Shown here one piece after another: positions 1 through 63,745 of a DNA stretch of 63,745 nucleotides (positions are counted from its first letter, which is position 1; the number at the start of each line of letters is the position of its first letter). Position numbers and translations under genes: made by a program. Under the pieces are notes generated by a model. It did no database searches. It saw only the letters and a list, made by a program, of their open reading frames with translations, and was not told the origin of the DNA. Origin of the DNA: a virus; the IMG/VR virus record IMGVR_UViG_3300046723_000060, positions 1-63,745 of that record; one strand, given 5' to 3'.

Positions 1-124
1 TTCCTGTTCCCCCTCCGCTAACATTGGTCTGGCCGCCACCACCAACACCAGACTGGGCAAAGGTTGTCGTCGTAAAGATCAATAGGATAAATAAGAGTCG
101 TTTCATTTCTATCTCACTCCTAAT
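1..124. repeat. Terminal direct repeat, left copy (circular-assembly overlap)
   Basis: Bases 1-124 are identical to 63622-63745. The left copy carries the ribosome-binding site and first codons (to position 106) of the beta-helix gene whose full copy lies at 61952-63727, plus the stop codon of the gene at 120-2516. This is what a circular contig looks like when cut at an arbitrary point with an assembler overlap. It implies a circular map of 63,621 bp. A genuine 124-bp terminal repeat is possible but less likely, because it begins inside a coding region. Confidence 0.9.
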
Positions 125-2516
125 TCACGATCAAATAACTTAAACATGCGCTGTTTGCTGCCGGAGTAGCGCTAGCCGTAATCGTGAAACTCGTTGCCGA
201 ATTACGAGCTGAAACTGTATAGGTACGTCCAGTCGAGGTGTTACAAGTCACGCCAAGCCTGGTTCCCAACGAACTATCCTCAAACACAAAGATCTCGCTG
301 TTGACACTGACAGAAGTAGTATTTACCTGAATAGTAGTTGCAGGGTTAGCGATAGCAACCGTGCCTGCTGAAGCCGCAGCGCACACCGCAGGAGAAGCCG
401 CTGAGTTACAGTTGGTTCCTGTTACAGTATCTGGAGTTATGCTTAAATTCCCTGCGCCGTCAGAACGGATCTGACCTGACTTATCGGCTCCCGGTACCGT
501 CCACGTATAGCTAGTTACAACCGCAGGAGCCTGCCAGCCGAATGTTCCGCCGCCAGAAGCGGTCAGCGCCAACTTACCGCTGCCAGCACCGTTAGAGGTC
601 AGTGATACTGCTGTTAAAGCACCGAGTGCGGTCACTACACCCGATTTGTTTACGCTGAACTGAGACGTTCCACCTACACGCAAGCGCATCAAGAATGAGC
701 CAGCCGCGCTTGAAGTATCAGTTACATCCTCAGTCCAACCATCAAAGGTAGTCGCTCCAGAGTTCCACGTTGCCGTCGAAGCGATAGGACTGGCGGCTGA
801 TGTGATTGTTCCCAGAGTGAAGAGTTTCGCTCCCAAGAAGGTCTGAGCCGCAATTGTGACTAATCCACGATTTGATGCGCTGGCAGAGGGTATGTTGAAA
901 GTGTGCGTGGTCCCCGACGAGCTGATATTGAAGTCTGCTCCCGTCGTACCCGTTGCGAAAGTCTGGGTCGTACCACTCAGACCATTCAATGACGTGATCC
1001 CTGTTGCCGGTGGGCTGGCCCATGTTCCATCTCCTCTCCAGAATGTAGAACTAGAAGCACTAGTACCGCTATTCAGGTTGGTTACGGGAAGGTTCCCGCT
1101 TACGTCTGCTGTCAATGAAACCGCACTGAATGTTGGCGCCCCACCAGCGTTCCCGTGTAATACGGTAGTAGAGGTCCCCAGTGTGCCAAGTGTGGACACG
1201 GCAGTGGTATTTCCACCGATCACCAACTGGTTGATCGTCAGCGTCCCGCCTGCCGTCACGTTCCCGCTTCCTGCTGGTGTCGCCCATGTTCCATCTCCCC
1301 GCCAAAAGGTTGAACTAGATGCCGAAGTGCCTGAGTTGAGATTCGTCACTGGCAAGTTCCCTGTGACATCAGCACTAAGGCTTACCGCCCCGAATGACGG
1401 TACTCCCGCTGCGTTTCCGTGTAGCACAGTCGTCGTGGTACCTAGACTCCCTAAAGTCTGACTTCCTTGCGAGCCGCTGCCTACCATGATGGCATTTGCG
1501 GTTAGGCTGGCCGCGCTGGTTACGCAGGTTGTGCAGCCAACGGTGCCCGTCGTAGTGACAGTACCACCTGTAAGCGGAGCGCTGAAGACGATTGACGTTA
1601 CTGTTCCCGACCCTGGAGGAGCCGCCCATGTTCCATCACCTCGCCAGAATGTAGCTGAACTAGCGCTAGTCCCTGAGTTCAAGTTAGTTACAGGAAGGTT
1701 GCCGGTAACGTCAGTAGACAACGCCACTGCTCCAAAGGTAGGTAACCCACCGGCATTGCCATGAAGCACGGTGGTTGTAGTGCCCAACGATGCCAGTACC
1801 GCGGTGGCTTGCAATCCCCCACCAACCACCAAGCGACTAGCCGTTAGCGCAGCGGCGCTAGTTACGCAAGTAGCGCAGCTAATCGTTCCAGTGGTCGTAA
1901 TCGGTCCACCTGTAAGCGGTGAGGCGGTTGCGACTGAACTAACCGACCCAACTCCACCTGGTATTGCCCACGTACCATCCCCGCGCCAGAAGGTTGTCGC
2001 TCCAGCACTCGTACCGGAATTAAGATTGGTAACAGGAAGATTCCCAGTGACTCCAGTAACCAAGCTAATAAGTGGAATGTCGGCCGCAACGAGTGAACGG
2101 TAAGTAGGTGCTACAGCCCCACCACCTGTTGGCCCAGCCGCAACCGTGTTCGCTGACTGTGGAGTGATGGTGAAGGTCAGTACCGGGGTGGACGTCGGTG
2201 AAGTGACCGCAGCACTAAAATAAGGAGCAGTAGTGCCAGCAATGCTGAAGCTAACAACAGTACCTCCACCACCGCCACCTCCCGAGCCTACAGCCGTCCA
2301 AGTGTTGGCGGTAGGTCCACAAGTCTTGAGTAACTGTGCGGTAATATCCCAGATCATCGGCTCCTGCTGACCAACTTGGGCGGGATTACAGTTAGGCAAT
2401 GGCTGTGGAGAAGATTGAACGAGAGTTGTCTTGCCGCTGTTACCTTGAGCGTGCGACATGGGACAGCCAGATAGCAAGAGTATAAGGAATGGTAGAGCTG
2501 GGCATAGTCGCTTCAT
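120..2516 (-). CDS. Signal-peptide-bearing repetitive tail-fibre-like protein
   Basis: A 798-residue protein low in charge and rich in Gly, Thr, Ser and Ala. It opens with a hydrophobic leader ([10 protein letters not shown]...) containing LSGC, a lipobox match, so it may be a lipoprotein; cleavage after SHAQ is an alternative. A Gly7 linker follows near residue 80. Four repeats then carry [13 protein letters not shown]...FWRGDGTW at about residues 180, 290, 405 and 495. This LPV/GDGTW pattern is typical of phage tail-fibre shafts. The C-terminal 250 residues look like a globular beta-rich domain. It lies last in the fibre cluster, next to the beta-helix gene across the join. A secretion signal on a fibre is unexpected. 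The fibre class is well supported; its location is not. Confidence 0.8.
1000..2090 (-). repeat. Four tandem fibre-shaft repeats inside the 798-aa gene
   Basis: The coding DNA repeats in units of about 270-350 bp. Each unit ends in the FWRGDGTW-encoding segment, seen on the plus strand as a CCATCnCC...GCCAGAA/AAA word near 1035, 1300, 1640 and 1980. Units share the [12 protein letters not shown] block almost unchanged and diverge between blocks, with one unit shorter. Such arrays let fibre length change by homologous recombination. Confidence 0.8.
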
Positions 2517-2921
2517 TTAGCTGCTCCCTATCACGTCATAACCTGTGGTTCCGTTGGCATACAAACGAACATATTGATATTGGTTAGACAAGTCCCACTC
2601 GGTCTGACCGTCGATCGTATCGGTACCTTGAGGGAAGATCTGCAGCGATCCCGCACCAGCATCTAGCTTCTTGACCACATATAGCTTTCCTTGAACAGAT
2701 GCCGAATCAGGTAAGGTGATAGGAATGTTCAGGCCAGAGGTCGTACCACGAATGACCATCTCAGGGTAAGGAGTGAAGGTAGCTAGGTAAGCTGAGCTAA
2801 CGTTAACCACTGCAACTCCACCCATGGTATTGATGATGTCGAGGTCAGCATTAAGCGTGGTCCCCCACGTATTAGCCGATCCCCCAACAGTTGGCTTAGT
2901 CAGCCCAAGTAAAGCGGTCAT
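2517..2921 (-). CDS. Short tail-fibre N-terminal-type protein
   Basis: Start chosen at the ATG whose ATGA overlaps the stop of the upstream 914-residue gene; longer reading frames upstream lie inside that gene. The 134-residue product opens with TKPTVGGSANTWGTTLN followed by ADLDIIN. This matches the P-x-VGG-x-N-x-WG-x-x-LN pattern found in many phage tail-fibre and tail-collar proteins at the attachment end. The rest is a compact beta-rich domain with a GTDTIDG turn, as in small fibre or chaperone-like proteins. No signal peptide is seen, unlike its two neighbours. It probably sits on the tail and interacts with one of the adjoining long fibre-like proteins. Confidence 0.75.
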   Translation of the reverse strand: MTALLGLTKPTVGGSANTWGTTLNADLDIINTMGGVAVVNVSSAYLATFTPYPEMVIRGTTSGLNIPITLPDSASVQGKLYVVKKLDAGAGSLQIFPQGTDTIDGQTEWDLSNQYQYVRLYANGTTGYDVIGSS

Positions 2922-5662
2922 TGGCACACTCCAGTTACACCGGATAATGTCACATTTCCAGTCATCTGGCACTTGGTAGTTATACCGTTACCACTTAAAG
3001 TTGCTACATGCGGACTACCTGAAGCATTGTCGGTTACGGTTACTGCCCCTGTCCTGCCACCTGTAGCCGTAGGGGTAAACGTAACGTTCAATGAACAAGT
3101 AGCCAGAGATGCCAACGTCCCTCCACAGTTGGTCACTGGAACGGTAACCACCGCAAAGTCTCCCGAAGCTACTACCGACGATATAGTCAGCGCACCGCTA
3201 CCTGTGTTGGTTAGGATAATCGACCTCACCGTCGAGGTTGTAGACAACGTCTGATCCCCAAAGTTCAGGCTGGTTGGATTGAGACTCACACCGGGAGTCT
3301 GTGCTACACCCGTACCTGAAAGCGTTACTACCTGCGGTGAGCCTGAAGCGTTATCTGAAACGGTAAGATTCGCACTGCGCGTACCGCCAGCAGTAGGTGT
3401 GAAGGTAATGTTGAACGTGCAATTCAGGCCAGATAATAGAAGTGAGGGACAATTATCAGTAAAGCTGAAATCCCCTGGATTAGCTCCCGTGGAGATGGAC
3501 TTGCCGCTAATGGTTACCGTGCCGCCAGGGCCGCTGGTATTGGTAAGCACATGAGCTTGACTAGCCGATGATGTGCCTACCGTCTGGTTGCCGAAGATAC
3601 GGGTCGCTGGCAACAAGGTAACTGTCAATGCTGCTGGAACAGTCAATGAAATTTCATTCGACTTAGCGCTCTCTTGTGCCGGCTGCCATGCTCCACCGTT
3701 ATTACCAGTACCAGATGTGGCGCTAGAGAAAGTGAAGGTCGAACCTGTCGGCTGGCCTGTCGAGGTAAACGTTCCGTTGAACAACGTATTGCCACCTATC
3801 GTCACCGTCGTTCCGCTTGCGAAGGTACAAGTAGCGGTACAGGTTACTGTCGCGGTCGTTCCGTTGCCCGTGATGCTCGAGACAATGCCTCCGATGTATG
3901 CTGTGACCACGTAGAAGTAGGTTCCATTGGCTGGAGTATCAGTTGTTGTGAGCGACGTCAGGCCAGACTTGACTACGCTGTAAGGGCCGCCATGAACCGT
4001 TCCGCGGTAAAGCGTGTAAGCCGTTGGAGTGGGAGACCCTGACGATGCCGTCCAGTTCAAACTCGCTGTACTGCCAGCTACCGAACCGTTTAGCCCTGTC
4101 GGTGCTGCCGGAGGAACAGGGCCTCCACCAGTGAACTGATAAGCTCCAGCCGTCCAGTTGGTTGGGGCTACGGGTCTCGCTACGCCAAGGTAGTCCACGT
4201 TGAGTGCTGTGATACCCAAGCTCGTAAGGTTAGTGCCCAGCAGAATAGCTGAGCTACCAGTCTGTGGCTGATACGGTGGAGAACTGGCTGCGTTCAGATT
4301 AGGATTGGCAATGGAAGAGTTAGCATCGAATCCGGTAGCTGAAGTCCATGCCGCAACCGTAGCAAATCCAGTGCCGCTAGGCCCCGCTCCGCTGAACATC
4401 ACATTCAGTCCAGTTAGGTTAAACAGTACGTTGAAATTACTGGTGGTAAGCGTCGTCCCTGGATTCACAAAGATTCCTGTAGGAACCGTAGAGATAATGT
4501 TGTTTTCTATGGTACAAGGCGAGTCGGTCTTGATGCCCGATTGTCCAAAGCCATTACCGAAGATTATGTTGCTGTAGATCTGCCCCAATGGAGCGGTATT
4601 GGTGCCACATCCAGTAATGTAACCGTTGCTAGGACCATTGCTGGTCGAACCGTTAATCATCAGGTTGTTGAATATCCTGACGTTCGACACCGTTCCGCCA
4701 TTCGGATCAATGAAGATATCTCCCGTTTGCCTGAATCCCCAGTCACCGTGAATCCAGTTGTCGAAGATATTGACCGCACCGGACTGCGTGCCACCAAAGC
4801 CTTGGAACACGAAGATTCCATTGTGATGGAACGTGTTGGTGGCAGTGGTATCATCCCAGTTCACCGCATCAAACATGTTGTTATGGGAAATCTCCATGGT
4901 GCCGGAGTTGGCCCCGGCATTCAGCGCCATGCGGATAGCGTGGTTGATCCGCGAACAGGTATTGTTGGTGATAACGTTATTGGTGTCCGTCGTGCCCTGC
5001 TGGAAATGAATGCAGCTATGCGTGTCGTGCATAGTGTTGTTCTGAACTACGTTGTTGGAACCGGCAAACTGGATGCCAATAGGATAGCTGCCAGATGTGA
5101 CGCAGCCATTCGTATCCGTGAAAGAAGTCCGCACGCACAGGTTATTGATGTGCCAGTTCTGGATGGTTACGTTGCTGCCATCGCTGTAGATAGCGCCTGA
5201 GTTCTGCTCGAAGGCTAGTCCGGTTCCGTTGGCGGTATTCTGGATGACACCGTTTACGCCACCGTCGATGACGATGAAGCTCTGATGATTGGTGATAGGC
5301 GAGCCGGTAAACGATCCCCATACAGGCGAGGTTAGGTTAGCTCCTGATTCAAACAGTAGTGTGATTGGGTGTCCGCTTGTTCCCGATCCTTGAAAGAAGA
5401 AGACGTCCTGTTCGTTCGCGGTACCCGTATAAGTACCGCAGAAATGAACGATGGTGTCAGGACCAATCTGAGTTGCTCCAGCACCCCACTTACCGGCAGC
5501 GTTGAATCCATTGGTACCATCATGCAGCGCATAGGCGTTGGCGCAAGAGGTTCCATCATTTGTTACCGTAGCGTTCTGCGCGTAGTAGATGTTAGCTATA
5601 GACGCCTTACTTGAAGCTGCTCCCACGAGCATCAGGGCTAGGACTATCAGTAATCGTCTCAT
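2918..5662 (-). CDS. Secreted-type right-handed beta-helix protein with FN3 and choice-of-anchor-D domains
   Basis: A 914-residue protein. Residues 1-20 are a Sec-type signal peptide (MRRLLIVLALMLVGA...). Residues 25-500 have many Asn/Gly-rich NNxI/NNxM turns typical of a pectate-lyase-like parallel beta-helix. Residues about 515-600 form an FN3 domain (GLNGSVAGSTASLNW, YFYVVTAY). Two choice-of-anchor-D/ASH-type repeats fill about 690-900 (FGDQT or FGNQT starts, NASGSPxVxTLSG ends). The anchor-D domain is common in secreted acidobacterial proteins and rare in phages, so the C-terminus may be host-derived. Probable roles are surface polysaccharide binding or cleavage; no catalytic residues were identified. 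ATGA overlap with the next gene. Confidence 0.75.
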   Translation of the reverse strand: MRRLLIVLALMLVGAASSKASIANIYYAQNATVTNDGTSCANAYALHDGTNGFNAAGKWGAGATQIGPDTIVHFCGTYTGTANEQDVFFFQGSGTSGHPITLLFESGANLTSPVWGSFTGSPITNHQSFIVIDGGVNGVIQNTANGTGLAFEQNSGAIYSDGSNVTIQNWHINNLCVRTSFTDTNGCVTSGSYPIGIQFAGSNNVVQNNTMHDTHSCIHFQQGTTDTNNVITNNTCSRINHAIRMALNAGANSGTMEISHNNMFDAVNWDDTTATNTFHHNGIFVFQGFGGTQSGAVNIFDNWIHGDWGFRQTGDIFIDPNGGTVSNVRIFNNLMINGSTSNGPSNGYITGCGTNTAPLGQIYSNIIFGNGFGQSGIKTDSPCTIENNIISTVPTGIFVNPGTTLTTSNFNVLFNLTGLNVMFSGAGPSGTGFATVAAWTSATGFDANSSIANPNLNAASSPPYQPQTGSSAILLGTNLTSLGITALNVDYLGVARPVAPTNWTAGAYQFTGGGPVPPAAPTGLNGSVAGSTASLNWTASSGSPTPTAYTLYRGTVHGGPYSVVKSGLTSLTTTDTPANGTYFYVVTAYIGGIVSSITGNGTTATVTCTATCTFASGTTVTIGGNTLFNGTFTSTGQPTGSTFTFSSATSGTGNNGGAWQPAQESAKSNEISLTVPAALTVTLLPATRIFGNQTVGTSSASQAHVLTNTSGPGGTVTISGKSISTGANPGDFSFTDNCPSLLLSGLNCTFNITFTPTAGGTRSANLTVSDNASGSPQVVTLSGTGVAQTPGVSLNPTSLNFGDQTLSTTSTVRSIILTNTGSGALTISSVVASGDFAVVTVPVTNCGGTLASLATCSLNVTFTPTATGGRTGAVTVTDNASGSPHVATLSGNGITTKCQMTGNVTLSGVTGVCQ

Positions 5663-5680
5663 TGTCGTAACCCTTTCATA

Positions 5681-6442
5681 TCATGGATTGTATGGCGGTG
5701 TCATGCGAGAACCACTATGGTGGCCACGCAGGGTGAATATATTATTGGATACATCGCTGTTATAGATATCTCTAACTTCCTGTGCAGTCAGTGCCCTGTT
5801 GTAGATGCGGCAATCGTCCACGGAACCTACATAGACCTTATGGTTGATTGTTGGATCTGAGTTGGATGCAATGTAGAGGTCTCCAGCCGAGGTCAGATCG
5901 TAAGCTATTGGACTGGCATTGGTTAAAGATCCGATCAGAGTTCCATTACTGTATAACAGTTGTTGTGGCGCCGGAGCGGCCGGATCGTAGGTTCCTGTCA
6001 GGTTCTGCCACGAGGTATTATCTAAAATAATTCCCGAAACGGTTAACTCTGAAGTTGCTCCCGCGATTCCTATTGTGAAAATAGCCGCAGTAGGGTCAGC
6101 TACTCCATGCACACCTATCTGATAACTTTGAAAGGTAGGCGGAACATCCTCGGCAAATGCCTTGCAGAATACCGACTGTCTGAAGTTTTGTACCTGCGGC
6201 CCCTTAAACCATGCGGAAATAGTTACCGCAGCAGGTTCCAGTACAGCGGCTCGTGGAATCCTGACCGAGTCATCGCTAACAGGGTGTCCCCTAAACGACA
6301 ATCCACCGCCGTTGGGACCTGTGGTAATCCACGTAGGACCATCTATTAGATTTCCATTATTCCCGTTACCGGAAGAGTCAGTAGCAATCGTTCCTGAACC
6401 GTCCTTTAACTGCCACCATCCGACTAGTCCAGGTATTGGCAT
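5681..6442 (-). CDS. LamG/concanavalin-like carbohydrate-binding protein
   Basis: A 253-residue single-domain protein with a Laminin-G-3/concanavalin-A-like jelly-roll signature: GLVGWWQLKDGSGTIATDSS near the N-terminus, TISAWFKG in the first third and VDDCRIYNRALTAQEV near the C-terminus, the classic end of this fold. Such domains bind glycans. It sits between two fibre-type genes and has no signal peptide, so it is probably a virion tail-associated adhesin. The stop of the upstream 144-residue gene is only 1 base before this start, so the two are probably translated together. The fold is confident; the ligand is unknown. Confidence 0.85.
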   Translation of the reverse strand: MPIPGLVGWWQLKDGSGTIATDSSGNGNNGNLIDGPTWITTGPNGGGLSFRGHPVSDDSVRIPRAAVLEPAAVTISAWFKGPQVQNFRQSVFCKAFAEDVPPTFQSYQIGVHGVADPTAAIFTIGIAGATSELTVSGIILDNTSWQNLTGTYDPAAPAPQQLLYSNGTLIGSLTNASPIAYDLTSAGDLYIASNSDPTINHKVYVGSVDDCRIYNRALTAQEVRDIYNSDVSNNIFTLRGHHSGSRMTPPYNP

Positions 6443-6443
6443 G

Positions 6444-6878
6444 TCATTGTATGATTAAGGTGATAAAGGCTCCGTCACCGGAGTTGTCAGCGTCAACTGA
6501 ATACCTGTAAGGACTCCATACGTTCAAATTGACTGCGGCTGCGGTGAGAAACAATGTTTGACCGGGAGCAAGTGTGGCGACAATACTTCCAGTATCGTCG
6601 CGGTTTCCGCTGCCCCCACCAGCCCCACGCCTTACAATATAGATATTTCCAGCATTGAACTGTGTTCCAGAAGCGGCTGGCTTGAATGCCTGAATCATGA
6701 TCTCTTCCGCACGGATAGTCGTAGGATAGTTTGTGGAGCTAGTTGGAGTACCCGGCGCGTTATCAGATGTTGGATCGACAACGGACATGAATCCTACTGG
6801 CGTACCAGGAGTTGTTACGCCAATGAATCCCAGCGGCCAGTCTGGACCGTTAACGTCGCGCTGAATGCTATTGGTCAT
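6444..6878 (-). CDS. Small tail-associated protein, paralogue of 61508-61942
   Basis: A 144-residue protein that shares its length and pattern with the product of 61508-61942. Both have an N-terminal NGPxWxLG...TxGTPV segment, a central GNIY(I/V) strand, an NR(D/T)D turn and a C-terminus (V)DxDN(S/T)GDGAxITLII. The family is not one I can name. The fold looks all-beta and may be a head or tail decoration or a fibre trimerisation unit. Its ATG overlaps the stop of the upstream 46-residue membrane protein by four bases. Both copies stand beside beta-helix or LamG genes, so the duplication probably accompanied duplication of adhesin partners. Confidence 0.7.
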   Translation of the reverse strand: MTNSIQRDVNGPDWPLGFIGVTTPGTPVGFMSVVDPTSDNAPGTPTSSTNYPTTIRAEEIMIQAFKPAASGTQFNAGNIYIVRRGAGGGSGNRDDTGSIVATLAPGQTLFLTAAAVNLNVWSPYRYSVDADNSGDGAFITLIIQ

Positions 6879-7015
6879 CGCCGCACCAATAGAGCTATTA
6901 GAACTATCACTTCAAGGATTTGAACGGAGAGGATGCTCCATATCACCATCTCGAGACGATATTCCCGTTGTTGTTTCTTTGCGTCAGGAGGGCGGGGAGT
7001 ACTGACAATCATCAT
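6875..7015 (-). CDS. 46-residue single-pass membrane protein
   Basis: A very short gene identified by its exact four-base overlaps at both ends: ATGA with the upstream gene stop at 7012 and ATGA with the downstream start at 6878. The product has a charged N-terminal half (DAKKQQREYR) and one C-terminal transmembrane segment (WSILSVQILEVIVLIALLV) ending in RR. This gives an N-in or N-out single-pass topology. Location among tail genes gives no clear role; a pinholin-like or spanin-accessory role is possible but unsupported. Gene reality is strongly supported by the overlap pattern. Confidence 0.7.
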   Translation of the reverse strand: MMIVSTPRPPDAKKQQREYRLEMVIWSILSVQILEVIVLIALLVRR

Positions 7016-7305
7016 AGAAACTCAAATCTCCTTTTAGCGGCAACATAAGTCAACTTAGTTCCGTCTGCTAGTTTGGTTGTATCGGAAGGCTCAACAGGTA
7101 GCCCTAGAAAGCGAGTAATTGAAGCGGTGTTGGTTTGCGCCGGAACGGCTTCTTTGTTGCTTTGTTTAAGCTGAGCTTGTAACGCGGCGTGAGAGTCTTG
7201 AAGCTCATAGAGCATACGCAAGGTCTCACGGAACGAACGTTCAGTTGATTGCGGGTCTTTCAACTGATCGTGGCTGGGATACCAACGGGTAGAGTTTTCG
7301 TTCAT
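7012..7305 (-). CDS. Small coiled-coil protein of the tail operon
   Basis: A 97-residue hydrophilic protein. The middle (ERSFRETLRMLYELQDSHAALQAQLKQ) is predicted to be a short coiled coil by its heptad-like spacing. The C-terminal part (ITRFLGLP...TYVAAKRRFEFL) looks like a small folded element. It overlaps its large upstream neighbour by ATGA and the downstream 46-residue gene by ATGA. Its position directly after the giant tail protein suggests a tail assembly or fibre-attachment role. Function is not recognised. Confidence 0.65.
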   Translation of the reverse strand: MNENSTRWYPSHDQLKDPQSTERSFRETLRMLYELQDSHAALQAQLKQSNKEAVPAQTNTASITRFLGLPVEPSDTTKLADGTKLTYVAAKRRFEFL

Positions 7306-10300
7306 AGCGGTGCTCCATCAACTGGGCCGGAGAGGAAGGATTTCATTACAGTGTAAGGGTCTTGTCGCTGCCACGGGCCTACACTGACTTCGCAATCTTC
7401 CATAAAGAACTGAAAGGGTGCGGTAGAACTGGCAGCGAAGGCGTATAGCTGACCCTTGTTGGCGCTCACTCTGAATAGCTTCTTGACGTATACCCCAGCC
7501 GACGAGGGTAAGGTAACTGGCAACGGTGACTGGCCATCGTAACTTGTAATCTGCAAGGTGATATCGGCCGCAGAGATATAAGCCATAGCGATCTGGCCGA
7601 TGTGACCGTAACCTTGCATCCCGAAGCTAGTACCCAGCGTCTGCCACTGGATGGTTGTCGCCGGCTGGATGACAAAGCTCGTCTGCCACAGGAATAACGT
7701 TGTTGGCGCAGTCTGTGTGGTGAAGTCATCGGTCCAACTGAAGTACAGGCCCATGAACGAACTGACAACGAGAGCATTGCCGACACTGATTGGTTGGCGA
7801 GCTCGAGTTGCTGAGGCTGGTACGGCTAACGGTGCTCCTACCTGTACCGCTTGCGACATCATGTTGATCGCCATGCCGGCTGGACAGATAGCGTCTACGA
7901 AGGTATCGCCCCATTGTTTAGGCGCTCGTAAGTCTCCGCCAGGATCTTCAAAGGTGGCCAGTAACACTTGGATTGGCCCATCAAGGTCGTTGGTAAACGG
8001 CGTCTGAACGCTTACCCGACCATTAATATCGGCCATCTGCAGTTCGGGATAACGAGTGGATGAGGTCAGCAACGTCCCAGCTTGTCCTTCAGGATGATAG
8101 AACCTTGTTACCTGAGTTGCATAGAGATCAACGCACCACGCATTCCTTCTCGTGTCGTAGACCAGAGTGTTGTAATTGCCAGCCGAGTCCTGATACGTCG
8201 CGTAGAGATAGTAATTACAGTAAGTGAGCCTGAAGGTTCCAGCTCTTGCGTAATCAGGTGGCAGGACCGTGTGAGCTAGTCCTGGAGGCCCGTAAGTCTG
8301 AGCTTCACCTGGAGTACCGTCGTGAGGGAAGAGGTTGTACAAGTCCTCGTCGGTGAGGCTACCCTTGCCTGACGACCATATCCCATCCTTAGCCCAGAAG
8401 AAGATTTGGCTTCCATCCGTGCAGCAGGCATAAGGTGCTGCCAAGCCCCGCGGTAAAGGTTGCTGCACAGGATTGTAACGCTGCAAGGGATTGGTCGGTT
8501 GAGGGTAGAGTGCCCACCAACGTTCGGTTGAGCCTACGAAGGAGAGACCGTCTAGGACTAGACCACCCATCAACGGTTCAGACGGAGTTACCAGTTCCAT
8601 ATTGAAAGCATCGGGAGCCGAGTCGGGATTATTACCCTTGGCAAAGTAGAGTGTACCGGGACGTAGCGGATCGCCTACCGCGAATACCGTGCCATTGACA
8701 TCCGGCCCCCACATATAGGGTAGGAATTGGCGTGCGATCGCTGGCTCATAGATATTGGTCTGACCGTTGTCGCTGATGGCACCTTGATTAAATCCAGCGG
8801 TACATTCAACGAACTCGAAGAGATAGTCAGTACCAGAGATGAGTGTGGGCCTGACTCGTAGAGTGTAGGTTGACTGACCACCTAGGTTCACAAGGTTCCC
8901 CGGCAGATATCGCAGTGCCAATGTCGGCGAGGGAATCGTTACAACCGCAATGAATCCAACGATAGTCGAGGCCGTAGCGTTTAGTGGAAAATCAATAGAC
9001 GGCCATGGCTCGAAGTTATCAAACTCCAGCGCCTCCCCAGCCTGAGCCGACTCATCGGCATAATCATCCTGAAACGATGAGTGACTTGAGGCGATAGACC
9101 CGATATAGCGCCAACTTGTTACTGAACCTCCAAACCTGAAGACGTCCCAAGTATCAATCTGCGTATCATAAGCCGCTGAGGGAAGGTTGATTTGTACAGG
9201 CTGGCGGTGAGCCAGCACACCGTAGCGCATGTCAGGTGAGGGATTACCCTTAGCTCCAGTTACCTTGGACCGTGGTCGCACACGGTAACGGTATGGCTCG
9301 CCAATGTCGCCCACATCTGGCTGTGAGCCACCAACAAAGGCAATGGAACTAATGCTCACCCTGACCGTTGCTGTAGCGTTTACATACACCTGAACTGAGT
9401 TGATATTGGCGAGCGTCTTGGTCTGATCTCCACCGATGCGGGTAAGCGCACGGATAGGTATCCAAATCTCAGTCCACTGACCTTCACCTGCTACCGAAGG
9501 ATTAGACGGTGTAAGATTAAGCGCTCCGGCACCTTGGTAAGTGTTGGTCTCGGAGACGATAGCTTGAGTTGCGGCAAGTAACGTAATCGGTGTCGCCGCA
9601 GTAGTAGCGCTCACCAGGTCCGATGGCCTGACTCCAGTCAGGTAATAGTTATCTAGGAATGTTCCGTCGCTGACGTCGAACTGCAACCGCATCTCAGCTA
9701 GGTTAGCTGGATTATCCACGTTGACTGAAAAGTGCAGGTAATCATCATCTTGAAACGCGCTAGTGTTGACACCGATGCTGGCGGCTCCGGCTGAGATATT
9801 TATCTCGTAGACGTAGTGAACCATATCATCATGCGAGTCGGTGAAGGCCATAACCTGAACTTGAGTCAAGTCCTGATTGGCTGGCAGAGGAATAGAATCC
9901 CACTGCTGCGGCCTAGATAGCGGTACTGAGGCTGGCAGTTCCGGCCCCATATTGTAGACTTGGTTCCAAGTGACTGAATTGTCGAGCGAATACCAGATAC
10001 CAGCACTACGTTTGGTGACCGTAAACCCGTCGTCTCCGTTAGCCAGTACGCGAGAGTTGATATTGAGCGCCATGCTAGCTTGTGGCGTTCCTGTAACGAA
10101 TCCCCAGATACAGCCGTAGTAAGTGTGCGTGTGTTGGCCTACGGCTGAGGCAAAAGTAGTCGTATTGCCGTCACCAGCGTTGCCTGGATTGGCGTAAGGA
10201 GATGTGGTTGATGGATCGAGTCCCCAGCCAAAGTTCTGATTGATGCCCATTTCGTATGCGCCAACATGGGCATTCGGCCCCCAACCATTTAAGGATGTGG

Positions 10301-11522
10301 TAGCACTGACGATGATTGTTCCCGTGGGACCGCCGCCAGCCGGCCCTGTAGTCAACGTTCCAATTCCAGCGCCTACCGTAAACGTCTCAACGTTATCCTG
10401 GTCGCCAATAATCGGTGTAGCGGCTAGGACACTTGAGGCATTCTGAACACCGTTGATGATGATAGTTGGAAGCCCGATAACCGATTCACCCGCAGCATGA
10501 ACGTTGTTCAAGAACACTTCGATACAGAGCTGCCCAGTAGGTCCCTTAGTAACATTGCGTACATAAGTCTTCTCAGTTCCTACTTGAACGATAGCGCCAC
10601 GCTTTAATTGAGCGATAGTTTCAGACTGTGGCAGCGACGAGCCTGACTGATTGGCTACAGGCTCAGACTTGGACGGTGCGGTAACTCCTTCTAGCGCAAT
10701 CACCGCTAGTCCCGGTGGCCCACTCTCCTGGTAGATAGCCTGAATGTTCATGGGCACGGCCAGAGGTGGAATCACTTCCTCAATAATCGTAATCAGCGTG
10801 GGAGATCCATTCAGGTAGAGGATCTCGCCACGCTGGTACTGCACTACGGGGGAGACTTCGAGTGACCATCTGGGCGGTGCGGCTCCGTGAATACCGCCTT
10901 CTGGAAACGGGCTAACTGGATCAAAGAAGCTCGAGACGATGATGTCGGTTGAGCGACTGTTAGCGCTCCATGCAGAAGCTGTGCCACCCGTGTTCCATGT
11001 GCCGCCGGGAGACAAGACTTCAGTAAAGGTCTGAGCCACTGGAGCCGCTTCACATCCCGTTTGCGGTTCGGCTATACCAACCTTCGATGCGGTGACTACA
11101 CCACCTTCAGGGGCTGAGAACTTCTGATAGTCAGCTCCGTTAGCAATGTACATGTACGGGTCGGGAGACTGGTTGGGACGAAAGGGAACTAATACTGCGC
11201 CAGGACCGCCGGCAACGAGTGTTCCAACTTGGGCTCCGGTATCTAGCCACACTGCGTCATTCGTATCTCGCGCTAAGGTACGTGGCAGACCGTCAGTTTC
11301 AAGCTCCACATAGTCGCGTATGTCGGTAACAGGAGCGCCGCCTGTAGCAAAGGAGAGAACTTGGCCGGGACGAGTCTCGATGGAATCGTCGTTGACCACG
11401 CGAACGTTCTGGGCGTATGGAAACTTGTCTGGAGGCAGAGAATCAGGAGGGTTGTTCGGACTCCAACCTTTGAAGACTGCGCGATTGCCTTGCCGATTGC
11501 GTGTGAAGGTCTCGTTAGGCAT
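7302..11522 (-). CDS. Large tail protein, probable tail-tube/nozzle-type structural protein
   Basis: A 1406-residue protein, the longest in the genome. Start set at the ATG at 11522, which overlaps the upstream stop by eight bases; a longer frame would run through the neighbour. The N-terminus (KGWSPNNPP...YAQNVRVVNDDSIETRPGQV) resembles the N-[V/L]...dG-x-x-x-RPG opening of podoviral tubular-tail/nozzle proteins. The body is beta-rich with several hydrophobic Ig- or jelly-roll-like stretches and no transmembrane segment. No tape-measure-like alpha-helical giant or tail sheath gene occurs, which supports a short-tailed virion. Assignment as nozzle is inference; virion role is confident. Confidence 0.65.
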   Translation of the reverse strand: MPNETFTRNRQGNRAVFKGWSPNNPPDSLPPDKFPYAQNVRVVNDDSIETRPGQVLSFATGGAPVTDIRDYVELETDGLPRTLARDTNDAVWLDTGAQVGTLVAGGPGAVLVPFRPNQSPDPYMYIANGADYQKFSAPEGGVVTASKVGIAEPQTGCEAAPVAQTFTEVLSPGGTWNTGGTASAWSANSRSTDIIVSSFFDPVSPFPEGGIHGAAPPRWSLEVSPVVQYQRGEILYLNGSPTLITIIEEVIPPLAVPMNIQAIYQESGPPGLAVIALEGVTAPSKSEPVANQSGSSLPQSETIAQLKRGAIVQVGTEKTYVRNVTKGPTGQLCIEVFLNNVHAAGESVIGLPTIIINGVQNASSVLAATPIIGDQDNVETFTVGAGIGTLTTGPAGGGPTGTIIVSATTSLNGWGPNAHVGAYEMGINQNFGWGLDPSTTSPYANPGNAGDGNTTTFASAVGQHTHTYYGCIWGFVTGTPQASMALNINSRVLANGDDGFTVTKRSAGIWYSLDNSVTWNQVYNMGPELPASVPLSRPQQWDSIPLPANQDLTQVQVMAFTDSHDDMVHYVYEINISAGAASIGVNTSAFQDDDYLHFSVNVDNPANLAEMRLQFDVSDGTFLDNYYLTGVRPSDLVSATTAATPITLLAATQAIVSETNTYQGAGALNLTPSNPSVAGEGQWTEIWIPIRALTRIGGDQTKTLANINSVQVYVNATATVRVSISSIAFVGGSQPDVGDIGEPYRYRVRPRSKVTGAKGNPSPDMRYGVLAHRQPVQINLPSAAYDTQIDTWDVFRFGGSVTSWRYIGSIASSHSSFQDDYADESAQAGEALEFDNFEPWPSIDFPLNATASTIVGFIAVVTIPSPTLALRYLPGNLVNLGGQSTYTLRVRPTLISGTDYLFEFVECTAGFNQGAISDNGQTNIYEPAIARQFLPYMWGPDVNGTVFAVGDPLRPGTLYFAKGNNPDSAPDAFNMELVTPSEPLMGGLVLDGLSFVGSTERWWALYPQPTNPLQRYNPVQQPLPRGLAAPYACCTDGSQIFFWAKDGIWSSGKGSLTDEDLYNLFPHDGTPGEAQTYGPPGLAHTVLPPDYARAGTFRLTYCNYYLYATYQDSAGNYNTLVYDTRRNAWCVDLYATQVTRFYHPEGQAGTLLTSSTRYPELQMADINGRVSVQTPFTNDLDGPIQVLLATFEDPGGDLRAPKQWGDTFVDAICPAGMAINMMSQAVQVGAPLAVPASATRARQPISVGNALVVSSFMGLYFSWTDDFTTQTAPTTLFLWQTSFVIQPATTIQWQTLGTSFGMQGYGHIGQIAMAYISAADITLQITSYDGQSPLPVTLPSSAGVYVKKLFRVSANKGQLYAFAASSTAPFQFFMEDCEVSVGPWQRQDPYTVMKSFLSGPVDGAPL

Positions 11523-12957
11523 CGTCGTCCGCCGATACAGGTTGCTGCACTGGATTGAGATTACGTTCCCTAACCGCCATGCCCATGAGAGTGTCAGTGT
11601 ACTCGCCAAACTCAGAGAGCTTGCGGTTATAGAGCGTCGCCTGTTTCATGAAGCGCTTGAATAGCGGTACCGTAGCCATGAATTCAGCGCCACCTGCCTT
11701 AATCATAGCGATGTGGACACAGTAATCGAGCAGAGCGTCCAAGTCTTCTCTCGCTACCTGAACTTGGTCAGCATCGAGAGTTGGTATAGGTGCATTCTCA
11801 ACCACGGTGACAGTCAGGTCGTAAGGCACGCCGTTGATACCACTGTCTGCAGGAGGATTGAGAGCGAAGAGGTTCATCCCACTGTAGCTCACCGACCTTG
11901 GTACGCCTGGATCAGCACCTTCCCATGAGGTGTTGTAGAAGTCTGAGCCACGGACTGAGCTTACTTGAGCTGGAACGTTGTTTACCCTCATAGCGAGTAG
12001 TGCCGGAGCTGAGTCTCGCAGGATAGCGCACATCTGGCGGTAGCGAGTCTCGCAGTACTGAGCACGCAACGGATCCTGAGCGTTAGACTCCCTGCTGAAC
12101 AGATCAGCCAACGCTCCCCACTTGATAGCTGGAGTCCAGTCATCGGGTATCAGGAAAGGTGTAGCTGTGCCTGTGAAGACTAAGGTGACGCCAGCCTCGA
12201 CTGTCAGCAACTCGTAGCTCCCACCAAATGCCGGTGGACAGTTGGTATCAAACGATAATGGCGGCTGAGTCGAGAGCAGATACGTAGATGGCAATCCCGG
12301 TGTGCCAGCAGGATTCAGCGTGTAGAGCGCATCGTAACTTTGTTCCGCGAACGTGTCTTCTGGCCACAGTACCGACGGCGCGGGGATGTCAATCCCCGAC
12401 TGGGCAGAACGCCCGTAAATACCGAATCCGTAGCGGCCAGTGCCATAACCTTTGCCCGTAAGCACTGATTCAGTTGGGAGATAGGCCATCCTTCTGACAT
12501 CGATGACGGTGTCAGGGAGCGTAATTCTTCCGGCGACAGCGCCAACTGTTCTGACAGTTTGCGTGCATGAGGTGATCGACAGTAGCTCATCGCGTCTCCG
12601 TTGGACTGCGTTTACAATGTCGTCGTTGGTGAATTGGACTGAGACTACGCCAGTAATAGGCTCAAGTAGATGGTAGAGAATGGTCTGGTAGAGCGATTGG
12701 TCGGTGACCGTATAAGGACACAAAGTGTTGGTGAGATTCGATATGTCGTACCATGTCGTAGAGGAGGCGGTCGGGGCCACAAAGTCTCCCCGCCAGTATC
12801 CCGTAAGTGAATTCCAAGTGCGAAGTCCCTCCGCTATGTAGGCCGTAAGTTCTGCTGAACTCCAAAACACCATGGATGCGTCGAATAAACGGTTCGCAAG
12901 CTGTTGCCTCAGTGTGCTGAGTGGAATGTAGGCATACGGCAGAGCTTGTGTCGCCAT
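11515..12957 (-). CDS. Structural protein, probable head-tail connector or tail tubular protein
   Basis: A 480-residue protein without membrane segments. It begins PLSTLRQQLANRLFDASMVFWSSAELTAYIAEGLRTW, a helical start typical of adaptor/gatekeeper proteins that dock below the portal. The middle is beta-rich, and the last 100 residues (ADQVQVAREDLDALLDYCVHIAMIKAGG) return to helices. It directly precedes the giant tail protein with an eight-base overlap, as tail-tube A and B genes do in short-tailed phages. This is an inference from order and composition. Confidence 0.55.
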   Translation of the reverse strand: MATQALPYAYIPLSTLRQQLANRLFDASMVFWSSAELTAYIAEGLRTWNSLTGYWRGDFVAPTASSTTWYDISNLTNTLCPYTVTDQSLYQTILYHLLEPITGVVSVQFTNDDIVNAVQRRRDELLSITSCTQTVRTVGAVAGRITLPDTVIDVRRMAYLPTESVLTGKGYGTGRYGFGIYGRSAQSGIDIPAPSVLWPEDTFAEQSYDALYTLNPAGTPGLPSTYLLSTQPPLSFDTNCPPAFGGSYELLTVEAGVTLVFTGTATPFLIPDDWTPAIKWGALADLFSRESNAQDPLRAQYCETRYRQMCAILRDSAPALLAMRVNNVPAQVSSVRGSDFYNTSWEGADPGVPRSVSYSGMNLFALNPPADSGINGVPYDLTVTVVENAPIPTLDADQVQVAREDLDALLDYCVHIAMIKAGGAEFMATVPLFKRFMKQATLYNRKLSEFGEYTDTLMGMAVRERNLNPVQQPVSADDDA

Positions 12958-12961
12958 TCAC

Positions 12962-13174
12962 TTAGGTCTTCCCTGATGATTTTAGATACCCATACAGAAT
13001 GCCTAATAGCGATGAGACCGCTCCTACTAGCATCTGCCGTCCCGCTTCCTGCGGCGTATGTCCGCTCTCTACCATAACTAGAGCTGCTCCAAGCAGGAAT
13101 AGCAGCATCATAATCAAGACAACTAGTTTGCCGCCGTCAGTCTCCAATGACTTGAGGAAGCCATCCCAGCTCAC
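12962..13174 (-). CDS. Two-helix membrane protein, holin-like
   Basis: A 70-residue protein started by GTG, whose GTGA overlaps the upstream stop. It has a short charged N-terminus, a strong membrane segment (LVVLIMMLLFLLGAALVMV), a polar loop (ESGHTPQEAGRQ) and a second hydrophobic segment (MLVGAVSSLLGILYGYL) ending SSGKT. The size and two-helix shape fit class II holins, but other two-helix proteins occur at 55389 and 55628, so which is the holin is undecided. Confidence 0.65.
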   Translation of the reverse strand: MSWDGFLKSLETDGGKLVVLIMMLLFLLGAALVMVESGHTPQEAGRQMLVGAVSSLLGILYGYLKSSGKT

Positions 13175-13344
13175 TTTTTGCCACCACGTTTCTTCATGTC
13201 GCGCTTATGCTTAGCATCCATCTCACGACCTTTAGCGGTCTCTTTGTTACCACGCATAGCGCCAATCTTATTCATCGTTCCATAGATGGCATGAGGATTG
13301 TCGCCATATTCCTTCTTCAACTTGTCCTCAAGAAACTTGGGCAT
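13171..13344 (-). CDS. 57-residue basic virion-region protein
   Basis: A small ORF with an ATG start and a GTGA overlap with the next gene. The product (MPKFLEDKLKKEYGDNPHAI...) has a conserved-looking middle YGTMNKIGAMRGNKETAKG and a Lys/Arg-rich tail (KHKRDMKKRGGKK). Short proteins of this pattern are common next to structural genes in tailed phages, though no function is established that I know of. The high positive charge suggests DNA or capsid-interior binding. Confidence 0.75.
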   Translation of the reverse strand: MPKFLEDKLKKEYGDNPHAIYGTMNKIGAMRGNKETAKGREMDAKHKRDMKKRGGKK

Positions 13345-13346
13345 AA

Positions 13347-13526
13347 CTACCTCTTGTGCGAAGCCTTCGCAGCCTGCTTGGCAAAGTTAGCTTTCTTAGC
13401 AGCCTTGCCACCCTTCTTCTCAGCAGCGGCAATCTTCTTGGGAGTAGCTTTACCGAATGAGCCAACAGTTCCCTTTTCCTTCATTCGCTCAGCAGCATGT
13501 TCCATCCACTTAGGATCATCAGCCAT
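13347..13526 (-). CDS. 59-residue Lys/Ala-rich basic protein
   Basis: Starts MADDPKWMEHAAERMKEKG, contains GSFGKATPKK and finishes in a Lys/Ala-rich stretch (AAAEKKGGKAAKKANFAKQ) resembling a histone-H1-like tail. It is one of four consecutive tiny, basic products between 13171 and 13986. The spacing of two bases to the next start supports co-translation. It probably binds nucleic acid in the virion or during packaging; the function is not known. Confidence 0.75.
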   Translation of the reverse strand: MADDPKWMEHAAERMKEKGTVGSFGKATPKKIAAAEKKGGKAAKKANFAKQAAKASHKR

Positions 13527-13527
13527 T

Positions 13528-13740
13528 CTAGTACCCCTTACTCATCGTAGACTTAGGCTTAATCGCCTTCTGTCCCAATGTCTTTACACCCTTCTTATGC
13601 GGTGCGCCAACCTTGGAAGGACTGATATTCATCCCGAACGAGCCAGTGCCCCCTATAGCAGCAGGATCGGACTTGGGAGTGCCAAACTGCTTATTCTCCG
13701 CTTCAATGGACGGGCCGCGGTAGACCTTAATCATTCCCAT
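13528..13740 (-). CDS. 70-residue small basic protein
   Basis: ATG start, product MGMIKVYRGPSIEAENKQFG then a Gly/Ser/Lys-rich tail ending KPKSTMSKGY. There is little predicted secondary structure and the charge is strongly positive. It lies one base away from the downstream 59-residue gene and three bases from the gene upstream. It is part of the tiny-protein cluster between the signal-peptide protein at 13996 and the tail genes. No family is recognised. Confidence 0.7.
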   Translation of the reverse strand: MGMIKVYRGPSIEAENKQFGTPKSDPAAIGGTGSFGMNISPSKVGAPHKKGVKTLGQKAIKPKSTMSKGY

Positions 13741-13743
13741 CAG

Positions 13744-13986
13744 TTACTCCTCAACTCTGAAGCGGATACGTTCGTCGGCTTGGCCAGCACGCAGACGCTT
13801 GTTGAAGAGATCCGACTGCGATTCGGTGACATGGCCACGGCCCATGACGCGTTCGGTCAAGCCGCCACCAGTCTCGTAGTAGTCGTCCTCGCTGTATAGG
13901 TCGTCCTTGTAGCTATCGCAGTGTAGACGAGTTGCGCCAAGGATTCTGGCGTTAGCTGCTTCTGAAGCGTACGATTTATCTCTCAT
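13744..13986 (-). CDS. 80-residue acidic small protein
   Basis: Product MRDKSYASEAANARILGATRLHCDSYKDD with an acidic/aromatic centre (YSEDDYYETGG) and a mixed-charge C-terminus (RLRAGQADERIRFRVEE). It is the only clearly acidic member of this run of tiny genes and could pair electrostatically with its basic neighbours. It contains one Cys and no membrane segment. Function unknown. Confidence 0.7.
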   Translation of the reverse strand: MRDKSYASEAANARILGATRLHCDSYKDDLYSEDDYYETGGGLTERVMGRGHVTESQSDLFNKRLRAGQADERIRFRVEE

Positions 13987-13995
13987 AAATTCTCC

Positions 13996-14262
13996 TTAGT
14001 AACAGACCCACTGACCACGAACTCTATGTGCTTCGGCTCCAGGACCGCCTACAGTACATTTTTGTCCTGGCGTCGATGGTACCGCACAGTCCGTACAATA
14101 GGTAATATAGCCATCAGAAAGATTCATTCCAGGCATATCACCCATCTGTAGGTCGGCAAAGGTATGAGGAAATAGGCGCATTAAAGCATGGGCACCGATC
14201 TGCGCCTGTACTGCGTAGACTACAATCACCATTATCACCAATAGAAATAATATGCGTTTCAC
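13996..14262 (-). CDS. Small exported protein with Sec signal
   Basis: An 88-residue protein with a clear signal peptide or N-terminal anchor (MKRILFLLVIMVIVVYAVQAQ; cleavage after VQA plausible). The mature part is short, with four cysteines (ITYCTDCAVP, KCTVGG, VCY at the C-terminus) that could form two disulfides in the periplasm. It follows directly after the 608-residue secreted-type fibre gene, six bases away, so both are probably exported together. Not recognised; it may be a periplasmic effector or an accessory of the fibre. Confidence 0.7.
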   Translation of the reverse strand: MKRILFLLVIMVIVVYAVQAQIGAHALMRLFPHTFADLQMGDMPGMNLSDGYITYCTDCAVPSTPGQKCTVGGPGAEAHRVRGQWVCY

Positions 14263-14268
14263 AAGTTC

Positions 14269-16095
14269 TCACTTTCCCGCAACGGTCCAGTTGGTACCGT
14301 CGCAATATCCAAGTACATGATTGGTGCTGCTGCCAGTGATGGTAGCACCCCAAGTGTTGGTAGACGAGTCCGTGATTGCAGCGAATGATCCTTCGGTTCC
14401 AGCAGCGCAGGCTGGTAGGGAGGCAAAGACCATAGGCGTGCGTTTCACGTTGTCGTGTGTTCCACCACTGTTGGTGATAACTAGGCCAATATCACTAGCC
14501 GACATTCCAAGATTCAATGTGTTATTTGCTGATGCGGATATATTCTCACCCACGGCATAGCAGTCCGAACAGTTGGTTAAGCTATCGAGAGAGCCGTATA
14601 TCCCGAAATTAGTCATGCTTGTAGATGAAGATGTCATCGTATTATTGTAGCCAGCCACAACACCATGCAGAATACTGAAGTTGGTAAGACTGAAGCTGTT
14701 CAGGTTCCCGATCCAAGTTACATTAGAAAGAGATGCGCCGTTAGTACTCGATATGGTTACCGTACTTACTGAGCCTAGGGCGTGAACGCAGGTCAGATTA
14801 TTGCTGCCACCTACGGAAGCTGAATTAAGGGTAAACTGGTTATTGTATCCGATGATTTCCACGTCACTGGCACTGGTGCGAGTAGGAGTCCCAGCACCCA
14901 TCGTCAGGGTATTGTTGAACCCGATGAACATGAACTGGCTTTCATTACTTCTTCCAGCCACGTCCATAGCGTTACTAGACCCGATAGTGTAGAGATCGCT
15001 TGCTGAAGTAGTGCCATTAGTGGTGTTAAAATCACCCATGGTAAATATATCGACGCCACCTAGGGAATTATTTCCACCAATCGAATACTCTTCGCTAGTG
15101 GAAGAAATTCCGTGCCCAAGGCTGGTTCCGTCACCTATCGCCGCACATTCCGAGCAACTGTTTATGGTGTTACCGCTGCCAAATGAAAACTGCCCTACCT
15201 GATTCGCACTTCCTGCGGTAACCGTAGTGGTGTCGCCGAAAACAAAGGTCTCCAGAGAAGAATGCCCGCCGGATGCAGCCGTAATTACATTGCTCAAGCC
15301 TACCTGCATGACTTGACCGTTAGCACTAGAAGACGCTGTATCGTCAACCCAAGTCCAATGAAGCGAATCGTAGCAGGTTCCTGCTGGATGCTCGCTAAGA
15401 ACAGCACGATCAACGCTAGGAAGAGTGCAACCTGATCCGCCACCTGTAGATGCAATAGTCAGCGTGCTACCAGAGGGTGTAATGGTAATGTTGCTTCCAG
15501 CAGTGAGTGTTCCCCACACTGCATCCGTACCTGTCGAGATAATAACTTGACCTAGAGTGCCAAGTGCTAGGCGTGCCCACGATGGGTTAACACCAGTCGG
15601 TGAGGTCTGATTCTGTGCGGTGATAAGGTCACCACGGACGGGAGGAGATGCAGGAATGGTATCAAGGTGAGTGGTGGAGAGCAGGTTATGAGCTGTGGTA
15701 GAACCACCGTTGTTACAAGTTGAGCCGACAGTGAAAGGGTCGCAGAGGATGATATCGGAATAAGTTACTGTCTGAGAGAATCCAGCGGAACTCATGGTTA
15801 CATCGTAGCGGCCGTTGTCACTGTACGCCTGCCAACGACCACCAGATTGAGCAGTAAATGGATTCGCCAGAGGAGTGTTGTTGTTGTCCGCATATATCGT
15901 AGCGAGACCCGCTCCATGGATATAAACAGTGATAGTACAACTGGGGTGGGAAGCCTGGACTCGAGTGGTAGAATTCAGACCTGACGTTACCACTGGTCTA
16001 TTCCCCTCCTCGCACCAACCCTTTAAGGAATCTCTCGCAGACGCAAGTTTTGCGCTACCCAGCAGGAACAGCAGTAGAATGAATAGGCGTTTCAT
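14269..16095 (-). CDS. Secreted-type repetitive adhesin/fibre protein
   Basis: A 608-residue protein that starts with a Sec signal peptide (MKRLFILLLFLLGSAKLASA). The mature N-terminus (SLKGWCEEGNRPVVTSG...TRVQASHPSCTI) carries a Cys pair. The segment around residues 150-210 (HNLLSTTHLDT...PARGD-like...WARLALGTLGQV) resembles phage-fibre shaft motifs. From about 290 to 540 there is a repetitive Ser/Gly/Asn-rich solenoid with recurring IGxxNxxxx units (IGDGTSLGHG, IGGNNSLGG, IGSSNAMD, IGFNNTL, IGYNNQF), as in YadA-head or beta-roll adhesins. The last 60 residues are globular. It overlaps the glycosyltransferase gene upstream by 41 bases and has its own AGGGG ribosome-binding site. Confidence 0.75.
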   Translation of the reverse strand: MKRLFILLLFLLGSAKLASARDSLKGWCEEGNRPVVTSGLNSTTRVQASHPSCTITVYIHGAGLATIYADNNNTPLANPFTAQSGGRWQAYSDNGRYDVTMSSAGFSQTVTYSDIILCDPFTVGSTCNNGGSTTAHNLLSTTHLDTIPASPPVRGDLITAQNQTSPTGVNPSWARLALGTLGQVIISTGTDAVWGTLTAGSNITITPSGSTLTIASTGGGSGCTLPSVDRAVLSEHPAGTCYDSLHWTWVDDTASSSANGQVMQVGLSNVITAASGGHSSLETFVFGDTTTVTAGSANQVGQFSFGSGNTINSCSECAAIGDGTSLGHGISSTSEEYSIGGNNSLGGVDIFTMGDFNTTNGTTSASDLYTIGSSNAMDVAGRSNESQFMFIGFNNTLTMGAGTPTRTSASDVEIIGYNNQFTLNSASVGGSNNLTCVHALGSVSTVTISSTNGASLSNVTWIGNLNSFSLTNFSILHGVVAGYNNTMTSSSTSMTNFGIYGSLDSLTNCSDCYAVGENISASANNTLNLGMSASDIGLVITNSGGTHDNVKRTPMVFASLPACAAGTEGSFAAITDSSTNTWGATITGSSTNHVLGYCDGTNWTVAGK

Positions 16096-17041
16096 GCCAT
16101 CCCCTACGACGGACCTCTTCCATAATTAGGCTGACGTCGTGCCGAGTGTATACCATAGGCATATAAGTTTCACTCTCTAAAATTGTAGGGGAGGCCCATG
16201 CGGAGGCCATTTTCTCTGAAAATGAGAGGTACATGCTCGAGCTGATCGAATTTCCCTCGGGCCGCCACCATATTCCTGTTGGTGTGCCCCGCAATGCAGA
16301 AATGATGCCCACTCCGGCCTGGTAGCTAATCACAAACTTAGCCCTGTCAGTGATGGCCCAGAGTTCACCTAGATTGGTCCGACCAATAACACTAGTCCAC
16401 CAGTCCTGACCTTTGAGCAAAGGTTCTAAGATTCCAGTGAAGTAGGCTAGGTCGTAGGAAGCGCCGACAACGAGGATGTGTAAGCCAAATTCATCATGGA
16501 CGCGCTTACCCAGTTCTACCCATTCTTGCGGAGTCCAGATAGGACCGCGGTTATGGCCTTCAACTGTATTGCCAGCGAGAGGGCCGGGATAGAATACGGC
16601 GTAGTCGCCAATCTTCTGGTGTACGTCAGCAGCATGGATACGTTCGATAGTTTCAATATGGAAATCCCTAAAGATGTTCCAGTTGATCTGGTATTGCGGT
16701 AGCCAGTTCTCTAAACGGATACCCTTTTCTAGCGGAGCATTAGGGATGAGTACGCAGTATTTCTCACCGTCGAATTCGTACATGCCGTCTTCAACGTAGT
16801 TGTACGTTCCGTCGGGATGAACGCGAGGACCATAGGCTTGGATAGAGAAAGGCTTCATATCCACTGAGTTTACGAAACGGAATCGTCTGACAAAGTCGAG
16901 AGCGCGGGAGTCAACTTTGTCCTTGGAGCCAACTAAAGAGACGTCGATTACGCCACCGGAATCTAACTTGTCACGGATAGCTTGAATCTTAGTTAACGCC
17001 CAGACTGAGTCGCCAATTCCTGTAGGTAACAAGAACTTCAC
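16055..17041 (-). CDS. GT-B glycosyltransferase, family-9 (heptosyltransferase) type
   Basis: A 328-residue protein started by GTG (GTGA overlap). It opens MKFLLPTGIGDSVWALTKI, the Rossmann start (G-x-GD) of GT9 ADP-heptose transferases, and its C-terminal half has a second Rossmann-like unit (LHILVVGASYDLAYF) followed by LGELWAITDRAKFVISYQAGVGIISALRGTP, corresponding to the D-[T/S]-G-x-x-H-x-A region. The usual DSGxxH is altered to SYQAGV, so donor or activity may differ. It is the last enzyme of the sugar cassette, just upstream of the secreted fibre. Likely role: glycosylating virion protein or host envelope polysaccharide. Confidence 0.7.
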   Translation of the reverse strand: MKFLLPTGIGDSVWALTKIQAIRDKLDSGGVIDVSLVGSKDKVDSRALDFVRRFRFVNSVDMKPFSIQAYGPRVHPDGTYNYVEDGMYEFDGEKYCVLIPNAPLEKGIRLENWLPQYQINWNIFRDFHIETIERIHAADVHQKIGDYAVFYPGPLAGNTVEGHNRGPIWTPQEWVELGKRVHDEFGLHILVVGASYDLAYFTGILEPLLKGQDWWTSVIGRTNLGELWAITDRAKFVISYQAGVGIISALRGTPTGIWWRPEGNSISSSMYLSFSEKMASAWASPTILESETYMPMVYTRHDVSLIMEEVRRRGWHETPIHSTAVPAG

Positions 17042-17661
17042 GGTCGCTCCTTAACCCTTGAGATGAGTATGCTCCCCGTCCAAGTATCCTCAAAGTATGC
17101 CCAATCTACTGACCCTGGACTCTTGCGATGCAATGCCGCAAAGGTAGCGGCTGAGACGACGGAATCTCTCGCATCGTCTACGAGGATCCACCTTGCGTTA
17201 GATCGCCATGCCAACAGAACGTCGTTATAAGCATCATCGTAGGAATGGCCACCATCTACATGAACAAGGTCAACCTGTGGCAGACGATCAATCTTGGTTG
17301 AGTCCGCTACACGGATTCTGCCTCTACTCCCTAGCAGATTGCCCACAAACTGAGAGGGAATAACCGGGAAGTCACGGTCTTGTTCGCAATCGTTATCTAT
17401 ACCTAGGTAGGTGGCGTTAGGACAGCCGTCAAGGAATGCTAGTGCGCTTATGCCTAAGCCAACACCAATCTCAATGATGCGTTCAGGCTGGATGACAAGA
17501 GCTACTTCACGTTTGAAGCACGCATAGCCTAGGCGGAACTTCTCCGTGTGAAAGAGTGGTGCTACTCCCATAGGTAAGTGAGGACGATGATCGTAGGTAG
17601 AAAGAGGATAGTTGTGACGGATATATTGGGCGTAGTCGGTTAGTTCTCCACCGAAGATCAT
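17038..17661 (-). CDS. SAM-dependent methyltransferase (Methyltransf_24 type)
   Basis: A 207-residue class I methyltransferase. Motif I is IIEIGVGLGISALAFL (about 63-78), the acidic residue after beta-2 lies in YLGIDND, and the post-core strand is VDLVHVDGGHSYDDAYND, where VDGGHxYxxxxxD is the hallmark of the family-24 enzymes that methylate sugars and small molecules. It overlaps both neighbours by four bases (ATGA upstream, GTGA downstream). With two relatives at 17658 and 19914 it forms a trio, so it probably O- or N-methylates sugars laid down by the cassette transferases. Confidence 0.8.
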   Translation of the reverse strand: MIFGGELTDYAQYIRHNYPLSTYDHRPHLPMGVAPLFHTEKFRLGYACFKREVALVIQPERIIEIGVGLGISALAFLDGCPNATYLGIDNDCEQDRDFPVIPSQFVGNLLGSRGRIRVADSTKIDRLPQVDLVHVDGGHSYDDAYNDVLLAWRSNARWILVDDARDSVVSAATFAALHRKSPGSVDWAYFEDTWTGSILISRVKERP

Positions 17662-18167
17662 GTCTCATACACCCACATGGAGTGTTCGTGATGGACACCG
17701 GGTAGAAGCTCCTGTGTGGCTTGCATAATGGGACCGTGGCCGGCATCGTGACCGCAGAGCAAGCCCTTGCATAGAGGTTTCCATGCGAGGATGTCGGCTT
17801 TAACATTCTCATAATCGTGACTGGCATCGATGAAGACCATATCGAATGTATTTCCAGATAAGATTCTAGCTGCGTCCACCGATGCCATCCGTACTGGAAC
17901 CACTTTTAGGCTGGCGATATAAGGCTTCATGTTCTCGCAGAAGGCTTCATACAGACCGATAACCGGAGGGTTGTGTTCCTCGCTGCCTAGCCAGGTATCT
18001 ACGGCGAATACGTGGCCGTCAGTGTTGTCGGCTAGGCAAGTGGTAGAGCGGCCTTTCCAGCAGCCTACTTCTACGATGTTCTTGTGAGTAGCGGCTTTTT
18101 CAGCCAGCCAGCACAAATCATGGTCTTCCATCCACCCCTCAATCTTGAGAGCGTTCTCGATATTCAC
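17658..18167 (-). CDS. SAM-dependent methyltransferase (Methyltransf_24 type), second copy
   Basis: A 169-residue protein from a GTG start (GTGA overlap). It contains KNIVEVGCWKGRSTTCLA as motif I, HVFAVDTWLG as the adenine/ribose acid strand, and FDMVFIDASHDYENVKADI as the VFIDASHxYxxVxxD signature, which is canonical for this family. It is shorter than its neighbour and lacks a C-terminal extension. Catalysis is likely intact. Context in a glycosyltransferase cassette suggests modification of sugar hydroxyls. Confidence 0.82.
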   Translation of the reverse strand: MNIENALKIEGWMEDHDLCWLAEKAATHKNIVEVGCWKGRSTTCLADNTDGHVFAVDTWLGSEEHNPPVIGLYEAFCENMKPYIASLKVVPVRMASVDAARILSGNTFDMVFIDASHDYENVKADILAWKPLCKGLLCGHDAGHGPIMQATQELLPGVHHEHSMWVYET

Positions 18168-19021
18168 GAGACACGTTCCAAGATACGTTTGGCGATAGCT
18201 TCGGTAGTAATGTAATTCACAAGTGTCTCTCGCACATCCATCATCGTATCAGCCCATTCCCATCGACATTCACTATTGTCCAAGTCACAAGTTGCCCACG
18301 AATCGCACAAGATTCTTGCTTTCATCAAATCTATTCGTTGAAACGAAACCAAAGTCATCTCGGGACATGATTCTAAGTTAGCAAAGTAGGGTAGCGTCCC
18401 CGCTGCCATTATCTCCACATGCCGCATACAATCCCAACCACCCTTCTTCATGGTGTAGCCGAAGTAGGCGTCACTGTACTGGTCGTAATAACGTTGCTCA
18501 GAGTCGTAGTAGACGTAAGTAGAACGGTCTCGAGGATCACAATGCGCCATGAGTCTCGTCTTACGTGAGAGGTCTATAGGTCTAATCTTCTCTTTGGGAA
18601 TACCGAACTGGATAGGTATCAGGTTGGGATTAGGTTCGTATATCTCTCGCTTGAAATACCAGCCGTGGCCAACCGCGGAAGCTAGTTCCGGCCCATCCTC
18701 ACCGTCGATGAACGCTATTTTATTTGATGGATAAGCATCAAGTACAAGCTGCATATAATCCCTACAGCGATGAATAGAGCCGTAAACCACAGCGTCATAG
18801 TACTTAGACTGAATCTTCGCTTCCACGTTGTCACGGTCAACCTCGATGTCGGGTAGGAGTTTGTAGAGAGAGTGGAACATGCATGGTTCGGATGTGTCAT
18901 ACATGAACCACATCTTTTTGACGTCTACTAGGTCGGGGCCGAGGAGAGAGCGTAAGCCGTGCATGGCTACGTCGCACTGATAATCTGCGCCTGTCGCTCC
19001 TGAGATATAGAGGATCTTCAA
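18164..19021 (-). CDS. Putative GT-B-like glycosyltransferase
   Basis: Start taken as the TTG whose TTGA overlaps the upstream stop; an ATG six codons earlier is possible. The 285-residue product starts LKILYISGATGADYQCDVAMHG, a GT4-like opening strand with a following Gly loop. The C-terminal half has GGWDCMRHVEIMAAGTLPYFANLESCPEMTL, matching the E-x-x-x-x-G-x-x-P-x-x donor-binding region of GT-B enzymes (E-I-M-A-A-G-T-L-P). The middle (DGEDGPEL) is acidic. It belongs to the cassette driven from 21.7 kb. The family is an inference from these two regions. Confidence 0.65.
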   Translation of the reverse strand: MKILYISGATGADYQCDVAMHGLRSLLGPDLVDVKKMWFMYDTSEPCMFHSLYKLLPDIEVDRDNVEAKIQSKYYDAVVYGSIHRCRDYMQLVLDAYPSNKIAFIDGEDGPELASAVGHGWYFKREIYEPNPNLIPIQFGIPKEKIRPIDLSRKTRLMAHCDPRDRSTYVYYDSEQRYYDQYSDAYFGYTMKKGGWDCMRHVEIMAAGTLPYFANLESCPEMTLVSFQRIDLMKARILCDSWATCDLDNSECRWEWADTMMDVRETLVNYITTEAIAKRILERVS

Positions 19022-19917
19022 GGTTCCACACCTTCCCACCGCTCAGTCCAAGCTCCCCACCAGATTTCTTCTCGTGTACCACCGTAACGCTTCTTGAATG
19101 CACCTTCCGTATCTCCCCACACACCTCTAGCTGGATCAGCCCATGGGTTCACTGACTGGTTGTGCAAGTGGATGAACGGAAAGTTAGTCACGGCATACAC
19201 TGGCGGTAGCTTACGAAGGAAACATTCGGTCGGGTACTCGCTGTCGTAGAAGATGCCGTCGTGTTCGTTGAAACGACCTACCTGTTCCCATATGGCGATA
19301 GGGATGATTTGGCCCGTGGGCCCCAACCTGTTCCACTTGGCTATCTTGTTGGGACCTTCGTAACGGAACCAGAAAGAGCGGCCGGGAGGACAGATGTCCT
19401 GACCGTCGAAGGCAACTGTGGAGTAAGCCTCTTTAAGATATTCCCATAGAGAAGGATCCTCCATGTCCTCCCTATCCCACTCTTGTGGAGAGCGGCGCAT
19501 GTCTACCGTGGGAGTGAGTGTCTCGAAGTGACTGAAACGTAGGCCAGAGGATTGAGCTAGTAAGGGATGCTCAAACCACTGAGAGATAGAGTGTTGGTGC
19601 TCAGGTAGAGGAGAGAAGACTAGGTCGTCTTGGAAGAGGCAGGCGTAGTCGAATCCAATGCCCTGCATCCACTCTATGGCTTTATTAAGTCCACCATTCA
19701 CAAAGCCATTGTGAGCATCAAGCCCCTTAACGTAAATGTTCGGCATTTCTTTTTGCAACTCATCAAGCTGCGGAGTGACTAACATGCGATAGGTAACAGT
19801 TGACCTGTCGAGTTGAATGTAGATACCAACTCCAGGTTCCATCTTCCTGAGTGACCTAACACAACGCAGGAGCTTGTTACCACCTGTTGAGGCGATGACG
19901 ACGCCAACCTTGTTCAC
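19018..19917 (-). CDS. GT2-like (GT-A) glycosyltransferase
   Basis: GTG start chosen because its GTGA overlaps the upstream stop; the longer frame extends into the neighbour. The 299-residue product begins NKVGVVIASTGGNKLLRCVRSL, the usual GT2 first strand and helix, then DAHNGFVNGGLNKAIEWMQG and YACLFQDDLVFSP, where QDD takes the place of the DxD metal-binding motif. ICPPGRSFWFRYEG and the His-rich FPFIHLHNQS are toward the C-terminus. It would transfer an activated sugar in the cytoplasm. It lies in the middle of the modification operon. Confidence 0.8.
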   Translation of the reverse strand: MNKVGVVIASTGGNKLLRCVRSLRKMEPGVGIYIQLDRSTVTYRMLVTPQLDELQKEMPNIYVKGLDAHNGFVNGGLNKAIEWMQGIGFDYACLFQDDLVFSPLPEHQHSISQWFEHPLLAQSSGLRFSHFETLTPTVDMRRSPQEWDREDMEDPSLWEYLKEAYSTVAFDGQDICPPGRSFWFRYEGPNKIAKWNRLGPTGQIIPIAIWEQVGRFNEHDGIFYDSEYPTECFLRKLPPVYAVTNFPFIHLHNQSVNPWADPARGVWGDTEGAFKKRYGGTREEIWWGAWTERWEGVEP

Positions 19918-20438
19918 AGTTCCATCCCTTTGAATATCACCCCGATACCGCCTACGTTCAGGTCGCCATTCGTTCCCGACCCACGTTGCCATTGCTCACC
20001 CGATGCCGGATCACGAGCGATAATCTCTACTGATGGATACTGGCGCTTCACTTCTCCCCAAAGTTGATTTACACCGTGCATCAGGATGTCATGGAAGCCG
20101 ATGAGCTTGGTAGCTGCGGGATACCACATATCGAAGTCCTGATAGACGGCGCCATACTCGTGGTCGGCGTCGATGAACACACAGTCCGGTGGACCGCCTA
20201 GGTATTCAAGGACTTGGTGTAAGGTCTCAAGGGAGTGCGAGTCGTTCTGGATATGGTGGATGCCCGGCAGACCGTTCGGCAGCACGTCTACTGTCACTAC
20301 CTTTATCCCGGCTTGCGCGTGCTCCCAGCTCGACCCGACTCCCAACTCGACGTAGGTCTTGATGCCCATACCGAGGCATAGGCTGACCCAAGAGTGGTAT
20401 TCGGGGATACGTTGATTAGAGCCTCGATAGATGGTCAC
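19914..20438 (-). CDS. SAM-dependent methyltransferase-like protein, third copy
   Basis: Start set at a GTG inside the 3' end of the upstream gene (23-base overlap); the extended frame upstream is a shadow of that gene. The 174-residue product has IKTYVELGVGSSWEHAQ as motif I, VVTVDVLP as the second strand and PDCVFIDADHEYGAVYQDFD as the family signature (FIDADHxYxxVxxD). It also has FHDILMHGV, the H-D pair seen in many sugar methyltransferases. Together with the genes at 17038 and 17658 it gives three diverged family-24 methyltransferases within 3.5 kb. Confidence 0.78.
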   Translation of the reverse strand: MTIYRGSNQRIPEYHSWVSLCLGMGIKTYVELGVGSSWEHAQAGIKVVTVDVLPNGLPGIHHIQNDSHSLETLHQVLEYLGGPPDCVFIDADHEYGAVYQDFDMWYPAATKLIGFHDILMHGVNQLWGEVKRQYPSVEIIARDPASGEQWQRGSGTNGDLNVGGIGVIFKGMEL

Positions 20439-21558
20439 TGACCGCCTCCACTGCGTTTTCCATTCCTTTACCGTAGTTCCTGAACATTCGCATGGTTGGA
20501 TAGAACGGATGATCGTCACGATGGATAGGGTATTGCCATGCTGAGTTACCGGGGAGGACGACCCATGTTGGTACACCCATGGCGGCTGAGAGGTGAGCTA
20601 CGCCTGTGTCTACGCTGACTACCATATCGCACGTTGCGATCGCTTTAGCCGTATCGAGCCAGTTCTCAATTACAGGATTGTCGCACTCCTTCGGTAGCTC
20701 ATGTTTGTAGTTCAGGTTGACCCACTGATGCTTCCTGTCCATGGAATTGAGGACGGACTGGAGCTGGCTGGCGTGCATGGAACGGCATTTAGTGGGAGAC
20801 ATGCCTTCGCCGGCGAGAGCGCAGATACCAACACGCAAAGGTCGGTCATTGATTGTCCTTCTAGTTGGAAAGTTTATATAAGGATCCTTGAATGGACTCC
20901 AATTCTCGAACGTCACACCGAGCTTGTACGGTAGCGTAAGAATAGAAGTGTGGTAGTCATAATCGTGGAACTTAAAGTCCGCATTGCCGCCCCAGTTCTC
21001 GATGGCGTGGTAACCCATGTGCTCGATGAGCGGCGCCAGACCGGGCTGGCAGACGTAGGATATCTTGGCTCCACAAGAACGTAACGTTCCCATCCACCGC
21101 ATGAAGTAGAACTGGTCGCCGTAACCTTCGCCCTCAATCACCAGAATGCGCTTGCCTGCAAGAAGTTGATCTTTCCACTCAGGAATGAAGTCCTTCAGTT
21201 GCGATCGCAGGTTGACATCCTGCAAATACAATGGCCAGCCACGGGTGAGGTCGCCTACTCGCAGCAGTGCCCTGCCATAATGTCCAGCGGCTCGCTTATC
21301 ACCGGGACCCAAATGCCATGCTTCAGCTGCACAAGGCAGAGCTTCGTCGAACCGGCCTAAACCCTCAAGAATGATGCTCATATTGAGCAATGTAGGAATG
21401 GTTCTGGCTATCTGCAGGGCCTTCTCAGCGATAGGCAGCGCTTGCTCGAACATACCTTTGTTGTAGAGTTCGGAGGAGATATTCTGGAATTCGGTCTCAG
21501 GGCCGACAGGGTCTACTGGTTCAGGCTCTCTAGCGAATGGATTCAGGGTGAGGATCAC
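20416..21558 (-). CDS. TPR-GT9 fusion glycosyltransferase
   Basis: GTG start (GTGA overlap with the 46-residue gene). The 380-residue protein has two or three tetratricopeptide repeats at about 25-105 (ELYNKGMFEQALPIAEKAL, ILEGLGRFDEALPCAAEAW) and then a GT9-like GT-B domain: KRILVIEGEGYGDQFYFMRW and VVSVDTGVAHLSAAMGVPTWVVLP, the textbook D-T-G-x-x-H-L-x-A-A-x-G-x-P motif, ending with the WQYPIHRDD segment. This TPR plus GT9 arrangement is known in bacterial protein and flagellin glycosylation islands. It is the first enzyme after the cassette promoter. A role in glycosylating a protein, perhaps the secreted fibre downstream, is inferred. Confidence 0.82.
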   Translation of the reverse strand: MILTLNPFAREPEPVDPVGPETEFQNISSELYNKGMFEQALPIAEKALQIARTIPTLLNMSIILEGLGRFDEALPCAAEAWHLGPGDKRAAGHYGRALLRVGDLTRGWPLYLQDVNLRSQLKDFIPEWKDQLLAGKRILVIEGEGYGDQFYFMRWMGTLRSCGAKISYVCQPGLAPLIEHMGYHAIENWGGNADFKFHDYDYHTSILTLPYKLGVTFENWSPFKDPYINFPTRRTINDRPLRVGICALAGEGMSPTKCRSMHASQLQSVLNSMDRKHQWVNLNYKHELPKECDNPVIENWLDTAKAIATCDMVVSVDTGVAHLSAAMGVPTWVVLPGNSAWQYPIHRDDHPFYPTMRMFRNYGKGMENAVEAVSDHLSRL

Positions 21559-21695
21559 TTGTCTTTTTTCGGCGGCCTGCCGCCCTTTCTCGCCCACTTT
21601 ACCAGCGTGGCCTTATCATACTTTGCGGCACGAGCCTTACCGCCCTTGCTGCCCATCCACTTCAAAAACTCGCGTATTGACCTTGTTTTTTTCAC
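21555..21695 (-). CDS. 46-residue basic DNA-binding-like peptide
   Basis: A GTG-started small gene, the first after the promoter at 21704-21732. The product has a KTRSIREFLKWMGSKGGK opening, the GGKARAAKYD repeat-like stretch and a basic end (RKGGRPPKKDK) resembling an AT-hook (GRPPKK). Such mini-proteins are frequent in phages. It may act as a regulator of the cassette. Gene reality is supported by the GTGA overlap with the next gene and the promoter; the reading is not conserved by anything I can check. Confidence 0.65.
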   Translation of the reverse strand: MKKTRSIREFLKWMGSKGGKARAAKYDKATLVKWARKGGRPPKKDK

Positions 21696-21703
21696 AAGGA
21701 TAG

Positions 21704-21732
21704 CTTATATAACTTACCTGTAAGATTGTCAA
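21704..21732 (-). promoter_or_regulatory. Near-consensus sigma70 promoter of the modification cassette
   Basis: On the minus strand TTGACA (21732-21727) is separated by exactly 17 bases from TATAAG (21709-21704), differing from consensus only at the last base. Transcription would begin about eight bases before the GTG of the 46-residue gene at 21695. This lies in the only sizeable gap between the head genes and the cassette, so the glycosyl/methyltransferase genes can be expressed apart from the head operon. Confidence 0.8.
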
Positions 21733-21765
21733 CGGTAAAAAGAGAGGTATTACTGTGGATAAATC

Positions 21766-22782
21766 CTAATACTGACCACCGTATACTGTGGAAACTCCCA
21801 AGAGAGTATTGTAGGCTCCATAGTTCTGACCCATCCAGTTGATACCACGGATGCTGAACCAGGCGTCTACGAAATCCTTATCCTGCTGGCGATACTTGGT
21901 CATACGGTCTTTGTACTCGGCTTGTGCGGCTCCCATGAGGAAGCGGAAGTCAGGCCCAGTCGATCGTGGTGAGAGATCCTTATTCGCTTCAGCCCATTCG
22001 TAAGCGTACATTCTGGCTCGAGCGATGACGCAATCTTCGCCTACTTGAACTGGTAATGTGTCAGTAGGGTTGACTAGATCGTCTCCGCGACGGCGACCGT
22101 AAGTAGCGTAGACAAAAGGATTGACTGGCTGGCCCCAGAGCTCAAATAGAGGATAGCCTAGAGTTGCGCTGGCATTATCCGTACCTTGGCCTCTAGCGTC
22201 GATCATGTACGGCACAACCTGAGACGGAAACTGGTAGATAGACCGTTGCGGGTCGATCATATCGAGTTCCGCTCGTTCCATGGTTATGCCTAGCCACATG
22301 TACATGGACATGTTACGGACGGAGATCCATGTCTTGTGATCCTTGAACTGAGCTGGATAGTAGAGCTGGTAGAGCTGGTAGGAGATGTTAGTGCCAGAGT
22401 TGTCGTAGAAGGTGCGGTCTAGAGTAGCGGCACCTGTAATCTGATCATACTGGATTAAGTTATAGATTTGACTGACACCTGACGAGGTACCAGGACGTAG
22501 CTGGCGCTGGGTGATCAGCGAGGTAGGACAGTCAAGTTGAGATTGGTTGATAGCGGCTACAGCGGCAGCATCGAACTGAACGGTATCTGAGCCTAGTACT
22601 ACGGTAACGGTACCTGTGGTAACTACAGACGGGCTGCGCCATGAGGATTCATATAACTGGAAGGACCAGATATCAGAATCCCTGATGACTCCCCAAGCAC
22701 GATTTATCAGGGTGCCTGTAAAACTAAAAGGTAGTTTGGGTACAGCGCCCCTTAATTCGGCCTGCATGTTTTGAAACGCCAC
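21766..22782 (-). CDS. Structural protein of the head region
   Basis: A 338-residue protein from a GTG start with a good AGGAGGT site. The sequence has N-terminal LINRAWGVIRDSDIWSFQLYE, a beta-rich first half (VVTTGTVTVVLGSDTVQFD) and a more helical C-terminal half with ERAELDMIDPQ, ARARMYAYEWAEANK and MGAAQAEYKDRMTKYRQQDKDFVDAW. This mixture and its position three genes after the capsid gene suggest a head-completion, connector or gatekeeper protein. No precise family is recognised. Confidence 0.55.
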   Translation of the reverse strand: MAFQNMQAELRGAVPKLPFSFTGTLINRAWGVIRDSDIWSFQLYESSWRSPSVVTTGTVTVVLGSDTVQFDAAAVAAINQSQLDCPTSLITQRQLRPGTSSGVSQIYNLIQYDQITGAATLDRTFYDNSGTNISYQLYQLYYPAQFKDHKTWISVRNMSMYMWLGITMERAELDMIDPQRSIYQFPSQVVPYMIDARGQGTDNASATLGYPLFELWGQPVNPFVYATYGRRRGDDLVNPTDTLPVQVGEDCVIARARMYAYEWAEANKDLSPRSTGPDFRFLMGAAQAEYKDRMTKYRQQDKDFVDAWFSIRGINWMGQNYGAYNTLLGVSTVYGGQY

Positions 22783-22806
22783 GCAGAACCTCCTATGGAG
22801 CGTGTC

Positions 22807-23172
22807 TTAGACACAGAATAGCTGAACACGGAAGCTGAATGTGGATAAGTTGGTTGAAGCAGCGGCTTCCGTGCCTACCGTCTGAGATTGGCCACCTGAG
22901 GTCACCGTTGCAGTTGCATAGGGCCTGAAAATGACCGAAGGGACCGCGTTGCCTGACCCGCCAAGGTTGTATTGGGTGTTGAGCTCGAAAGCGTTGGTCG
23001 TATCGAGAGAAGCATCGCAAAACTCGAAGCCACCGACACCAAGTGAGGCCGCAGTCAGTACCATTCCAGTCGTGCGGGAGTAGCTCGCTGGACCTGTAAT
23101 GTCCACCGTGATGAGCATTTTGTTGCCCAACTGGATGTTGGAGACAAGAGAGATACCTAGCTTGAAAGCCAT
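22807..23172 (-). CDS. Small head-associated structural protein
   Basis: A 121-residue protein without charged clusters, beginning MAFKLGISLVSNIQLGNKML. It contains many Thr/Ser/Gly and beta-strand-like stretches and ends in FSFRVQLFCV. It shares the MAF(K/Q) opening with the next gene. It lies between a 225-residue all-beta protein and the 338-residue protein. A head decoration (cement) or completion role fits length and position; this is inference. Confidence 0.6.
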   Translation of the reverse strand: MAFKLGISLVSNIQLGNKMLITVDITGPASYSRTTGMVLTAASLGVGGFEFCDASLDTTNAFELNTQYNLGGSGNAVPSVIFRPYATATVTSGGQSQTVGTEAAASTNLSTFSFRVQLFCV

Positions 23173-23187
23173 TCAGTTCCTCCCTTT

Positions 23188-23865
23188 TTAGATACGGCCG
23201 CAGAAGTTTCCGCGGGTGATGATGACGCTGGAAATCGTTGAGATGACTGGAGTGCCGATAGCCACGCCCAAGACGTTAGACAGAGTGACCGTGGTCAGGG
23301 CTACGCCAGCATCAAAGGTTGAAGCGGTGGTAGCGGAGACTTTGGAGCTGACTGTAGTCGCCAAGGCGGTAGAGGTCAGGGAGTTGTCGAACAGAACTGA
23401 CGCTACGCCTGCGACCTGGATCCAGCCGAAGTTGCCCTTGACGAGAGCTACGCCCGTGCCCGATGACGTGGTTGGGTTAATGAATACGCCGGCGATGTAG
23501 GCTGGCAAGAGAGTGTTAGGCTGAACGTCTGAGGTAACTGTGTAAGACTGCGTTGCGCCACCGGGAAGGTCAGAGATGCGCCAGAAAGCGCAAGTACCAC
23601 GAGCCGGCGATGCCGTGGCGGTAGCCAGAGTGCCGACGTACATGTAGACGCCGCCGTAGAGAGTACCAACGGTAGTGTCTGATAGCGCCAGAGCTCCAAC
23701 GTCGTCAACCACGATACGGTCACCGGGAATCGTAGCGCTTATTGCCGCTGACGGTACGCCTGATGGAGCTGAAACTACCGCTCCACCGGACGTTGCGTCA
23801 TTGACATCGTTCAGGAACTTTGCGGTGAGTTGGTCCGCTTGCTTCGTGAGCATTCCGCCTGCCAT
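23188..23865 (-). CDS. All-beta head decoration-like protein
   Basis: A 225-residue protein with MLTKQADQLTAKFLNDVNDAT as an N-terminal helix, followed by a Val/Thr/Ala-rich beta region (IPGDRIVVDDVGALALSDTTV, GGVYMYVGTLATATASPARG). It follows the capsid gene, and the ribosome-binding site AAAGGAGA is clear. Proteins of this size, place and composition usually decorate capsids or form part of head fibres. No family is recognised. Confidence 0.6.
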   Translation of the reverse strand: MAGGMLTKQADQLTAKFLNDVNDATSGGAVVSAPSGVPSAAISATIPGDRIVVDDVGALALSDTTVGTLYGGVYMYVGTLATATASPARGTCAFWRISDLPGGATQSYTVTSDVQPNTLLPAYIAGVFINPTTSSGTGVALVKGNFGWIQVAGVASVLFDNSLTSTALATTVSSKVSATTASTFDAGVALTTVTLSNVLGVAIGTPVISTISSVIITRGNFCGRI

Positions 23866-23892
23866 GGTGTGTCTCCTTTATCCCAATCTCAC

Positions 23893-25035
23893 TTAGAATC
23901 CTGCGCCGACCAACTGCCAGTTGTCGCGTGGTTGAACGGTATATAGGTTGAGGCCGGCTTTCAGGAACATCACCACGAGGTCAGCGTTGGTTTGGCTCCT
24001 GATCGGTGGCGTAAAGTTGAAGTTATACTCTGGGTCGCTGGCTGGACGGAGCTTCCATCCCTTGACTCGCAGCCAGAAGAATGGCTCGCCGGGAGTACAG
24101 GAAGTTGCGCTCGGATAGTTCGAGATAGCAGCCTGAGTCGTGCTCAAAGTCGGTGTGGTGAAAGCCGTAGGCTTAATGGAGGTCGTCTGGCTCAGGTTAG
24201 ACGGCAGGATAGTGCCGTACTTGGTCGAAGGTGCCAGTTTATCCACGAAGATCGTACCGTCAAGGACCTTGAGGCCGCTGACGCCGATAGACAGGTCCTG
24301 AACCATCTCGAAACGTTGTTTCGGTTCCTGACGCTCGGCTAGGTAGCTGAACAGAGCCTTGTTGCAAAGCCCGATGTCAGGAGGCTGTACGCAGTTCTGA
24401 TAGGCTTCAAAGACTGTTTTGTAAGTGATCTGTCCAGTGTTGCCGGAAGAGTCGCCTACCCATGTCGGAACTGAGTTTAGCACGTTACCGATGGCGCCGT
24501 TGCGTGACTGGCCACCGTAAGTGGTGAATACGTTGCCGTCCCAAGATGGGTTGACGCCATCGTTCAAGGCTTCAGACAGGCCATTGATAAAGATCAGGCG
24601 GTTGGAGCCGGAGATGTTCTGACCATGACGGTAGAAGTCGATGGCGACGTCGGTATTGAGCGCCTGAACTGCGTTCTGCATGTAAGCGTCGATCAGCTTC
24701 ACCTTTACCGCGGGACCGCTGCCCTGGATTACGTTGGTCTGCCAGAGGTTCAGCGGCACCTGTTCCACGTATTCCTTGGGAACGAAGGCGGTAGCCGCGA
24801 TGATCTGCTTCTGCATGACCGTTACATCGGAGCCGGGAGCGATGGCGCCGCCGTTTACACGGTCATACATGAAGGGATCCTGCATGAACGTGCCGCCGGC
24901 AAAGTCTTCTAAAGCTCCCATGGCACGCATCTTACGCATCCAGGGAGTTTCGACGAAGAAGTTATCGACGAGGACGTCGTCCTTCAAATCAGCGAGTGTG
25001 GTTGCTGAGATTTGATCAAATGTTGGGTCAGCCAT
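23893..25035 (-). CDS. Major capsid protein
   Basis: A 380-residue protein placed directly after the coiled-coil scaffold and portal genes, the standard order terminase, portal, scaffold, capsid. The N-terminus (MADPTFDQISATTLADLKDDVLVDNFFVETPWMRKMRAMG) matches long capsid proteins of short-tailed phages. The middle has NTDVAIDFYRHGQ and the C-terminal third has Phe/Trp-rich strands (PFFWLRVKGWKLRP). I infer an HK97-like fold from context. AGGAGAGCAACG serves as ribosome-binding site. Confidence 0.8.
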   Translation of the reverse strand: MADPTFDQISATTLADLKDDVLVDNFFVETPWMRKMRAMGALEDFAGGTFMQDPFMYDRVNGGAIAPGSDVTVMQKQIIAATAFVPKEYVEQVPLNLWQTNVIQGSGPAVKVKLIDAYMQNAVQALNTDVAIDFYRHGQNISGSNRLIFINGLSEALNDGVNPSWDGNVFTTYGGQSRNGAIGNVLNSVPTWVGDSSGNTGQITYKTVFEAYQNCVQPPDIGLCNKALFSYLAERQEPKQRFEMVQDLSIGVSGLKVLDGTIFVDKLAPSTKYGTILPSNLSQTTSIKPTAFTTPTLSTTQAAISNYPSATSCTPGEPFFWLRVKGWKLRPASDPEYNFNFTPPIRSQTNADLVVMFLKAGLNLYTVQPRDNWQLVGAGF

Positions 25036-25063
25036 CGTTGCTCTCCTATAAACTCACTGATAC

Positions 25064-25903
25064 TTAATTCTTGAAATCTCCACTCGTTTGCCGCTCTACT
25101 AATCTCTGCGCTGCACGAGAGACGCGATCGTTCTGCAGCTGAGTCTCGCTCTTGTTCCAAGGCTGGTTATCGCTACGCAGCTTGTCGTCGGGACGGACGG
25201 CGAAAGGAGACTTAGAGGGCAGCATGGGACGAGTCTCGGGATTGCCGAACCTTGAGACCAGTTCCGTTTCCTTTTCCTTGGCGCCTTCGGCTTTCCACTT
25301 GGCTATTTCAGCGTCGCGTTGTTTCTGGGCGGCTTGCTCACGGGCCTCACGAACCTTGAACTTCTCTTCCCAGTAAGGAAGCAATGTCTTGCCAGCGGCT
25401 TGAGCTTCACGGCGGAGTTGTTCAGCGTTAAACGGCTGGCCGGGGAAGAGTCGGGCATGTTCGTTAGCGGCGTCGAGTAATCCTGCGAGGTTAGCGGCGA
25501 AAGCGTCACCAGCTTGCTGGAACTTGTCCATGGTGAGGTAACGGTCGTCGGGAGCGGCTGCCGCAGGCTTCGGTGGCTCAGGGTCATAACCCAAGTCTTT
25601 TGTCACATCGATAAGACCTTGACGATTAGCTTCAAGCAGAGCAGCCTTGGCACGGGCAGCTTCAGCAGCAGAAGCTATGGCTTGATTCTGTACCTGTTTG
25701 AGCTTGCTATCGTTCTCGGTGTACCAGGACTGTACGCGAGCTTCGTAGTTCTTCATGGTCTCTTCGAGCTTGACTGCGGCTTGGCGAGCTTCTTCAGCAT
25801 CAGCTTGAGACTTATCGAATGCACGGCGAGAGACAACCGTGTCTAAAACCTTGATCTCATCATCTGTGGCCCCGTTAGCCTTCAAATACTCTGCGTAAGT
25901 CAT
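25064..25903 (-). CDS. Capsid scaffolding protein
   Basis: A 279-residue, highly charged, helix-rich protein. Start chosen at ATG 25903 because GGAGGCAAAC lies just upstream; an ATG 4 codons earlier has no such site. It has MTYAEYLKANGATDDE, a long coiled coil (QADAEEARQAAVKLEETMKN and on through AAEAARAKAALLEANRQG), a linker with PEPPKPAAAAPDD, and a second coiled coil (REAREQAAQKQRDAEIAKWK). Lack of Cys and the place before the capsid gene are typical of scaffolds that are lost from the mature head. Confidence 0.8.
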   Translation of the reverse strand: MTYAEYLKANGATDDEIKVLDTVVSRRAFDKSQADAEEARQAAVKLEETMKNYEARVQSWYTENDSKLKQVQNQAIASAAEAARAKAALLEANRQGLIDVTKDLGYDPEPPKPAAAAPDDRYLTMDKFQQAGDAFAANLAGLLDAANEHARLFPGQPFNAEQLRREAQAAGKTLLPYWEEKFKVREAREQAAQKQRDAEIAKWKAEGAKEKETELVSRFGNPETRPMLPSKSPFAVRPDDKLRSDNQPWNKSETQLQNDRVSRAAQRLVERQTSGDFKN

Positions 25904-25914
25904 GTTTGCCTCCA

Positions 25915-26229
25915 CTATCCGTTACTGGGCGGTGCCATTGGTTCGCCCGTTGGTGCTGATTGCATCATTCCTGCTACAACCTCGCGCATCAGGTTGTTAA
26001 TCTCACTTACCTTGGCCGATGTGGCTGGAAAGGCTTTAGCAATTGCTCGCAGGTCGCTCACTACCCTGATGGCCAGTTGTGTACCATTCTGCATCGCTGG
26101 ACTGGGTACGGGTGGCGCAGGACTGGCTGCGGTAGGCGTAGTCGGATTAACCTGAGCCGGAGAAGGTGGATTCCCAGGATCTCCCCCTGCACTTGGGGGC
26201 GGAGTCATCGCAACTGGGCTAGCCGCCAT
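25915..26229 (-). CDS. Pro-rich protein preceding the scaffold
   Basis: A 104-residue protein whose first half is nearly all Pro, Ala, Ser and Thr (intrinsically disordered) and whose second half is a single helix-rich segment (AIRVVSDLRAIAKAFPATSAKVSEINNLMREVVAGM). TAATG overlap with the upstream 51-residue gene. The arrangement, a flexible arm plus an amphipathic helix, suits a scaffold co-factor or head assembly protein. Not recognised. Confidence 0.65.
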   Translation of the reverse strand: MAASPVAMTPPPSAGGDPGNPPSPAQVNPTTPTAASPAPPVPSPAMQNGTQLAIRVVSDLRAIAKAFPATSAKVSEINNLMREVVAGMMQSAPTGEPMAPPSNG

Positions 26230-26384
26230 TACGCTTTCTTATGCGCCTGTTTCTTACCCTTGCCGAGCTTGGGCAAAGTCATCGAGTCGGGCTTCATGTC
26301 CGACTTCATCTTGAGCTTGGAGCCGGAACCGCCAATCTTTGCTAGGTTGCCAGCGAATCCGCCTGATTTACTGTGTCCGCGCAT
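26229..26384 (-). CDS. 51-residue basic peptide
   Basis: Starts MRGHSKSGGFAGNLAKIGG and ends LGKGKKQAHKKA, rich in Lys and Gly, without hydrophobic core. A clear site (AGGAGAAGCAAG) precedes it. The TAATG overlap with the following gene supports reality. It resembles the other tiny basic peptides of the left arm (13171-13740) and may be a minor DNA-binding virion protein. Confidence 0.7.
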   Translation of the reverse strand: MRGHSKSGGFAGNLAKIGGSGSKLKMKSDMKPDSMTLPKLGKGKKQAHKKA

Positions 26385-26398
26385 TCTTGCTTCTCCTG

Positions 26399-26485
26399 TT
26401 ACTTCTTACCGAATTTCTTCCCGTGCTCTTTCTTCTCTTCCTTCTTCTCTTTTTCCTTTTTATCTTTTTTGCCGTGATGCTTCAT
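26399..26485 (-). CDS. 28-residue poly-basic/acidic peptide
   Basis: A minimal gene with a perfect AAAGGAGCC ribosome-binding site. The product is made almost wholly of Lys, Glu, His and Gly (MKHHGKKDKKEKEKKEEKK then EHGKKFGKK). It would be a single charged helix. The position between the candidate small RNA and the basic 51-residue gene makes it the first gene of the capsid operon. If not functional as protein it may serve to load ribosomes. Confidence 0.6.
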   Translation of the reverse strand: MKHHGKKDKKEKEKKEEKKEHGKKFGKK

Positions 26486-26516
26486 CGTGGCTCCTTTATG
26501 TCTTGATAGGGCCGTA

Positions 26517-26655
26517 GAAACAAAAAGCCCACTGTCACTAACGCTTGTGTCGTGATCGGAGGCAACCAATCAGGAAGGGCGTTAATAACAGTGGGCCGTA
26601 TCGTGTCTGAAAAATCCCTCGGAGGAAGATTCAGAGGATAACGAATCCTACTGGT
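26517..26655 (-). ncRNA. Candidate phage small RNA with anti-RBS loop and terminator
   Basis: Read on the minus strand, GCCCACTGTTATTAACG pairs with CGTTAGTGACAGTGGGC (26596-26580 with 26543-26527) as a 17-bp stem with two G-U pairs, followed by TTTTTGTTTC. The same stem on the plus strand has two C-A mismatches, so the functional RNA is the minus transcript. The 36-base loop contains GGTTGCCTCC, complementary to the GGAGGCAACC ribosome-binding site used in the right arm. A 5' hairpin (GATTC/GAATC) and a TTCCTCC segment lie upstream. No ORF is present. A promoter sits at 26661-26689. Predicted length is about 135 nt. It could instead be only a terminator of the packaging operon. Confidence 0.55.
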
Positions 26656-26660
26656 GGGAG

Positions 26661-26689
26661 AGTACAGTAACAGGACTAGGTGTTGTCAA
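26661..26689 (-). promoter_or_regulatory. Putative sigma70 promoter for small RNA/capsid operon
   Basis: Minus-strand TTGACA (26689-26684), 17-base spacer, TGTACT (26666-26661). The -35 element is perfect; the -10 has four of six consensus bases. It starts just after the stop codon of the 26699-26929 gene. Because a long terminator-like stem follows within about 60-130 bases, most transcripts would end there unless antitermination occurs. Confidence 0.5.
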
Positions 26690-26698
26690 GAGAATTCT

Positions 26699-26929
26699 TT
26701 AAGGGTGGACGGAGGAGTAGCGAATGTCCTGTTCTTCCCTGAACCTTACACGGCAGATTCCGCCTTGAGACAGAGCTACTTCAAGTGTTCCCGTAGCTTT
26801 CTCGGTACGCAAGCCGATAAGGATTTGTACGAAGTCGAGTGAGCCTTGGTAGACACGTTCTCTGACGAGATGGTAGGTATCGCGCAACGGAGTTGTCGTC
26901 GTAGTCGTAGAGATGGTTACACTCTTCAA
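26699..26929 (-). CDS. 76-residue hypothetical protein
   Basis: TTG start, with the TTGA overlapping the stop of the upstream 55-residue gene. The product has a Thr-run (TISTTTTTTP) then a folded-looking segment (DTYHLVRERVYQGSLDFVQILIGLRTEKATGTLEVALSQGG) ending REEQDIRYSSVHP. No family is recognised. It follows the portal gene and the next small gene in a tight unit, so it may be a minor head protein. It is the last gene before the non-coding small-RNA locus. Confidence 0.6.
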   Translation of the reverse strand: MKSVTISTTTTTTPLRDTYHLVRERVYQGSLDFVQILIGLRTEKATGTLEVALSQGGICRVRFREEQDIRYSSVHP

Positions 26930-27093
26930 TTGCCGTCCTCACTGCGGGGATGAGTAGCGGGAATGTGCATGACTGATAGAGTGGTATTGCGGGAGTTGAA
27001 GTAACGGTCTACTTCCTCCCGTGTCAGGATGGTAGGGGGAACGGTGGGTAGGATGACGGGATAGAAGTCGTCTACTTGCTTATCGTCCTTCAT
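26926..27093 (-). CDS. 55-residue hypothetical protein after portal
   Basis: A short gene found from its overlaps: ATGA with the portal stop and TTGA with the next gene. The product starts MKDDKQVDDFYPVILPTVPPT, continues with LTREEVDRYFNSRN and ends PRSEDGN. The acidic, Pro-rich start and single helix are without known family. It may assist portal or head assembly. Confidence 0.6.
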   Translation of the reverse strand: MKDDKQVDDFYPVILPTVPPTILTREEVDRYFNSRNTTLSVMHIPATHPRSEDGN

Positions 27094-29162
27094 CGGCTCT
27101 CCGTGATTGTTGATCTCGCTCCGTTATCCTTGCTCACTAAACGAGGGGCGGCTTGACCTGAAGGTGGACGACCTTCGGGATTAGGCTTAGCTGGTGGAGC
27201 TGCCGCTCCAGGTGGCGTGCCGGGTGGGACGAGACCTTCGGCTCCAGCGATTTGCTGCATACGGGCTGCGAACTCGAGATCCATCTCTTGTTCAGACTGG
27301 TAACGTTCAATGATTGTGTTGCCGTCAAGCTGGCCATAGTTGGGCAATTCCCAACTCTCTGCAATGGTCTGACTATCAATCTTCACGCCGGCTTTTCTTA
27401 GTTGTACAAGCCCTAGCTTCATAGCCATCTGAGTCATCTCATGGAGAGAGTTAGGCAGGATGAAGAATCTGAGATTATCGGCAAATACTCTAGCTCTGGT
27501 GATCTTATCTGAGGCTGAACCAAACTTGGGATCTTCGCCAGGTAAGTGAGATGGCACAAGCGAGGCTGGGTCGAAGTCGAATACCTCGGGATGTACGCCG
27601 TCCATGCCTACGATTTGCATCACTCTGGGTGTAGTGTAGTACTGCAGGACGAGATACTTGACCATCACGCCTAAGTCGCGCATCGGTGGTTCCATTGAGC
27701 GGGACATGTCCTCTACGATCGGGCCTTGAGTCTCCATGATCTTTTCTAGTTCGTCCATGGAGCCGACTGTTCTGGCCTTAGCTAGAGCTTGAATATCGTT
27801 GATAGCCAGTTGAGCGTCCATGTCGGCACCTAGTTGCTCGTACATCTGCATGGACTCTGGATAGACTTTGAGGACGTCCATGGGCACGGCCAAGTCTACG
27901 CCGATACCGTCTGCGGCGTTACCGTCTAGGCCGATACGAGCTCTAGGCTGCATGGGATCGAACCGTCGCATCTCTTTCATCGAGGTAGCGTTGGTATCGA
28001 ACTTGAGAGCAGGATCAAGTTGAGCGCGGACCTTGTCCATGTTGCCGCGCATGATTTCCTTGCGGGATTCGTTGAGTTCGTAACCGTCGTGAACGAGGCT
28101 GAAGCCTAGAGGTTCCCATGGCCAAGAGTCGGGACTGAATGAGATGCCGGGGAACATGCCGTGCCAGTCAAATCCTGGACCATCGTACATGATACAGCGG
28201 TCGGAGCTTATTAGTAGACGGCGGTAAGGATAGAGTCTCGCATCGTTCTCGTCGGCCTTACGTGTGAGAGCGCGGCCGTTAGCGTCTTGACCTACATGAA
28301 TCTCTTGTCCGATGTAAGGGACGGTGTAGGACCACGTTGAACCCGGTTCGCCCATCGGTATTGGTCTGTCAGTAGTGTTGATACTTAGATCAAGGACCCA
28401 AGTCTTTCTTACTGGGACAAGTAGGTCGGGTAGACCTGAAGTCTCAGCTCTCGGTGTCTTACCGAAGATGCGTTGCAACACATTGCCTAGAGCGGCTTTG
28501 TGTACGGCGTCGTTCTGATACCAATACTTGCTAGCAGAAGGAACTAGTCTATCTTGGTAAGAAGGAAACATGCCATGTGCCATAGCAACCGGCATTTCGT
28601 CAAGAATGGTGCATGCGTACGCTTCTTGCCAATTTCCCGAGGACGGTAACTGGGTAGGAAGGACAGATGGAGCCCCGTAAGTGAGGAGCTTGATATCACC
28701 TCGCCCTGTTCCGTGCATGTCACGACGATACACCGGATGAATCCACCCTCTACCGGTAGCGGCTGCATACTGTAGCGCCTCCTTTACCGCACGGTCTGCG
28801 AAACTCTCGAGATACCATGCGCGGGTTACTTTATTCATCATCAGCGCTTGAGGAGCGTAAGCCTTGTTATCGCTGTGATAGCCCCAGAAGGGACGGAGCT
28901 TGCTCATGACTGAGACTACTTCTCTGATGTTGCGCTTCAGGCGGTTTGGGTTAACGCGGCTGCGGTAACTAGCATTGTAGGTTGGCTGAGTATCGAGGCC
29001 GGAGATGGTGTCGAGAGCTTTACGGAAGTCCTTGAACCCACGCTGGGACTTTAACCAGGCTAAGCCATCGCCTGTAGCATCATCGAGCCAACCGATACGT
29101 TCTGATTCGGCCACTGCTGCTGGAGGTAGTTGCCAGCTCTTGAATGAGAGTTTATCAGCCAC
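27090..29162 (-). CDS. Portal protein
   Basis: A 690-residue protein from a GTG start that overlaps the upstream stop. It follows the large terminase by one gene and precedes scaffold and capsid genes. The N-terminal region contains NRLKRNIREVVSVMSKLRPFWGYHSDNKAY and AVKEALQYAAATGRGWIHPVYRRD, and the middle has DSWPWEPLGFSLVHDGYELNESRKEIMRGNMDK, where an aromatic-rich strand is followed by the long stem/wing helices. The final 100 residues (QEMDLEFAARMQQIAG then PPGTPPGAAAPPAKP) are helical and then Pro-rich. Length is typical for podovirus portals. Confident from order and composition. Confidence 0.78.
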   Translation of the reverse strand: MADKLSFKSWQLPPAAVAESERIGWLDDATGDGLAWLKSQRGFKDFRKALDTISGLDTQPTYNASYRSRVNPNRLKRNIREVVSVMSKLRPFWGYHSDNKAYAPQALMMNKVTRAWYLESFADRAVKEALQYAAATGRGWIHPVYRRDMHGTGRGDIKLLTYGAPSVLPTQLPSSGNWQEAYACTILDEMPVAMAHGMFPSYQDRLVPSASKYWYQNDAVHKAALGNVLQRIFGKTPRAETSGLPDLLVPVRKTWVLDLSINTTDRPIPMGEPGSTWSYTVPYIGQEIHVGQDANGRALTRKADENDARLYPYRRLLISSDRCIMYDGPGFDWHGMFPGISFSPDSWPWEPLGFSLVHDGYELNESRKEIMRGNMDKVRAQLDPALKFDTNATSMKEMRRFDPMQPRARIGLDGNAADGIGVDLAVPMDVLKVYPESMQMYEQLGADMDAQLAINDIQALAKARTVGSMDELEKIMETQGPIVEDMSRSMEPPMRDLGVMVKYLVLQYYTTPRVMQIVGMDGVHPEVFDFDPASLVPSHLPGEDPKFGSASDKITRARVFADNLRFFILPNSLHEMTQMAMKLGLVQLRKAGVKIDSQTIAESWELPNYGQLDGNTIIERYQSEQEMDLEFAARMQQIAGAEGLVPPGTPPGAAAPPAKPNPEGRPPSGQAAPRLVSKDNGARSTITESR

Positions 29163-29611
29163 TAGAAGTTTACCTTATCCAAGTTTACAGTCTCTGCTGC
29201 GGCATCCCTATCGCCTAAGTTGTTTTCTCTCGCGTGCAAGTACCACTGAGCTTCCATAAATCTCTGACGATACGTTTCGCGCTTGCGTTCATCTCTCAGT
29301 TGCATGTACAGTCGCAAGAACTCTTTCTCATACTCCGTGGTTGCTGAGGATGAGATACGCTGGTAGATACGGTCCCTGATTTCCTTATCCTTACTGGCCA
29401 TCAATGATTGATCGTAATGCATCTCACGCTGGCTAGTTTCATATTCCTGCTTGCGGAGTTGGTCAACGAGTTTATCTATTTGTGTAAGCGTGTCGGCTTC
29501 TTCCTTGATGGCGCCGTCAGGAGTGGGACAGTCAGTAAAAGGAGCGAGCACGAGATGGCCGTTGGGATAGCGGAAGTAGATGACAGCAGCGACACAGCCG
29601 GGCTTACGCAT
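29162..29611 (-). CDS. Coiled-coil protein between TerL and portal
   Basis: A 149-residue protein. The first 35 residues (VAAVIYFRYPNGHLVLAPFTDCPTPDG) form a small beta-hairpin domain. The rest is a strongly charged helix (TQIDKLVDQLRKQEYETSQREMH, ATTEYEKEFLRLYMQLRDERKRETYRQRF). It may be a portal or terminase accessory. Tight packing (3 bases after the TerL stop, 1-base overlap with the portal gene) supports co-expression. Confidence 0.65.
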   Translation of the reverse strand: MRKPGCVAAVIYFRYPNGHLVLAPFTDCPTPDGAIKEEADTLTQIDKLVDQLRKQEYETSQREMHYDQSLMASKDKEIRDRIYQRISSSATTEYEKEFLRLYMQLRDERKRETYRQRFMEAQWYLHARENNLGDRDAAAETVNLDKVNF

Positions 29612-29613
29612 GA

Positions 29614-31860
29614 TTAACGATACCTTTCCATCTGGTCTATTTCATACGCTAATTCGGACACCGTTGCAATCTCTCTTTGTTCCATATCCTTGGGTGAGAA
29701 CACGTTGGACGGTCTACTGGGCTGTAAGTTGAGTGGAGGTAAGGTTGAAGGGTTGACTGACCGCTTCTTACTTCTTGCGGCGATAGGTTCAAGGTCATGA
29801 GGACAGAAGCAGGCCATGGCGGCAGCAAAGACACGGTCATCGTGCTTGCCATCTTCGTGTTCGAGCTTCTCCCTGCCCGTGGCAGTAACTTTCGATTCAA
29901 AGGTTCGCATCTCTTCTAGCAGCCACGGTGAGTTGATGTGTAGCCATAAGTTCTTGGCGCAGGTAGCGAAGTAGGTGGTGAGCATCTGACGGGACCAGGT
30001 GCCGGAATACCACCCACGCTTGCGGGAGATGGCTTTGCTGCGTTGAGGGTTCTTGCCATCGTAACGGCTCATCATGTGGAAGTTAGAGTAGCCCAAACGG
30101 GCCATGTCCTTCTGGCACATATCGCCAACCGAGGCTAGTTGCTCGATACTTACGTAAGGCTCGCGCCAGCGAGTGCTCGATGGATCCATATGCGTCTTGT
30201 AGTAGGCGGCAATGCCTAAGACGAATGCGAAGGCTTCCGCATGGTTGATGTAAGAGCTAGATAGTTCGGCTACCTGAGTGTCAGGATCGTCGTCGTTCTT
30301 CCCGATAGCCCACACTGATATTGAGGTAGCGTCTTCGCCGCGGCCGGCTGCTGTATCTACGCCTATTGAGTATCTGACTCCAGGCTGAGGATGAGCCCAG
30401 ATGAAGAGTATTCCCGTAGCTGTGCCGGCATCCTTGGGATTAGGCTGGATTTGCTGCTCGAGCAAGGGTACCAGTTCCCAGCGGTAAGTCTCATCGCGCA
30501 GGTTAGTGTAACGGATGGGGATACGTTCCTTGTCGTAGTCGATATATTCTGTAGGTGGTTCGTGGTCGGCTTCTATCGATTGACCAACGATACAGAACAT
30601 GTCAAAGGTCTTCTCACGGCGTGTTTCAATCTCGGCTAATGTCTGGTGGCTGAAAGCGCTGGTGATAGACTTCTGCAAGGCTTCTTCATCGTCAGCGCAC
30701 ATTTCCTGATACCACTTGGCGGTGGTGCCGCCGCGCTTCGATTCTTCATGGCCAAACTCCCAGAACCATTGCTGTTCCCGTGGCATACGCCAGTAGAGGC
30801 CAGAATGTACGCCGCGGCGATGTTGATCTTCGACTAGATGCTTCTTTAAGAGTGGGTTTGAATCAACGTAGAGTTCGCACTTGGCAACGTGCTCGCGGGT
30901 GTCCTGGTTGGGATACCATCCTTCTGGGATAGGAAAGTCGTAGTTTATCCATTGCTGCTTGGGATACATCTCTACACCGCAGAACCATGGAAGGAATAGT
31001 GGGCAGTGACGAGCTTTGCGTAGATGCCAATAGTCGCGGGATGAACGCCAGCGGTCGGGCCACCATCCCTTATCACCTTCGCCGGAGGATTCTAGGGCGC
31101 CGAAGACGTTAGGTGAAGCGTGGACGGCGCGCAAGAGAGACGATTCAATCTGGTTCTCAGCGTCGGTGTAGGTTGCTACTTCGGATAGGTGATAGATGGT
31201 GGGAGTGGTGCCACGGGCGATACCAGACATCTGGGCGCCGTGCTGGAATGAGACTGAAGTCTGGCAGCCGCCGAAGCCCATTAGGCCGCGGTCAGATTCA
31301 ACCTTACGTGTAAGTTCAGGACGTAGCCAGACAGGCAGATATTCGTAGAAGAGACGAATCATCTTGGCCATTTCTGCGGTCTTGGTCTGGTCGGCGCTGC
31401 CAATAACAGCGTTTACGCCGTAACCGAAGACGATACGTAGTCCGATTAGGAGTTCAACGAGCGTAGACATGCCTAATTGCCGGGCTTTCAAGATGATGAA
31501 CTCTAGCGTTCTTCCAGAGGCTTCTAAGTCGGAGATGATGTTATAGAAGATTCGTTGAGGTACGCGGAAATTGAATCGGTGGATGGTTCCATCGTCATCT
31601 TTCAGGTACGCATAGCGGGTTAGAGCATAATCGGCGTCGCAACTGACCAGGAGTTGTTCGTTTAGGATCCAGTCATGCTCGAATTGAGTGAGGTTCTGAG
31701 TTCCCTTGGGAGCGCCGTTCTGGTCCAGTTCATACATGTTGTAGCGCTTGAGATGATCTTCAAAGGCTTGGACATCGGAAATGGAGTGTGGTTCGAGGGT
31801 TATCTTGAATTCACGTTGAGCTTCGTCGATACGTTGAGCGATGCGGGAGGGAGCGTACAT
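29614..31860 (-). CDS. terL: Terminase large subunit
   Basis: A 748-residue packaging motor. The N-terminal ATPase has IILKARQLGMSTLVELL at about 122-138 (Walker-A-like K-A-R-Q-x-G-x-S) and TIYHLSEVATYTD as the Walker-B-like segment. The C-terminal RNase-H-fold nuclease has YSIGVDTAAGRGEDATSISVW near 490 (first catalytic Asp) and EHEDGKHDDRVFAAAMACF near 690 (the HDD motif). It uses ATP to move DNA through the portal and cuts concatemers. Length is at the upper end of the family because of an N-terminal 100-residue extension. The start TGATG overlaps the methyltransferase stop. Confidence 0.95.
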   Translation of the reverse strand: MYAPSRIAQRIDEAQREFKITLEPHSISDVQAFEDHLKRYNMYELDQNGAPKGTQNLTQFEHDWILNEQLLVSCDADYALTRYAYLKDDDGTIHRFNFRVPQRIFYNIISDLEASGRTLEFIILKARQLGMSTLVELLIGLRIVFGYGVNAVIGSADQTKTAEMAKMIRLFYEYLPVWLRPELTRKVESDRGLMGFGGCQTSVSFQHGAQMSGIARGTTPTIYHLSEVATYTDAENQIESSLLRAVHASPNVFGALESSGEGDKGWWPDRWRSSRDYWHLRKARHCPLFLPWFCGVEMYPKQQWINYDFPIPEGWYPNQDTREHVAKCELYVDSNPLLKKHLVEDQHRRGVHSGLYWRMPREQQWFWEFGHEESKRGGTTAKWYQEMCADDEEALQKSITSAFSHQTLAEIETRREKTFDMFCIVGQSIEADHEPPTEYIDYDKERIPIRYTNLRDETYRWELVPLLEQQIQPNPKDAGTATGILFIWAHPQPGVRYSIGVDTAAGRGEDATSISVWAIGKNDDDPDTQVAELSSSYINHAEAFAFVLGIAAYYKTHMDPSSTRWREPYVSIEQLASVGDMCQKDMARLGYSNFHMMSRYDGKNPQRSKAISRKRGWYSGTWSRQMLTTYFATCAKNLWLHINSPWLLEEMRTFESKVTATGREKLEHEDGKHDDRVFAAAMACFCPHDLEPIAARSKKRSVNPSTLPPLNLQPSRPSNVFSPKDMEQREIATVSELAYEIDQMERYR

Positions 31861-32498
31861 CAGGCTGATTTCCGTTGCTCTAGTATTCTCTCTGCGTAAT
31901 CGGCTACACAGTTGGCTAGTTCGGGGGGGATAGTCGCCGTTCGTGCAGCATCCGCTTTCTTCGAGCCTCCGAATTGAGCCATAACTTTCCTTCGTACAAT
32001 GTTCCGCTCTGAGCGCGGAAGATCATAAAATCCTTTTGGAAGAAATGACCCGCTTCCTCTCTGTAATTTCTTGATGCCTTGCACTAACAGTGGCGGTACT
32101 GCGTTTCCCCACAGATAGAATGGACCGCAGTGATGCTCAGCATTGCCAACGAACTGCTGTGCTGCTCGTACATTTTCCATTACATAGGGAACTCCACTCG
32201 CTTCGCACAGTTCTCTTGTATGGTTGAAAAGTTTTATACCCAACTCTGGATACTTCGGATTCGGGAAAAAATGCTTCATGCCGTGGACGCTGAATTGTTC
32301 ACAAGGGCTGCTCGCCACGATGAAATCAGCCTTATAATCGCGCAATGTCGTAAGCAGCAGAATATCCCATTGAATAAATGCACAGTTCTCTGGATTCTCT
32401 GGCGGGCGTTCCAGGTCAATTCCAATACACTCCCAGCCTCGCGCAGCAAAAGCTCGTGACCAACCCCAGCGTCCGCAGAATAGGTCAAGCAGCCTCAT
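31860..32498 (-). CDS. C5-cytosine DNA methyltransferase-like protein
   Basis: A 212-residue protein with the SAM-binding start LLDLFCGRWGWSRAFAARGW (F-x-G-x-G type, G replaced by R-W-G), the acid strand GIDLERPP, and SSPCEQFSVHGM as the Pro-Cys catalytic motif (P-C with S-S before). ENVRAAQQF matches the E-N-V motif. The C-terminal target-recognition region is very short, so it may need a partner or act on non-standard substrates. It sits inside the packaging operon, between the likely small terminase and TerL. A role in protecting phage DNA is inferred. Confidence 0.75.
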   Translation of the reverse strand: MRLLDLFCGRWGWSRAFAARGWECIGIDLERPPENPENCAFIQWDILLLTTLRDYKADFIVASSPCEQFSVHGMKHFFPNPKYPELGIKLFNHTRELCEASGVPYVMENVRAAQQFVGNAEHHCGPFYLWGNAVPPLLVQGIKKLQRGSGSFLPKGFYDLPRSERNIVRRKVMAQFGGSKKADAARTATIPPELANCVADYAERILEQRKSA

Positions 32499-33121
32499 TC
32501 TTCTACCACGATAGCGTCTACAGCTTGAGGTAGCGCTGCTCTGACCGCGTGTAATCTCTCACTCAAGCGGCGTACTGTTTGTTCTGCCGGAGGTGCGGGG
32601 ATGACCATAGCTTGTTGTGTAGGTGAGCTGGATGCATTAGCGCTGGTTTGAACGTTGACCACGGTGCGTGATCCCTTGGGCATGGGCATGAGGCCGGAAA
32701 CTTGCATGTGCAGGCGGCGATCGGAGAAGCCATTCTCGATGTCGAGTGCTGCGTTAATGTTGGTATCGACGATTTCGTCTTGAGATACGGAGAGTTTAAC
32801 CGCGGACTTGAGTGATTTGAGACGCTCGATAGACTTGACTAAAGAATCTAGGATGCGGTTAGGATCTACGCCGGCAGCAACACAGAAGGCTTCAAGTGGC
32901 AGCACATCACGCACTTGTTTCCATGATTGTTTGTAGATAGCCATAAGGCCTCTGGCTTCGAGGTCTGAGGAGGCTGCCAAGTAGTAGTACGGGTCGGTAG
33001 GGAGATTCTTCTTGGCTAGGCCGGACATGATTTCTTCTAACAGAGGTGTTACTTGAGGGACGGTGAGCAGGGATTTAGAGGAGATACCGAGTTTCCTACA
33101 AGCTAGGGATTTGGTAATCAT
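32495..33121 (-). CDS. Putative terminase small subunit or packaging accessory
   Basis: A 208-residue protein. The N-terminal half is helical with a helix-turn-helix-like opening (ITKSLACRKLGISSKSLLTVPQVTPLLEEI). The middle has a further helical bundle (DVLPLEAFCVAAGVDPNRILDSLVKSIERLKSLK), and the end is a Ser/Pro-rich linker and a final helix. It precedes TerL with only the methyltransferase between, the usual place for TerS. No known TerS family signature is clear, so this is inferred by position and helical content. Confidence 0.45.
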   Translation of the reverse strand: MITKSLACRKLGISSKSLLTVPQVTPLLEEIMSGLAKKNLPTDPYYYLAASSDLEARGLMAIYKQSWKQVRDVLPLEAFCVAAGVDPNRILDSLVKSIERLKSLKSAVKLSVSQDEIVDTNINAALDIENGFSDRRLHMQVSGLMPMPKGSRTVVNVQTSANASSSPTQQAMVIPAPPAEQTVRRLSERLHAVRAALPQAVDAIVVEE

Positions 33122-33123
33122 GG

Positions 33124-33363
33124 TTAGTCGTCTAATTCTATACCATCACGTTCGGCCTGCAACCTACGTTCAAAGTCCTTGTTAATCTCTTCCTGATCCA
33201 TGAGGCTGAATTCGCTCTTACGTCGAGGTAGAGGTGCGTGCTTAGAGGCCCATTCTTCTTCTCGCAGCTTGATCTGGCGCTCGTTGAGGTCGTTCTGTTT
33301 CTCTAGAGCCAAGGCGATACGGCGGAGCCAGAAGAATTGTTTGGCTTCATCGAGGAGCTTCAT
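33124..33363 (-). CDS. 79-residue charged helical protein
   Basis: Nearly entirely helical and charged (MKLLDEAKQFFWLRRIALALEKQNDLNERQIKLREEEW), with a short linker and a second helix (LMDQEEINKDFERRLQAERDG). TAATG overlap with the Tat-signal gene upstream. No membrane segment. It could form a coiled-coil oligomer and act in head or terminase assembly, but no function is recognised. Confidence 0.65.
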   Translation of the reverse strand: MKLLDEAKQFFWLRRIALALEKQNDLNERQIKLREEEWASKHAPLPRRKSEFSLMDQEEINKDFERRLQAERDGIELDD

Positions 33364-33608
33364 TAGAAATTCCCACGAACCTTAAAGTCAATGGCGTACC
33401 CATACTGCAAATTGTTTGAATCCATTTCACGACACAACGACTCCATAGCGTTTCTTACGTAATAATCCATATCAAATGTCTTATATACCTTCACCTCTGT
33501 TGGAAACGAATAGACACGGAATGGCCATGTTCTGACAGCAGCGGTGGCTGCGAGGCCGCCGACTAGAGTCCGCAGGAAGTTCCGTCTATCCGAGTGGGGC
33601 ACGCACAT
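33363..33608 (-). CDS. Small protein with twin-arginine (Tat) signal
   Basis: An 81-residue protein. Its N-terminus HSDRRNFLRTLVGGLAATAA fits the Tat consensus (S/T-R-R-x-F-L-K) with Asp before RR and a following weakly hydrophobic stretch. The mature part is only about 50 residues (VKVYKTFDMDYYVRNAMESLCREMDSNN to the end FKVRGNF), too small for a usual Tat cofactor enzyme. Signals of this kind in phages are rare. The 23-base overlap with the upstream TM gene suggests coordinated synthesis. Whether it is exported or the leader is fortuitous is not known. Confidence 0.6.
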   Translation of the reverse strand: MCVPHSDRRNFLRTLVGGLAATAAVRTWPFRVYSFPTEVKVYKTFDMDYYVRNAMESLCREMDSNNLQYGYAIDFKVRGNF

Positions 33609-33792
33609 GCTCCTTCACTGCCGCACGATAGTTGTCTAGTGCTGCTGGCCGCATGGCTTCTACTCTAGCTGCTATTTGCTGGTTACGGTTACGCCTAGAG
33701 ATGTAGTGGAGTAGAGCACGGATAGAGATGAGGAAACCTTCGCCTATCAGTACGCCAATGATGATGTCCGGCCAGAGATTAGGATGAGTCAT
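33586..33792 (-). CDS. 68-residue single-pass membrane protein
   Basis: Start chosen at ATG 33792, whose ATGA overlaps the upstream stop; a GTG three codons earlier is possible. The product MTHPNLWPDIIIGVLIGEGFLISIRALLHYISRRNRNQQ has one N-terminal hydrophobic segment followed by a basic helix (RRNRNQQIAARVEAM). This suits an N-out, C-in membrane protein. It overlaps the Tat-signal gene at its 3' end. Pair could form an envelope-targeted module in the middle of the packaging operon. Function unknown. Confidence 0.6.
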   Translation of the reverse strand: MTHPNLWPDIIIGVLIGEGFLISIRALLHYISRRNRNQQIAARVEAMRPAALDNYRAAVKEHVRAPLG

Positions 33793-34253
33793 TTGCCCCA
33801 CCGTTTCTTTACTTCTACCGTAGTATCGCTGATTATCACCTGTTGAGGAGGAAGGTCTTCAACCATCTCCTCAGGATACTTGATGTGTTCTATCTGTTTG
33901 GTACCGTCGAGTTGTTTCGTCTCAACTGGGACTGGTAAGCCTAAGCGTACTCTCTCAGCGTTGGGATTATCCATGGTGAATGAGGCTGTTTGTTCGGCTA
34001 CTTCAGATTCAGGTGTAGCGTCAGCGAGTGGAACCTTATCACCGAATTCGATAGTAGAGGAGGATTCAGGGAAGTAGGCGTTATCGAGGTGCAGGGTGAG
34101 TTTGATGATGCCACCAACTCTCCCAAAGGCCACATGAGGTGAGAGCATCCCTTCGTTCTCTAGGAGTTTGTTGAACACATCTCGGATGTAACTTTTCAGT
34201 TCATCACCGGAGAGAGCGCGGTTGACGACCTTCTCAGAACTTGTTGGTGACAT
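33789..34253 (-). CDS. 154-residue hypothetical protein
   Basis: Opens with a helix (LSGDELKSYIRDVFNKLLENEG), then strands (GGIIKLTLHLDNAYFPESSSTIEFGDKVPL) and a mixed C-terminus. No known motif. It has TGATG overlap with the upstream gene and ATGA with the downstream one. Rich in Glu/Asp, it may be a soluble cytoplasmic protein of the early part of the left arm. Confidence 0.6.
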   Translation of the reverse strand: MSPTSSEKVVNRALSGDELKSYIRDVFNKLLENEGMLSPHVAFGRVGGIIKLTLHLDNAYFPESSSTIEFGDKVPLADATPESEVAEQTASFTMDNPNAERVRLGLPVPVETKQLDGTKQIEHIKYPEEMVEDLPPQQVIISDTTVEVKKRWGK

Positions 34254-34525
34254 CAGATTCCTCTTTCTCGTCTTACCTGCAATAATCGTTCAAGTTGGTC
34301 TGCTACTGAATCAGTCAGATGTAGACGAAGATCTCCATCTTTAATCTCTGCAGTGGCATCATCTCCAATGAGAGGAACAATTACGGAAAGTTTTCCGTTC
34401 AAATCAGGTGGTCTGCAGATAGCTCCCACTCCAAGTATCCTTGACTGGTCGATAATTTCTGTATCATCAGATTCCCATTGCATAGGCTCTAACCTTCTGT
34501 CTGGATTCTTATATCTAAGCCACAT
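34253..34525 (-). CDS. 90-residue hypothetical protein
   Basis: A short acidic protein (MWLRYKNPDRRLEPMQWESDD, LSVIVPLIGDDATAEI, HLTDSVADQLERLLQVRRERG) with a beta-rich centre and a C-terminal helix. It overlaps its neighbours at both ends. No family is recognised. Confidence 0.55.
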   Translation of the reverse strand: MWLRYKNPDRRLEPMQWESDDTEIIDQSRILGVGAICRPPDLNGKLSVIVPLIGDDATAEIKDGDLRLHLTDSVADQLERLLQVRRERGI

Positions 34526-34871
34526 CAGTTCGTTGTAATCCCTTCAAGATTTCCTTATGCGTGCGGCGAATCCCTTTTTGTTTCCCACGGTGAAGTGAAC
34601 TACGACGGATGGCTTCAGAGAGCTTGATGCGGTATTCATCCTGATGCAAGCGGGGATCGTCGAGGTTACGGCGCTTGATGATGATTTCGGGTAAGTGTTG
34701 CTGCATGGAGTCGAGGTAGCGCTCGCGGTGAAGGTTACGGGCTCCGTCTAGGGATACGTTGATAGGCACGAATGGCAAGCGTTTACGGGCAATAATAACC
34801 ATCCAGGGAGACCAGTAGAGCCAGCGAGCATTGATACGTTCTTCTAGGCGGGGGGTGACTTTAAGTAGCAT
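34515..34871 (-). CDS. 118-residue basic hypothetical protein
   Basis: A Arg/Lys/His-rich protein (MLLKVTPRLEERINARWLYWSPWMVIIARKRLPF, then RRSSLHRGKQKGIRRTHKEILKG). The strong basic charge and aromatic N-terminal strand suggest nucleic-acid binding. It overlaps both neighbours by 11 bases. No known family is recognised. Confidence 0.55.
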   Translation of the reverse strand: MLLKVTPRLEERINARWLYWSPWMVIIARKRLPFVPINVSLDGARNLHRERYLDSMQQHLPEIIIKRRNLDDPRLHQDEYRIKLSEAIRRSSLHRGKQKGIRRTHKEILKGLQRTDVA

Positions 34872-35070
34872 CGGAATCCTTACTAACTACAATTTCCTCA
34901 ATTAACCCTGCCCAAGTTTTTGCAATGTCAATCAATACATCCGTATCAACATTGTCCAAATGGAATCCACGTCGATCATCCAGATTTAGCAATATCAGTC
35001 GAACACAGGTTCGGACCTTACTGTTCGTAGAGCAATTTTTAATGACCTCGTAGAGTTCACTCGTCACCAT
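34861..35070 (-). CDS. 69-residue hypothetical protein
   Basis: An acidic, helical small protein (MVTSELYEVIKNCSTNSKVRTCVRLILLNLDDRRGF, then DVLIDIAKTWAGLIEEIVVS). It has two Cys and no membrane segment. Overlaps 14 bases with the upstream zinc-ribbon gene and 11 with the next. Function not recognised. Confidence 0.55.
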   Translation of the reverse strand: MVTSELYEVIKNCSTNSKVRTCVRLILLNLDDRRGFHLDNVDTDVLIDIAKTWAGLIEEIVVSKDSDAT

Positions 35071-35725
35071 TGATAGTCTCCAAGAGTTCTTCCTCAGTTG
35101 CTGACTCGTTTGATTCTAGGTGCGCTCCGTCAGCCGCCGCACCGTTACTTAACTGTCCAGTCGTAGTGGTCATCTCCTGACTCGGCAATCGTAAGTCATC
35201 ACCTCCTTTGGACATCATAGCAAGACGTTCCCGTAACGACATCGTCGGCTTATCACCCATCGGAATGTTATCTTTCAGGAATTTCATGGGTACTGGAGGA
35301 GGAGTGAGAGAGACATTCTGGATGCTATCAGCTTCGGTAGAGACTGGATAAGTCGGAGCGTTTGGATAGTCGAGTGATCGTGTTAATACTGAATGCGGCA
35401 TAGGTGAAGGTACGACCTTCTCTTTCTCAGCTAACAACTCCTTCTTACGTTGAATCTTCTCTTCATAAGTGTAGAGTGGCGGACGGTCGAACTTCTTAAT
35501 CCGGCAGCGCGGACACATCTTAGGCCGGTGAGCGAGACGGGATTTCCATTTGTAGTCGCAACGGACGCAGTGATACGGCTTAGCGGCTTCAGCCTTGACT
35601 CCCATGAGCGATTCGATCTCACGGTCAAGTTCGGTGCGGATGGCGAATAGGCTCTTGATCCGGTCTTGTAACTCCTCCGCTGTCCGCGGTAACGGTATAT
35701 TCGTGTTGAAGGTGAAATAGGCCAT
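35057..35725 (-). CDS. Zinc-ribbon protein of the left-arm leader
   Basis: Start set at ATG 35725 (TGATG overlap); an ATG three codons earlier exists. The 222-residue product has an N-terminal helix (TAEELQDRIKSLFAIRTELDREI), then a zinc ribbon at about residues 52-80 with C-V-R-C, W-K-S-R, R-P-K-M-C-P-R-C and F-D-R-P, and a long low-complexity tail. The same C-x-x-C-x-x-x-W-x-x-R...R-P-x-x-C-x-x-C pattern occurs in the right-arm gene at 46727. It may bind DNA or RNA and, being the second gene after the left promoter, could regulate late transcription; this is inference. Confidence 0.65.
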   Translation of the reverse strand: MAYFTFNTNIPLPRTAEELQDRIKSLFAIRTELDREIESLMGVKAEAAKPYHCVRCDYKWKSRLAHRPKMCPRCRIKKFDRPPLYTYEEKIQRKKELLAEKEKVVPSPMPHSVLTRSLDYPNAPTYPVSTEADSIQNVSLTPPPVPMKFLKDNIPMGDKPTMSLRERLAMMSKGGDDLRLPSQEMTTTTGQLSNGAAADGAHLESNESATEEELLETINGDE

Positions 35726-35946
35726 CAGCTGCATACCACGAAATCAGCATCTGGTTCAGCATTGGCCGGAAGTTCATCCACTACTAATATTTCCATCCCC
35801 ATTACACTTTTTGAGTCAGAAAGTTTCAACATTTCGTTTAATAGCTCAAGTAACGCACGAGCCGTCATGTAGATATGCGTCGGATTCCTTCCAGTCTTAG
35901 AAGCGTGCTCACTCGCCATCTTAGCTATTTTAGTCAGGTACGCCAT
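35725..35946 (-). CDS. First gene of the left arm, hypothetical, near-leaderless
   Basis: A 73-residue protein (MAYLTKIAKMASEHASKTGR, THIYMTARALLELLNEMLKLSD, then MEILVVDELPANAEPDADFVVC). It has an alpha-beta pattern and a short acidic end. The -10 of the upstream promoter ends only about 12 bases before the ATG, and no Shine-Dalgarno is visible, so the mRNA would be leaderless or nearly so. As first gene of the arm it may be a regulator; no motif proves this. Confidence 0.6.
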   Translation of the reverse strand: MAYLTKIAKMASEHASKTGRNPTHIYMTARALLELLNEMLKLSDSKSVMGMEILVVDELPANAEPDADFVVCS

Positions 35947-35958
35947 CGATAGGTAGCC

Positions 35959-35987
35959 TATATAGCACTAACCTATCCGTAGGTCAA
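35959..35987 (-). promoter_or_regulatory. Main left-arm promoter with flanking dyad
   Basis: Minus-strand TTGACC (35987-35982), a 17-base spacer and TATATA (35964-35959), five of six at both boxes. The -10 is flanked by a perfect seven-base inverted repeat, GATAGGT at 35947-35953 and ACCTATC at 35970-35976, which overlaps the spacer and start point like an operator. It drives the first left-arm gene at 35946 and possibly the entire packaging operon. Confidence 0.75.
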
Positions 35988-36242
35988 GTGAAAATAAAAA
36001 TAAAAAAAGGTCAGCACGGGATGAGACGCGTCTCCGCCGTCCTCTCTCTCTATGCTGGACAACTCCGACCTTGTGCTTGCCTATTGCCTACGATTGCGGC
36101 CAGCTGCCAGGTGTCGGCGCGGCGAGGCACGGCGTGCGGCCGGCGAGCGAACGGAGGGTTACGCTTGAGAGTTACAGCTGTGCGGACTATGGGACTAGGA
36201 CGGTGGACTAAGCTGACGTACTGGGACTAATGCTGGTTTAAG

Positions 36243-36257
36243 GTAACAATTCGTTAC
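36243..36257. promoter_or_regulatory. Operator-like dyad 1 (GTAAC-N5-GTTAC)
   Basis: GTAAC AATTC GTTAC is a perfect five-base inverted repeat with a five-base spacer. The identical half-sites and spacing recur 93 bases downstream at 36336-36350. Both lie between the arms, upstream of the right promoter. A dimeric regulator binding major grooves 10 bases apart would fit. No repressor gene is recognised. Confidence 0.5.
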
Positions 36258-36335
36258 TATCTTGCCTAGCACAAGAGCACGTTTGCTTCCAATGTGAATG
36301 GCCCCTCCATAGTCCCAGTACTTTTCCTCAATAGC

Positions 36336-36350
36336 GTAACCTTTTGTTAC
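36336..36350. promoter_or_regulatory. Operator-like dyad 2 (GTAAC-N5-GTTAC)
   Basis: GTAAC CTTTT GTTAC, second copy of the dyad at 36243-36257, about 76 bases upstream of the -35 box of the right promoter. The conserved half-sites with unrelated spacers suggest protein recognition rather than simple duplication. Confidence 0.5.
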
Positions 36351-36425
36351 ATGTGGTAGTGAGGGTTAGACGAATCGTGCTCGTTAATTTTCCACAACTA
36401 TTTTTAGGGGTGCGTACGAATTTAC

Positions 36426-36454
36426 TTGACATACTTTTAGTGTAATCCTATAGT
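36426..36454 (+). promoter_or_regulatory. Main right-arm promoter
   Basis: TTGACA at 36426-36431, a 17-base spacer, TATAGT at 36449-36454. This is near consensus for sigma70. Start of transcription is expected near 36461, giving a 15-base leader containing GGAGGCAAC (36463-36471) just before the first gene. It is expected to drive the early accessory operon. Confidence 0.85.
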
Positions 36455-36475
36455 GAGCACTGGGAGGCAACGTAC

Positions 36476-36757
36476 ATGAGTAAACTACATACTGAACTGG
36501 CAAGCGTTCTAGTCAATGGCAAGCTACCGTCATATGCATGGCCAGGTGGCTATCCTATGTATTACTTGGATGGCGAGAATAGCGTACTGTGCCCGGTATG
36601 CGCTGAGAAGTCTAATGATGATGAGATTCCTCAATTCCGACCAGTAGCCTATGGCGTGAACTGGGAGGATGCCAGCATGTTCTGTGATAGCTGCTGCAAG
36701 AGGATCGAATCAGCTTACGCTGAGGTTAGAACGTTTAACGCTGTTAGTACACTTTAG
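36476..36757 (+). CDS. First right-arm gene, zinc-binding small protein
   Basis: A 93-residue protein with two CxxC-type pairs (VLCPVCAEKS and MFCDSCCKRIES), the hallmark of a small zinc-binding domain, between an aromatic N-terminal part (YAWPGGYPMYYLDGEN) and a C-terminal helix. It has GGAGGCAAC as ribosome-binding site directly downstream of the right promoter, so it is the first early product. Roles in host takeover are typical for such genes but unproven here. Confidence 0.75.
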   Translation: MSKLHTELASVLVNGKLPSYAWPGGYPMYYLDGENSVLCPVCAEKSNDDEIPQFRPVAYGVNWEDASMFCDSCCKRIESAYAEVRTFNAVSTL

Positions 36758-36771
36758 AGAATGGAGACAAT

Positions 36772-36981
36772 ATGAGCAAGCAATGGCACGACATGACCGA
36801 GCTGGAATATCAGCGGTCCAAGGTTACATCCTACACTGGCGGCGCAACGTGGATTAGAACGCCATGGAATACGTTTTGGGTTGCCTATGGCACGCCTATT
36901 GATATTCGCAAGGAATTGCAGCAAGGCACAGTGCGGGTAGAAGTATTCCAGCAATGGCATGATGCAACGGTATTAGCTTAA
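36772..36981 (+). CDS. 69-residue hypothetical protein
   Basis: Starts MSKQWHDMTELEYQRSKVTSY, then a Trp-rich strand region (ATWIRTPWNTFWVAYGTP), and ends with RVEVFQQWHDATVLA. A GGAGACAAT site lies upstream. The composition suggests a small beta-sheet protein; unknown function. Its stop codon is inside the hairpin at 36978-37028. Confidence 0.65.
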   Translation: MSKQWHDMTELEYQRSKVTSYTGGATWIRTPWNTFWVAYGTPIDIRKELQQGTVRVEVFQQWHDATVLA

Positions 36982-37028
36982 GTATTGCTCCTGCCCATTA
37001 GCAATAGTGGGCGGTATGGAGTACTTAA
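36978..37028 (+). other. Long hairpin with GCAA tetraloop
   Basis: Paired segments are TTAAGTA/TACTTAA (36978-36984 with 37022-37028), CTCC/GGAG (36988-36991 with 37018-37021) and GCCCATTA/TAGTGGGC (36993-37000 with 37005-37012, one G-U), closed by a GCAA (GNRA) tetraloop. That is 19 base pairs in a 51-base element, with small bulges. It is not followed by a T-run, so it is not an intrinsic terminator. It ends eight bases before the GGAGGCAACC site of the next gene. Likely roles: RNA stabilisation, processing or translational control. Confidence 0.6.
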
Positions 37029-37046
37029 AGCAATAGGAGGCAACCT

Positions 37047-37565
37047 ATGGACACACTAACAGCTGTAAGGACGTTCGCCAAACCGGGATATTCTCCGGCA
37101 AAGCGTACGCGCATTGAGGACAGCAAGTATTACCTCGTACGTATGCAGAATACGGAACGGGACCAAGGGGACGGTTATTACTTGGCAGAGGGAGAATATC
37201 GCGAATTGCTTCCTGGTGCAGCTGCACGTGCGCGTCGCGATGCCAAGTTGAATCACTGCAATGCAGTGGTGGAATGGAATGGGCCCGTGTTCGCAGTCCT
37301 TACCTCGTCTTATGGCCATTGGGATACGTCGCGCAAACCTAAGTATGCCGGCAGTCAAGCAGAGGCTAATGCGTATGTGATAGAGGCACGCGCGGCACAC
37401 GCCAAGTGGCTAGCAGACTGTGAGAAAGCATTAGTGGGTTATGAGGCAGCATACGCGAAAGATCCATCTGAATGGCGTGCGGGTAGTGTACGGGATTGCA
37501 AGCGAGTTATTGCAGAGAATCAGGACACATTCAGGTTTGAGGTATTGCAGGTACGTAACGCGTAA
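37047..37565 (+). CDS. 172-residue hypothetical accessory protein
   Basis: Preceded by GGAGGCAACC. The product has an N-terminal DTLTAVRTFAKPGYSPAKRTRI, a central segment (YYLVRMQNTERDQGDGYYL, AVLTSSYGHWDTSRKPKYAG) and a helical C-terminal half (EANAYVIEARAAHAKWLADCEKALVGYEAAYAKD). A mostly helical, cytoplasmic protein. No domain known to me. Among the largest of the early accessory genes. Confidence 0.65.
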   Translation: MDTLTAVRTFAKPGYSPAKRTRIEDSKYYLVRMQNTERDQGDGYYLAEGEYRELLPGAAARARRDAKLNHCNAVVEWNGPVFAVLTSSYGHWDTSRKPKYAGSQAEANAYVIEARAAHAKWLADCEKALVGYEAAYAKDPSEWRAGSVRDCKRVIAENQDTFRFEVLQVRNA

Positions 37566-37644
37566 CGGGGAATGCGCGGGAGTTTATATCCGGTAGTACC
37601 GTACCAGCAGCGGGGAATGGCTGGAACTAGAATAGAGGCTCAAT

Positions 37645-37878
37645 ATGACTAAGAAGCACTTTATCGCACTGGCGGATGTTTTAATCGCGTTACGGGAGGA
37701 TGCAATGGAGGATAAGTCTACTCCTCAAATACGGACAGGGAGGCTCGACCAATGGGGACGTATACGTAACGCATTGGGAGACTTCTGTGCCGCACAGAAT
37801 CCGCGTTTCAATCGGGATCGTTGGCTGGGCTATATTGCTGGCACTAACGGCCGCAATGGTGGAAAGGTTAAGGTGTAA
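37645..37878 (+). CDS. 77-residue hypothetical protein
   Basis: Product MTKKHFIALADVLIALREDAM then LDQWGRIRNALGDFCAAQNPRFNRDRWLGYIAGTNGRNG. This pattern (KKHFxAxAxxL then F...NPxFxxxRFLxxI) is recognised from many small phage proteins of unknown function. It is preceded by an 80-base gap that has only weak hairpin potential. Helical and basic. Confidence 0.7.
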   Translation: MTKKHFIALADVLIALREDAMEDKSTPQIRTGRLDQWGRIRNALGDFCAAQNPRFNRDRWLGYIAGTNGRNGGKVKV

Positions 37879-37880
37879 TC

Positions 37881-38105
37881 ATGCGAATCTCAAGAGAAGT
37901 AGCGTTAACTTGTAAGCATTGCGGCGATGTGCTCACCTATGACCAAGGTGTGCTCGTAGATACTACAGGAGGCGACGTATGCGGCATCGCTAGCGTTAAT
38001 GGACCAGGAACAAACAATGATAATCGACCACATGAACTAACAGTAGAAACGGCAATGCTCACAGTTATTTACAATCAGATAAGGGGGAAGTTATGCGTCA
38101 AGTAA
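37881..38105 (+). CDS. 74-residue protein sharing its N-terminus with the next gene
   Basis: Starts MRISREVALTCKHCGDVLTYD (one CxxC) and ends YNQIRGKLCVK. The stretch ISREVALT also opens the downstream gene at 38093, and the underlying DNA GAAGTAGCGTTAAC is identical in both. The sequence otherwise differs, suggesting a duplicated start segment grafted on distinct bodies. Function unknown. Confidence 0.6.
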   Translation: MRISREVALTCKHCGDVLTYDQGVLVDTTGGDVCGIASVNGPGTNNDNRPHELTVETAMLTVIYNQIRGKLCVK

Positions 38106-38272
38106 TCTCTCGTGAAGTAGCGTTAACCGAGGCGTACCTCGATCATCAGGCACAGCTATCGCAGCCGTCATTTCCGCGAGTACAGGCGAGCGTATGGCCG
38201 GATGTGGTGGGAACTGTGCTGGGGATCGTGGGCTTTGTGATGCTGGTAGTGGAGTATTGGAGGGCGTGGTGA
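38093..38272 (+). CDS. 59-residue single-pass membrane protein
   Basis: ATG start at 38093 after AAGGGGGAAG. The product MRQVISREVALTEAYLDHQ has a soluble N-terminus and a C-terminal transmembrane segment (VVGTVLGIVGFVMLVVEYW) ending RAW. It overlaps 13 bases with the upstream gene, with which it shares ISREVALT, and four bases (GTGA) with the next. Likely an inner-membrane peptide. Confidence 0.65.
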   Translation: MRQVISREVALTEAYLDHQAQLSQPSFPRVQASVWPDVVGTVLGIVGFVMLVVEYWRAW

Positions 38273-38520
38273 GTATTCATATGAAAAGGAAAGTTCAAGT
38301 AGACGGACTAACCCTTCCATTGTCGCGCTCGATTCTAGGATGGGTAGCGATCTTCGGCAAGGATTACATCGTTTATTTTAAGCAGAATAGCAGCGGCAAA
38401 TGGATTGTCCGCAGACCGAGAGCGCTTGAGCCTATCGCTGTAACCGATACCTTGGATACTGCGCTAGTAATTGCTAATCGACATTGGAAAGAAGTGAGAG
38501 CACCGGAGGAACGCACATGA
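38269..38520 (+). CDS. 83-residue hypothetical protein
   Basis: GTG start by the GTGA overlap (an ATG four codons in is an alternative). Product VSIHMKRKVQVDGLTLPL, WVAIFGKDYIVYFKQNSSGKW, then TDTLDTALVIANRHWKEV. It looks like a small beta-sheet domain plus helix, with no known family. Confidence 0.6.
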   Translation: MSIHMKRKVQVDGLTLPLSRSILGWVAIFGKDYIVYFKQNSSGKWIVRRPRALEPIAVTDTLDTALVIANRHWKEVRAPEERT

Positions 38521-39089
38521 ACACTAAACTAGTCTCAGAATCACTCAAGGGAATTGTCATGGCTATCGGCCTAGTACTGCTGCTTTTCAGCATGGCTATA
38601 CTGGCACCGGAGAGCCGGGGAGACACCATTAAAGTGTCTACGATTGCCTCAGAACTAGACACTGAAAGTGTGCTACCGCTGGCTGGGGGTGTTGACGTAC
38701 AGCTTGCTGGTAACCTCATACAAGCGCAGAACGCGGCATGGGGTAAACAATGGTTTGAGGGGAGTCTGGAACTGTCTATAGAGAGCGTGCTTAAGGCTAT
38801 CGGACTCTATGTCTGGGATGGTGGGCCCACTGAGATTACCAAAGATCAGACTGCGTTTCAGGTTGTGTGGATACAGAGCCACATTGCCATTGATCCGAGG
38901 CTTACTGTTGAGTTTGATACGACGGCTATCAACTTTGGGGAGGTACCAGTATCTACACCTGAGCCTATGACGTTCGTACTAGTGCTGATGGGCCTGGTAT
39001 GGCTGGGTGTAGTGAGGTGGAGTAATAGGCAGAGTATGGCGGATCGCATCGTGGAGCGCGTACGTGCTTATAAGGGGATGCAGCCATGA
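38517..39089 (+). CDS. Putative secreted PEP-CTERM-like surface protein
   Basis: A 190-residue protein (ATG with ATGA overlap). The N-terminus has a hydrophobic signal or anchor (GIVMAIGLVLLLFSMAILA). The mature part has beta-like strands. Near the C-terminus is STPEPMTFVLVLMGLVWLGVVRW, a Pro-Glu-Pro followed by one TM segment and a basic residue, the layout of PEP-CTERM sorting signals handled by exosortases. It differs from the norm in having about 23 further residues (NRQSMADRIVERVRAYKG...). If real, it would be put onto the host surface or matrix during infection. No phage precedent is known to me. Confidence 0.6.
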   Translation: MNTKLVSESLKGIVMAIGLVLLLFSMAILAPESRGDTIKVSTIASELDTESVLPLAGGVDVQLAGNLIQAQNAAWGKQWFEGSLELSIESVLKAIGLYVWDGGPTEITKDQTAFQVVWIQSHIAIDPRLTVEFDTTAINFGEVPVSTPEPMTFVLVLMGLVWLGVVRWSNRQSMADRIVERVRAYKGMQP

Positions 39090-39355
39090 CAAACAAACAC
39101 AGAATCGTTTGCACTTGTAATCCGAAATGCTCAAGCGTGGAGTACTGTGACGGATGGAAGTGTGAGAATTGCAACAATATGGCACACCTAGACGGATTTC
39201 ATCCTTGCGACGAACACGGCCGCGAGATGGAACCAGTGGACGGATGGAATGGCTTATACGTGTGCGGTAGGTGCGCCAATGTCTACGAACAACGAACTGG
39301 CAAGCGTTATCTCACCACAGAAGATGTGGCAGCAGGGGTACGGGCAGGGCAGTAG
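39086..39355 (+). CDS. Cysteine-rich zinc-binding protein
   Basis: An 89-residue protein with nine cysteines in several pairs (VCTCNPKC, YCDGWKCENCNN, CDEH, VCGRC), probably two small zinc knuckles. ATGA overlap. The 3' end (GGGCAGGGCAGTAG) is part of a 31-base repeat. Possible anti-host regulator; no family known. Confidence 0.7.
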   Translation: MTNKHRIVCTCNPKCSSVEYCDGWKCENCNNMAHLDGFHPCDEHGREMEPVDGWNGLYVCGRCANVYEQRTGKRYLTTEDVAAGVRAGQ

Positions 39356-39373
39356 AGGTAAGAGACGGTTAAG
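39343..39373 (+). repeat. 31-bp direct repeat, copy 1
   Basis: GGCAGGGCAGTAGAGGTAAG continues into AGACGGTTAAG and recurs at 39702-39732 with one difference (G to A). The repeat covers the end of the preceding gene and the leader of the next, before a GGAGGCAACCATGAG start module. It may be a footprint of gene duplication by recombination between leaders. Confidence 0.8.
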
Positions 39374-39382
39374 GAGGCAACC

Positions 39383-39700
39383 ATGAGGTCGATACTGAAA
39401 GGATTCACTACGCAAGTAGAAGCAAACGCCTTTGGCAAAGAGCTGCCAAGGCCCACACTTAGATCGTGGCATATTAACCGTGAGAAGTCTGGACACATGC
39501 GCTACGTAGTTGCCACTGATACAGAAAGAGTTGCTAGCGTCTATACCGAATCAAATGCTCGTCTAATCGCAGCGGTGCCGGACCTTTTAGACTTAGTATG
39601 CGCCTTTGAAAGCTACTTGGAAGATAACAGTCAAAGCGAGCGGCGCCGTGCTCATTGCTTGGCAGAAATAAAGAATGTTCTCGACAAAGCTATAGGGTAG
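39383..39700 (+). CDS. 105-residue protein with NARLIAA motif
   Basis: Product MRSILKGFTTQVEANAFGKE..., with NARLIAAVPDLLDLVCAFESYL in the middle, a motif common in small phage proteins (A-N-A-R-L-I-A-A-A-P-E-L-L) of unknown function, and related to the gene at 39761. It uses GGAGGCAACC as ribosome-binding site. Probably a paralogue diverged in its first half. Confidence 0.7.
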   Translation: MRSILKGFTTQVEANAFGKELPRPTLRSWHINREKSGHMRYVVATDTERVASVYTESNARLIAAVPDLLDLVCAFESYLEDNSQSERRRAHCLAEIKNVLDKAIG

Positions 39701-39701
39701 A

Positions 39702-39732
39702 GGCAGGGCAGTAGAGATAAGAGACGGTTAAG
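39702..39732 (+). repeat. 31-bp direct repeat, copy 2
   Basis: Second copy of the element at 39343-39373, one mismatch. It lies after the stop of the 105-residue gene and is followed by AACGATTTGACGGTTTAGG and the GGAGGCAACCATGAG module. Confidence 0.8.
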
Positions 39733-39760
39733 AACGATTTGACGGTTTAGGGAGGCAACC

Positions 39761-40045
39761 ATGAGTACGATTGAGAAGGGGAAGTATATGCATACACCAG
39801 GGCCGTGGTTTGTAGGCACGGGATGGATAGGTGCCGGTGAGATCAGGGAAGGCCGTGTCATTGCTCGGGTGGATAACTACCCATACGGTGACAGTGAAGC
39901 TAACATCCGACTCTTAGCAGCGGCACCGGAGTTGCTGGAGGCTTTGCGGTCTGCAATTAAAGTACTGCGGTGGGCAGGTGGTAATGAAGAACGTGTCTAT
40001 GATGCAGCAGTGGCTGCAATCGCCAAAGCCGAGGGGCGACCATGA
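39761..40045 (+). CDS. HTPGPW-type small phage protein
   Basis: A 94-residue protein with HTPGPWFVG near residue 11 and ANIRLLAAAPELLEALRSA in the middle, ending AKAEGRP. HTPGPW plus (A)NARLIAAAPELLEAL is a recognisable architecture of many phage-encoded small proteins, function unknown. Second ATG (10 codons in) is immediately before HTPGPW, but the GGAGGCAACC site fits the first ATG. Confidence 0.8.
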   Translation: MSTIEKGKYMHTPGPWFVGTGWIGAGEIREGRVIARVDNYPYGDSEANIRLLAAAPELLEALRSAIKVLRWAGGNEERVYDAAVAAIAKAEGRP

Positions 40046-40068
40046 GATACGGAGGCAAGGAGGCAACC

Positions 40069-40278
40069 ATGAATACGACAGTAGAACTGACACAAGAGCG
40101 AGTGAGCAACTATGTTGCAAGGGGAGGCGTGCGCTGTCCGTTCTGTGATAGCGAGGACGTGGGTGGAGGATTTATCTCCATTGAGCCGGGAGTGGCGACA
40201 CAGCTAGTAAATTGCTCTAGCTGCGACAAGGAATGGACAGATATTTATAAGTTGCATGACATTCAGGTGCAGTCATGA
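40069..40278 (+). CDS. Zinc-binding 69-residue protein
   Basis: Starts MNTTVELTQERVSNYVARGG, then VRCPFCDSEDVGGGF and LVNCSSCDKEWTDIY, two CxxC pairs making a classic zinc ribbon. GGAGGCAACC lies directly before the ATG. A longer frame from 40042 reads through the leader and is not preferred. Confidence 0.75.
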   Translation: MNTTVELTQERVSNYVARGGVRCPFCDSEDVGGGFISIEPGVATQLVNCSSCDKEWTDIYKLHDIQVQS

Positions 40279-40457
40279 GATACGGAGGCTCGATCAGAGC
40301 GTACCAAGCTGGTGAACATGAGCTGGCAGACCTGCTAGCGGACGTAGACAGTGAGGATGTGCTGGTCTATATGCCGCATACGGACGATACGGGGGATATA
40401 CGGAGGCTGGCTGAGGCATGGGCACAAGAGGAGGGGTTGACGTCATGGGAGAACTGA
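40275..40457 (+). CDS. 60-residue acidic protein
   Basis: ATGA overlap with the upstream gene. Product MRYGGSIRAYQAGEHELADLLADVDSEDVLVYMPHTDDTGDIRRL, strongly acidic and probably helical. The first bases ATGAGATACGGAGGC also occur at 40042, at the end of the previous leader, so the start codon region may derive from a leader duplication. Function unknown. Confidence 0.55.
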   Translation: MRYGGSIRAYQAGEHELADLLADVDSEDVLVYMPHTDDTGDIRRLAEAWAQEEGLTSWEN

Positions 40458-40675
40458 CATTATTCGTAGCACAATTTGAATCCTCAAACTTTGAGTTTGA
40501 AGGATTCGGAACCAGTGACAAGGCTGCCAGAAAATCCTTGTTACGTGTGCTACGGACGCATTGTAAGCAACGTGGTGCCAAACTGAAAGAGTTCTACTAT
40601 CCAGATGAAGTGTTCGTGCGTGAAGTACGGACAGGAGACGGATTTATAGACAAAGAGAAAATATGCGCGTCCTGA
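40445..40675 (+). CDS. 76-residue hypothetical protein
   Basis: Start ATG 40445, 13-base overlap with the prior gene, after an AGGAGG. Product MGELTLFVAQFESSNFEFEGFGTSDKAARKSLLRVLRTHCKQRG, a beta-hairpin followed by a basic helix; ends FIDKEKICAS. It overlaps the methyltransferase start by 13 bases. No family known. Confidence 0.6.
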   Translation: MGELTLFVAQFESSNFEFEGFGTSDKAARKSLLRVLRTHCKQRGAKLKEFYYPDEVFVREVRTGDGFIDKEKICAS

Positions 40676-41226
40676 TTGCATGTGAATTCAGCGGGATTGT
40701 GCGTGAGGCTTTCATTGAACGTGGACATAATGCTATGTCTGTCGATTTATTGGACAGCGAGCAATCAGGCCCGAATCATATCGTTGGAGATATATTAGAT
40801 TTCCTGTCGCGCACGCAGGTGAAATGGGATCTGATGATTGCGTTTCCACCTTGTACACACTTAGCAGTAAGTGGAGCCCGCTGGTTCAGTGGAAAACAGA
40901 TAGAGCAACGCAAGGCGCGAGGGTTCTTTCTGGATCTAATACATGCGAACGTGCCCCGTGTGGCGATAGAGAATCCCATTGGAATAATGAGCACGCAATA
41001 TCGCAAGCCGGATCAGATTATTCATCCTTGGCAGTTTGGACATGGAGAAACAAAGGCAACATGCCTGTGGCTTAAAGAGCTGCCCAGACTAGTACCTACA
41101 AACGTGGTGGAAGGACGTCATGCGCGGGTACACAGAGAGCCGCCGTCACCAGACAGATGGAAGAATCGCAGCAGGACTTATACAGGTATTGCTAAGGCAA
41201 TGGCTGAGCAATGGGGAGGATTGTGA
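40663..41226 (+). CDS. C5-type DNA methyltransferase-like protein
   Basis: A 187-residue protein with MRVLIACEFSGIVREAFIERGH as SAM-binding start (E-x-S-G-x-x-R-x-A-F), acid strand MSVDLLD, MIAFPPCTHLAVSGARWF as the P-P-C catalytic motif, and VAIENPIGIM as the E-N motif. This group, with PPCTHLAxSGxxW, is frequent in phages and usually annotated as DNA cytosine methyltransferase, though it is about half the size of standard enzymes. It may modify phage DNA against host restriction. It is distinct from the left-arm enzyme at 31860. Confidence 0.85.
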   Translation: MRVLIACEFSGIVREAFIERGHNAMSVDLLDSEQSGPNHIVGDILDFLSRTQVKWDLMIAFPPCTHLAVSGARWFSGKQIEQRKARGFFLDLIHANVPRVAIENPIGIMSTQYRKPDQIIHPWQFGHGETKATCLWLKELPRLVPTNVVEGRHARVHREPPSPDRWKNRSRTYTGIAKAMAEQWGGL

Positions 41227-41480
41227 TGGGAAAACTAGGTATCGAGACGCAGGTTGAAGGCGATCGTGGCTCTACGGGGCTGGAAACGGCCTCTACGGGC
41301 CATCAGGACGCCTTCCAGGCATTGCTTGAGCATACCTACAGGCTCCTGAACCGGCCGGCACTGCATAGCCATCGCTGTTCTGTTTGCCATTTGGAGAGGA
41401 TCTGCTGCCAGCAACCGTGTACTTACAGGGCTACGGATCTGGAGCGGGATTACCGCTGCGGGTGTGAGGAGGCGCGATGA
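41226..41480 (+). CDS. 84-residue Cys-rich protein
   Basis: ATG with TGATG overlap. Product has GDRGSTGLETASTGHQDAF then a helix (ALLEHTYRLLNR) and a Cys/His cluster (HSHRCSVCHLERICCQQPC ... YRCGCEEA), probably binding zinc or a metal cluster. No family recognised. Confidence 0.6.
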   Translation: MGKLGIETQVEGDRGSTGLETASTGHQDAFQALLEHTYRLLNRPALHSHRCSVCHLERICCQQPCTYRATDLERDYRCGCEEAR

Positions 41481-41956
41481 AAGTTGTGATAAATGCCTGT
41501 TACGGGGGATTCAGCCTATCACCGCGAGCGGTCAAGAGATTGGCAGAGCTAAATGGTAGAGAATGCTATTTCTTTACCTTCCAGCGTAATCCGCTAGACT
41601 TCGACATTCGTATTCCTGCGACAGTTGAAGAACTGGAACTGGAAAACGACAGGATTGGCATGTGGTCTGCCTTCGATATTCCTAACCCTAATGAGGTCAT
41701 TGGCAAAGCCTTCCGTGGAAAGGACGAATTTAACGAACGCTATAAGAAACACTCATTGCCCAATGATGGAGGCGTTGAACGTAACGATCCTAAACTCATT
41801 CAGGTAATCGAGGAATTAGGAGCTGGACACCGTACCGGAGCCAGCGGTCCTTGCGCGGACCTGCGTATCGTAGAGATTCCCGATGGTACAGACTACGAGA
41901 TTCAGGAATACGACGGACTTGAGCATGTGGCAGAGAGACATAGAACTTGGAGTTAA
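41477..41956 (+). CDS. Conserved phage protein, CYGGFSLS family
   Basis: A 159-residue protein (ATGA overlap). It starts MKVVINACYGGFSLSPRAVKRLAEL and ends VVEIP-like RIVEIPDGTDYEIQEYDGLEHVAERHRTW, both being diagnostic blocks of a widespread phage family of unknown function. The central DPKLIQVIEELG segment fits too. It is full length compared with relatives as I recall them. No enzymatic motif is evident. Confidence 0.8.
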   Translation: MKVVINACYGGFSLSPRAVKRLAELNGRECYFFTFQRNPLDFDIRIPATVEELELENDRIGMWSAFDIPNPNEVIGKAFRGKDEFNERYKKHSLPNDGGVERNDPKLIQVIEELGAGHRTGASGPCADLRIVEIPDGTDYEIQEYDGLEHVAERHRTWS

Positions 41957-41963
41957 AGGAGGC

Positions 41964-42200
41964 ATGATGAGCTATGACCCTAAGTGTGAGGAATTAGCAC
42001 TCTACTTTGCGCCTAAAGCTAAAGGGGAACGCCTTAAATATCTGTCACAGTTGATCCAGGACACCATTGAACAAGAAACCGGACCACATGCTCATGAGTG
42101 CCAGCAATGCGGGAAGGTTATGGAAGATGATTGTGATTGTGATAACCCTGACCGTATGACCTGGTGCTCCAGCTCCTGCAGGGAGGCATTTGACCTATGA
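41964..42200 (+). CDS. Zinc-binding protein with MSYDPKC opening
   Basis: Two in-frame ATGs (ATGATG) after AAAGGAGGC. The 78-residue product MMSYDPKCEELALYFAPKA, then LSQLIQDTIEQE and two Cys clusters (CQQCGKVMEDDCDC, TWCSSSCREAF). The first 40 residues are paralogous to the gene at 42751 (MSYDPKCRDLAEYF...LAQEIQDSIE). Unknown role. Confidence 0.7.
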   Translation: MMSYDPKCEELALYFAPKAKGERLKYLSQLIQDTIEQETGPHAHECQQCGKVMEDDCDCDNPDRMTWCSSSCREAFDL

Positions 42201-42421
42201 AAGTCCTCATGTACGTCGGAGGTAACGCTCCTAGCCGCGATTCAGAACTGACTGTAAGTGGAGACTTCCACCACTTCACCGCCTATTACGCTCCCGGCTA
42301 TGACGTCTGCGAAGATCCTGAATGTGAGTGCCGGCAACGGATTATCACTGGCTCAGGCACTACGGAAGCTGAGGCCATTGCCGACTATTGGGAGAAGTGG
42401 GAGGACCAATGCCAGCCTTAA
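42197..42421 (+). CDS. 74-residue hypothetical protein
   Basis: ATGA overlap. Product MKVLMYVGGNAPSRDSELTV, FHHFTAYYAPGYDV, CEDPECECRQRI, and EAEAIADYWEKWEDQ. A small alpha-beta fold with a possible metal-binding C-x-x-x-x-C-x-C. Function unknown. Confidence 0.6.
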   Translation: MKVLMYVGGNAPSRDSELTVSGDFHHFTAYYAPGYDVCEDPECECRQRIITGSGTTEAEAIADYWEKWEDQCQP

Positions 42422-42588
42422 CCAAGCAAGAGAAACGCGATCTCTGGCTCCATGCCGTCGATTGCGCGAATGAAGCCTTGAGTGGCAAGAATAAGGGCCG
42501 CACAGCCTATGAGGATGTGTACAAGCTGGTGGTGAAGGAATACTTGAAATGGAAGATGCAATCTCTAAAGGTCGAAGGGAGAGACTGA
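42409..42588 (+). CDS. 59-residue helical protein
   Basis: ATG 42409 overlapping the previous gene by 13 bases. Product MPALTKQEKRDLWLHAVDCANEALSG, then YEDVYKLVVKEYLKWKMQ, ends EGRD. Its C-terminal KEYLKWK segment reappears as non-coding relics at 42920-42955 and 43696-43726, both just before other starts. Unknown function. Confidence 0.6.
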   Translation: MPALTKQEKRDLWLHAVDCANEALSGKNKGRTAYEDVYKLVVKEYLKWKMQSLKVEGRD

Positions 42589-42589
42589 A

Positions 42590-42754
42590 ATGTTAACTCT
42601 ATATCGCAAGACAATGGACTGGTTATATTGCCGATTGGGATTATATGCGCCAGAACGTTGTGTGTTTTGCGGGACGCATACGACCAGTGCTCTGCCATAC
42701 GAAGTGAATCAATATGGCTGGCCATGCTGCACGGATTGCGAGCCTATGCAATGA
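42590..42754 (+). CDS. 54-residue zinc-binding protein
   Basis: ATG at 42590, ATGA overlap with the next gene. Product MLTLYRKTMDWLYCRLGLY, then ERCVFCGTHTTS and WPCCTDCEP, giving a CxxC...CCxxC zinc ribbon in only 54 residues. No known role. Confidence 0.65.
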   Translation: MLTLYRKTMDWLYCRLGLYAPERCVFCGTHTTSALPYEVNQYGWPCCTDCEPMQ

Positions 42755-42909
42755 GCTACGATCCGAAATGCAGAGACTTAGCAGAGTATTTTCTGGCTGA
42801 TGAAGAACATTCGCAAGAAGAAGTCACATGGTTAGCGCAAGAGATACAGGATTCAATCGAACGTTGGTTTGAGCCGCGAGAATCAAGACCAAAAGATGTA
42901 ACGCCATGA
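42751..42909 (+). CDS. 52-residue MSYDPKC paralogue
   Basis: ATGA overlap with the previous gene. Product MSYDPKCRDLAEYFLADEE, then EEVTWLAQEIQDSIERWFEP. It is a paralogue of the N-terminal part of the gene at 41964 but lacks its zinc ribbon. Helical, unknown role. Confidence 0.65.
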   Translation: MSYDPKCRDLAEYFLADEEHSQEEVTWLAQEIQDSIERWFEPRESRPKDVTP

Positions 42910-42956
42910 GCAGCGCTGGTGGTGAAGCAGTATCTGAAGTGGAAACGGAAAGAAAT

Positions 42957-43712
42957 ATGATTTACGTAGCTTTTGGCGGGGGCATCAACTCAACAGCTAT
43001 GTTAGTAGGAATGTTACAGCGCGGATTTTGGCAACGTGCAATTTGGCCTAAATGGGTTGTTTTTGCCGATACAGGAGGAGAGAAACCGGAAACATATCGT
43101 CATGTGGATTTGGTAGAACAATGGCTTAAAGATACTGGAGATTTGGAACTCCATCGAGTTAAGAAGGATTCCATGTATGAAAGTCTGGAAGATGAGTGCT
43201 TGCGAAATAATACTCTCCCCGCGCTCGCATTCGGATGGCGATCTTGCTCTGACAAGTGGAAACAGGCTCCGCAGCAGAAGTTTATGAATCACGACGAACA
43301 GGCGAAGGAGATTTGGGCGTCTGGCGGCAAGATTATAAAGGCTATCGGCTTTGGCGTAGATGAGCTACATAGAGCCAAGCCTTATGAAGACGAAAAGTAC
43401 CGCAACTGGTATCCACTAATTGACTGGAAATGGAACCGAAACGATTGCATCGAAGCAATCAAGCGAGCAGGACTGCCAGTTCCACCTAAAAGTAGCTGTT
43501 TCTATTGTCCCGCTATGCGGAAGTCAGAGATTGTACAACTCTCGAAAGATAACCCCGCACTCTACGCTCGCGCTCTAGCGATGGAAGAAAACGCAACAGC
43601 GGCGCATACGATCAAGGGATTAGGCAGGTCATTTTCGTGGAAGGAATTAGTTGGGCCGGAAGTGATCGAACAAGTTTGCATGTGTTTTGATGGAGAGTGC
43701 AGCAGTATCTGA
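42957..43712 (+). CDS. PAPS-reductase/ATP-pyrophosphatase-like enzyme
   Basis: A 251-residue protein of the PAPS reductase / DndC-like adenine nucleotide alpha-hydrolase superfamily. It starts MIYVAFGGGINSTAMLVGML, a variant of the S-G-G-x-D-S PP-loop (GGGINST), followed by VVFADTGGEKPETYRHVDLVEQW. Near the C-terminus PPKSSCFYCPAMRKSEI resembles the C-x-x-C-P region seen in phage and DndC-type members. Reactions in this class include sulfur transfer and base thiolation. A longer start at 42906 reads through a relic of the 42409 gene tail, so I prefer 42957. Confidence 0.75.
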   Translation: MIYVAFGGGINSTAMLVGMLQRGFWQRAIWPKWVVFADTGGEKPETYRHVDLVEQWLKDTGDLELHRVKKDSMYESLEDECLRNNTLPALAFGWRSCSDKWKQAPQQKFMNHDEQAKEIWASGGKIIKAIGFGVDELHRAKPYEDEKYRNWYPLIDWKWNRNDCIEAIKRAGLPVPPKSSCFYCPAMRKSEIVQLSKDNPALYARALAMEENATAAHTIKGLGRSFSWKELVGPEVIEQVCMCFDGECSSI

Positions 43713-43725
43713 AGTGGAGAAAGCG

Positions 43726-43989
43726 ATGAGTAACGAAAAGTTATTCACCTTTAGTTGTTCTTGTTGTGAGCGTGGAATTGCAGCGCGTGGACCAAGCCGA
43801 ATACGTTGTTTGGTCAAGTTACATTCGCTTGGATGGGCCAGCACTTCCATGGAACACCCTGAAAGTTCGCGGCATATTTGTCCTGGTTGTGCAAAAACGC
43901 ATAAGACATTTTCTCCTGGTCGCGCATTCAAGCACAGCGTATTTGCGGAGATGGGGAGCATGATTAATTCGGTGAAGGTCAAGCCATGA
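43726..43989 (+). CDS. Zinc-binding small protein
   Basis: ATG 43726. The 87-residue product MSNEKLFTFSCSCCERGIAARG, then CLVKLHSLGW and RHICPGCAKTHK, has a C-S-C-C...C-P-G-C zinc pattern like a rubredoxin-type knuckle. Preceded by a KEYLKWK-type relic with GGAGAAAGCG as ribosome-binding site. Unknown function. Confidence 0.65.
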   Translation: MSNEKLFTFSCSCCERGIAARGPSRIRCLVKLHSLGWASTSMEHPESSRHICPGCAKTHKTFSPGRAFKHSVFAEMGSMINSVKVKP

Positions 43990-44222
43990 AGCGGAGCGAT
44001 AAAGCCAAAGCGGGGCCGAAGTTTCGTGTGGGGCAGGTGCTACGAGTATGCAGAACATATTTCCGCATCTATCGCCGCCACTATTCTGCTGATCGTTGCG
44101 CTTCATGGGATAACGGCTGGTATTACGAAGATGACTCCGGAAGCATTTACAGTGAACATGCTGTGCGCCCACTCACCGCTCGTGAATCCGGCCAGCGCCA
44201 GCGAAAGGGGAAGGAATGCTAA
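43986..44222 (+). CDS. 78-residue basic protein
   Basis: ATGA overlap. Product MKRSDKAKAGPKFRVGQVLRVCRTYFRIYRRHY, WDNGWYYEDDSGSIYSEHAVRPLT, ends QRQRKGKEC. The strand-rich N-terminus (FRVGQVLRV) and aromatic centre resemble small SH3-like barrels. Basic, may bind nucleic acid. No family is certain. Confidence 0.6.
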   Translation: MKRSDKAKAGPKFRVGQVLRVCRTYFRIYRRHYSADRCASWDNGWYYEDDSGSIYSEHAVRPLTARESGQRQRKGKEC

Positions 44223-44377
44223 GCGAACTTTTCAGCTTGTTACGTTGTTGCCTAGGTCTACACGAATGGAGACCGTGGCTTCCAGCAAATGACGACTATA
44301 AGCGCAGGAGATTTTGTGCTCGTTGTCCGAAGATGCAGGTGACTGCCGAGCGCCAAGCCAAGGGAGAACAGCGATGA
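44216..44377 (+). CDS. 53-residue hypothetical peptide
   Basis: ATG 44216 overlapping the previous gene by seven bases; the stop TGA overlaps the following ATG. Product MLSELFSLLRCCLGLHEWRP, then FCARCPKMQV and RQAKGEQR. One CxxC, amphipathic N-terminal helix. Unknown role. Confidence 0.55.
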   Translation: MLSELFSLLRCCLGLHEWRPWLPANDDYKRRRFCARCPKMQVTAERQAKGEQR

Positions 44378-44547
44378 GCGACCCGACATACGTTAAAGAT
44401 GTGATTCAAGCCAATCCGATCTGGGAACTTGCGTTTTCTCTATCGGAAATTATGAACGACAACGCGCCAATCGGATGGTCGAAGTATATTTTTCCGGCAG
44501 AATGCCTACTGGCGCATTACGAGATGAAGCGCAAGGTGCAGCGATGA
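44374..44547 (+). CDS. 57-residue MSDP-type peptide 1
   Basis: ATGA overlap. Product MSDPTYVKDVIQANPIWELAFSL, then GWSKYIFPAECLLAHYEMKRK. The bases around its start, CAGCGATGAGCGACCC, are repeated at the next start, as are the MSDP...V-x-DV residues. Function unknown. Confidence 0.55.
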   Translation: MSDPTYVKDVIQANPIWELAFSLSEIMNDNAPIGWSKYIFPAECLLAHYEMKRKVQR

Positions 44548-44783
44548 GCGACCCTTATGTAATGGATGTTACGTCCTACAGCGACAAGATTCCAGGTGAT
44601 AAGCACAATTACGAATGGGCTGTGCGCTTCGATAATACCGGACCAGCGGATTACGTGCATGAGCCGGGATATATTGGCGTGACACAGTTCGATGAAAAGG
44701 GGAACGTCAAAGAACGTGTGTTGCTCTCTCCTAAGCAAATGGATGCACTGATTAAATTCAGCCATAAAGTGAGGAAGCCATGA
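44544..44783 (+). CDS. 79-residue MSDP-type protein 2
   Basis: ATGA overlap. Product MSDPYVMDVTSYSDKIPGD, YEWAVRFDNTGPADYVHEPGYIGVTQFDEKG, then LLSPKQMDALIKFSHKV. An alpha-beta small protein. The N-terminus is near that of the gene at 44374 while the remainder differs. Confidence 0.6.
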   Translation: MSDPYVMDVTSYSDKIPGDKHNYEWAVRFDNTGPADYVHEPGYIGVTQFDEKGNVKERVLLSPKQMDALIKFSHKVRKP

Positions 44784-45301
44784 GCGAGGGGAAGCAGGAA
44801 GGCACATTCAACGAGTACTGGGCAAAGAATGCAATGGACACTAAAGTTTGGGAAGTATTCGAGAAGGGTAATTTATATGCCGTAGCCCAATGGGGATGGA
44901 ATGCCGCCCGCCAAGCGAACCAGCCACAGGAGAAAGCGCAACCGGAGATGGAAGTAACCTACCTGCGATTCAAGGAATACCCAGATTGCATGCATCACAG
45001 CGACGGCTACATTTGTGGCCCGTGTACTCGGCGTAGTGTTGGCGAAATGTTACAAGCAGCCTTCCAGCGCGGCCAGCAGGCAATGGCTGAGAAGGCGGCG
45101 CAGCTACGTGAAGTGTTAGAAGCCCTAGTAGAACATGCCCCAGAAAGTTGCGGGGATTCAGATTGTGATTGCTTGCACTATAAAACTGCGCTTAGCGATG
45201 CACGTTCCGTGTTGGCCGCCGAGCCACCGCAGGGAGAAGCGGAGAGCGAACGTCCCAGCAACCACACCAGCGTACAACGCGCAGTGACCGGCGAGGATTG
45301 A
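44780..45301 (+). CDS. Last gene of the first right-arm operon, hypothetical
   Basis: A 173-residue protein (ATGA overlap) with GTFNEYWAKNAMDTKVWEVF...AVAQWGWNAARQA at the N-terminus, a central Cys segment (CMHHSDGYICGPC), a helical stretch (RSVGEMLQAAFQRGQQAMAEKAAQLREVLEALV) and CGDSDCDC. The A-x-x-x-x-W-x-A-A-x-x-A pattern is common in small phage proteins of unknown function. Ends just before a terminator. Confidence 0.65.
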   Translation: MSEGKQEGTFNEYWAKNAMDTKVWEVFEKGNLYAVAQWGWNAARQANQPQEKAQPEMEVTYLRFKEYPDCMHHSDGYICGPCTRRSVGEMLQAAFQRGQQAMAEKAAQLREVLEALVEHAPESCGDSDCDCLHYKTALSDARSVLAAEPPQGEAESERPSNHTSVQRAVTGED

Positions 45302-45322
45302 TACTAGTACTCTGAAGAAAAA

Positions 45323-45344
45323 GCGAAGACTTAGTTCGCCTTTT
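45323..45344 (+). terminator. Putative intrinsic terminator
   Basis: GCGAA, seven-base loop GACTTAG, TTCGC, then CTTTTG; the A-run just before (GAAAAA) extends the stem. It lies 22 bases after the last gene of the first right-arm operon. The short stem is weak but the A/T flanks help. Confidence 0.55.
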
Positions 45345-45461
45345 GTTCTCTCTTAAAGTAATACTTTAACATTTCTAACCTACTGAAAACGCGAAACTTT
45401 AAGTTCTTTAGAATCTGTGAGAGGTGTAATAGTAGTATTTTAAGAAGACACCAAGGTGTAG
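45345..45461. other. AT-rich convergent intergenic region
   Basis: Between the convergent 44780-45301 and 45462-46259 genes. It contains the palindrome TTAAAGTAATACTTTAA (45353 on), the hairpin ACACC/GGTGT, and the left arm (GTGAGAGGTGTA, 45417-45428) of a perfect 12-base inverted repeat, whose right arm (TACACCTCTCAC, 45485-45496) is inside the 3' end of the ATPase gene. No gene is seen here. Confidence 0.6.
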
Positions 45462-46259
45462 TCATTGAACGGGACCTTTCCTAATACACCTCTCACTGAA
45501 ACTAAAAGACTTAGAGGCTATTTTTGTAAGGTCATTTTCAGTCGTTTTCCGCTCAAAAGTAAGTGTTCCAGCTCGATCAAACTTACCTTCGATTTCCATT
45601 CGCCTTCCAGCCTTAGGGCAAACATAGAGAATACGCCTAGGGTCGTCGGCCGCGGTAGGATCCTTGCGCTCGATTAAGAGCACAGTAGAGCTGTAATAGC
45701 CCCATGCAGAGACGCCGGAGACGCGCTGGCGAGCATCCTGGTAACGTTCCTGTGGTTTTAGCTTGGGGGACTCCACAACACCTAGAATGGTCAGCCCTTG
45801 CGGGAAATCCTTAGATACCTCGGTATAGCAGCTCATTTCGTCTAGGAACGCTGTTACCTGGTAGGAGAGGCCGGGAGGCTCGATATATCTCTGGAAGGCT
45901 TCTATGACGGCGAAACGGGCGCCACTCTTGGCTATGGCTTCCATCAGCTGGCGCTTGGTCTTGCGGTCCTTACCGAATGCCGGAATGATCGGAACCTCGC
46001 CTGGATCTATGCCCATATCGACTAGCGTGCGGTGAGCCGTGCGTTCCGTGCGATCGCCAGCCACGTAGACCCATGGCACAGGATAGGACTTACAGCCTAC
46101 TACTGCGTTGCCCTGCTGCCATTCTAGGAGCCAGCTGAATAGCCAGCGAGTCTTGCCAGCGTCAGATGTGCCAGCCAGTAAGTGAACCTCTTGGGTTGGT
46201 AGAAACGGATCAATGATGAATGGTTGTGGGTCTTCAATAAGGTCAGGCTGGTCAGTCAT
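45462..46259 (-). CDS. RecA/RepA-like AAA ATPase
   Basis: A 265-residue protein, the only minus-strand gene of the right arm. It has VHLLAGTSDAGKTRWLFSWL (Walker A G-x-S-x-x-G-K-T at 30-37), WVYVAGDRTERTAHRTL, and ARFAVIEAFQRYI at the Walker B position with Glu instead of Asp. Downstream are VESPKLKPQERYQDARQRVSG and SSTVLLIERKDP. This layout fits the RepA/AAA_25 replicative helicase-like group, or Sak4-type annealing proteins. It is the only replication-type ATPase here, so a role in replication or recombination is probable. Confidence 0.7.
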   Translation of the reverse strand: MTDQPDLIEDPQPFIIDPFLPTQEVHLLAGTSDAGKTRWLFSWLLEWQQGNAVVGCKSYPVPWVYVAGDRTERTAHRTLVDMGIDPGEVPIIPAFGKDRKTKRQLMEAIAKSGARFAVIEAFQRYIEPPGLSYQVTAFLDEMSCYTEVSKDFPQGLTILGVVESPKLKPQERYQDARQRVSGVSAWGYYSSTVLLIERKDPTAADDPRRILYVCPKAGRRMEIEGKFDRAGTLTFERKTTENDLTKIASKSFSFSERCIRKGPVQ

Positions 46260-46330
46260 TTATTCTCCATAAGTGTGAAGGGCCAGCCTGGAGAAAGCCG
46301 ACCCTTCCACCTGATTCCGTTGGTCAACGG

Positions 46331-46349
46331 GCGAGACCGCGAATCTCGC
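46331..46349. promoter_or_regulatory. Dyad downstream of the ATPase promoter
   Basis: GCGAGA-CCGCGAA-TCTCGC is a perfect six-base inverted repeat, just 7-25 bases downstream of the -10 box at 46356-46361 on the minus strand. It might be an operator or an RNA hairpin in the 5' leader of the ATPase mRNA. Confidence 0.5.
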
Positions 46350-46355
46350 GGCTAC

Positions 46356-46383
46356 ATGATACACGGCATTACAGATTTATCAA
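46356..46383 (-). promoter_or_regulatory. Putative promoter of the inverted ATPase gene
   Basis: Minus strand TTGATA (46383-46378), 16-base spacer, TATCAT (46361-46356), each five of six. Transcription would start near 46349 and leave a leader of about 90 bases including the GCGAGA dyad. Confidence 0.6.
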
Positions 46384-46494
46384 GACTGAAAATGGATACC
46401 ATTAGTGGTGTGCAAGAGCACTTACAAGCCTCTACATCTTGTTGTAGCGTGAGCTATAAAACGATGCTATGGTCGCTCACCTCGGAGGCATCCC

Positions 46495-46692
46495 GTGTTT
46501 GAAATCCCCAATAAATGCCCAGTATGTGGCTTCACTGGCCTACTTCCTACCTACGTTCGCCAACCGTGGATAGTGAAACTCTTTGCTAAATGGATGCGAA
46601 AACCAGCGCCACAAGACTTTATGGCGGTAACCTGTACCGAGTGCCGATATAAATTTGCAGTACTGCCCACTGTGCTATCAAATATCCCTTGA
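46495..46692 (+). CDS. 65-residue zinc-ribbon protein
   Basis: GTG start with GGAGG six bases upstream. The product MFEIPNKCPVCGFTGLLPTYVRQPW, then FMAVTCTECRYKFAVLP, has a CxxC...CxxC zinc ribbon. It opens the second plus-strand operon, divergent from the ATPase. Function unknown. Confidence 0.7.
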   Translation: MFEIPNKCPVCGFTGLLPTYVRQPWIVKLFAKWMRKPAPQDFMAVTCTECRYKFAVLPTVLSNIP

Positions 46693-46726
46693 CTTATGCA
46701 CCGTAGTGTGCCACAGTGTGTACACC

Positions 46727-46897
46727 ATGAGTACAAAGAAGAAAGGCGCGTTACCGTACAGACTACCCATTCTCAGATGTAAGCGCTGTAAGCATGAATG
46801 GCATCCAAGGAGTAATCATCGGCCCGTAAGGTGTGGGAAGTGTAAGAGTCCGTATTGGGATAGGGAGCCGGCAGGGTTAGCTGAACAAGCATCATGA
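46727..46897 (+). CDS. 56-residue zinc-ribbon protein
   Basis: ATG 46727. The product MSTKKKGALPYRLPILRCKRCKHEWHPRSNHRP, VRCGKCKSPYWDREP, is a phage-type zinc ribbon with C-x-x-C-x-x-x-W-x-x-R and R-P-x-x-C-x-x-C-x-S-x-x-W-D-R. The same signature occurs in the left-arm protein at 35057. The basic N-terminus and this fold point to nucleic-acid binding. Confidence 0.75.
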   Translation: MSTKKKGALPYRLPILRCKRCKHEWHPRSNHRPVRCGKCKSPYWDREPAGLAEQAS

Positions 46898-46914
46898 GGG
46901 TTAAAGGAGGCAAC

Positions 46915-47115
46915 ATGAAGCTGACAGGTAAGGTAGTCACCATCGAATCTGGGGACAGTTACACCGATAAGCTCGAACGGATTGTTATTCGTTTCGATCA
47001 GGCCGACAGTTGTTACCGAGACGTTCGCATTGCCAACACCGATGGGTATTACCTGAATGATATCGTCGAAGTGAATACTGTTTTATTGCCCAAAGTAGCT
47101 CGCGCCGCGTCTTAA
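46915..47115 (+). CDS. 66-residue beta-type protein
   Basis: ATG directly after AAAGGAGGCAAC. Product MKLTGKVVTIESGDSYTDKLERIVIRFDQ, then YRDVRIANTDGYYLNDIVEVNTVLL. Alternating strands without helices give an OB- or SH3-like look. It lies at the head of the recombination module. Function not recognised. Confidence 0.65.
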   Translation: MKLTGKVVTIESGDSYTDKLERIVIRFDQADSCYRDVRIANTDGYYLNDIVEVNTVLLPKVARAAS

Positions 47116-47119
47116 CCCC

Positions 47120-47458
47120 ATGGGACACCACGTTAACCATAAGAAATCTAAGCCACAGGTTGCTCATAAGAGGACGGTGGCTGCGAGACCTAAGGTTAAG
47201 CGTGATGTCTCCTGCCAGCCAAGCGGTTCCGTTATGACCCCTCGAGAGCCGCTGGCTGGCCTTAGTTTAACAGATGCCGAATGGGATAGCTTGTTCTGCA
47301 TGGCGGTGAGGCACCACTTCGAGAGCGAGCAGGTGTGGGTACCGTCAGTGTTACGGACCATGGCGTTGCTTGAGGGTATTAACGATAAGACGGGACGGCC
47401 ATGCAGGATATACGTTCGCCCTGGGAAGCGTGTACTGATCGTTGAGACCTTATCGTGA
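47120..47458 (+). CDS. 112-residue basic hypothetical protein
   Basis: First 40 residues are His/Lys/Arg-rich (MGHHVNHKKSKPQVAHKRTV), the remainder a folded domain (GLSLTDAEWDSLFCMAVRHHFESEQVW, LLEGINDKTGRPCRIYVRPGKRVLIV). It may bind DNA with its basic tail. GTGA overlap with rusA. No family is certain. Confidence 0.6.
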   Translation: MGHHVNHKKSKPQVAHKRTVAARPKVKRDVSCQPSGSVMTPREPLAGLSLTDAEWDSLFCMAVRHHFESEQVWVPSVLRTMALLEGINDKTGRPCRIYVRPGKRVLIVETLS

Positions 47459-47853
47459 TTAAATTCGAGTTCTTCGTAGCAGGTGTCCCTCAAAGTAAGC
47501 AGTACAGACAAACTAAGTTTGGAGTCATTTACAGTAAGGGAAAAGTAGTCGCTTGGGAGAAAGCAATAGCCATGGCAGCGCTAGTAGCAGCGGGAGCAGG
47601 ATATAAGGCGGCAATAGGAGCGTGTTCGTTGTGGCTGGACTTCTACTTTCCTATCCCCAAGTCACGTAAGGAGCTTACACCCGGTATGCCGCACTTGCAG
47701 GACCCTGATACCACGAACTTGCTGAAGGCTGCCGAGGACGGCCTGAAACGAGTGTTGTTCGTGGATGACAACCTAGTGTGGAGAACGATGTGTAGTAAAG
47801 CGTGGTGTGAGGCGGGGAAAGAGGGAGTACAGGTAGTGGTGACCATAGAATGA
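47455..47853 (+). CDS. rusA: RusA-type Holliday junction resolvase
   Basis: A 132-residue enzyme (GTG start, GTGA overlap). FFVAGVPQSKQYRQTKFG is the N-terminal strand, SLWLDFYFPIPKSRKEL the middle one, and LQDPDTTNLLKAAEDGLKRVLFVDDNLVWR the catalytic region, with D-P-D-x-x-N-L-x-K and V-x-D-D, exactly the RusA Asp triad. It cuts four-way junctions in replicating or packaging DNA. It lies directly before the Cas4/RecB-like nuclease. Confidence 0.92.
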   Translation: MIKFEFFVAGVPQSKQYRQTKFGVIYSKGKVVAWEKAIAMAALVAAGAGYKAAIGACSLWLDFYFPIPKSRKELTPGMPHLQDPDTTNLLKAAEDGLKRVLFVDDNLVWRTMCSKAWCEAGKEGVQVVVTIE

Positions 47854-48716
47854 AAGAGATCAGAATATCCCCGAGTCAGCTCAAGACGTGGTCAACCTGC
47901 AAGGAATTGCACCGCATCGGCTATCTCTTGAAGAAGGAAGCTATAGAACCTTCGATTCACTATCAGTTTGGCTCAGTCATTCACAAGATGGCGGAAGGTT
48001 ACTGGTCTGGCCTACCGTACATGGAATCGTTCCACAACGCTCTCAAGGTAGCTCAGGAACTGGATATCCGGTTACTCAATGCTAAGGATCAGACTAAGTG
48101 GAGTAGCTTGCAGGATGCGATAGCGCCGATTACTACTATCTATTATGGGTATCACGCAGCTACAGCCGATGCTCATCCTCCAATTATGAATGAACAGACT
48201 ATTGAATGGGAATGGGGAGAATACGCCGGCGTCAAGGTGATCTGCAACGGAATCATCGACAGGCTGTCACACGATGGCAAGTTAATCGACACCAAGACCG
48301 CCTCGGCTGTTGGCTATACTTGGAAAGCTGATCTTAAAAAACGGTTGCTCCGTGAGCCTCAGATGGGTTTCTATCTACGGCATCTGTATCTAAACGAACC
48401 TGTCAAGCTCACTGGTATCGAATACGAAATCATCGTCAAGCCCTACCGCGGCTCTGATCCCCGTATCGAGACTATCGACGTTACCGACGAAGTGATGAGT
48501 TTCCAAGAAACATTCCGACAACAAATGGATTGGGCTATTCGTGAGATTTGCACGTTTTACGCAAACTGTCTTGAAGCACAACCTTGGCCGATGTCATCCA
48601 CAGCCTGTGTTGGAATGTTTGGTGAATGCAGCTACTTGCCAGTTTGTCTAGGGAAAACAACTCTCGACAATGAGAAACTTTATCGGATTAAGTTGGAAAA
48701 GGAGATTGAAGTTTGA
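47850..48716 (+). CDS. Cas4/RecB-like PD-(D/E)XK nuclease
   Basis: A 288-residue exonuclease. SPSQLKTWSTCKEL supplies the first cysteine (about 17), FGSVIHKMAEGYW the G-x-x-x-H motif near 45, and CNGIIDRLSHDGKLIDTKTA the catalytic D137 ... D147-x-K149. Near the C-terminus three cysteines (STACVGMFGECSYLPVC) complete a 1+3 pattern typical of a 4Fe-4S cluster in Cas4/AddB. It would process DNA ends for the RecT-like annealing protein downstream. The stop abuts the pentamer array. Confidence 0.9.
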   Translation: MKEIRISPSQLKTWSTCKELHRIGYLLKKEAIEPSIHYQFGSVIHKMAEGYWSGLPYMESFHNALKVAQELDIRLLNAKDQTKWSSLQDAIAPITTIYYGYHAATADAHPPIMNEQTIEWEWGEYAGVKVICNGIIDRLSHDGKLIDTKTASAVGYTWKADLKKRLLREPQMGFYLRHLYLNEPVKLTGIEYEIIVKPYRGSDPRIETIDVTDEVMSFQETFRQQMDWAIREICTFYANCLEAQPWPMSSTACVGMFGECSYLPVCLGKTTLDNEKLYRIKLEKEIEV

Positions 48717-49015
48717 TTGGTCAGGTCTGGTGTGGCTTGGTATGGTCAGGCCAGGCATGGAGAGGTTGGGTCTGATACGGCGTGGTAAGCAGAGGTTTGG
48801 TGCGGTGAGATAGGGAAAGCAATGGCAAGGCCGGGTCTGGTTAGGCTCGGCTTGGTCAGGCGAGGCGCGGTGCGGTTAGGCATGGCTAGGATTGGTCTGG
48901 TGCGGAACGGTAAGGTCAGGCGAGGACGGGCAAGGTGGTGCAAGCAGAGGTAAGGCGCCGCAGTGTTAGGCGGGACAAGGTGCGGTTCGGCAAGCTCAGG
49001 TAAGGCTAGGCATGG
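48716..49015 (+). repeat. HNNGG pentamer array: 60 in-phase units
   Basis: A 300-base stretch divides without any insertion or deletion into 60 five-base units. G is at position 4 in 57 of 60 and at position 5 in 53 of 60; both are G in 50. Position 1 is never G (29 T, 22 C, 9 A). Positions 2-3 vary freely, so this is a periodic pattern rather than a copied repeat. Four of the seven position-5 exceptions end AAGC. It begins on the stop codon of the nuclease and ends 25 bases before the next start. No convincing gene lies inside. Confidence 0.95.
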
Positions 49016-49040
49016 GATTCTTTAAACGGAGGCAACCGAA

Positions 49041-49649
49041 ATGGCAACAACATTAGTTCCTGAACTGAACGCAGTGAGCAATGACGCAAAGTCGTCAATC
49101 GTCGAGCCCTACGTGGCCGAGGTTGACATCCAAGGTGTAACTGCGTTTCTGTTCCATCGTTGGTCGGTAGACGGAGTGGAAGCCAAGGCCAACGCGGCTA
49201 AGGGTAGTAAAGCTAAGAAGTCTGATGACATTGAGTCATATGTGTATCGACTGGACGATGGAAACTTAGCTATTCCATCAGAGTATCTACGGATGGCGAT
49301 TATCGGCGCTGCCAAGTTTAAGCAGGATCCTCGCTCGCCGCGCAAGAGTGCGATGGATTTGTTCAAGGCAGGACTGACATGCCTTGATGAACTGTGTGAC
49401 CTTGGAACCAAAGATTGGGATTACGTTGACCGCCGCAGAGTTCAAGTACAACGTAACGCGATTACCCGCTCGCGGCCTGCGCTAAAGGTGGGATGGAAGA
49501 TTTCAGTGCGGTTACAAGTACTCTTACCGGAGTACATTAATCCAGACATGTTGAATGATGCAGTACAGTCGGCTGGAAGATTGATTGGGATTGGTGACTT
49601 CCGTCCCACCTTTGGAAGGTATCAAGTCACTGGATTCAGGATTGAATAA
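49041..49649 (+). CDS. Possible RAMP/Cas7-fold protein of the recombination module
   Basis: A 202-residue protein with CGGAGGCAACC as ribosome-binding site. Segments: VAEVDIQGVTAFLFHRWSVDGV, then YRLDDGNLAIPSEYLRMAIIGAAKF, KISVRLQVLLPEYINPDMLNDAV and at the end GRLIGIGDFRPTFGRYQVTGF. The IPSEYLRMAI block resembles the substrate-ring start, and the G-x-G-D-x-R-x-x-x-G-R-Y block the Gly-rich C-terminal loop, of RAMP/Cas7-like RNA- or DNA-binding proteins (inference, low). The Lys/Ala-rich insert (KANAAKGSKAKK) could be a flexible thumb. It sits between the pentamer array and the RecT-like gene. Confidence 0.5.
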   Translation: MATTLVPELNAVSNDAKSSIVEPYVAEVDIQGVTAFLFHRWSVDGVEAKANAAKGSKAKKSDDIESYVYRLDDGNLAIPSEYLRMAIIGAAKFKQDPRSPRKSAMDLFKAGLTCLDELCDLGTKDWDYVDRRRVQVQRNAITRSRPALKVGWKISVRLQVLLPEYINPDMLNDAVQSAGRLIGIGDFRPTFGRYQVTGFRIE

Positions 49650-49694
49650 ACGAGTTTACGGCCCTCGACCGTATCGAGGTAAAAGGAGATGAAC

Positions 49695-50435
49695 ATGAAC
49701 GAGACACAGCTGGATCTGGCACAACAACTGAAGGCTGAGTTTGAGAAGAATGAGCCTAAGCCTGCACCTAATCAGGCCATCCTGGAGTTACAGAAGCAGG
49801 CTACTCAAGTTCAGCAAGAATCCAAGATGAAACAGTGGTCGGGACTCTCCGGTTACAGCTATCAGGAGATTGGCATCGTCAAGATGGCTGAGCTGTATTA
49901 CTCCATGAACTGGGGCTGGACGGTACCGCAATCTATCCTTATGGCTATCCACTGTGCCAAGTTTGATTACAAAGTAGACCCGGCTGAAGGGCATGTCTAT
50001 ATGACACCAGCTGGGAGAATTGGAACCTCACTTGAGGGCTTGAAGATCAAATCTGAACACAAGGGAATGAAGATCGGGCATCCCAAGTTTGATGAAGTTA
50101 CTCGGCCTTGGCCACAAGGTAAGTTTCTGCAAGTAAAAGGTCAAGACAGGATTAAGCGCGAAGCTACTATGGAACAGGACCAAGGAGTGAAATGCACGCT
50201 GGTTATAAACGATGAGCCCATAGAATACACAGCTTGGGCCAGCGAGTGGATGGTTGGTACCAATCCTAACTGGGTAGAGAAGCCTATGCACATGTTGAGA
50301 GTCAGAGCTGAAATGCACTGCATCAAGTTTGCTACTGGGATAGGAGTGAGTGAAGAGTTGGTTGATTCCGTACCTTCTACTGAGCCCGTCAGGCAGGAGC
50401 CTAAAGCTCCCAAGGAAACTCCGTTTGTGAGGTAG
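49695..50435 (+). CDS. RecT-like ssDNA-annealing protein
   Basis: Start chosen at the second ATG (49695), six bases after AAAAGGAG; the first is too close. The 246-residue product has QQLKAEFEKNEPKPAPNQAILELQKQATQ as an N-terminal helical arm, then GIVKMAELYYSMNWGWTVPQSILMAIHCAKF and GHVYMTPAGRIGTSLEGLKIKSEHKG. Later, VEKPMHMLRVRAEMHCIKFATGIGVSEELVD matches the R-x-x-x-L-x-x-x-F end block of RecT-type recombinases. It probably anneals ssDNA made by the nuclease at 47850. Family assignment is by pattern and neighbours. Confidence 0.6.
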   Translation: MNETQLDLAQQLKAEFEKNEPKPAPNQAILELQKQATQVQQESKMKQWSGLSGYSYQEIGIVKMAELYYSMNWGWTVPQSILMAIHCAKFDYKVDPAEGHVYMTPAGRIGTSLEGLKIKSEHKGMKIGHPKFDEVTRPWPQGKFLQVKGQDRIKREATMEQDQGVKCTLVINDEPIEYTAWASEWMVGTNPNWVEKPMHMLRVRAEMHCIKFATGIGVSEELVDSVPSTEPVRQEPKAPKETPFVR

Positions 50436-50437
50436 TT

Positions 50438-50644
50438 ATGGACGACTGGAAGGCCAAAGTACTGCTCTGGAAGCTGCAGCAGGAGGCTAACGAGAAGGAA
50501 AAGCAGGCTGACCTGTTTCCTCCTGATGAGAAGAAGAAGTTAGAGAAGGCTGATCGTATAGCCGAACTACAGCGTAACGCCCGTAACAAAGTTCCGCCTA
50601 AGCCGCCGCAAGTTGACGACGATGGCAACGAGATCCCCTTTTAG
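50438..50644 (+). CDS. 68-residue charged protein
   Basis: Starts MDDWKAKVLLWKLQQEANEKEKQADLF, a long charged helix continuing through KKKLEKADRIAELQRNARNK, and ends with a Pro/Asp tail (VPPKPPQVDDDGNEIPF) that closely resembles the acidic C-terminal tip of SSB proteins (D-D-x-x-x-x-I-P-F). This suggests it interacts with the same partners as SSB. Start two bases after the RecT-like stop. Confidence 0.65.
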   Translation: MDDWKAKVLLWKLQQEANEKEKQADLFPPDEKKKLEKADRIAELQRNARNKVPPKPPQVDDDGNEIPF

Positions 50645-50679
50645 GGATAACGAACACATATAAATATAAGGAGACTCAA

Positions 50680-51282
50680 ATGTCTGAAGCAGCTGCAACA
50701 CAGAAAGCTAGTAGGTTCGCAGGATTCGAGCAGGAGGAGCGTAAGCGTTGGGACGATGGTTGGTACAGCGGAGTGATTGTTGCCGAGTATGAGACGTCGG
50801 GCAACTTCGCTACCGTACATAAGACTCAGGACGTTCCGTCTACCGCTGGTGACAGCCGGAACTTGAAGCTGTGCGTGATGGTGGTCAACGGTAACGATAC
50901 CAAAAGTCTTAATACGACCATCAACTACCGGCCGGAGGCGTTGGAAGCTGAGCGCATGGAGGACTTGCGTGTGCGTAAGGCCGCTAAGGAACAGTTCAAA
51001 GGAGCGGACTTCCGTGACTCCATGAGCTTGAGTAAGTTCCACGAGCTCGAACGTGCCGGCATCCCTATTGAGGATAACGGCCATGGCGGGTTTGATGTGG
51101 ACAAGATGCTGGGTATTGCTGCGGACTTCTATCTTGGTACCAGGGTGAAGAAGAGTAAAGATAGCAAGGACGATCGTGCGGTAACCGATGCGGAGAAGAA
51201 GTCGGCTACCGATGAGGAGCGTAAGGGTTGGTATCACAAGATCACGCAGATAGCCTACGTTGACAGCAAGGTTAAAAGATAA
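50680..51282 (+). CDS. Possible ssDNA-binding (OB-type) protein
   Basis: A 200-residue protein after ATAAGGAGA. FAGFEQEERKRWDDGWYSGVIVAEYETSG, then NLKLCVMVVNGNDTKSLNTTINYRP form beta strands like the OB fold of DUF669-type phage proteins found with recombinases, with a helical, charged C-terminus (KYRVKKSKDSKDD-like). Function as phage SSB is inferred from strands, length and position next to RecT-like and nuclease genes. Confidence 0.5.
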   Translation: MSEAAATQKASRFAGFEQEERKRWDDGWYSGVIVAEYETSGNFATVHKTQDVPSTAGDSRNLKLCVMVVNGNDTKSLNTTINYRPEALEAERMEDLRVRKAAKEQFKGADFRDSMSLSKFHELERAGIPIEDNGHGGFDVDKMLGIAADFYLGTRVKKSKDSKDDRAVTDAEKKSATDEERKGWYHKITQIAYVDSKVKR

Positions 51283-51679
51283 CAAGTTTAAGGTGGTGCC
51301 GCCTGACCCATCTAACCGTACGGCAAGGGTTGAGTTCCCATAAAGGGATGGACGGCACTGCTTATATATAACTCGAGGGACCGTACCCAATTCCAAGCTC
51401 TGTCCCACCCACTGACACCTTGGAGCCATACGGAATGCGGTCCCTGATTATTCTAGCAAGGTTGGACCGGGTCGTGCATTCCGGTGGCATAGAGTGGGTA
51501 GAAGCGCGAAGATTAAAGCTCAACGTAAGCTATTCCGGTTTTGTTTTTTCCTAACGCGAAGCGAACGAAGTGAGCGTGGCTTCTTGGGTTTTACAACTAA
51601 CAAGGGTTGAAACAATATCCACAGAGAATACTAACAATTGGGCTTGACATTAGAGTAAACAAGGTATAGAAGGAATATC
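51283..51679 (+). other. 397-base structured intergenic region
   Basis: No gene is seen. Two nested fold-back elements occur. Element 1: GTGCCG/CGGCAC (51296-51301 with 51353-51358) enclosing CCATC/GATGG (51308-51312 with 51347-51351) and CCGTACGG. Element 2: AGGGACCG with CGGTCCCT enclosing CCAAG/CTTGG and CGTA/TACG, about 51375-51455. Then ACCGG/CCGGT, a TTTTGTTTTTTCC tract near 51540-51553, a GAAGC/GCTTC stem and the promoter at 51644. It may encode a non-coding RNA ending at the T-tract, or be a terminator plus leader. Confidence 0.6.
51644..51670 (+). promoter_or_regulatory. Putative promoter of the lysis/late right operon
   Basis: TTGACA at 51644-51649 with TATAGA at 51665-51670 (15-base spacer), or TAGAAG at 51667-51672 (17-base). 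It stands directly before the gene at 51680. As the -10 is only nine bases from the ATG, the transcript would be nearly leaderless, like the one at 35946. Confidence 0.55.
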
Positions 51680-52036
51680 ATGCCACAAGAACTAAACAAC
51701 AAGGATCTCCGTACCGTAGGCATCATCCTAGCCATAGGAATCCTCATCATAATCTTCTGTCTCTTCTGGGCTGCTAGGACTATTAGTGCTGAGGAGAAAG
51801 CCCACGAGTATAAGCTCACTGAAGTACAACAGTTGAAGCTCAAGGTAACTCAGCAGGAAGCTCAGTTGCTGCAAGCTCAACTCCAGAACATCCAGCGACA
51901 GTTCCAGGATAAGGTAAGCCAACTGATGCAGGAAGCTCAGAAGGTGAAGCTCGAGAACTCGTGGCCACCTGAGACAGCATTCAATCCTGATACCTTACAG
52001 TTCTCAGCACCGCCAGCTAAGGAGGAGAAGAAGTGA
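51680..52036 (+). CDS. Membrane-anchored coiled-coil protein, spanin-like
   Basis: A 118-residue protein with one N-terminal transmembrane segment (VGIILAIGILIIIFCLFWAA), then a long Gln/Lys-rich coiled coil (EYKLTEVQQLKLKVTQQEAQLLQAQLQNIQRQFQ) and a Pro-rich tail. This is the shape of an inner-membrane spanin (Rz-like) or another periplasmic spanning protein. It starts the operon that later encodes a lipoprotein (52558) and a DUF5675-like enzyme, so a role in lysis is reasonable but unproven. Confidence 0.6.
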   Translation: MPQELNNKDLRTVGIILAIGILIIIFCLFWAARTISAEEKAHEYKLTEVQQLKLKVTQQEAQLLQAQLQNIQRQFQDKVSQLMQEAQKVKLENSWPPETAFNPDTLQFSAPPAKEEKK

Positions 52037-52245
52037 ACAAGCCGAAGGTCGTGTTAACAGAGTGGGGCCCAGTCACAGAGTCAGCTCGAGTTCAAGCCGT
52101 AATCAACATGAAACTCGACCCAGCCAAGCGTCAAGCGGTGCTGGAACTCCTGTGCAAGAAGATGGGCTCAGTCTCTAAGGGTGAGATGGAATTTAGGGAA
52201 CGTTATCCCGAACTCTACGAAGAGGACGAACCTAGTGCGAGTTGA
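52033..52245 (+). CDS. 70-residue hypothetical protein
   Basis: GTG start with GTGA overlap. Product NKPKVVLTEWGPVTESARVQAVINMKLDPAKRQAVLELLCKKMG, ends ELYEEDEPSAS. Mostly helical, charged. Between the spanin-like and cupin genes. Not recognised. Confidence 0.6.
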   Translation: MNKPKVVLTEWGPVTESARVQAVINMKLDPAKRQAVLELLCKKMGSVSKGEMEFRERYPELYEEDEPSAS

Positions 52246-52561
52246 GAAACTCTGGGGATGGGAAGACATCATCTGCAACGATATCTACTGCATGAAGATG
52301 TTGCACCTCAAGCTCGGGTACCAGTCCTCACTCCACATGCACCCGATAAAGGATGAAACATTCTTGGTGGTTGACGGATGTTGCGATCTCGAAGTTGACG
52401 GCTCTATCAGGCGTATGGTTCCAACCAGTAGCCATCACCTGATGCCAGGAACACCTCACCGATTCTGGGCAGTAAACGGGCCATGCACGATCGTAGAGTG
52501 TAGTACTCCGCACTCGGACGATGATGTAGTGAGATTAGAAGAGTCAAAGGAGATTAAATGA
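52235..52561 (+). CDS. Cupin-fold protein
   Basis: GTG start (11-base overlap), 108 residues. It contains VEKLWGWEDIICND, LKLGYQSSLHMHPIKDETFLVVDGCCDLEVDG, HHLMPGTPHRFWAVNGPCTIVECSTPH. The H-x-H...E and G...P-x-x-P-H-x-x motifs are the two cupin boxes of type II mannose-6-phosphate isomerase-like proteins, with likely metal ligands His, His, Glu, His. It may bind or isomerise a sugar, or act in polysaccharide modification. Unusual between lysis-type genes. Confidence 0.8.
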   Translation: MRVEKLWGWEDIICNDIYCMKMLHLKLGYQSSLHMHPIKDETFLVVDGCCDLEVDGSIRRMVPTSSHHLMPGTPHRFWAVNGPCTIVECSTPHSDDDVVRLEESKEIK

Positions 52562-52935
52562 AACGACTTATCCCGGCCCTAGTTGTAGCAGCAGTCGTAC
52601 TCTCAGGCTGTAGTCCACTTGAACGTCAAGCCTATAACACGGTAGTCGCAGCCAAGGCTTTCCTCGATAAAGAGAAATCACAGCACCCGGAGTGTGCCAC
52701 AGTTCCCAACAGTACGATCTGCGACGATCTCACCAAGGCTACTGGAGCCAAGGATGCGCTCATCGACGCTATAACCGTCTACTGCTCAGGCCCAGACTTC
52801 AACGCTAGCGGTGCTTGTAACGCTCCCGACCTCCACACCGCTGCCGGCGTCAACGCTGAAGCCAAGTTACGAGCTGCTATAACGAACTACAATCAGATTG
52901 CAACGGATCTTAAAACTGCGACAGGGGGACACTAA
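52558..52935 (+). CDS. Putative lipoprotein
   Basis: A 125-residue protein with a type II signal peptide (MKRLIPALVVAAVVLSGCS; lipobox LSGC). The mature part has four more cysteines and helical stretches (RQAYNTVVAAKAFLDKEKSQ, AKLRAAITNYNQIATDL). ATGA overlap with the cupin gene. An outer-membrane spanin is conceivable, but it is bigger than usual and Pro-poor; it may also be a superinfection-exclusion lipoprotein. Confidence 0.7.
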   Translation: MKRLIPALVVAAVVLSGCSPLERQAYNTVVAAKAFLDKEKSQHPECATVPNSTICDDLTKATGAKDALIDAITVYCSGPDFNASGACNAPDLHTAAGVNAEAKLRAAITNYNQIATDLKTATGGH

Positions 52936-52936
52936 C

Positions 52937-53113
52937 TTGTATTTAACTCTCATCGACCTAGGTATCCAATTCCTCCTACCCTTCATCTCCGGCCTCAAGG
53001 GAGGTAAAGCTCCAGCCGAACTCATCGCCGCAGTACAAGCGGCCATCGACGCTATCATCGCCCACAAGGTCGACATCATTAATAAAAGTAACCTCGATTC
53101 ATTGCGTGGCTGA
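52937..53113 (+). CDS. 58-residue small protein
   Basis: TTG start chosen because AGGGGG lies eight bases upstream, inside the end of the previous gene. Product LYLTLIDLGIQFLLPFISGLKGGKAPAELIAAVQAAIDAIIAHK, an amphipathic, weakly hydrophobic helix-turn-helix. It could insert in a membrane. Function unknown. Confidence 0.55.
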   Translation: MYLTLIDLGIQFLLPFISGLKGGKAPAELIAAVQAAIDAIIAHKVDIINKSNLDSLRG

Positions 53114-53140
53114 GAATTAACTTGCACATGAAATAGATTC

Positions 53141-53683
53141 GTGCAACGCTTCTTGCCATCTGGAGAATCCGCAGTGCCTGATCACGACCACGAGCATGGT
53201 AGACCCGACGAGTGGGCTGAAGTCCACCAACTGAAGCACATCGTCGCGGAGCTAAAGGAAATCAATTCTCACCTGTCGTGTATCTGCAAGGCTCTGCAGC
53301 CCACTCCAGCCACAGACTTCAGGTTGGTTCAACAAGGAGATTCAACGATGGCTATTACCGGAGTACAGGTAGGTTCCAGTGCGGCATTCCAGATTTTCCT
53401 AGTTCCAGCAAACGCAGCGTCTTTGCAAAGCGGTCCTGTGGCAACGAGCGACGATCCGAACGTATCCATTTCACCAAATACCAACGATCCCACAAATCCG
53501 TTTATGATTGTTTGCACGGTTGCTACGGGAGATACCAATGCATCCTTTAACCTGAAGGTTGACGGTGTAAACAGCGTAGGCGCTCCGATCACCCATACCT
53601 TTGTCATTCCAATCCTGCAGGCGCCGCCTCCGGCCGCTGTAGACTTCGACCTCGATCAGTTGGCCGTATCACCACTGAAGTAA
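53141..53683 (+). CDS. Ig-like virion or surface protein 1
   Basis: Product of 180 residues from GTG 53141 (GTG 53174 or ATG 53349 are alternatives; the latter has its own CAAGGAG site). The N-terminal 60 residues form a coiled coil (DEWAEVHQLKHIVAELKEINSHL). The C-terminal domain ITGVQVGSSAAFQIFLVPANAASLQSGPVATSDDPNVSI is an Ig-like (BIG2-type) beta sandwich. The next gene has a closely similar domain alone. Such small Ig domains decorate capsids or bind cell surfaces. Confidence 0.65.
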   Translation: MQRFLPSGESAVPDHDHEHGRPDEWAEVHQLKHIVAELKEINSHLSCICKALQPTPATDFRLVQQGDSTMAITGVQVGSSAAFQIFLVPANAASLQSGPVATSDDPNVSISPNTNDPTNPFMIVCTVATGDTNASFNLKVDGVNSVGAPITHTFVIPILQAPPPAAVDFDLDQLAVSPLK

Positions 53684-53685
53684 CG

Positions 53686-53949
53686 ATGGCCAAAGTAATC
53701 GGAATCCGGCCGGGATCAAGCGCTATCTTCATAGCCAGCTTGGTTCCGTCCGCTTCCGCGTTACAATCTGGACCATCGTATTCTACCGACGATTCCAAGG
53801 TCACCATTACGCTTAGCAACGATCCCTACGTGGTATTTGTAGGAGTAGCAAGAGACAACTCTGCCGCTTCCTTTAACCTGACTCTTAGCGGTCAAACATC
53901 TAGTGGACGAATCAGCAGCGTCTTTGCCATACCGATCTTATCCAGTTAG
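53686..53949 (+). CDS. Ig-like protein 2, tandem paralogue
   Basis: An 87-residue single-domain protein (IGIRPGSSAIFIASLVPSASALQSGPSYSTDDSKVTI, then NSAASFNLTLSGQTSSG) obviously paralogous to the C-terminal domain of its upstream neighbour (shared P-G-S-S-A-x-F, L-Q-S-G-P, ASFNL). Start two bases after the prior stop. It probably arose by tandem duplication and loss of the coiled coil. Confidence 0.7.
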   Translation: MAKVIGIRPGSSAIFIASLVPSASALQSGPSYSTDDSKVTITLSNDPYVVFVGVARDNSAASFNLTLSGQTSSGRISSVFAIPILSS

Positions 53950-53965
53950 GGAGGCCCAGCAGAGG

Positions 53966-53990
53966 AGGGGCTATCCTCAGCCCCTTCTTT
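53966..53990 (+). terminator. Terminator/attenuator before the lysis-enzyme gene
   Basis: AGGGGCT, six-base loop, AGCCCCT then TCTTTC. The stem is perfect (7 bp), GC-rich and ends ten bases before the ATG of the DUF5675-like gene, which lacks any other Shine-Dalgarno site; the GAGGAGGGG purine tract that could serve is inside or just before the stem. It may control that gene. Confidence 0.65.
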
Positions 53991-53994
53991 CACC

Positions 53995-54426
53995 ATGTTA
54001 CTAGTGCTCCAGCGCAAGGTTATGACTCCGGCATCGACCATTGGTGAGATAACCATCGATGGCAACCACGAATGTTACAGCCTCGAGCTTCCAGTAAAAG
54101 ACGGTTTACCGGGCAGCGCTATCCCTCCCGGCATCTTCCCCGTAACACTCTCTCCCTCGCCTAAGTTCCAGTTAAGCAACGATCCATGGGTAATGAAGTA
54201 TGCTGACTTCATCCCGCATATCAATAACATCCCTAACCGCTCGACCATACTAATTCATCATGGGAATGGACCGCATGACACCGATGGTTGTATATTAGTA
54301 GGCCAAACGATAGGAGAGGATTTTATAGGAGCTAGCCGCGCCGCTTTCTCTGCCTTGCACGCTAAGCTCACACAGGCTATCGGCCTTGGGCAAACAATAG
54401 AACTAGATGTGCGACTGACGCTGTAA
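53995..54426 (+). CDS. DUF5675-like protein, candidate endolysin
   Basis: A 143-residue protein. It has DGNHECYSLELPVKDGLPGSAIPPGIFPVTLSPSPKF at the N-terminal half and RSTILIHHGNGPHDTDGCILVGQTIG at the centre, the H-x-G-N...D-x-x-G-C signature that resembles the active site of YkuD/L,D-transpeptidase-like enzymes. DUF5675 proteins are commonly phage- or prophage-encoded near lysis genes. It ends 24 bases inside the 3' end of the convergent membrane-protein gene. Acts in the cell wall, by inference. Confidence 0.75.
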   Translation: MLLVLQRKVMTPASTIGEITIDGNHECYSLELPVKDGLPGSAIPPGIFPVTLSPSPKFQLSNDPWVMKYADFIPHINNIPNRSTILIHHGNGPHDTDGCILVGQTIGEDFIGASRAAFSALHAKLTQAIGLGQTIELDVRLTL

Positions 54427-55026
54427 CCTGCCGACCCATCTAGTCTTGAGCGCTATCCACCCAAACGCTCCTATCACCATCACTGGCAGCAGGGAATCAT
54501 TCAGTTCCGCCCACTTGCCATATGGTTGCAGCACATAGCCAAAGTCGAATAGTCCCAGCAGCATCCACAGTACCGCCAGCGTGCCATAGACTGTTCTACT
54601 CTTTATGAACGGTGCTGCCGGAGCCAGCGTCATTCCAGCGGACGTTATCAACACTCCATCCATAATCAATATCCACTGGTCTACACTCACCGTGCCATAG
54701 TCTTTCAAGGCTATCCACATCAGCGCCGCGGCATAAGGAAGCATCATTACCGACATCCACTTAGACGTCCTGACAACGATGGCACATGCTAGTAACCTAA
54801 TGGGAATGAGAGCGCAGCAGTATAGGATACGATAGAGGTCCGAGTCATACGGTACGGAAACGTGCCGGCATACCTCTAACAGTACCGTTCCAAACAGTTC
54901 TGCCGCGAAGTATAGCCTGATGAGCCTAGTCGGTAGAGGGCTTGTCGCCGCCAGGCTTACCGCCAGCACCAGTAGCAGTGACGTGAAATACGGACTCCAC
55001 TCCGATAATGCCTGCCAAATACTCAA
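54403..55026 (-). CDS. Polytopic membrane protein
   Basis: Six or seven hydrophobic segments (FTSLLLVLAVSLAATS, LIRLYFAAELFGTVLL, ILYCCALIPIRLLACAIVV, MSVMMLPYAAALMWIAL, WILIMDGVLITSAGMTL, VYGTLAVLWMLLGLFDFGYV, LLPVMVIGAFGWIAL). The frame extends up to 55116 but would cover the whole gene at 54926-55123, so I chose TTG 55026 after a GAGGAGG tract; GTG 54969 is another option. Multi-pass membrane proteins at a lysis-gene boundary are unusual. It is last in the left arm and converges on the endolysin-like gene. Confidence 0.6.
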   Translation of the reverse strand: MSIWQALSEWSPYFTSLLLVLAVSLAATSPLPTRLIRLYFAAELFGTVLLEVCRHVSVPYDSDLYRILYCCALIPIRLLACAIVVRTSKWMSVMMLPYAAALMWIALKDYGTVSVDQWILIMDGVLITSAGMTLAPAAPFIKSRTVYGTLAVLWMLLGLFDFGYVLQPYGKWAELNDSLLPVMVIGAFGWIALKTRWVGRLQRQSHI

Positions 55027-55123
55027 TATCCTCACCCTCCTCGACTTCAAGGACTGCCGTAAAGCCGCTAACAGATAGTACAGTTGCCTTGAACACTTTT
55101 CCGGGCTTGTGTCCACCTGACAT
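54926..55123 (-). CDS. 65-residue hypothetical protein
   Basis: ATG after GGAGGTATTAGAC. Product MSGGHKPGKVFKATVLSVSGFTAVLEVEEGEDIEYLAGII, ends GAGGKPGGDKPSTD. Beta-rich with a Gly/Lys/Pro tail. Overlaps the start region of the downstream membrane protein. Unknown. Confidence 0.55.
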   Translation of the reverse strand: MSGGHKPGKVFKATVLSVSGFTAVLEVEEGEDIEYLAGIIGVESVFHVTATGAGGKPGGDKPSTD

Positions 55124-55125
55124 GT

Positions 55126-55365
55126 CTAATACCTCCTAAACGATATCCCATTCTTTGCTTCCAGATACGTCGCAATGTTCTCCGTCATCAGCCTATGCTC
55201 GATAGCATCCTCTTTCAACCTGCTGATAGCATCATTCTGAAGGTTGATCTCGGCAATTTTAGCCTCATCCCGGCCGCGTTGACGCGCAGCCAGAACCATA
55301 TACGCAATGAACTGGACGATCATGCTGCCAATCCATAAGATGAGGGCTAGGTAACTGGCATTCAT
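55126..55365 (-). CDS. Membrane-anchored coiled-coil protein
   Basis: A 79-residue protein with an N-terminal transmembrane segment (YLALILWIGSMIVQFIAYMVLAA) and a charged helix (RDEAKIAEINLQNDAISRLKEDAIEHRL). It resembles a short i-spanin or antiholin-type protein. It is next to the holin-like genes at 55389 and 55628. Role inferred from context. Confidence 0.65.
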   Translation of the reverse strand: MNASYLALILWIGSMIVQFIAYMVLAARQRGRDEAKIAEINLQNDAISRLKEDAIEHRLMTENIATYLEAKNGISFRRY

Positions 55366-55388
55366 GGTTTAGACTGGCTGATATTGAG

Positions 55389-55631
55389 TTAGAACCATCC
55401 ACCAAACGCATAGTTCGAGAATATCACCACGCAGATTAGTACCGCGACCCAGAAGCATACGCTGGCCCATGGCTCACCTACGCCAAGCGCTGGCAGTACG
55501 AGTTTCATAATCTTGAACAGGATGGCTACCACCACAACGGTGACTAGGAATCCAATGAAGGCCCATATAACTCCTTCGTGTCCGAAGAAGCCTATACGGT
55601 GCTGCAATGCAAGTAAGGTATACATATTCAC
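55389..55631 (-). CDS. Two-helix membrane protein, holin-like
   Basis: GTG start (GTGA overlap). The 80-residue product has two strong hydrophobic segments (VIWAFIGFLVTVVVVAILF and ASVCFWVAVLICVVIFSNYAF) separated by a short basic/neutral loop, both termini short. That is the class II holin shape. It sits between two other small membrane proteins, all in one lysis-like cluster. Confidence 0.65.
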   Translation of the reverse strand: MNMYTLLALQHRIGFFGHEGVIWAFIGFLVTVVVVAILFKIMKLVLPALGVGEPWASVCFWVAVLICVVIFSNYAFGGWF

Positions 55632-55981
55632 TCTCCTTTAGGTGGGATGGGAACTTGGGCCTGAGCTTCGGCAATGGCGCCACCGGCTTTAGCGGTAGCA
55701 TCAGCGGCAACTTGCAAGGTCTGTTGCAACTTATCCGGTGCTCCATGAAGCTGCAGGAACTCGAACATGCGATAGCCGCCCTGGAACAGGAACATGACGC
55801 CCATGAGCTTCAGTGTATTGCCAACACTGTTGCTGAGATTGAACTTATCCGGCGCAATGCCAATCGAGGTGAGACCACTAACCATAGCCGCCGAACCACC
55901 GCTGATAAACGACCTGAAGATGCCTAATAGCCAAGTTGACCAATCGTAAGTCCTGGCATTCACAACTGCAGTAAGAGTCAT
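55628..55981 (-). CDS. Holin-like membrane protein
   Basis: A 117-residue protein with two or three hydrophobic segments: TWLLGIFRSFISGGSAAMVSGLTSIG (amphipathic, Gly/Ser-rich) and TLKLMGVMFLFQGGYRMFEFLQ, then a Pro/Lys-rich end (AQAQVPIPPKGE). The DWSTWLLGxxRSFISGG start is a pattern I associate with small phage membrane proteins of unknown function. It is ATGA-coupled to the nuclease-like gene upstream. Confidence 0.65.
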   Translation of the reverse strand: MTLTAVVNARTYDWSTWLLGIFRSFISGGSAAMVSGLTSIGIAPDKFNLSNSVGNTLKLMGVMFLFQGGYRMFEFLQLHGAPDKLQQTLQVAADATAKAGGAIAEAQAQVPIPPKGE

Positions 55982-56970
55982 CGGACTGGGACCTCCGTAT
56001 GGGAACCACTGTATATTGCCTTTCGAGGGACGTAAAGCGATAGTTGTGTAAGGTCAACCGGCTCAGCAACGTGGCACACACTTTGGAAATGGCACGGTGA
56101 ATACAAGTCGCACGCCCCTCTACTCATCGGCTCAGCGATATACGGCCGGCGCTCCTCAATCAATCTCATCATGTCTGAGGCTTCCCTAATCAACTGATAC
56201 TTGGTATCACGGATGACATTCTCTAGCGGTAACTCCACTTGCTGGTCCTGCAACAACGGTTGTATCGCTCCCTGCTTCCATGCCTGATCTATCCACTCAT
56301 CTACATCCAATCTATGCTGGTCGAGCAACTGTACAGGCTTCCAGTTGGTATCCTCCGGCTTAACCCACTTCCAATGAACGTTAGGTATGCCGGGATGAAC
56401 ATAAGCTCTAGTCCATGGAGAGAGAAATCTCGCATTCCTGTTCTGGCCTAACACGATCGCATGGAGTACCAACGGGCAGCCCGACATAACGAGGTCCCCA
56501 AAGGTACGCCACGAATGAAGCTCACGCGAGATGGTGTCATCGTCCCACGACTCAACCGTAACCCATCGGTGTAGAGTGCCCGCATCATCAGCCCAAGATA
56601 GGAACTTCCAGTCGATCTCAGAGGTCAGCCTCGCTGGTTCAGGATCATGCAGCACAGGTAGTACTGTCTTAGCTACTCCATGCAGCACGGATTCAAGCAG
56701 CGATGTCCAACCCTTAGACGCTTGGTAAGGATCCTTACCAATGATATCTAACCCAGGATCAGCTGCTCGTTGTAAGAATACAGACTTAGCATCAGCGGCT
56801 ACCTCAGCCACATCCTTCTGCTTGGTGAGTTCAAGGATTCCACGACGAAGGAGAAGGTCAAAAAGAGTTTTAGGACGAAATCTGGCCAGTCGCCATTCTG
56901 AATTGAGAAGGAAACGACGCTTGCAGGTCTGGAAATCGCCAAGAGACGCCGCATCAACGGTGAACTTCAT
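55978..56970 (-). CDS. Degenerate RecB/Cas4-like protein
   Basis: A 330-residue protein resembling PD-(D/E)XK nucleases with an Fe-S cluster. The N-terminus DAASLGDFQTCKRRFLLNSEW matches the first Cys segment (Cys16), and RGACDLYSPCHFQSVC near 295-305 gives the other three cysteines. But the core reads EIDWKFLSWADDAGT...VTVESWDDD: the second acid-x-Lys pair is replaced by ESW, and the G-x-x-x-H motif is also changed (RRGILEL). It may have lost cutting and kept a structural or DNA-binding role. Unusually it lies in the lysis/ejection operon. Confidence 0.55.
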   Translation of the reverse strand: MKFTVDAASLGDFQTCKRRFLLNSEWRLARFRPKTLFDLLLRRGILELTKQKDVAEVAADAKSVFLQRAADPGLDIIGKDPYQASKGWTSLLESVLHGVAKTVLPVLHDPEPARLTSEIDWKFLSWADDAGTLHRWVTVESWDDDTISRELHSWRTFGDLVMSGCPLVLHAIVLGQNRNARFLSPWTRAYVHPGIPNVHWKWVKPEDTNWKPVQLLDQHRLDVDEWIDQAWKQGAIQPLLQDQQVELPLENVIRDTKYQLIREASDMMRLIEERRPYIAEPMSRGACDLYSPCHFQSVCHVAEPVDLTQLSLYVPRKAIYSGSHTEVPVR

Positions 56971-58679
56971 GGCCGTGGAAAGTGACGTAACACAAATGCT
57001 GCAAACTTATCTCCAGCTTTAGACATTGTGCGTAACCCTGGTTGAATTGTTCCATCAGGTAGACGTTTATCAGCGCCAGACCGAGTCTGGTAATCTTGAA
57101 TTATCTCTTCATGAAGAGGATTAGTTCGATCAGGTGGCTGCGTTAAATCAACAAATGTAGTTCCACGAGAAAGAATACTGCTCTTGCCAACCCTAGCCCT
57201 AGCGGCTATCTGACTGCCAATCGTGGGCTTGGCACTAACAGGTATAGGCTCCGGTGTAGGTGAAGGAGGAGTAGTCATCCCACCTGGCCTCTGAACCTGT
57301 GGGAACAGTGTTGGTGAACCTTGCGGCACTTCCGGCAACGCTGCACTACCAATCGGCGTAGCGGTAGAAGTCATGCCAGCAAATGGACTTGGAGCAGGAG
57401 CGGCTAGAGGTGGTTTAGCACCTCTACGAGCGTTGAGAGACGCCGCATGTTGCTCTTTCAACCTCTCCATGTCAGCAAGAGCACCCTGCCGTTCAGCCTC
57501 GATCTCACTCATCCGATCAGCAAACGCCTGATGATCCTCTTCACTAACCTTATCTAGCTTAGACCAATCGGTAATCTCTTTCTGACGAGCCTTCTCCGCA
57601 TCAGCCAGACGGTTAGCTAAGTCCTTCTGCTGTTGCTTAGCCCTGTTAGCAAAGTCCTCCTGCATCTCAGCATAAGCCGCCATACGCTTCTGACGCTCTT
57701 TGAGAATGCTGGCAGGAGATTCACCAGATGGCGTGGCTTTAGGTGGAGCTTCCTGCATCTTACGGATAGCTTCTAATTCAGCCCCGCGATTAGCATAGAA
57801 ATCTTCAGTGGAAGGTAGAGAAGCTCCAGGAAACTCAGGTGGAGGTGGCGGCATACCCTTCTTAGGGATAATGCTCTCTGCTGCTTCTGGTCCAAACATG
57901 AATCCGCCAAACTCACCTAATCCCGGTACTCCGATTAGGTGTCCAAGCCCTGTTCCTGCGAGCCTAGAAGCAGCGTGAACTCCCGGCTTAATCGCTCCCG
58001 TACCACCTTCAGTACGAAGGGCAGTAGCAACCTTACCTGGAACTCCCGCAGCTTTCATGCCCTCACTAGCTAATGGTGACAATGCCAACGCCGCAGGTAC
58101 CGCCGACTGCCCAATAATCTGACCACCTTCACCCTTAGCCGCAAGTTCCTGTTGAGCCAAATCGCTTACGCCAATAAGCGGTCCAGCTCCAGAGATAGCC
58201 GCACTGTAACCAGCCGCAACAGGATTAGTACTAGCTGCTCTCGCTCGAGAATACTCAGCTGCCGCTTCCCGTCCACCCTGAGCCAGTGTACCTTTACTGA
58301 AATCCATGGACGGAGAGCCAACTAGATTTTTCTTAGTGAAGAAGTCAGGATTGAGTGGATTGACAGTTCCACCTTCCGGTGCAGACGGTATCATCCCCTT
58401 AATAGTTTGTAATGCCGCACCACCCGCACCCTTAAGCGATGTGCCTTCTCCAGTGACATTCGATTCAAACTGAGTCTTGGGTGTCGTCTGATAACCCTGC
58501 TTCATATAATCACGCAGATCTTCATTAGGAACCATTCCACGCTTGCCATCTGGCGAGTACATGACCTTATGCGTGGTAGGGATATACCCCTGCTTCAGCG
58601 CATCATCCCAGTTCTCTGCAGGCACAGCCTGAACCTTACCCGTCGTCGGACTCTTAAATTGGACTTGATTGTCAGGCAT
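56967..58679 (-). CDS. Presumed internal virion/ejection protein 3
   Basis: A 570-residue protein. Two copies of a GY-ending motif open it (NWDDALKQGYIP and NEDLRDYMKQGY, with GKRGMVPNED between). The centre is Ala/Gly-rich and mildly hydrophobic (AAEYSRARAASTNPVAAGYSAAISGAGPLIG, SAVPAALALSPLA) like membrane-penetrating parts of ejection proteins, followed by a long coiled coil (KERQKRMAAYAEMQEDFANRAKQQQKDLANRLADAEKARQ and further). A Pro-rich C-terminal third follows. Its place after two similar proteins gives the triad usual for podovirus internal core genes. Inferred. Confidence 0.55.
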   Translation of the reverse strand: MPDNQVQFKSPTTGKVQAVPAENWDDALKQGYIPTTHKVMYSPDGKRGMVPNEDLRDYMKQGYQTTPKTQFESNVTGEGTSLKGAGGAALQTIKGMIPSAPEGGTVNPLNPDFFTKKNLVGSPSMDFSKGTLAQGGREAAAEYSRARAASTNPVAAGYSAAISGAGPLIGVSDLAQQELAAKGEGGQIIGQSAVPAALALSPLASEGMKAAGVPGKVATALRTEGGTGAIKPGVHAASRLAGTGLGHLIGVPGLGEFGGFMFGPEAAESIIPKKGMPPPPPEFPGASLPSTEDFYANRGAELEAIRKMQEAPPKATPSGESPASILKERQKRMAAYAEMQEDFANRAKQQQKDLANRLADAEKARQKEITDWSKLDKVSEEDHQAFADRMSEIEAERQGALADMERLKEQHAASLNARRGAKPPLAAPAPSPFAGMTSTATPIGSAALPEVPQGSPTLFPQVQRPGGMTTPPSPTPEPIPVSAKPTIGSQIAARARVGKSSILSRGTTFVDLTQPPDRTNPLHEEIIQDYQTRSGADKRLPDGTIQPGLRTMSKAGDKFAAFVLRHFPRP

Positions 58680-60457
58680 TAGAATGGCTTAAACGAACTG
58701 GCCTTGCTACCAGACTTAGTGGCAGTACCCATATCAGGTGAAGATGGCGGTGGAGAAGTGGACATTCCATACCCAGTCTTAGCCGAACCAATCTCCCGTT
58801 GCCACGCCGCATACTCATTGTTTACCCGGTCCTCGGCAAGTCCAATCATGTTATGCATCGTCTGCGGATCAATCACTACCCCGCGCAGCAGGTCTGGTGT
58901 CATCTCAAACTCATTCCCAATTCCAACTCGCTTCAGTAAAGTAGCCATCCACGGAGCGGAGTTCTGCGCTTCATCAATGATTGGCTGAGTGATTCGGCCA
59001 CCTTTTTGGAGCCCAGTGGTCATACCAATATGGTTATAGAGTAGGTTGATCATCGCCTGCTGGTCGCCCTTAAGTGCTTTAGGCAACGCTTCTTGCATGA
59101 CCTTATATCGAGTAACGGATCCATTGTAAGCGTCATAGGCTTTAGCCACGCCTGGAGGAACTTTACCACCAACGATCCTTGCCCCAGGTGGAAGTCCCAT
59201 TGCAGTTGCTGCATTAGATTGCGGTGAAGAAGACTTCTTTGACTGTGGACCAAAAGCTGGCTTGGATACAGTTGTTCCGCTAGGTTGCATTGAAGGTGTC
59301 GAAACTGGAGTTGGAGGAGCTGGAGTTCCCCCTTTACGTCGCTCGCTAACATTTGTTACAGGAACTAGCGCAGTAGAACCATCTGGTTGCTGAACCGTCT
59401 TCCAAGTCTTAGTTGTAGTTGTCGTATCAGCCGCAGAAGGATAATACTTTTTAGTCCCTTCAGGTAGCGGCTTCCCAGATTGGTCAGTCAGCTTTTTATA
59501 AGCCTCATACCCGATAGCATGGTCGCCATTAGGCATAACCACTTCAACCATCGTTGGCTTCTGGAAGGGAACAGGCTGATCTACCTTACGACCATCCTGA
59601 GTTGAATAAGTCCCTTCAAGTGGATCAAATACAACTGGCTCGCCAGTATCTGGATCGACAAGATTCTTTGCCTGTAGATGACTAGCAGGTCCAAAGGTTC
59701 CTGTGAGGGCGTAACGCTTTGCCGCCATAGAATCTAAGTTTCCGAATATCTGCTTGGCTTCATTAGTCCACCTATTAATCTGTGCTTGGTAGACACGCTG
59801 CTGGTCTGTAAGACCCTGCCCTACCTGTGCCTGATGTTGTGCAAACGGAGCGGCAACGGATTGTTCTAGCGCACTCGGCTGCGGCCTTACCGGAGGAGGC
59901 GGCGTCATGGTAACGCCATTGTCCATCACTGTCGGCGTCGATCCGGTCGGTGGAGTCATGGTCACTCCACCTTCACCTACCGTAGACCCATACTGTGGCG
60001 TAGGAGGAACTTGCATACCGCCAGGACGGCCCTGCTGTTCCTGTTTACGCCTAAGGATAAAGTCGATAATTCCATGCGCCTTGTCTAGCGCACCTTTCGA
60101 TTCCTTATTGACCCCGATAATCTTTCCATACTGTTGCAGCGCTTCATCTTTCTGCGCGGTCAGATCATCTTGTTCCTGCTGAGTTAATGGACGTTCGCCA
60201 CCGACTCCACCATTAAGTGTAGGATCCCATTTCGTACCCTTGGCTATTTGACCGATTGCTGTAGCCGCATTGGTACGATACATCTGAGCATGAGCAACTC
60301 TCTGCTGATGATGCGCTTGAAGTGCCTTATCAAGCGAACCTCCAGGCTCAGCCATCGCTCCAAGGAATCCTTCAGGACGATCAGGGCCTACAGATCCTTG
60401 AGGAACCTGTGAGGCTTCATCGAAGGAATCAGTCAATACTGGAGGTTTAGTAGCCAT
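58679..60457 (-). CDS. Presumed internal virion/ejection protein 2
   Basis: A 592-residue protein. The N-terminal third is helical and Gln-rich (LDKALQAHHQQRVAHAQMY, LTQQEQDDLTAQKDEALQQYGKI). Then come two copies of a MTPP element (GGVTMTPPTGSTPTVM, NGVTMTPPPP) and a long Gln-rich region. No Cys, no membrane segment, mostly disordered or helical; length and neighbours suggest a DNA-injection core protein. TAATG junctions with both neighbours. Inferred from position. Confidence 0.55.
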   Translation of the reverse strand: MATKPPVLTDSFDEASQVPQGSVGPDRPEGFLGAMAEPGGSLDKALQAHHQQRVAHAQMYRTNAATAIGQIAKGTKWDPTLNGGVGGERPLTQQEQDDLTAQKDEALQQYGKIIGVNKESKGALDKAHGIIDFILRRKQEQQGRPGGMQVPPTPQYGSTVGEGGVTMTPPTGSTPTVMDNGVTMTPPPPVRPQPSALEQSVAAPFAQHQAQVGQGLTDQQRVYQAQINRWTNEAKQIFGNLDSMAAKRYALTGTFGPASHLQAKNLVDPDTGEPVVFDPLEGTYSTQDGRKVDQPVPFQKPTMVEVVMPNGDHAIGYEAYKKLTDQSGKPLPEGTKKYYPSAADTTTTTKTWKTVQQPDGSTALVPVTNVSERRKGGTPAPPTPVSTPSMQPSGTTVSKPAFGPQSKKSSSPQSNAATAMGLPPGARIVGGKVPPGVAKAYDAYNGSVTRYKVMQEALPKALKGDQQAMINLLYNHIGMTTGLQKGGRITQPIIDEAQNSAPWMATLLKRVGIGNEFEMTPDLLRGVVIDPQTMHNMIGLAEDRVNNEYAAWQREIGSAKTGYGMSTSPPPSSPDMGTATKSGSKASSFKPF

Positions 60458-61087
60458 TTATATAGCCATTGCTCCTGCGAGGAGCTTCTCAAAAGAATCA
60501 GATAAATCCTTAACATGCTGTCTATGAATCTGTTCCGACTGTCCACGAGAATAAAGTGCCAGTTTGCCTAGATCGCCAGCGGTTGACGACGCTAGTCCTC
60601 CTGCTTGAATTCCCTGTCCAGTCTCACCAAGACCTACACTCGATTCAGCCTGACCTACACCAGCCTCGCCTTGCGCTCCAGCGGTTCTAGCTCCAAATAG
60701 CATATTGTCTATCTTCGACATCAAGTCAGTATCGCGTTGCTGATTTACACCTACCGCTCCACCGCCTCGAGCCGTACCCATTTCACCCAGTTGGCGCTTC
60801 TCAGCATCAGATTGAGCTAGTGCGGCATTAGACGCTGGAGCTACTGCTGAAAGTGCAGTTGACCTGTCACCACTTGCTAGTTTCTTGAAGTATCCACCAG
60901 CATCACCTAGGTCCTGTACCCCAGCCGCTGTAGTAGCTTGACCTGTCTTAGCCTGCTGCTGAGCAAAAGGTAACGCCCAATTGAAAGTATTCTTGAGGTC
61001 ACTGAACGAAGTCAGTTGATTGGATCTATCGGTTTTGGCGCTACTACCACCAACATTATTGAAGATTCCTTGCAATAGTCCTGACAT
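60458..61087 (-). CDS. Presumed internal virion/ejection protein 1
   Basis: A 209-residue Ala/Gly/Gln-rich protein (MSGLLQGIFNNVGGSSAKTD, LPFAQQQAKTGQATTAAGVQ, SAVAPASNAALAQSDAEKRQLGEMGTARGGG). Small, low-complexity and helical like the smallest podoviral internal protein (P22 gp7/T7 gp14-like in size). TAATG overlap with the acetyltransferase gene. Role inferred. Confidence 0.55.
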   Translation of the reverse strand: MSGLLQGIFNNVGGSSAKTDRSNQLTSFSDLKNTFNWALPFAQQQAKTGQATTAAGVQDLGDAGGYFKKLASGDRSTALSAVAPASNAALAQSDAEKRQLGEMGTARGGGAVGVNQQRDTDLMSKIDNMLFGARTAGAQGEAGVGQAESSVGLGETGQGIQAGGLASSTAGDLGKLALYSRGQSEQIHRQHVKDLSDSFEKLLAGAMAI

Positions 61088-61503
61088 TAGTGAACCTCTT
61101 TCACCGTCGGTACACCCACTCCCAACGTGATATACACCGGAGACGTTACCTTATGCATTCCGTGTTTCTCGCACAATCTCGGTACATGCGGCGAATCCGC
61201 TACCACAAACCATCCACGCGCCTGACAGTCAATCAAATATCCAATGCTATCTGCAGCCAACTTATCCGCTATTCCCGTACCGCGGTAGGCTTTCTCAACC
61301 ACTAAAGGTCCCGCAAAGGGAAGCATTTGTAGTACGGACATTCCTATAATCTCTCCATTAGCTTCAGCAACATAGATGCGCGACATCTCACGATTGAGTG
61401 GTGACCATCCACGCGAGGCTAGAACATTGTCAACGCGAGCCCAATCCTCATCAGTCGAGAGTGGCCCATCAATCCAGCGATATACTATTTCGTTAGTTTT
61501 CAT
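61087..61503 (-). CDS. GNAT-family acetyltransferase
   Basis: A 138-residue protein with YVAEANGEIIGMSVLQMLPFAGPLVVEKAYRGTGIADKLAADSIGYL; the V-x-x-x-Y-R-G-x-G-I-A-x-x-L motif is the acetyl-CoA binding loop (R/Q-x-x-G-x-G/A). The C-terminus (VVADSPHVPRLCEKHGMHKV) matches the last strand-helix of the fold. It may acetylate a host or virion protein. Such enzymes occur in phages close to tail or ejection genes. Substrate unknown. Confidence 0.8.
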   Translation of the reverse strand: MKTNEIVYRWIDGPLSTDEDWARVDNVLASRGWSPLNREMSRIYVAEANGEIIGMSVLQMLPFAGPLVVEKAYRGTGIADKLAADSIGYLIDCQARGWFVVADSPHVPRLCEKHGMHKVTSPVYITLGVGVPTVKEVH

Positions 61504-61507
61504 GTTG

Positions 61508-61942
61508 TTAAATTATGAGCGTTATTTGCGCTCCGTCGCCCGTATTGTCGCTATCTACCCACAGTAGATACGGGCTGAATTTCAGCGTCTCTTGCGACGG
61601 AGAACCGATCACCCCAGTTGTTCCTGCTGGAATAGTGAGAATAATACAGCCAAGATCCGTTCGGTTATTGCTGCCGGTGCTGCTTTTCTGTATTACGTAT
61701 ATATTCCCAGTGTTATTGGTCAGACCATTGCCGCCGTTAGACTTCATGCCCTGAACAATGACCTGATTGCAGCGCACGGTATACTCGCCGGCTCCAGCTG
61801 TCCCAGGCGTTGCCGTCTGTGGAGCGTTGAGATTACCAGAATCAACCAGTGACATAATGCTTACAGGAGTTCCAGCCGTAGTTACGATATTCCCTAGCTG
61901 CCAGAACGGTCCATTGGGATTCTTCGATACTCCATTTGACAT
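61508..61942 (-). CDS. Small tail-associated protein, paralogue of 6444-6878
   Basis: A 144-residue all-beta protein, same length and layout as the gene at 6444: NPNGPFWQLGNIVTTAGTPVSIMSLVD, GNIYVIQK, NNRTDLGCI and DSDNTGDGAQITLII. Identity seems moderate but spread over the whole length. It lies directly after the beta-helix gene 61952, as its relative lies by the LamG gene. Possible accessory of fibres. Confidence 0.7.
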   Translation of the reverse strand: MSNGVSKNPNGPFWQLGNIVTTAGTPVSIMSLVDSGNLNAPQTATPGTAGAGEYTVRCNQVIVQGMKSNGGNGLTNNTGNIYVIQKSSTGSNNRTDLGCIILTIPAGTTGVIGSPSQETLKFSPYLLWVDSDNTGDGAQITLII

Positions 61943-61951
61943 TGTTTCTCC

Positions 61952-63727
61952 TTAAAATGGGCTAGGCGTGACTGTTGCCACAAAAGCATCCGACGCCCCG
62001 TTGCAGTGAATCGTCGCAGTAGTAGTATTGGTCGCAGTCACCTGAACTCCCGTTGAACCGCTGGTTGTAGGAGCCACCACTACTAATGGAGCAAAGGCAT
62101 ACGTTCCTCCAAAAGTTACCGTTGCGGCGTTAGTGGTGCAAGTCCCCGCTTGCGTTTCTGAAGCCGTAACTTGCTGAGTTCCATTGAGTGTAACTCCTCC
62201 GCCAAGTCCGCTGATGACTACACCACCTTCATTAACCAGCTTGCTTCCGACAACATCGGCATAAACCTTTCCAGAAGCACGAGCACGTAGGTCAACGTTC
62301 TGCAATGTAACCGTTCCCGAAGCAACTAGTTCAATCGCTCCGCTGGTCGTGGAACCAGTAGTATTGCCAAACCACAAGTTAGAATCCCTGAATACCGCCA
62401 CCCCTCCAGCAGTACGGTTACTGAATCCAATCATCTGATTGGTTACGTTAGTTCCAAATCCAGTCTGGATATTGCATAGAGTGCATTGCATGTTTCCGGA
62501 GTTGGCATGGAAGATTGCGTACATTATGTTGTTCCCGCTCGGTGTAAATTGCGCAAGAGAAATACCGCAATCATAACAAGTAAAATTGGGAGTTCCAGCG
62601 GCGCCAGCCGGACCTACAACAGTTATACCTACTTGAGCACTATTCTCAATCCTCAATCTGACTGCGTTTAGGCTTGGACCAGTACCACCAATCGCTAAGC
62701 CGTTAACGCCTACCGTTCCACAGCCAGAGTTGTCTACCTCGAACCAGCGCTCCCAAGCGCTATAGACAATACCAAGCGTACTGTTAAATCCGGTACCGTC
62801 ATTACCACCGATGTTGATACAGTTGAAGTTCTGTAACGCTCCTGGCCCTTGCGTATAGATTAGCCACTTGCCAGCAATGTTCGGAGCTTTCATATTTCCG
62901 CCACCGGTAAGCGTAAAGTTATCCCACTGTCCACCGATGACGCGCACGAAACAAGCTGAACCAGCGCTGCCGGATGCACCGTGGGTGCAAGCGCCAGTGC
63001 CTGGGAAAGACGGTCCCAGATATAATGTCGTAGATGAACGTCCGCGGCCAGATATCCTTAAACCGCCAGCATAGAATATATTGCCAAACTGAGCAGCACC
63101 AGAAAATCCAGCCAAAGCCGGGTTATTTGTGCATCCAGCAGGGTTAGTATAGAAGTGTGGTCTCTCTATCCAGTAGTTACCAGCGGCCATTTCAACGTGA
63201 GGGCAGGAAGCGATATAGGTAGTAAGTAGAGTATCGACCGAATCAAATGCTGTGTCATCTGAATTACCCCAAATAAAACAAGCATTAGCCCCTGAGTTAG
63301 CTGCAGGGTTAGCGCTTAGAGTTACTGTTGTAGAACTGGCGAAAGTAATTGTTCTAGTTATGCTATCGGAGATTGCACCGGTGCCGCCGTTACTTCCAAA
63401 GGCTTGGCATGTAGTCCAGCCCATAGCATTCTTTCCAGTATCAGCAGAGACAAACGGAGCATCAGTGCAGGTGACTGTAGCTGAGCCGGTAGTCCAGCTA
63501 CAAGTGTTATCTATTACCGTATTCGCTGGAGTGTTGTAACAATTATTTGTGTTGGAGGCGTTACAGAATGGAGATAGCGCGATCATGCCGGGAGCTAATG
63601 GCTGAGCCTGTACCGGAAGACTTCCTGTTCCCCCTCCGCTAACATTGGTCTGGCCGCCACCACCAACACCAGACTGGGCAAAGGTTGTCGTCGTAAAGAT
63701 CAATAGGATAAATAAGAGTCGTTTCAT
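61952..63727 (-). CDS. Secreted-type beta-helix protein crossing the map join
   Basis: A 591-residue protein with a Sec signal peptide (MKRLLFILLIFTTTTFAQSG, cleavage after TFA) and the Gly-rich start GVGGGGQTNVSGGGTGSLPV. From about residue 130 it has N-x-x-G turns and FDSVDTLL...AAGNYWIERPHFY, as in pectate-lyase-like beta-helix adhesins and polysaccharide depolymerases. The C-terminal 60 residues (TQAGTCTTNAATVTFG, VVVAPTTSGSTGVQVTATNTTTATIHC) form a small beta domain. Its start is repeated at position 106 in the left-end copy. No catalytic triad is identified. Confidence 0.75.
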   Translation of the reverse strand: MKRLLFILLIFTTTTFAQSGVGGGGQTNVSGGGTGSLPVQAQPLAPGMIALSPFCNASNTNNCYNTPANTVIDNTCSWTTGSATVTCTDAPFVSADTGKNAMGWTTCQAFGSNGGTGAISDSITRTITFASSTTVTLSANPAANSGANACFIWGNSDDTAFDSVDTLLTTYIASCPHVEMAAGNYWIERPHFYTNPAGCTNNPALAGFSGAAQFGNIFYAGGLRISGRGRSSTTLYLGPSFPGTGACTHGASGSAGSACFVRVIGGQWDNFTLTGGGNMKAPNIAGKWLIYTQGPGALQNFNCINIGGNDGTGFNSTLGIVYSAWERWFEVDNSGCGTVGVNGLAIGGTGPSLNAVRLRIENSAQVGITVVGPAGAAGTPNFTCYDCGISLAQFTPSGNNIMYAIFHANSGNMQCTLCNIQTGFGTNVTNQMIGFSNRTAGGVAVFRDSNLWFGNTTGSTTSGAIELVASGTVTLQNVDLRARASGKVYADVVGSKLVNEGGVVISGLGGGVTLNGTQQVTASETQAGTCTTNAATVTFGGTYAFAPLVVVAPTTSGSTGVQVTATNTTTATIHCNGASDAFVATVTPSPF

Positions 63728-63745
63728 TTCTATCTCACTCCTAAT
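63622..63745. repeat. Terminal direct repeat, right copy
   Basis: Identical to bases 1-124. Joining the two copies makes a single circle with the beta-helix gene 61952-63727 directly followed, on the minus strand, upstream by the 120-2516 gene. Circularity of an assembly is expected for headful-packaged or circularly permuted phages. Confidence 0.9.

Follow-up and report, generated by a model that had tools for sequence, protein, structure and literature searches.

A viral tract of sixty in-phase YNNGG units is very probably a guide-RNA gene of a VIPR system

Introduction

What kind of function preserves a five-base pattern through sixty consecutive units, when two positions in every five are left almost free to vary? 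The question is raised by a tract at 48716-49015 (plus strand) of a virus genome, the IMG/VR record IMGVR_UViG_3300046723_000060. We analysed positions 1 to 63,745 of this record, and we refer to that whole stretch of 63,745 nucleotides as the window. The original prediction described the tract as an array of HNNGG pentamers beside recombination genes, and it offered several ideas about its role, among them sites for recombination or replication proteins and a site for a protein filament phased on five bases.

According to the main text of a preprint (2026, PMC13142463), Escherichia phage SUSP1 carries a system called VIPR (Viral Interference Programmable Repeat). In that account the phage RAMP protein Vipr, studied experimentally in SUSP1, binds RNAs (vrRNAs) composed of 9-16 YNNGG repeats, and the NN dinucleotides of these RNAs pair with double-stranded DNA, one base being skipped each time. 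The same text defines VIPR by the combination of Vipr and the GGY/NN code, reports ‘staggered arrays with overlapping vrRNAs’ and array architectures that vary between types, and proposes VIPR as a forerunner of CRISPR.

Results

The phase and composition of the tract

A recount gives 60 five-base units in one phase, without a slip. The first position of the unit is T in 29 units, C in 22 and A in 9, and never G; that is, it is a pyrimidine in 51/60 units, with A replacing the pyrimidine in the other nine. G occupies position 4 in 57/60 units and position 5 in 53/60, and the full GG is missing in 10 units. All of the counts in the original prediction are thereby reproduced. The entropy of positions 2 and 3 is 1.98 and 1.82 bits, as against 0.33 and 0.63 bits for positions 4 and 5, and the binomial probabilities at the local G content are 3e-27 and 1e-21. 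When the window is shuffled, by letter or by a Markov-1 procedure, the in-phase tract score reaches at most 6, compared with 60 for the array itself. Both strands of the window were scanned for a second GG-period tract, and none was found. The motif is better written GGY/NN than HNNGG.

The first unit overlaps the stop codon of the gene directly upstream, as had been noted originally. This gene (47850-48716, plus strand) encodes a PD-(D/E)XK exonuclease (Pfam PDDEXK_1, E 1.6e-14). At its other end, the array is separated by 25 nt (49016-49040, plus strand) from the start of a RAMP-like gene. This spacer contains a ribosome-binding site, GGAGG, at 49028-49032, and it may also serve as the 3' tail of a guide RNA; we recognised no conserved structured tail within these 25 nt. 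A search of Rfam returned no RNA family for the array. Since promoter and terminator consensus sequences occur near the array no more often than chance predicts, the nuclease gene, the array and the RAMP-like gene probably share a single transcript.

The gene downstream of the array

The RAMP-like gene (49041-49649, plus strand) encodes 202 amino acids, and it belongs to the same family, phrog_4652, as the Vipr of SUSP1 (E 1.4e-96 for SUSP1 Vipr). The two proteins are about 20% identical. A profile built from the window's own clade alone finds SUSP1 Vipr with E 6.5e-13. An AlphaFold2 model of the window protein (pLDDT 90.9) has its best fold matches in Csm3 and type VII Cas7 (Foldseek E 8e-7, Z 12.8). 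The glycine-rich loop GxGDxRPxxGR, which is conserved in Vipr, is present near the C-terminus as AGRLIGIGDFRPTFGRYQV. Judged by its profile matches and predicted fold, the gene is a Vipr homologue, and we refer to it below as vipr. The original prediction had rightly singled out this RAMP-like neighbour, which proves to be the constant partner of such arrays.

Arrays in other loci follow vipr and its strand

We searched viral DNA for stretches containing 12 consecutive GGNNN, a pattern that makes no reference to proteins. Among the matches listed, 80 of the 120 viral stretches chosen in this way encode a Vipr homologue. Conversely, 18 viral relatives of Vipr were found by protein alone, and in all 18 a GG-period tract, if sometimes only a short one, lies close to the gene on its strand; the tract is strong in 11 of them. 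In one locus, L135, the strongest GG-period tract lies on the strand opposite to vipr. In the combined viral set, again among the matches listed, 256 arrays lie on the strand of vipr versus 8 on the opposite strand, with 197 downstream of the gene and 59 upstream. In bacterial loci the array is on the vipr strand in 29/32 cases, and on the other strand in 0/32.

Most of the arrays found are 10-19 units long, and their 3' ends vary from clade to clade; a hammerhead ribozyme was detected by Rfam in none of 15 related loci. Across all arrays of at least 12 units, the second G of GG is defective 279 times and the first G 120 times. The first G is thus kept more strictly than the second.

Association with vipr bears directly on the proposal that the tract is a site in DNA at which recombination or replication proteins act, such as a Chi-like sequence, a loading site for an annealing protein, an origin or a G-quadruplex. 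The immediate surroundings of the tract are compatible with such a role: an exonuclease gene adjoins it, the gene directly downstream of vipr (49689-50435, plus strand) is weakly Bet/RecT-like (phrog_252, E 0.07), and the Sak4, RecT, exonuclease and RusA families are frequent, if variable, among neighbours within the window's Vipr clade. The ‘RecT-like’ label of the original prediction thus stands only to the extent of that weak Bet-like match. However, it is vipr that accompanies the arrays constantly, and no recombination gene does so. The window exonuclease has no detectable homologue in any other fetched locus, the Bet/RecT-like protein has none in the other fetched loci or in phage records, and RecT is present in 3/20 records of the clade, some of which are fragments. 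A recombination site would further lead us to expect, in complete genomes, arrays without vipr that always lie beside recombination genes, and the opposite pattern is seen. Of the co-occurrence that the original prediction proposed to examine, the strand bias is real, and it follows vipr across unrelated elements; the link to RecT is not borne out. We consider a recombination or replication site highly improbable, and we read the recombination-gene setting as a common location for early genes rather than as a sign of function.

Conserved GGY and hypervariable NN

Two sister contigs, L141 and L143, are 85.6% identical and carry six arrays each. In these arrays the GG positions are 94-100% identical, versus 25-47% for NN, where chance is 25%. 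The tails that follow the arrays, which are clear in these contigs, are 89-98% identical in five of six cases and 58% identical in the sixth. The drift foreseen in the original prediction, with GG kept and N changing, is therefore what the sister contigs display.

The closest Vipr to that of the window, at 78% identity, is encoded by phage L111, whose arrays are 59 and 53 units long, the first of them beginning at the stop codon of a nuclease gene. Between the window and L111 the vipr DNA is 71.6% identical, and the arrays do not align; their NN agreement is no better than that of shuffled arrays. GGY is conserved, and NN is hypervariable.

A further explanation, that the tract codes for protein or is a functionless product of slippage, is contradicted by several observations. 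There is one 65-aa open frame on the minus strand, but stops occur in all three plus frames. Slippage would leave units that resemble their neighbours, whereas adjacent units of the window array are unlike each other, NN is near random, and no NN stretch of at least 3 units is repeated within the array. Nor would a functionless repeat keep GG between relatives as NN changes. We regard this alternative as almost certainly wrong, in agreement with the earlier argument that strict phase together with free N positions reflects selection rather than slippage.

The one-base-skip code in related arrays

In order to ask whether NN dinucleotides spell out DNA targets, we decoded all arrays and searched all of the fetched DNA, with array regions masked. 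Low-complexity arrays and contigs were removed or masked beforehand, as an unmasked search is swamped by them. Six controls were provided by other skips and by reversed guides. With a one-base skip, 7 distinct guides score at least 18; the corresponding numbers for the controls are 0, 0, 1, 1, 2 and 1.

The array of L335, for example, agrees with 24-25/28 bases of a ParB-like gene carried by five sister elements; the match is in frame, and the skipped base is the wobble base. The copy of this gene in L335 itself has diverged. A weaker match leads from the L117 array to an HNH-like gene in L021. The L048 array matches L138 and L142, and the L136 array matches L084 (antisense), in each case at Sak4-type genes beside other vipr genes; with scores of only 16-17, some of these Sak4-type matches may be due to chance.

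Two longer guides could be followed further. The 22-unit array of L337 agrees with helicase genes at 36/44 positions over its whole length, and its last nine units are perfect. For the 30-unit array of L341, a search with the decoded peptide led to a gene family with products of 172 aa in related genomes (E 4.3e-4 in one of them). The residues of this peptide were chosen by eye between options, and the DNA count is independent of that choice: units 1-25 match at 41/50 positions, and the whole array at 44/60 in three homologues. For both arrays, agreement at these loci falls to chance level when other spacings are used. Each array matches one contiguous stretch of a gene in frame, unbroken over 22 units in L337 and 25 in L341. 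Because the mismatches are many (8/44 and 16/60), the true targets are probably genes related to those matched here. No convincing target emerged for the guides of L344 and L348; peptide searches were thus successful for two of the four long Planctomycete guides tried.

The matches to genes of other elements also speak to a further possibility, that an array in the leader of vipr is mainly a regulatory or decoy site, at which Vipr binds its own messenger and limits its translation. The position of the window array is suggestive in this respect, since 25 nt, including the ribosome-binding site, separate it from the start of vipr, and it has no promoter consensus of its own. Yet related arrays lie more often downstream of vipr than upstream (by the counts given above, among the matches listed), their NN positions change fast as GG stays, and guides of the clade match genes elsewhere. 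Regulation of this kind is very unlikely to be the main role of the array, and it could occur as a side effect.

Candidate targets of the window array

Six segments of the window array, each of 8 units and read as NNxNNx, served as exact seeds for scans of viral contigs (units 3-10, 13-20, 24-31, 33-40, 41-48 and 53-60). Each seed yielded 6-60 matches, whose numbers and extensions look like chance. The two best candidates are units 22-31, which match at 20/20 positions in a pair of homologous phages and place the skip outside the wobble position, and units 38-48, which match at 21/22, in frame, in a gene for a KHERKGNEK-type protein. Neither was accepted as a target. The decoded 60-aa peptides have no match in phage records, PHROGs or Pfam.

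Discussion

The counts and shuffles, the homology and fold of Vipr, the association of arrays with vipr, the constancy of GG beside changing NN, and the one-base-skip matches of arrays in the same Vipr clade together lead us to conclude that the window array is very probably the vrRNA gene of a VIPR system, and that the next gene encodes its Vipr. The ‘free’ NN positions of the array are best read as carrying the guide information.

We infer the array's transcription, its binding to the window's own Vipr, the repression and the target as follows. The tract would be copied into RNA, probably within the nuclease-array-vipr transcript. Vipr subunits would then align along this RNA, one per five bases, each gripping GGY and presenting NN. 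The successive NN pairs would read double-stranded DNA as NNxNNx, where the skipped base usually coincides with the wobble position of a codon, and the bound filament would repress a gene in a rival phage or mobile element. The early idea of a protein filament phased on five bases fits Vipr on GGY/NN RNA.

The window resembles the SUSP1 system in having a homologous Vipr with a YNNGG array beside its gene on the same strand, and in the one-base-skip matches seen within the window's Vipr clade. It differs in that its array comprises 60 uninterrupted units, versus the 9-16 repeats per guide given in the main text of PMC13142463. We therefore count the window as a variant of VIPR, and since that text defines VIPR by Vipr and the GGY/NN code, we treat the difference in length as one between variants rather than as grounds for exclusion. 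SUSP1, in the same account, makes four separate RNAs with conserved structured tails, whereas the window has one tract, upstream of vipr. VIPR also has an accessory gene, vap, and no accessory gene is recognised in the window; the array and vipr are flanked by the exonuclease gene and the weakly Bet/RecT-like gene, the latter a candidate accessory gene by position only.

Closer comparisons come from within the clade. Phage L111 shares the long arrays, the Vipr clade and the array start on a nuclease stop. The Planctomycete (Phycisphaerae) loci, in the range L335-L348, encode Vipr proteins of the same clade at 56-59% identity, and they differ in lying on bacterial contigs, usually with two or three shorter arrays, several of which are followed by hairpin-like tails.

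In class 1 CRISPR effectors, protein subunits line the RNA as a filament that leaves bases unpaired at regular intervals. The window Vipr model has the fold of their Csm3/Cas7 backbone (types III-A and VII). Unlike class 1 CRISPR, the window has no CRISPR repeats and spacers; neighbouring proteins of the array gave no match to cas genes in Pfam or PADLOC; and the array uses a five-base unit with two reading bases where CRISPR uses a contiguous spacer.

How, then, should sixty units be read? They may form one continuous guide, on which a filament of about 60 Vipr subunits would read about 180 bp of a rival's gene; we assign this reading a little less than an even chance. In its favour, the matches of L337 and L341 extend over the whole or most of the array, so that arrays well above 16 units do follow one gene stretch. 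Alternatively, the tract may be a VIPR array made up of several separate or overlapping guides of roughly 9-16 units that keep to a single phase, to which we likewise give slightly under one chance in two. Published guides of 9-16 repeats and the staggered, overlapping vrRNAs reported in the main text of PMC13142463 are consistent with several guides, as are the 10-19 units of most arrays found, the internal in-phase duplications of the long arrays L096, L099 and L016, and the arrays of L335, L117 and L136, where just 10-15 units of a longer tract fit the target found. Against several guides, the window array is nowhere interrupted by a slip of phase, a tail or a recurring NN stretch, and the L337 and L341 matches run unbroken over 22 and 25 units.

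If the array is one long guide, then a domain-sized stretch of a gene would be stored as the first two letters of each of its codons, and synonymous changes could not free the target. On our reading of the array as a vrRNA gene, the locus would add to VIPR a clade of phages whose guide arrays are very long and unbroken, and whose relatives' guides of 22-30 units decode directly into genes of other elements. An odd repeat would thereby become a readable record of which elements compete. It raises two testable questions, namely how long a gapped RNA guide can be, and whether mismatches are tolerated in greater number by long guides.

Other observations

Stretches of roughly 8-13 units are duplicated in phase inside the long GGY/NN arrays at L099 4851-5145, L096 1085-1459 and L016 6308-7012, which suggests that arrays grow by in-phase duplication. 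At L009 895-1327, arrays of 10-15 units abut one another with shifted phase, most of them with a GCAGG start; they possibly correspond to the staggered arrays reported in the main text of PMC13142463, and Vipr was not found in the 2.3 kb fetched. At L095 5150-5399, where vipr was not found, a 50-unit GG-phased tract is an almost exact 10-base repeat (TCCGGCCAGG) with little NN variety. One contig of the cyanobacterium Stenomitos rutilans carries two vipr copies about 100 kb apart (L338 and L339); no array above threshold lies beside either, and the consensus there may differ.

Within the window, a gene at 55978-56970 (minus strand), with no Pfam or PHROG match, looks by eye like a possible second Cas4/RecB-like nuclease, with the start DFQTCKRRFLLN and a Cys near its C-terminus. 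At 42906-43712 (plus strand) the window carries an SspD-like gene (PAPS-reductase-like, of DNA phosphorothioation defence; PADLOC E 3e-16).
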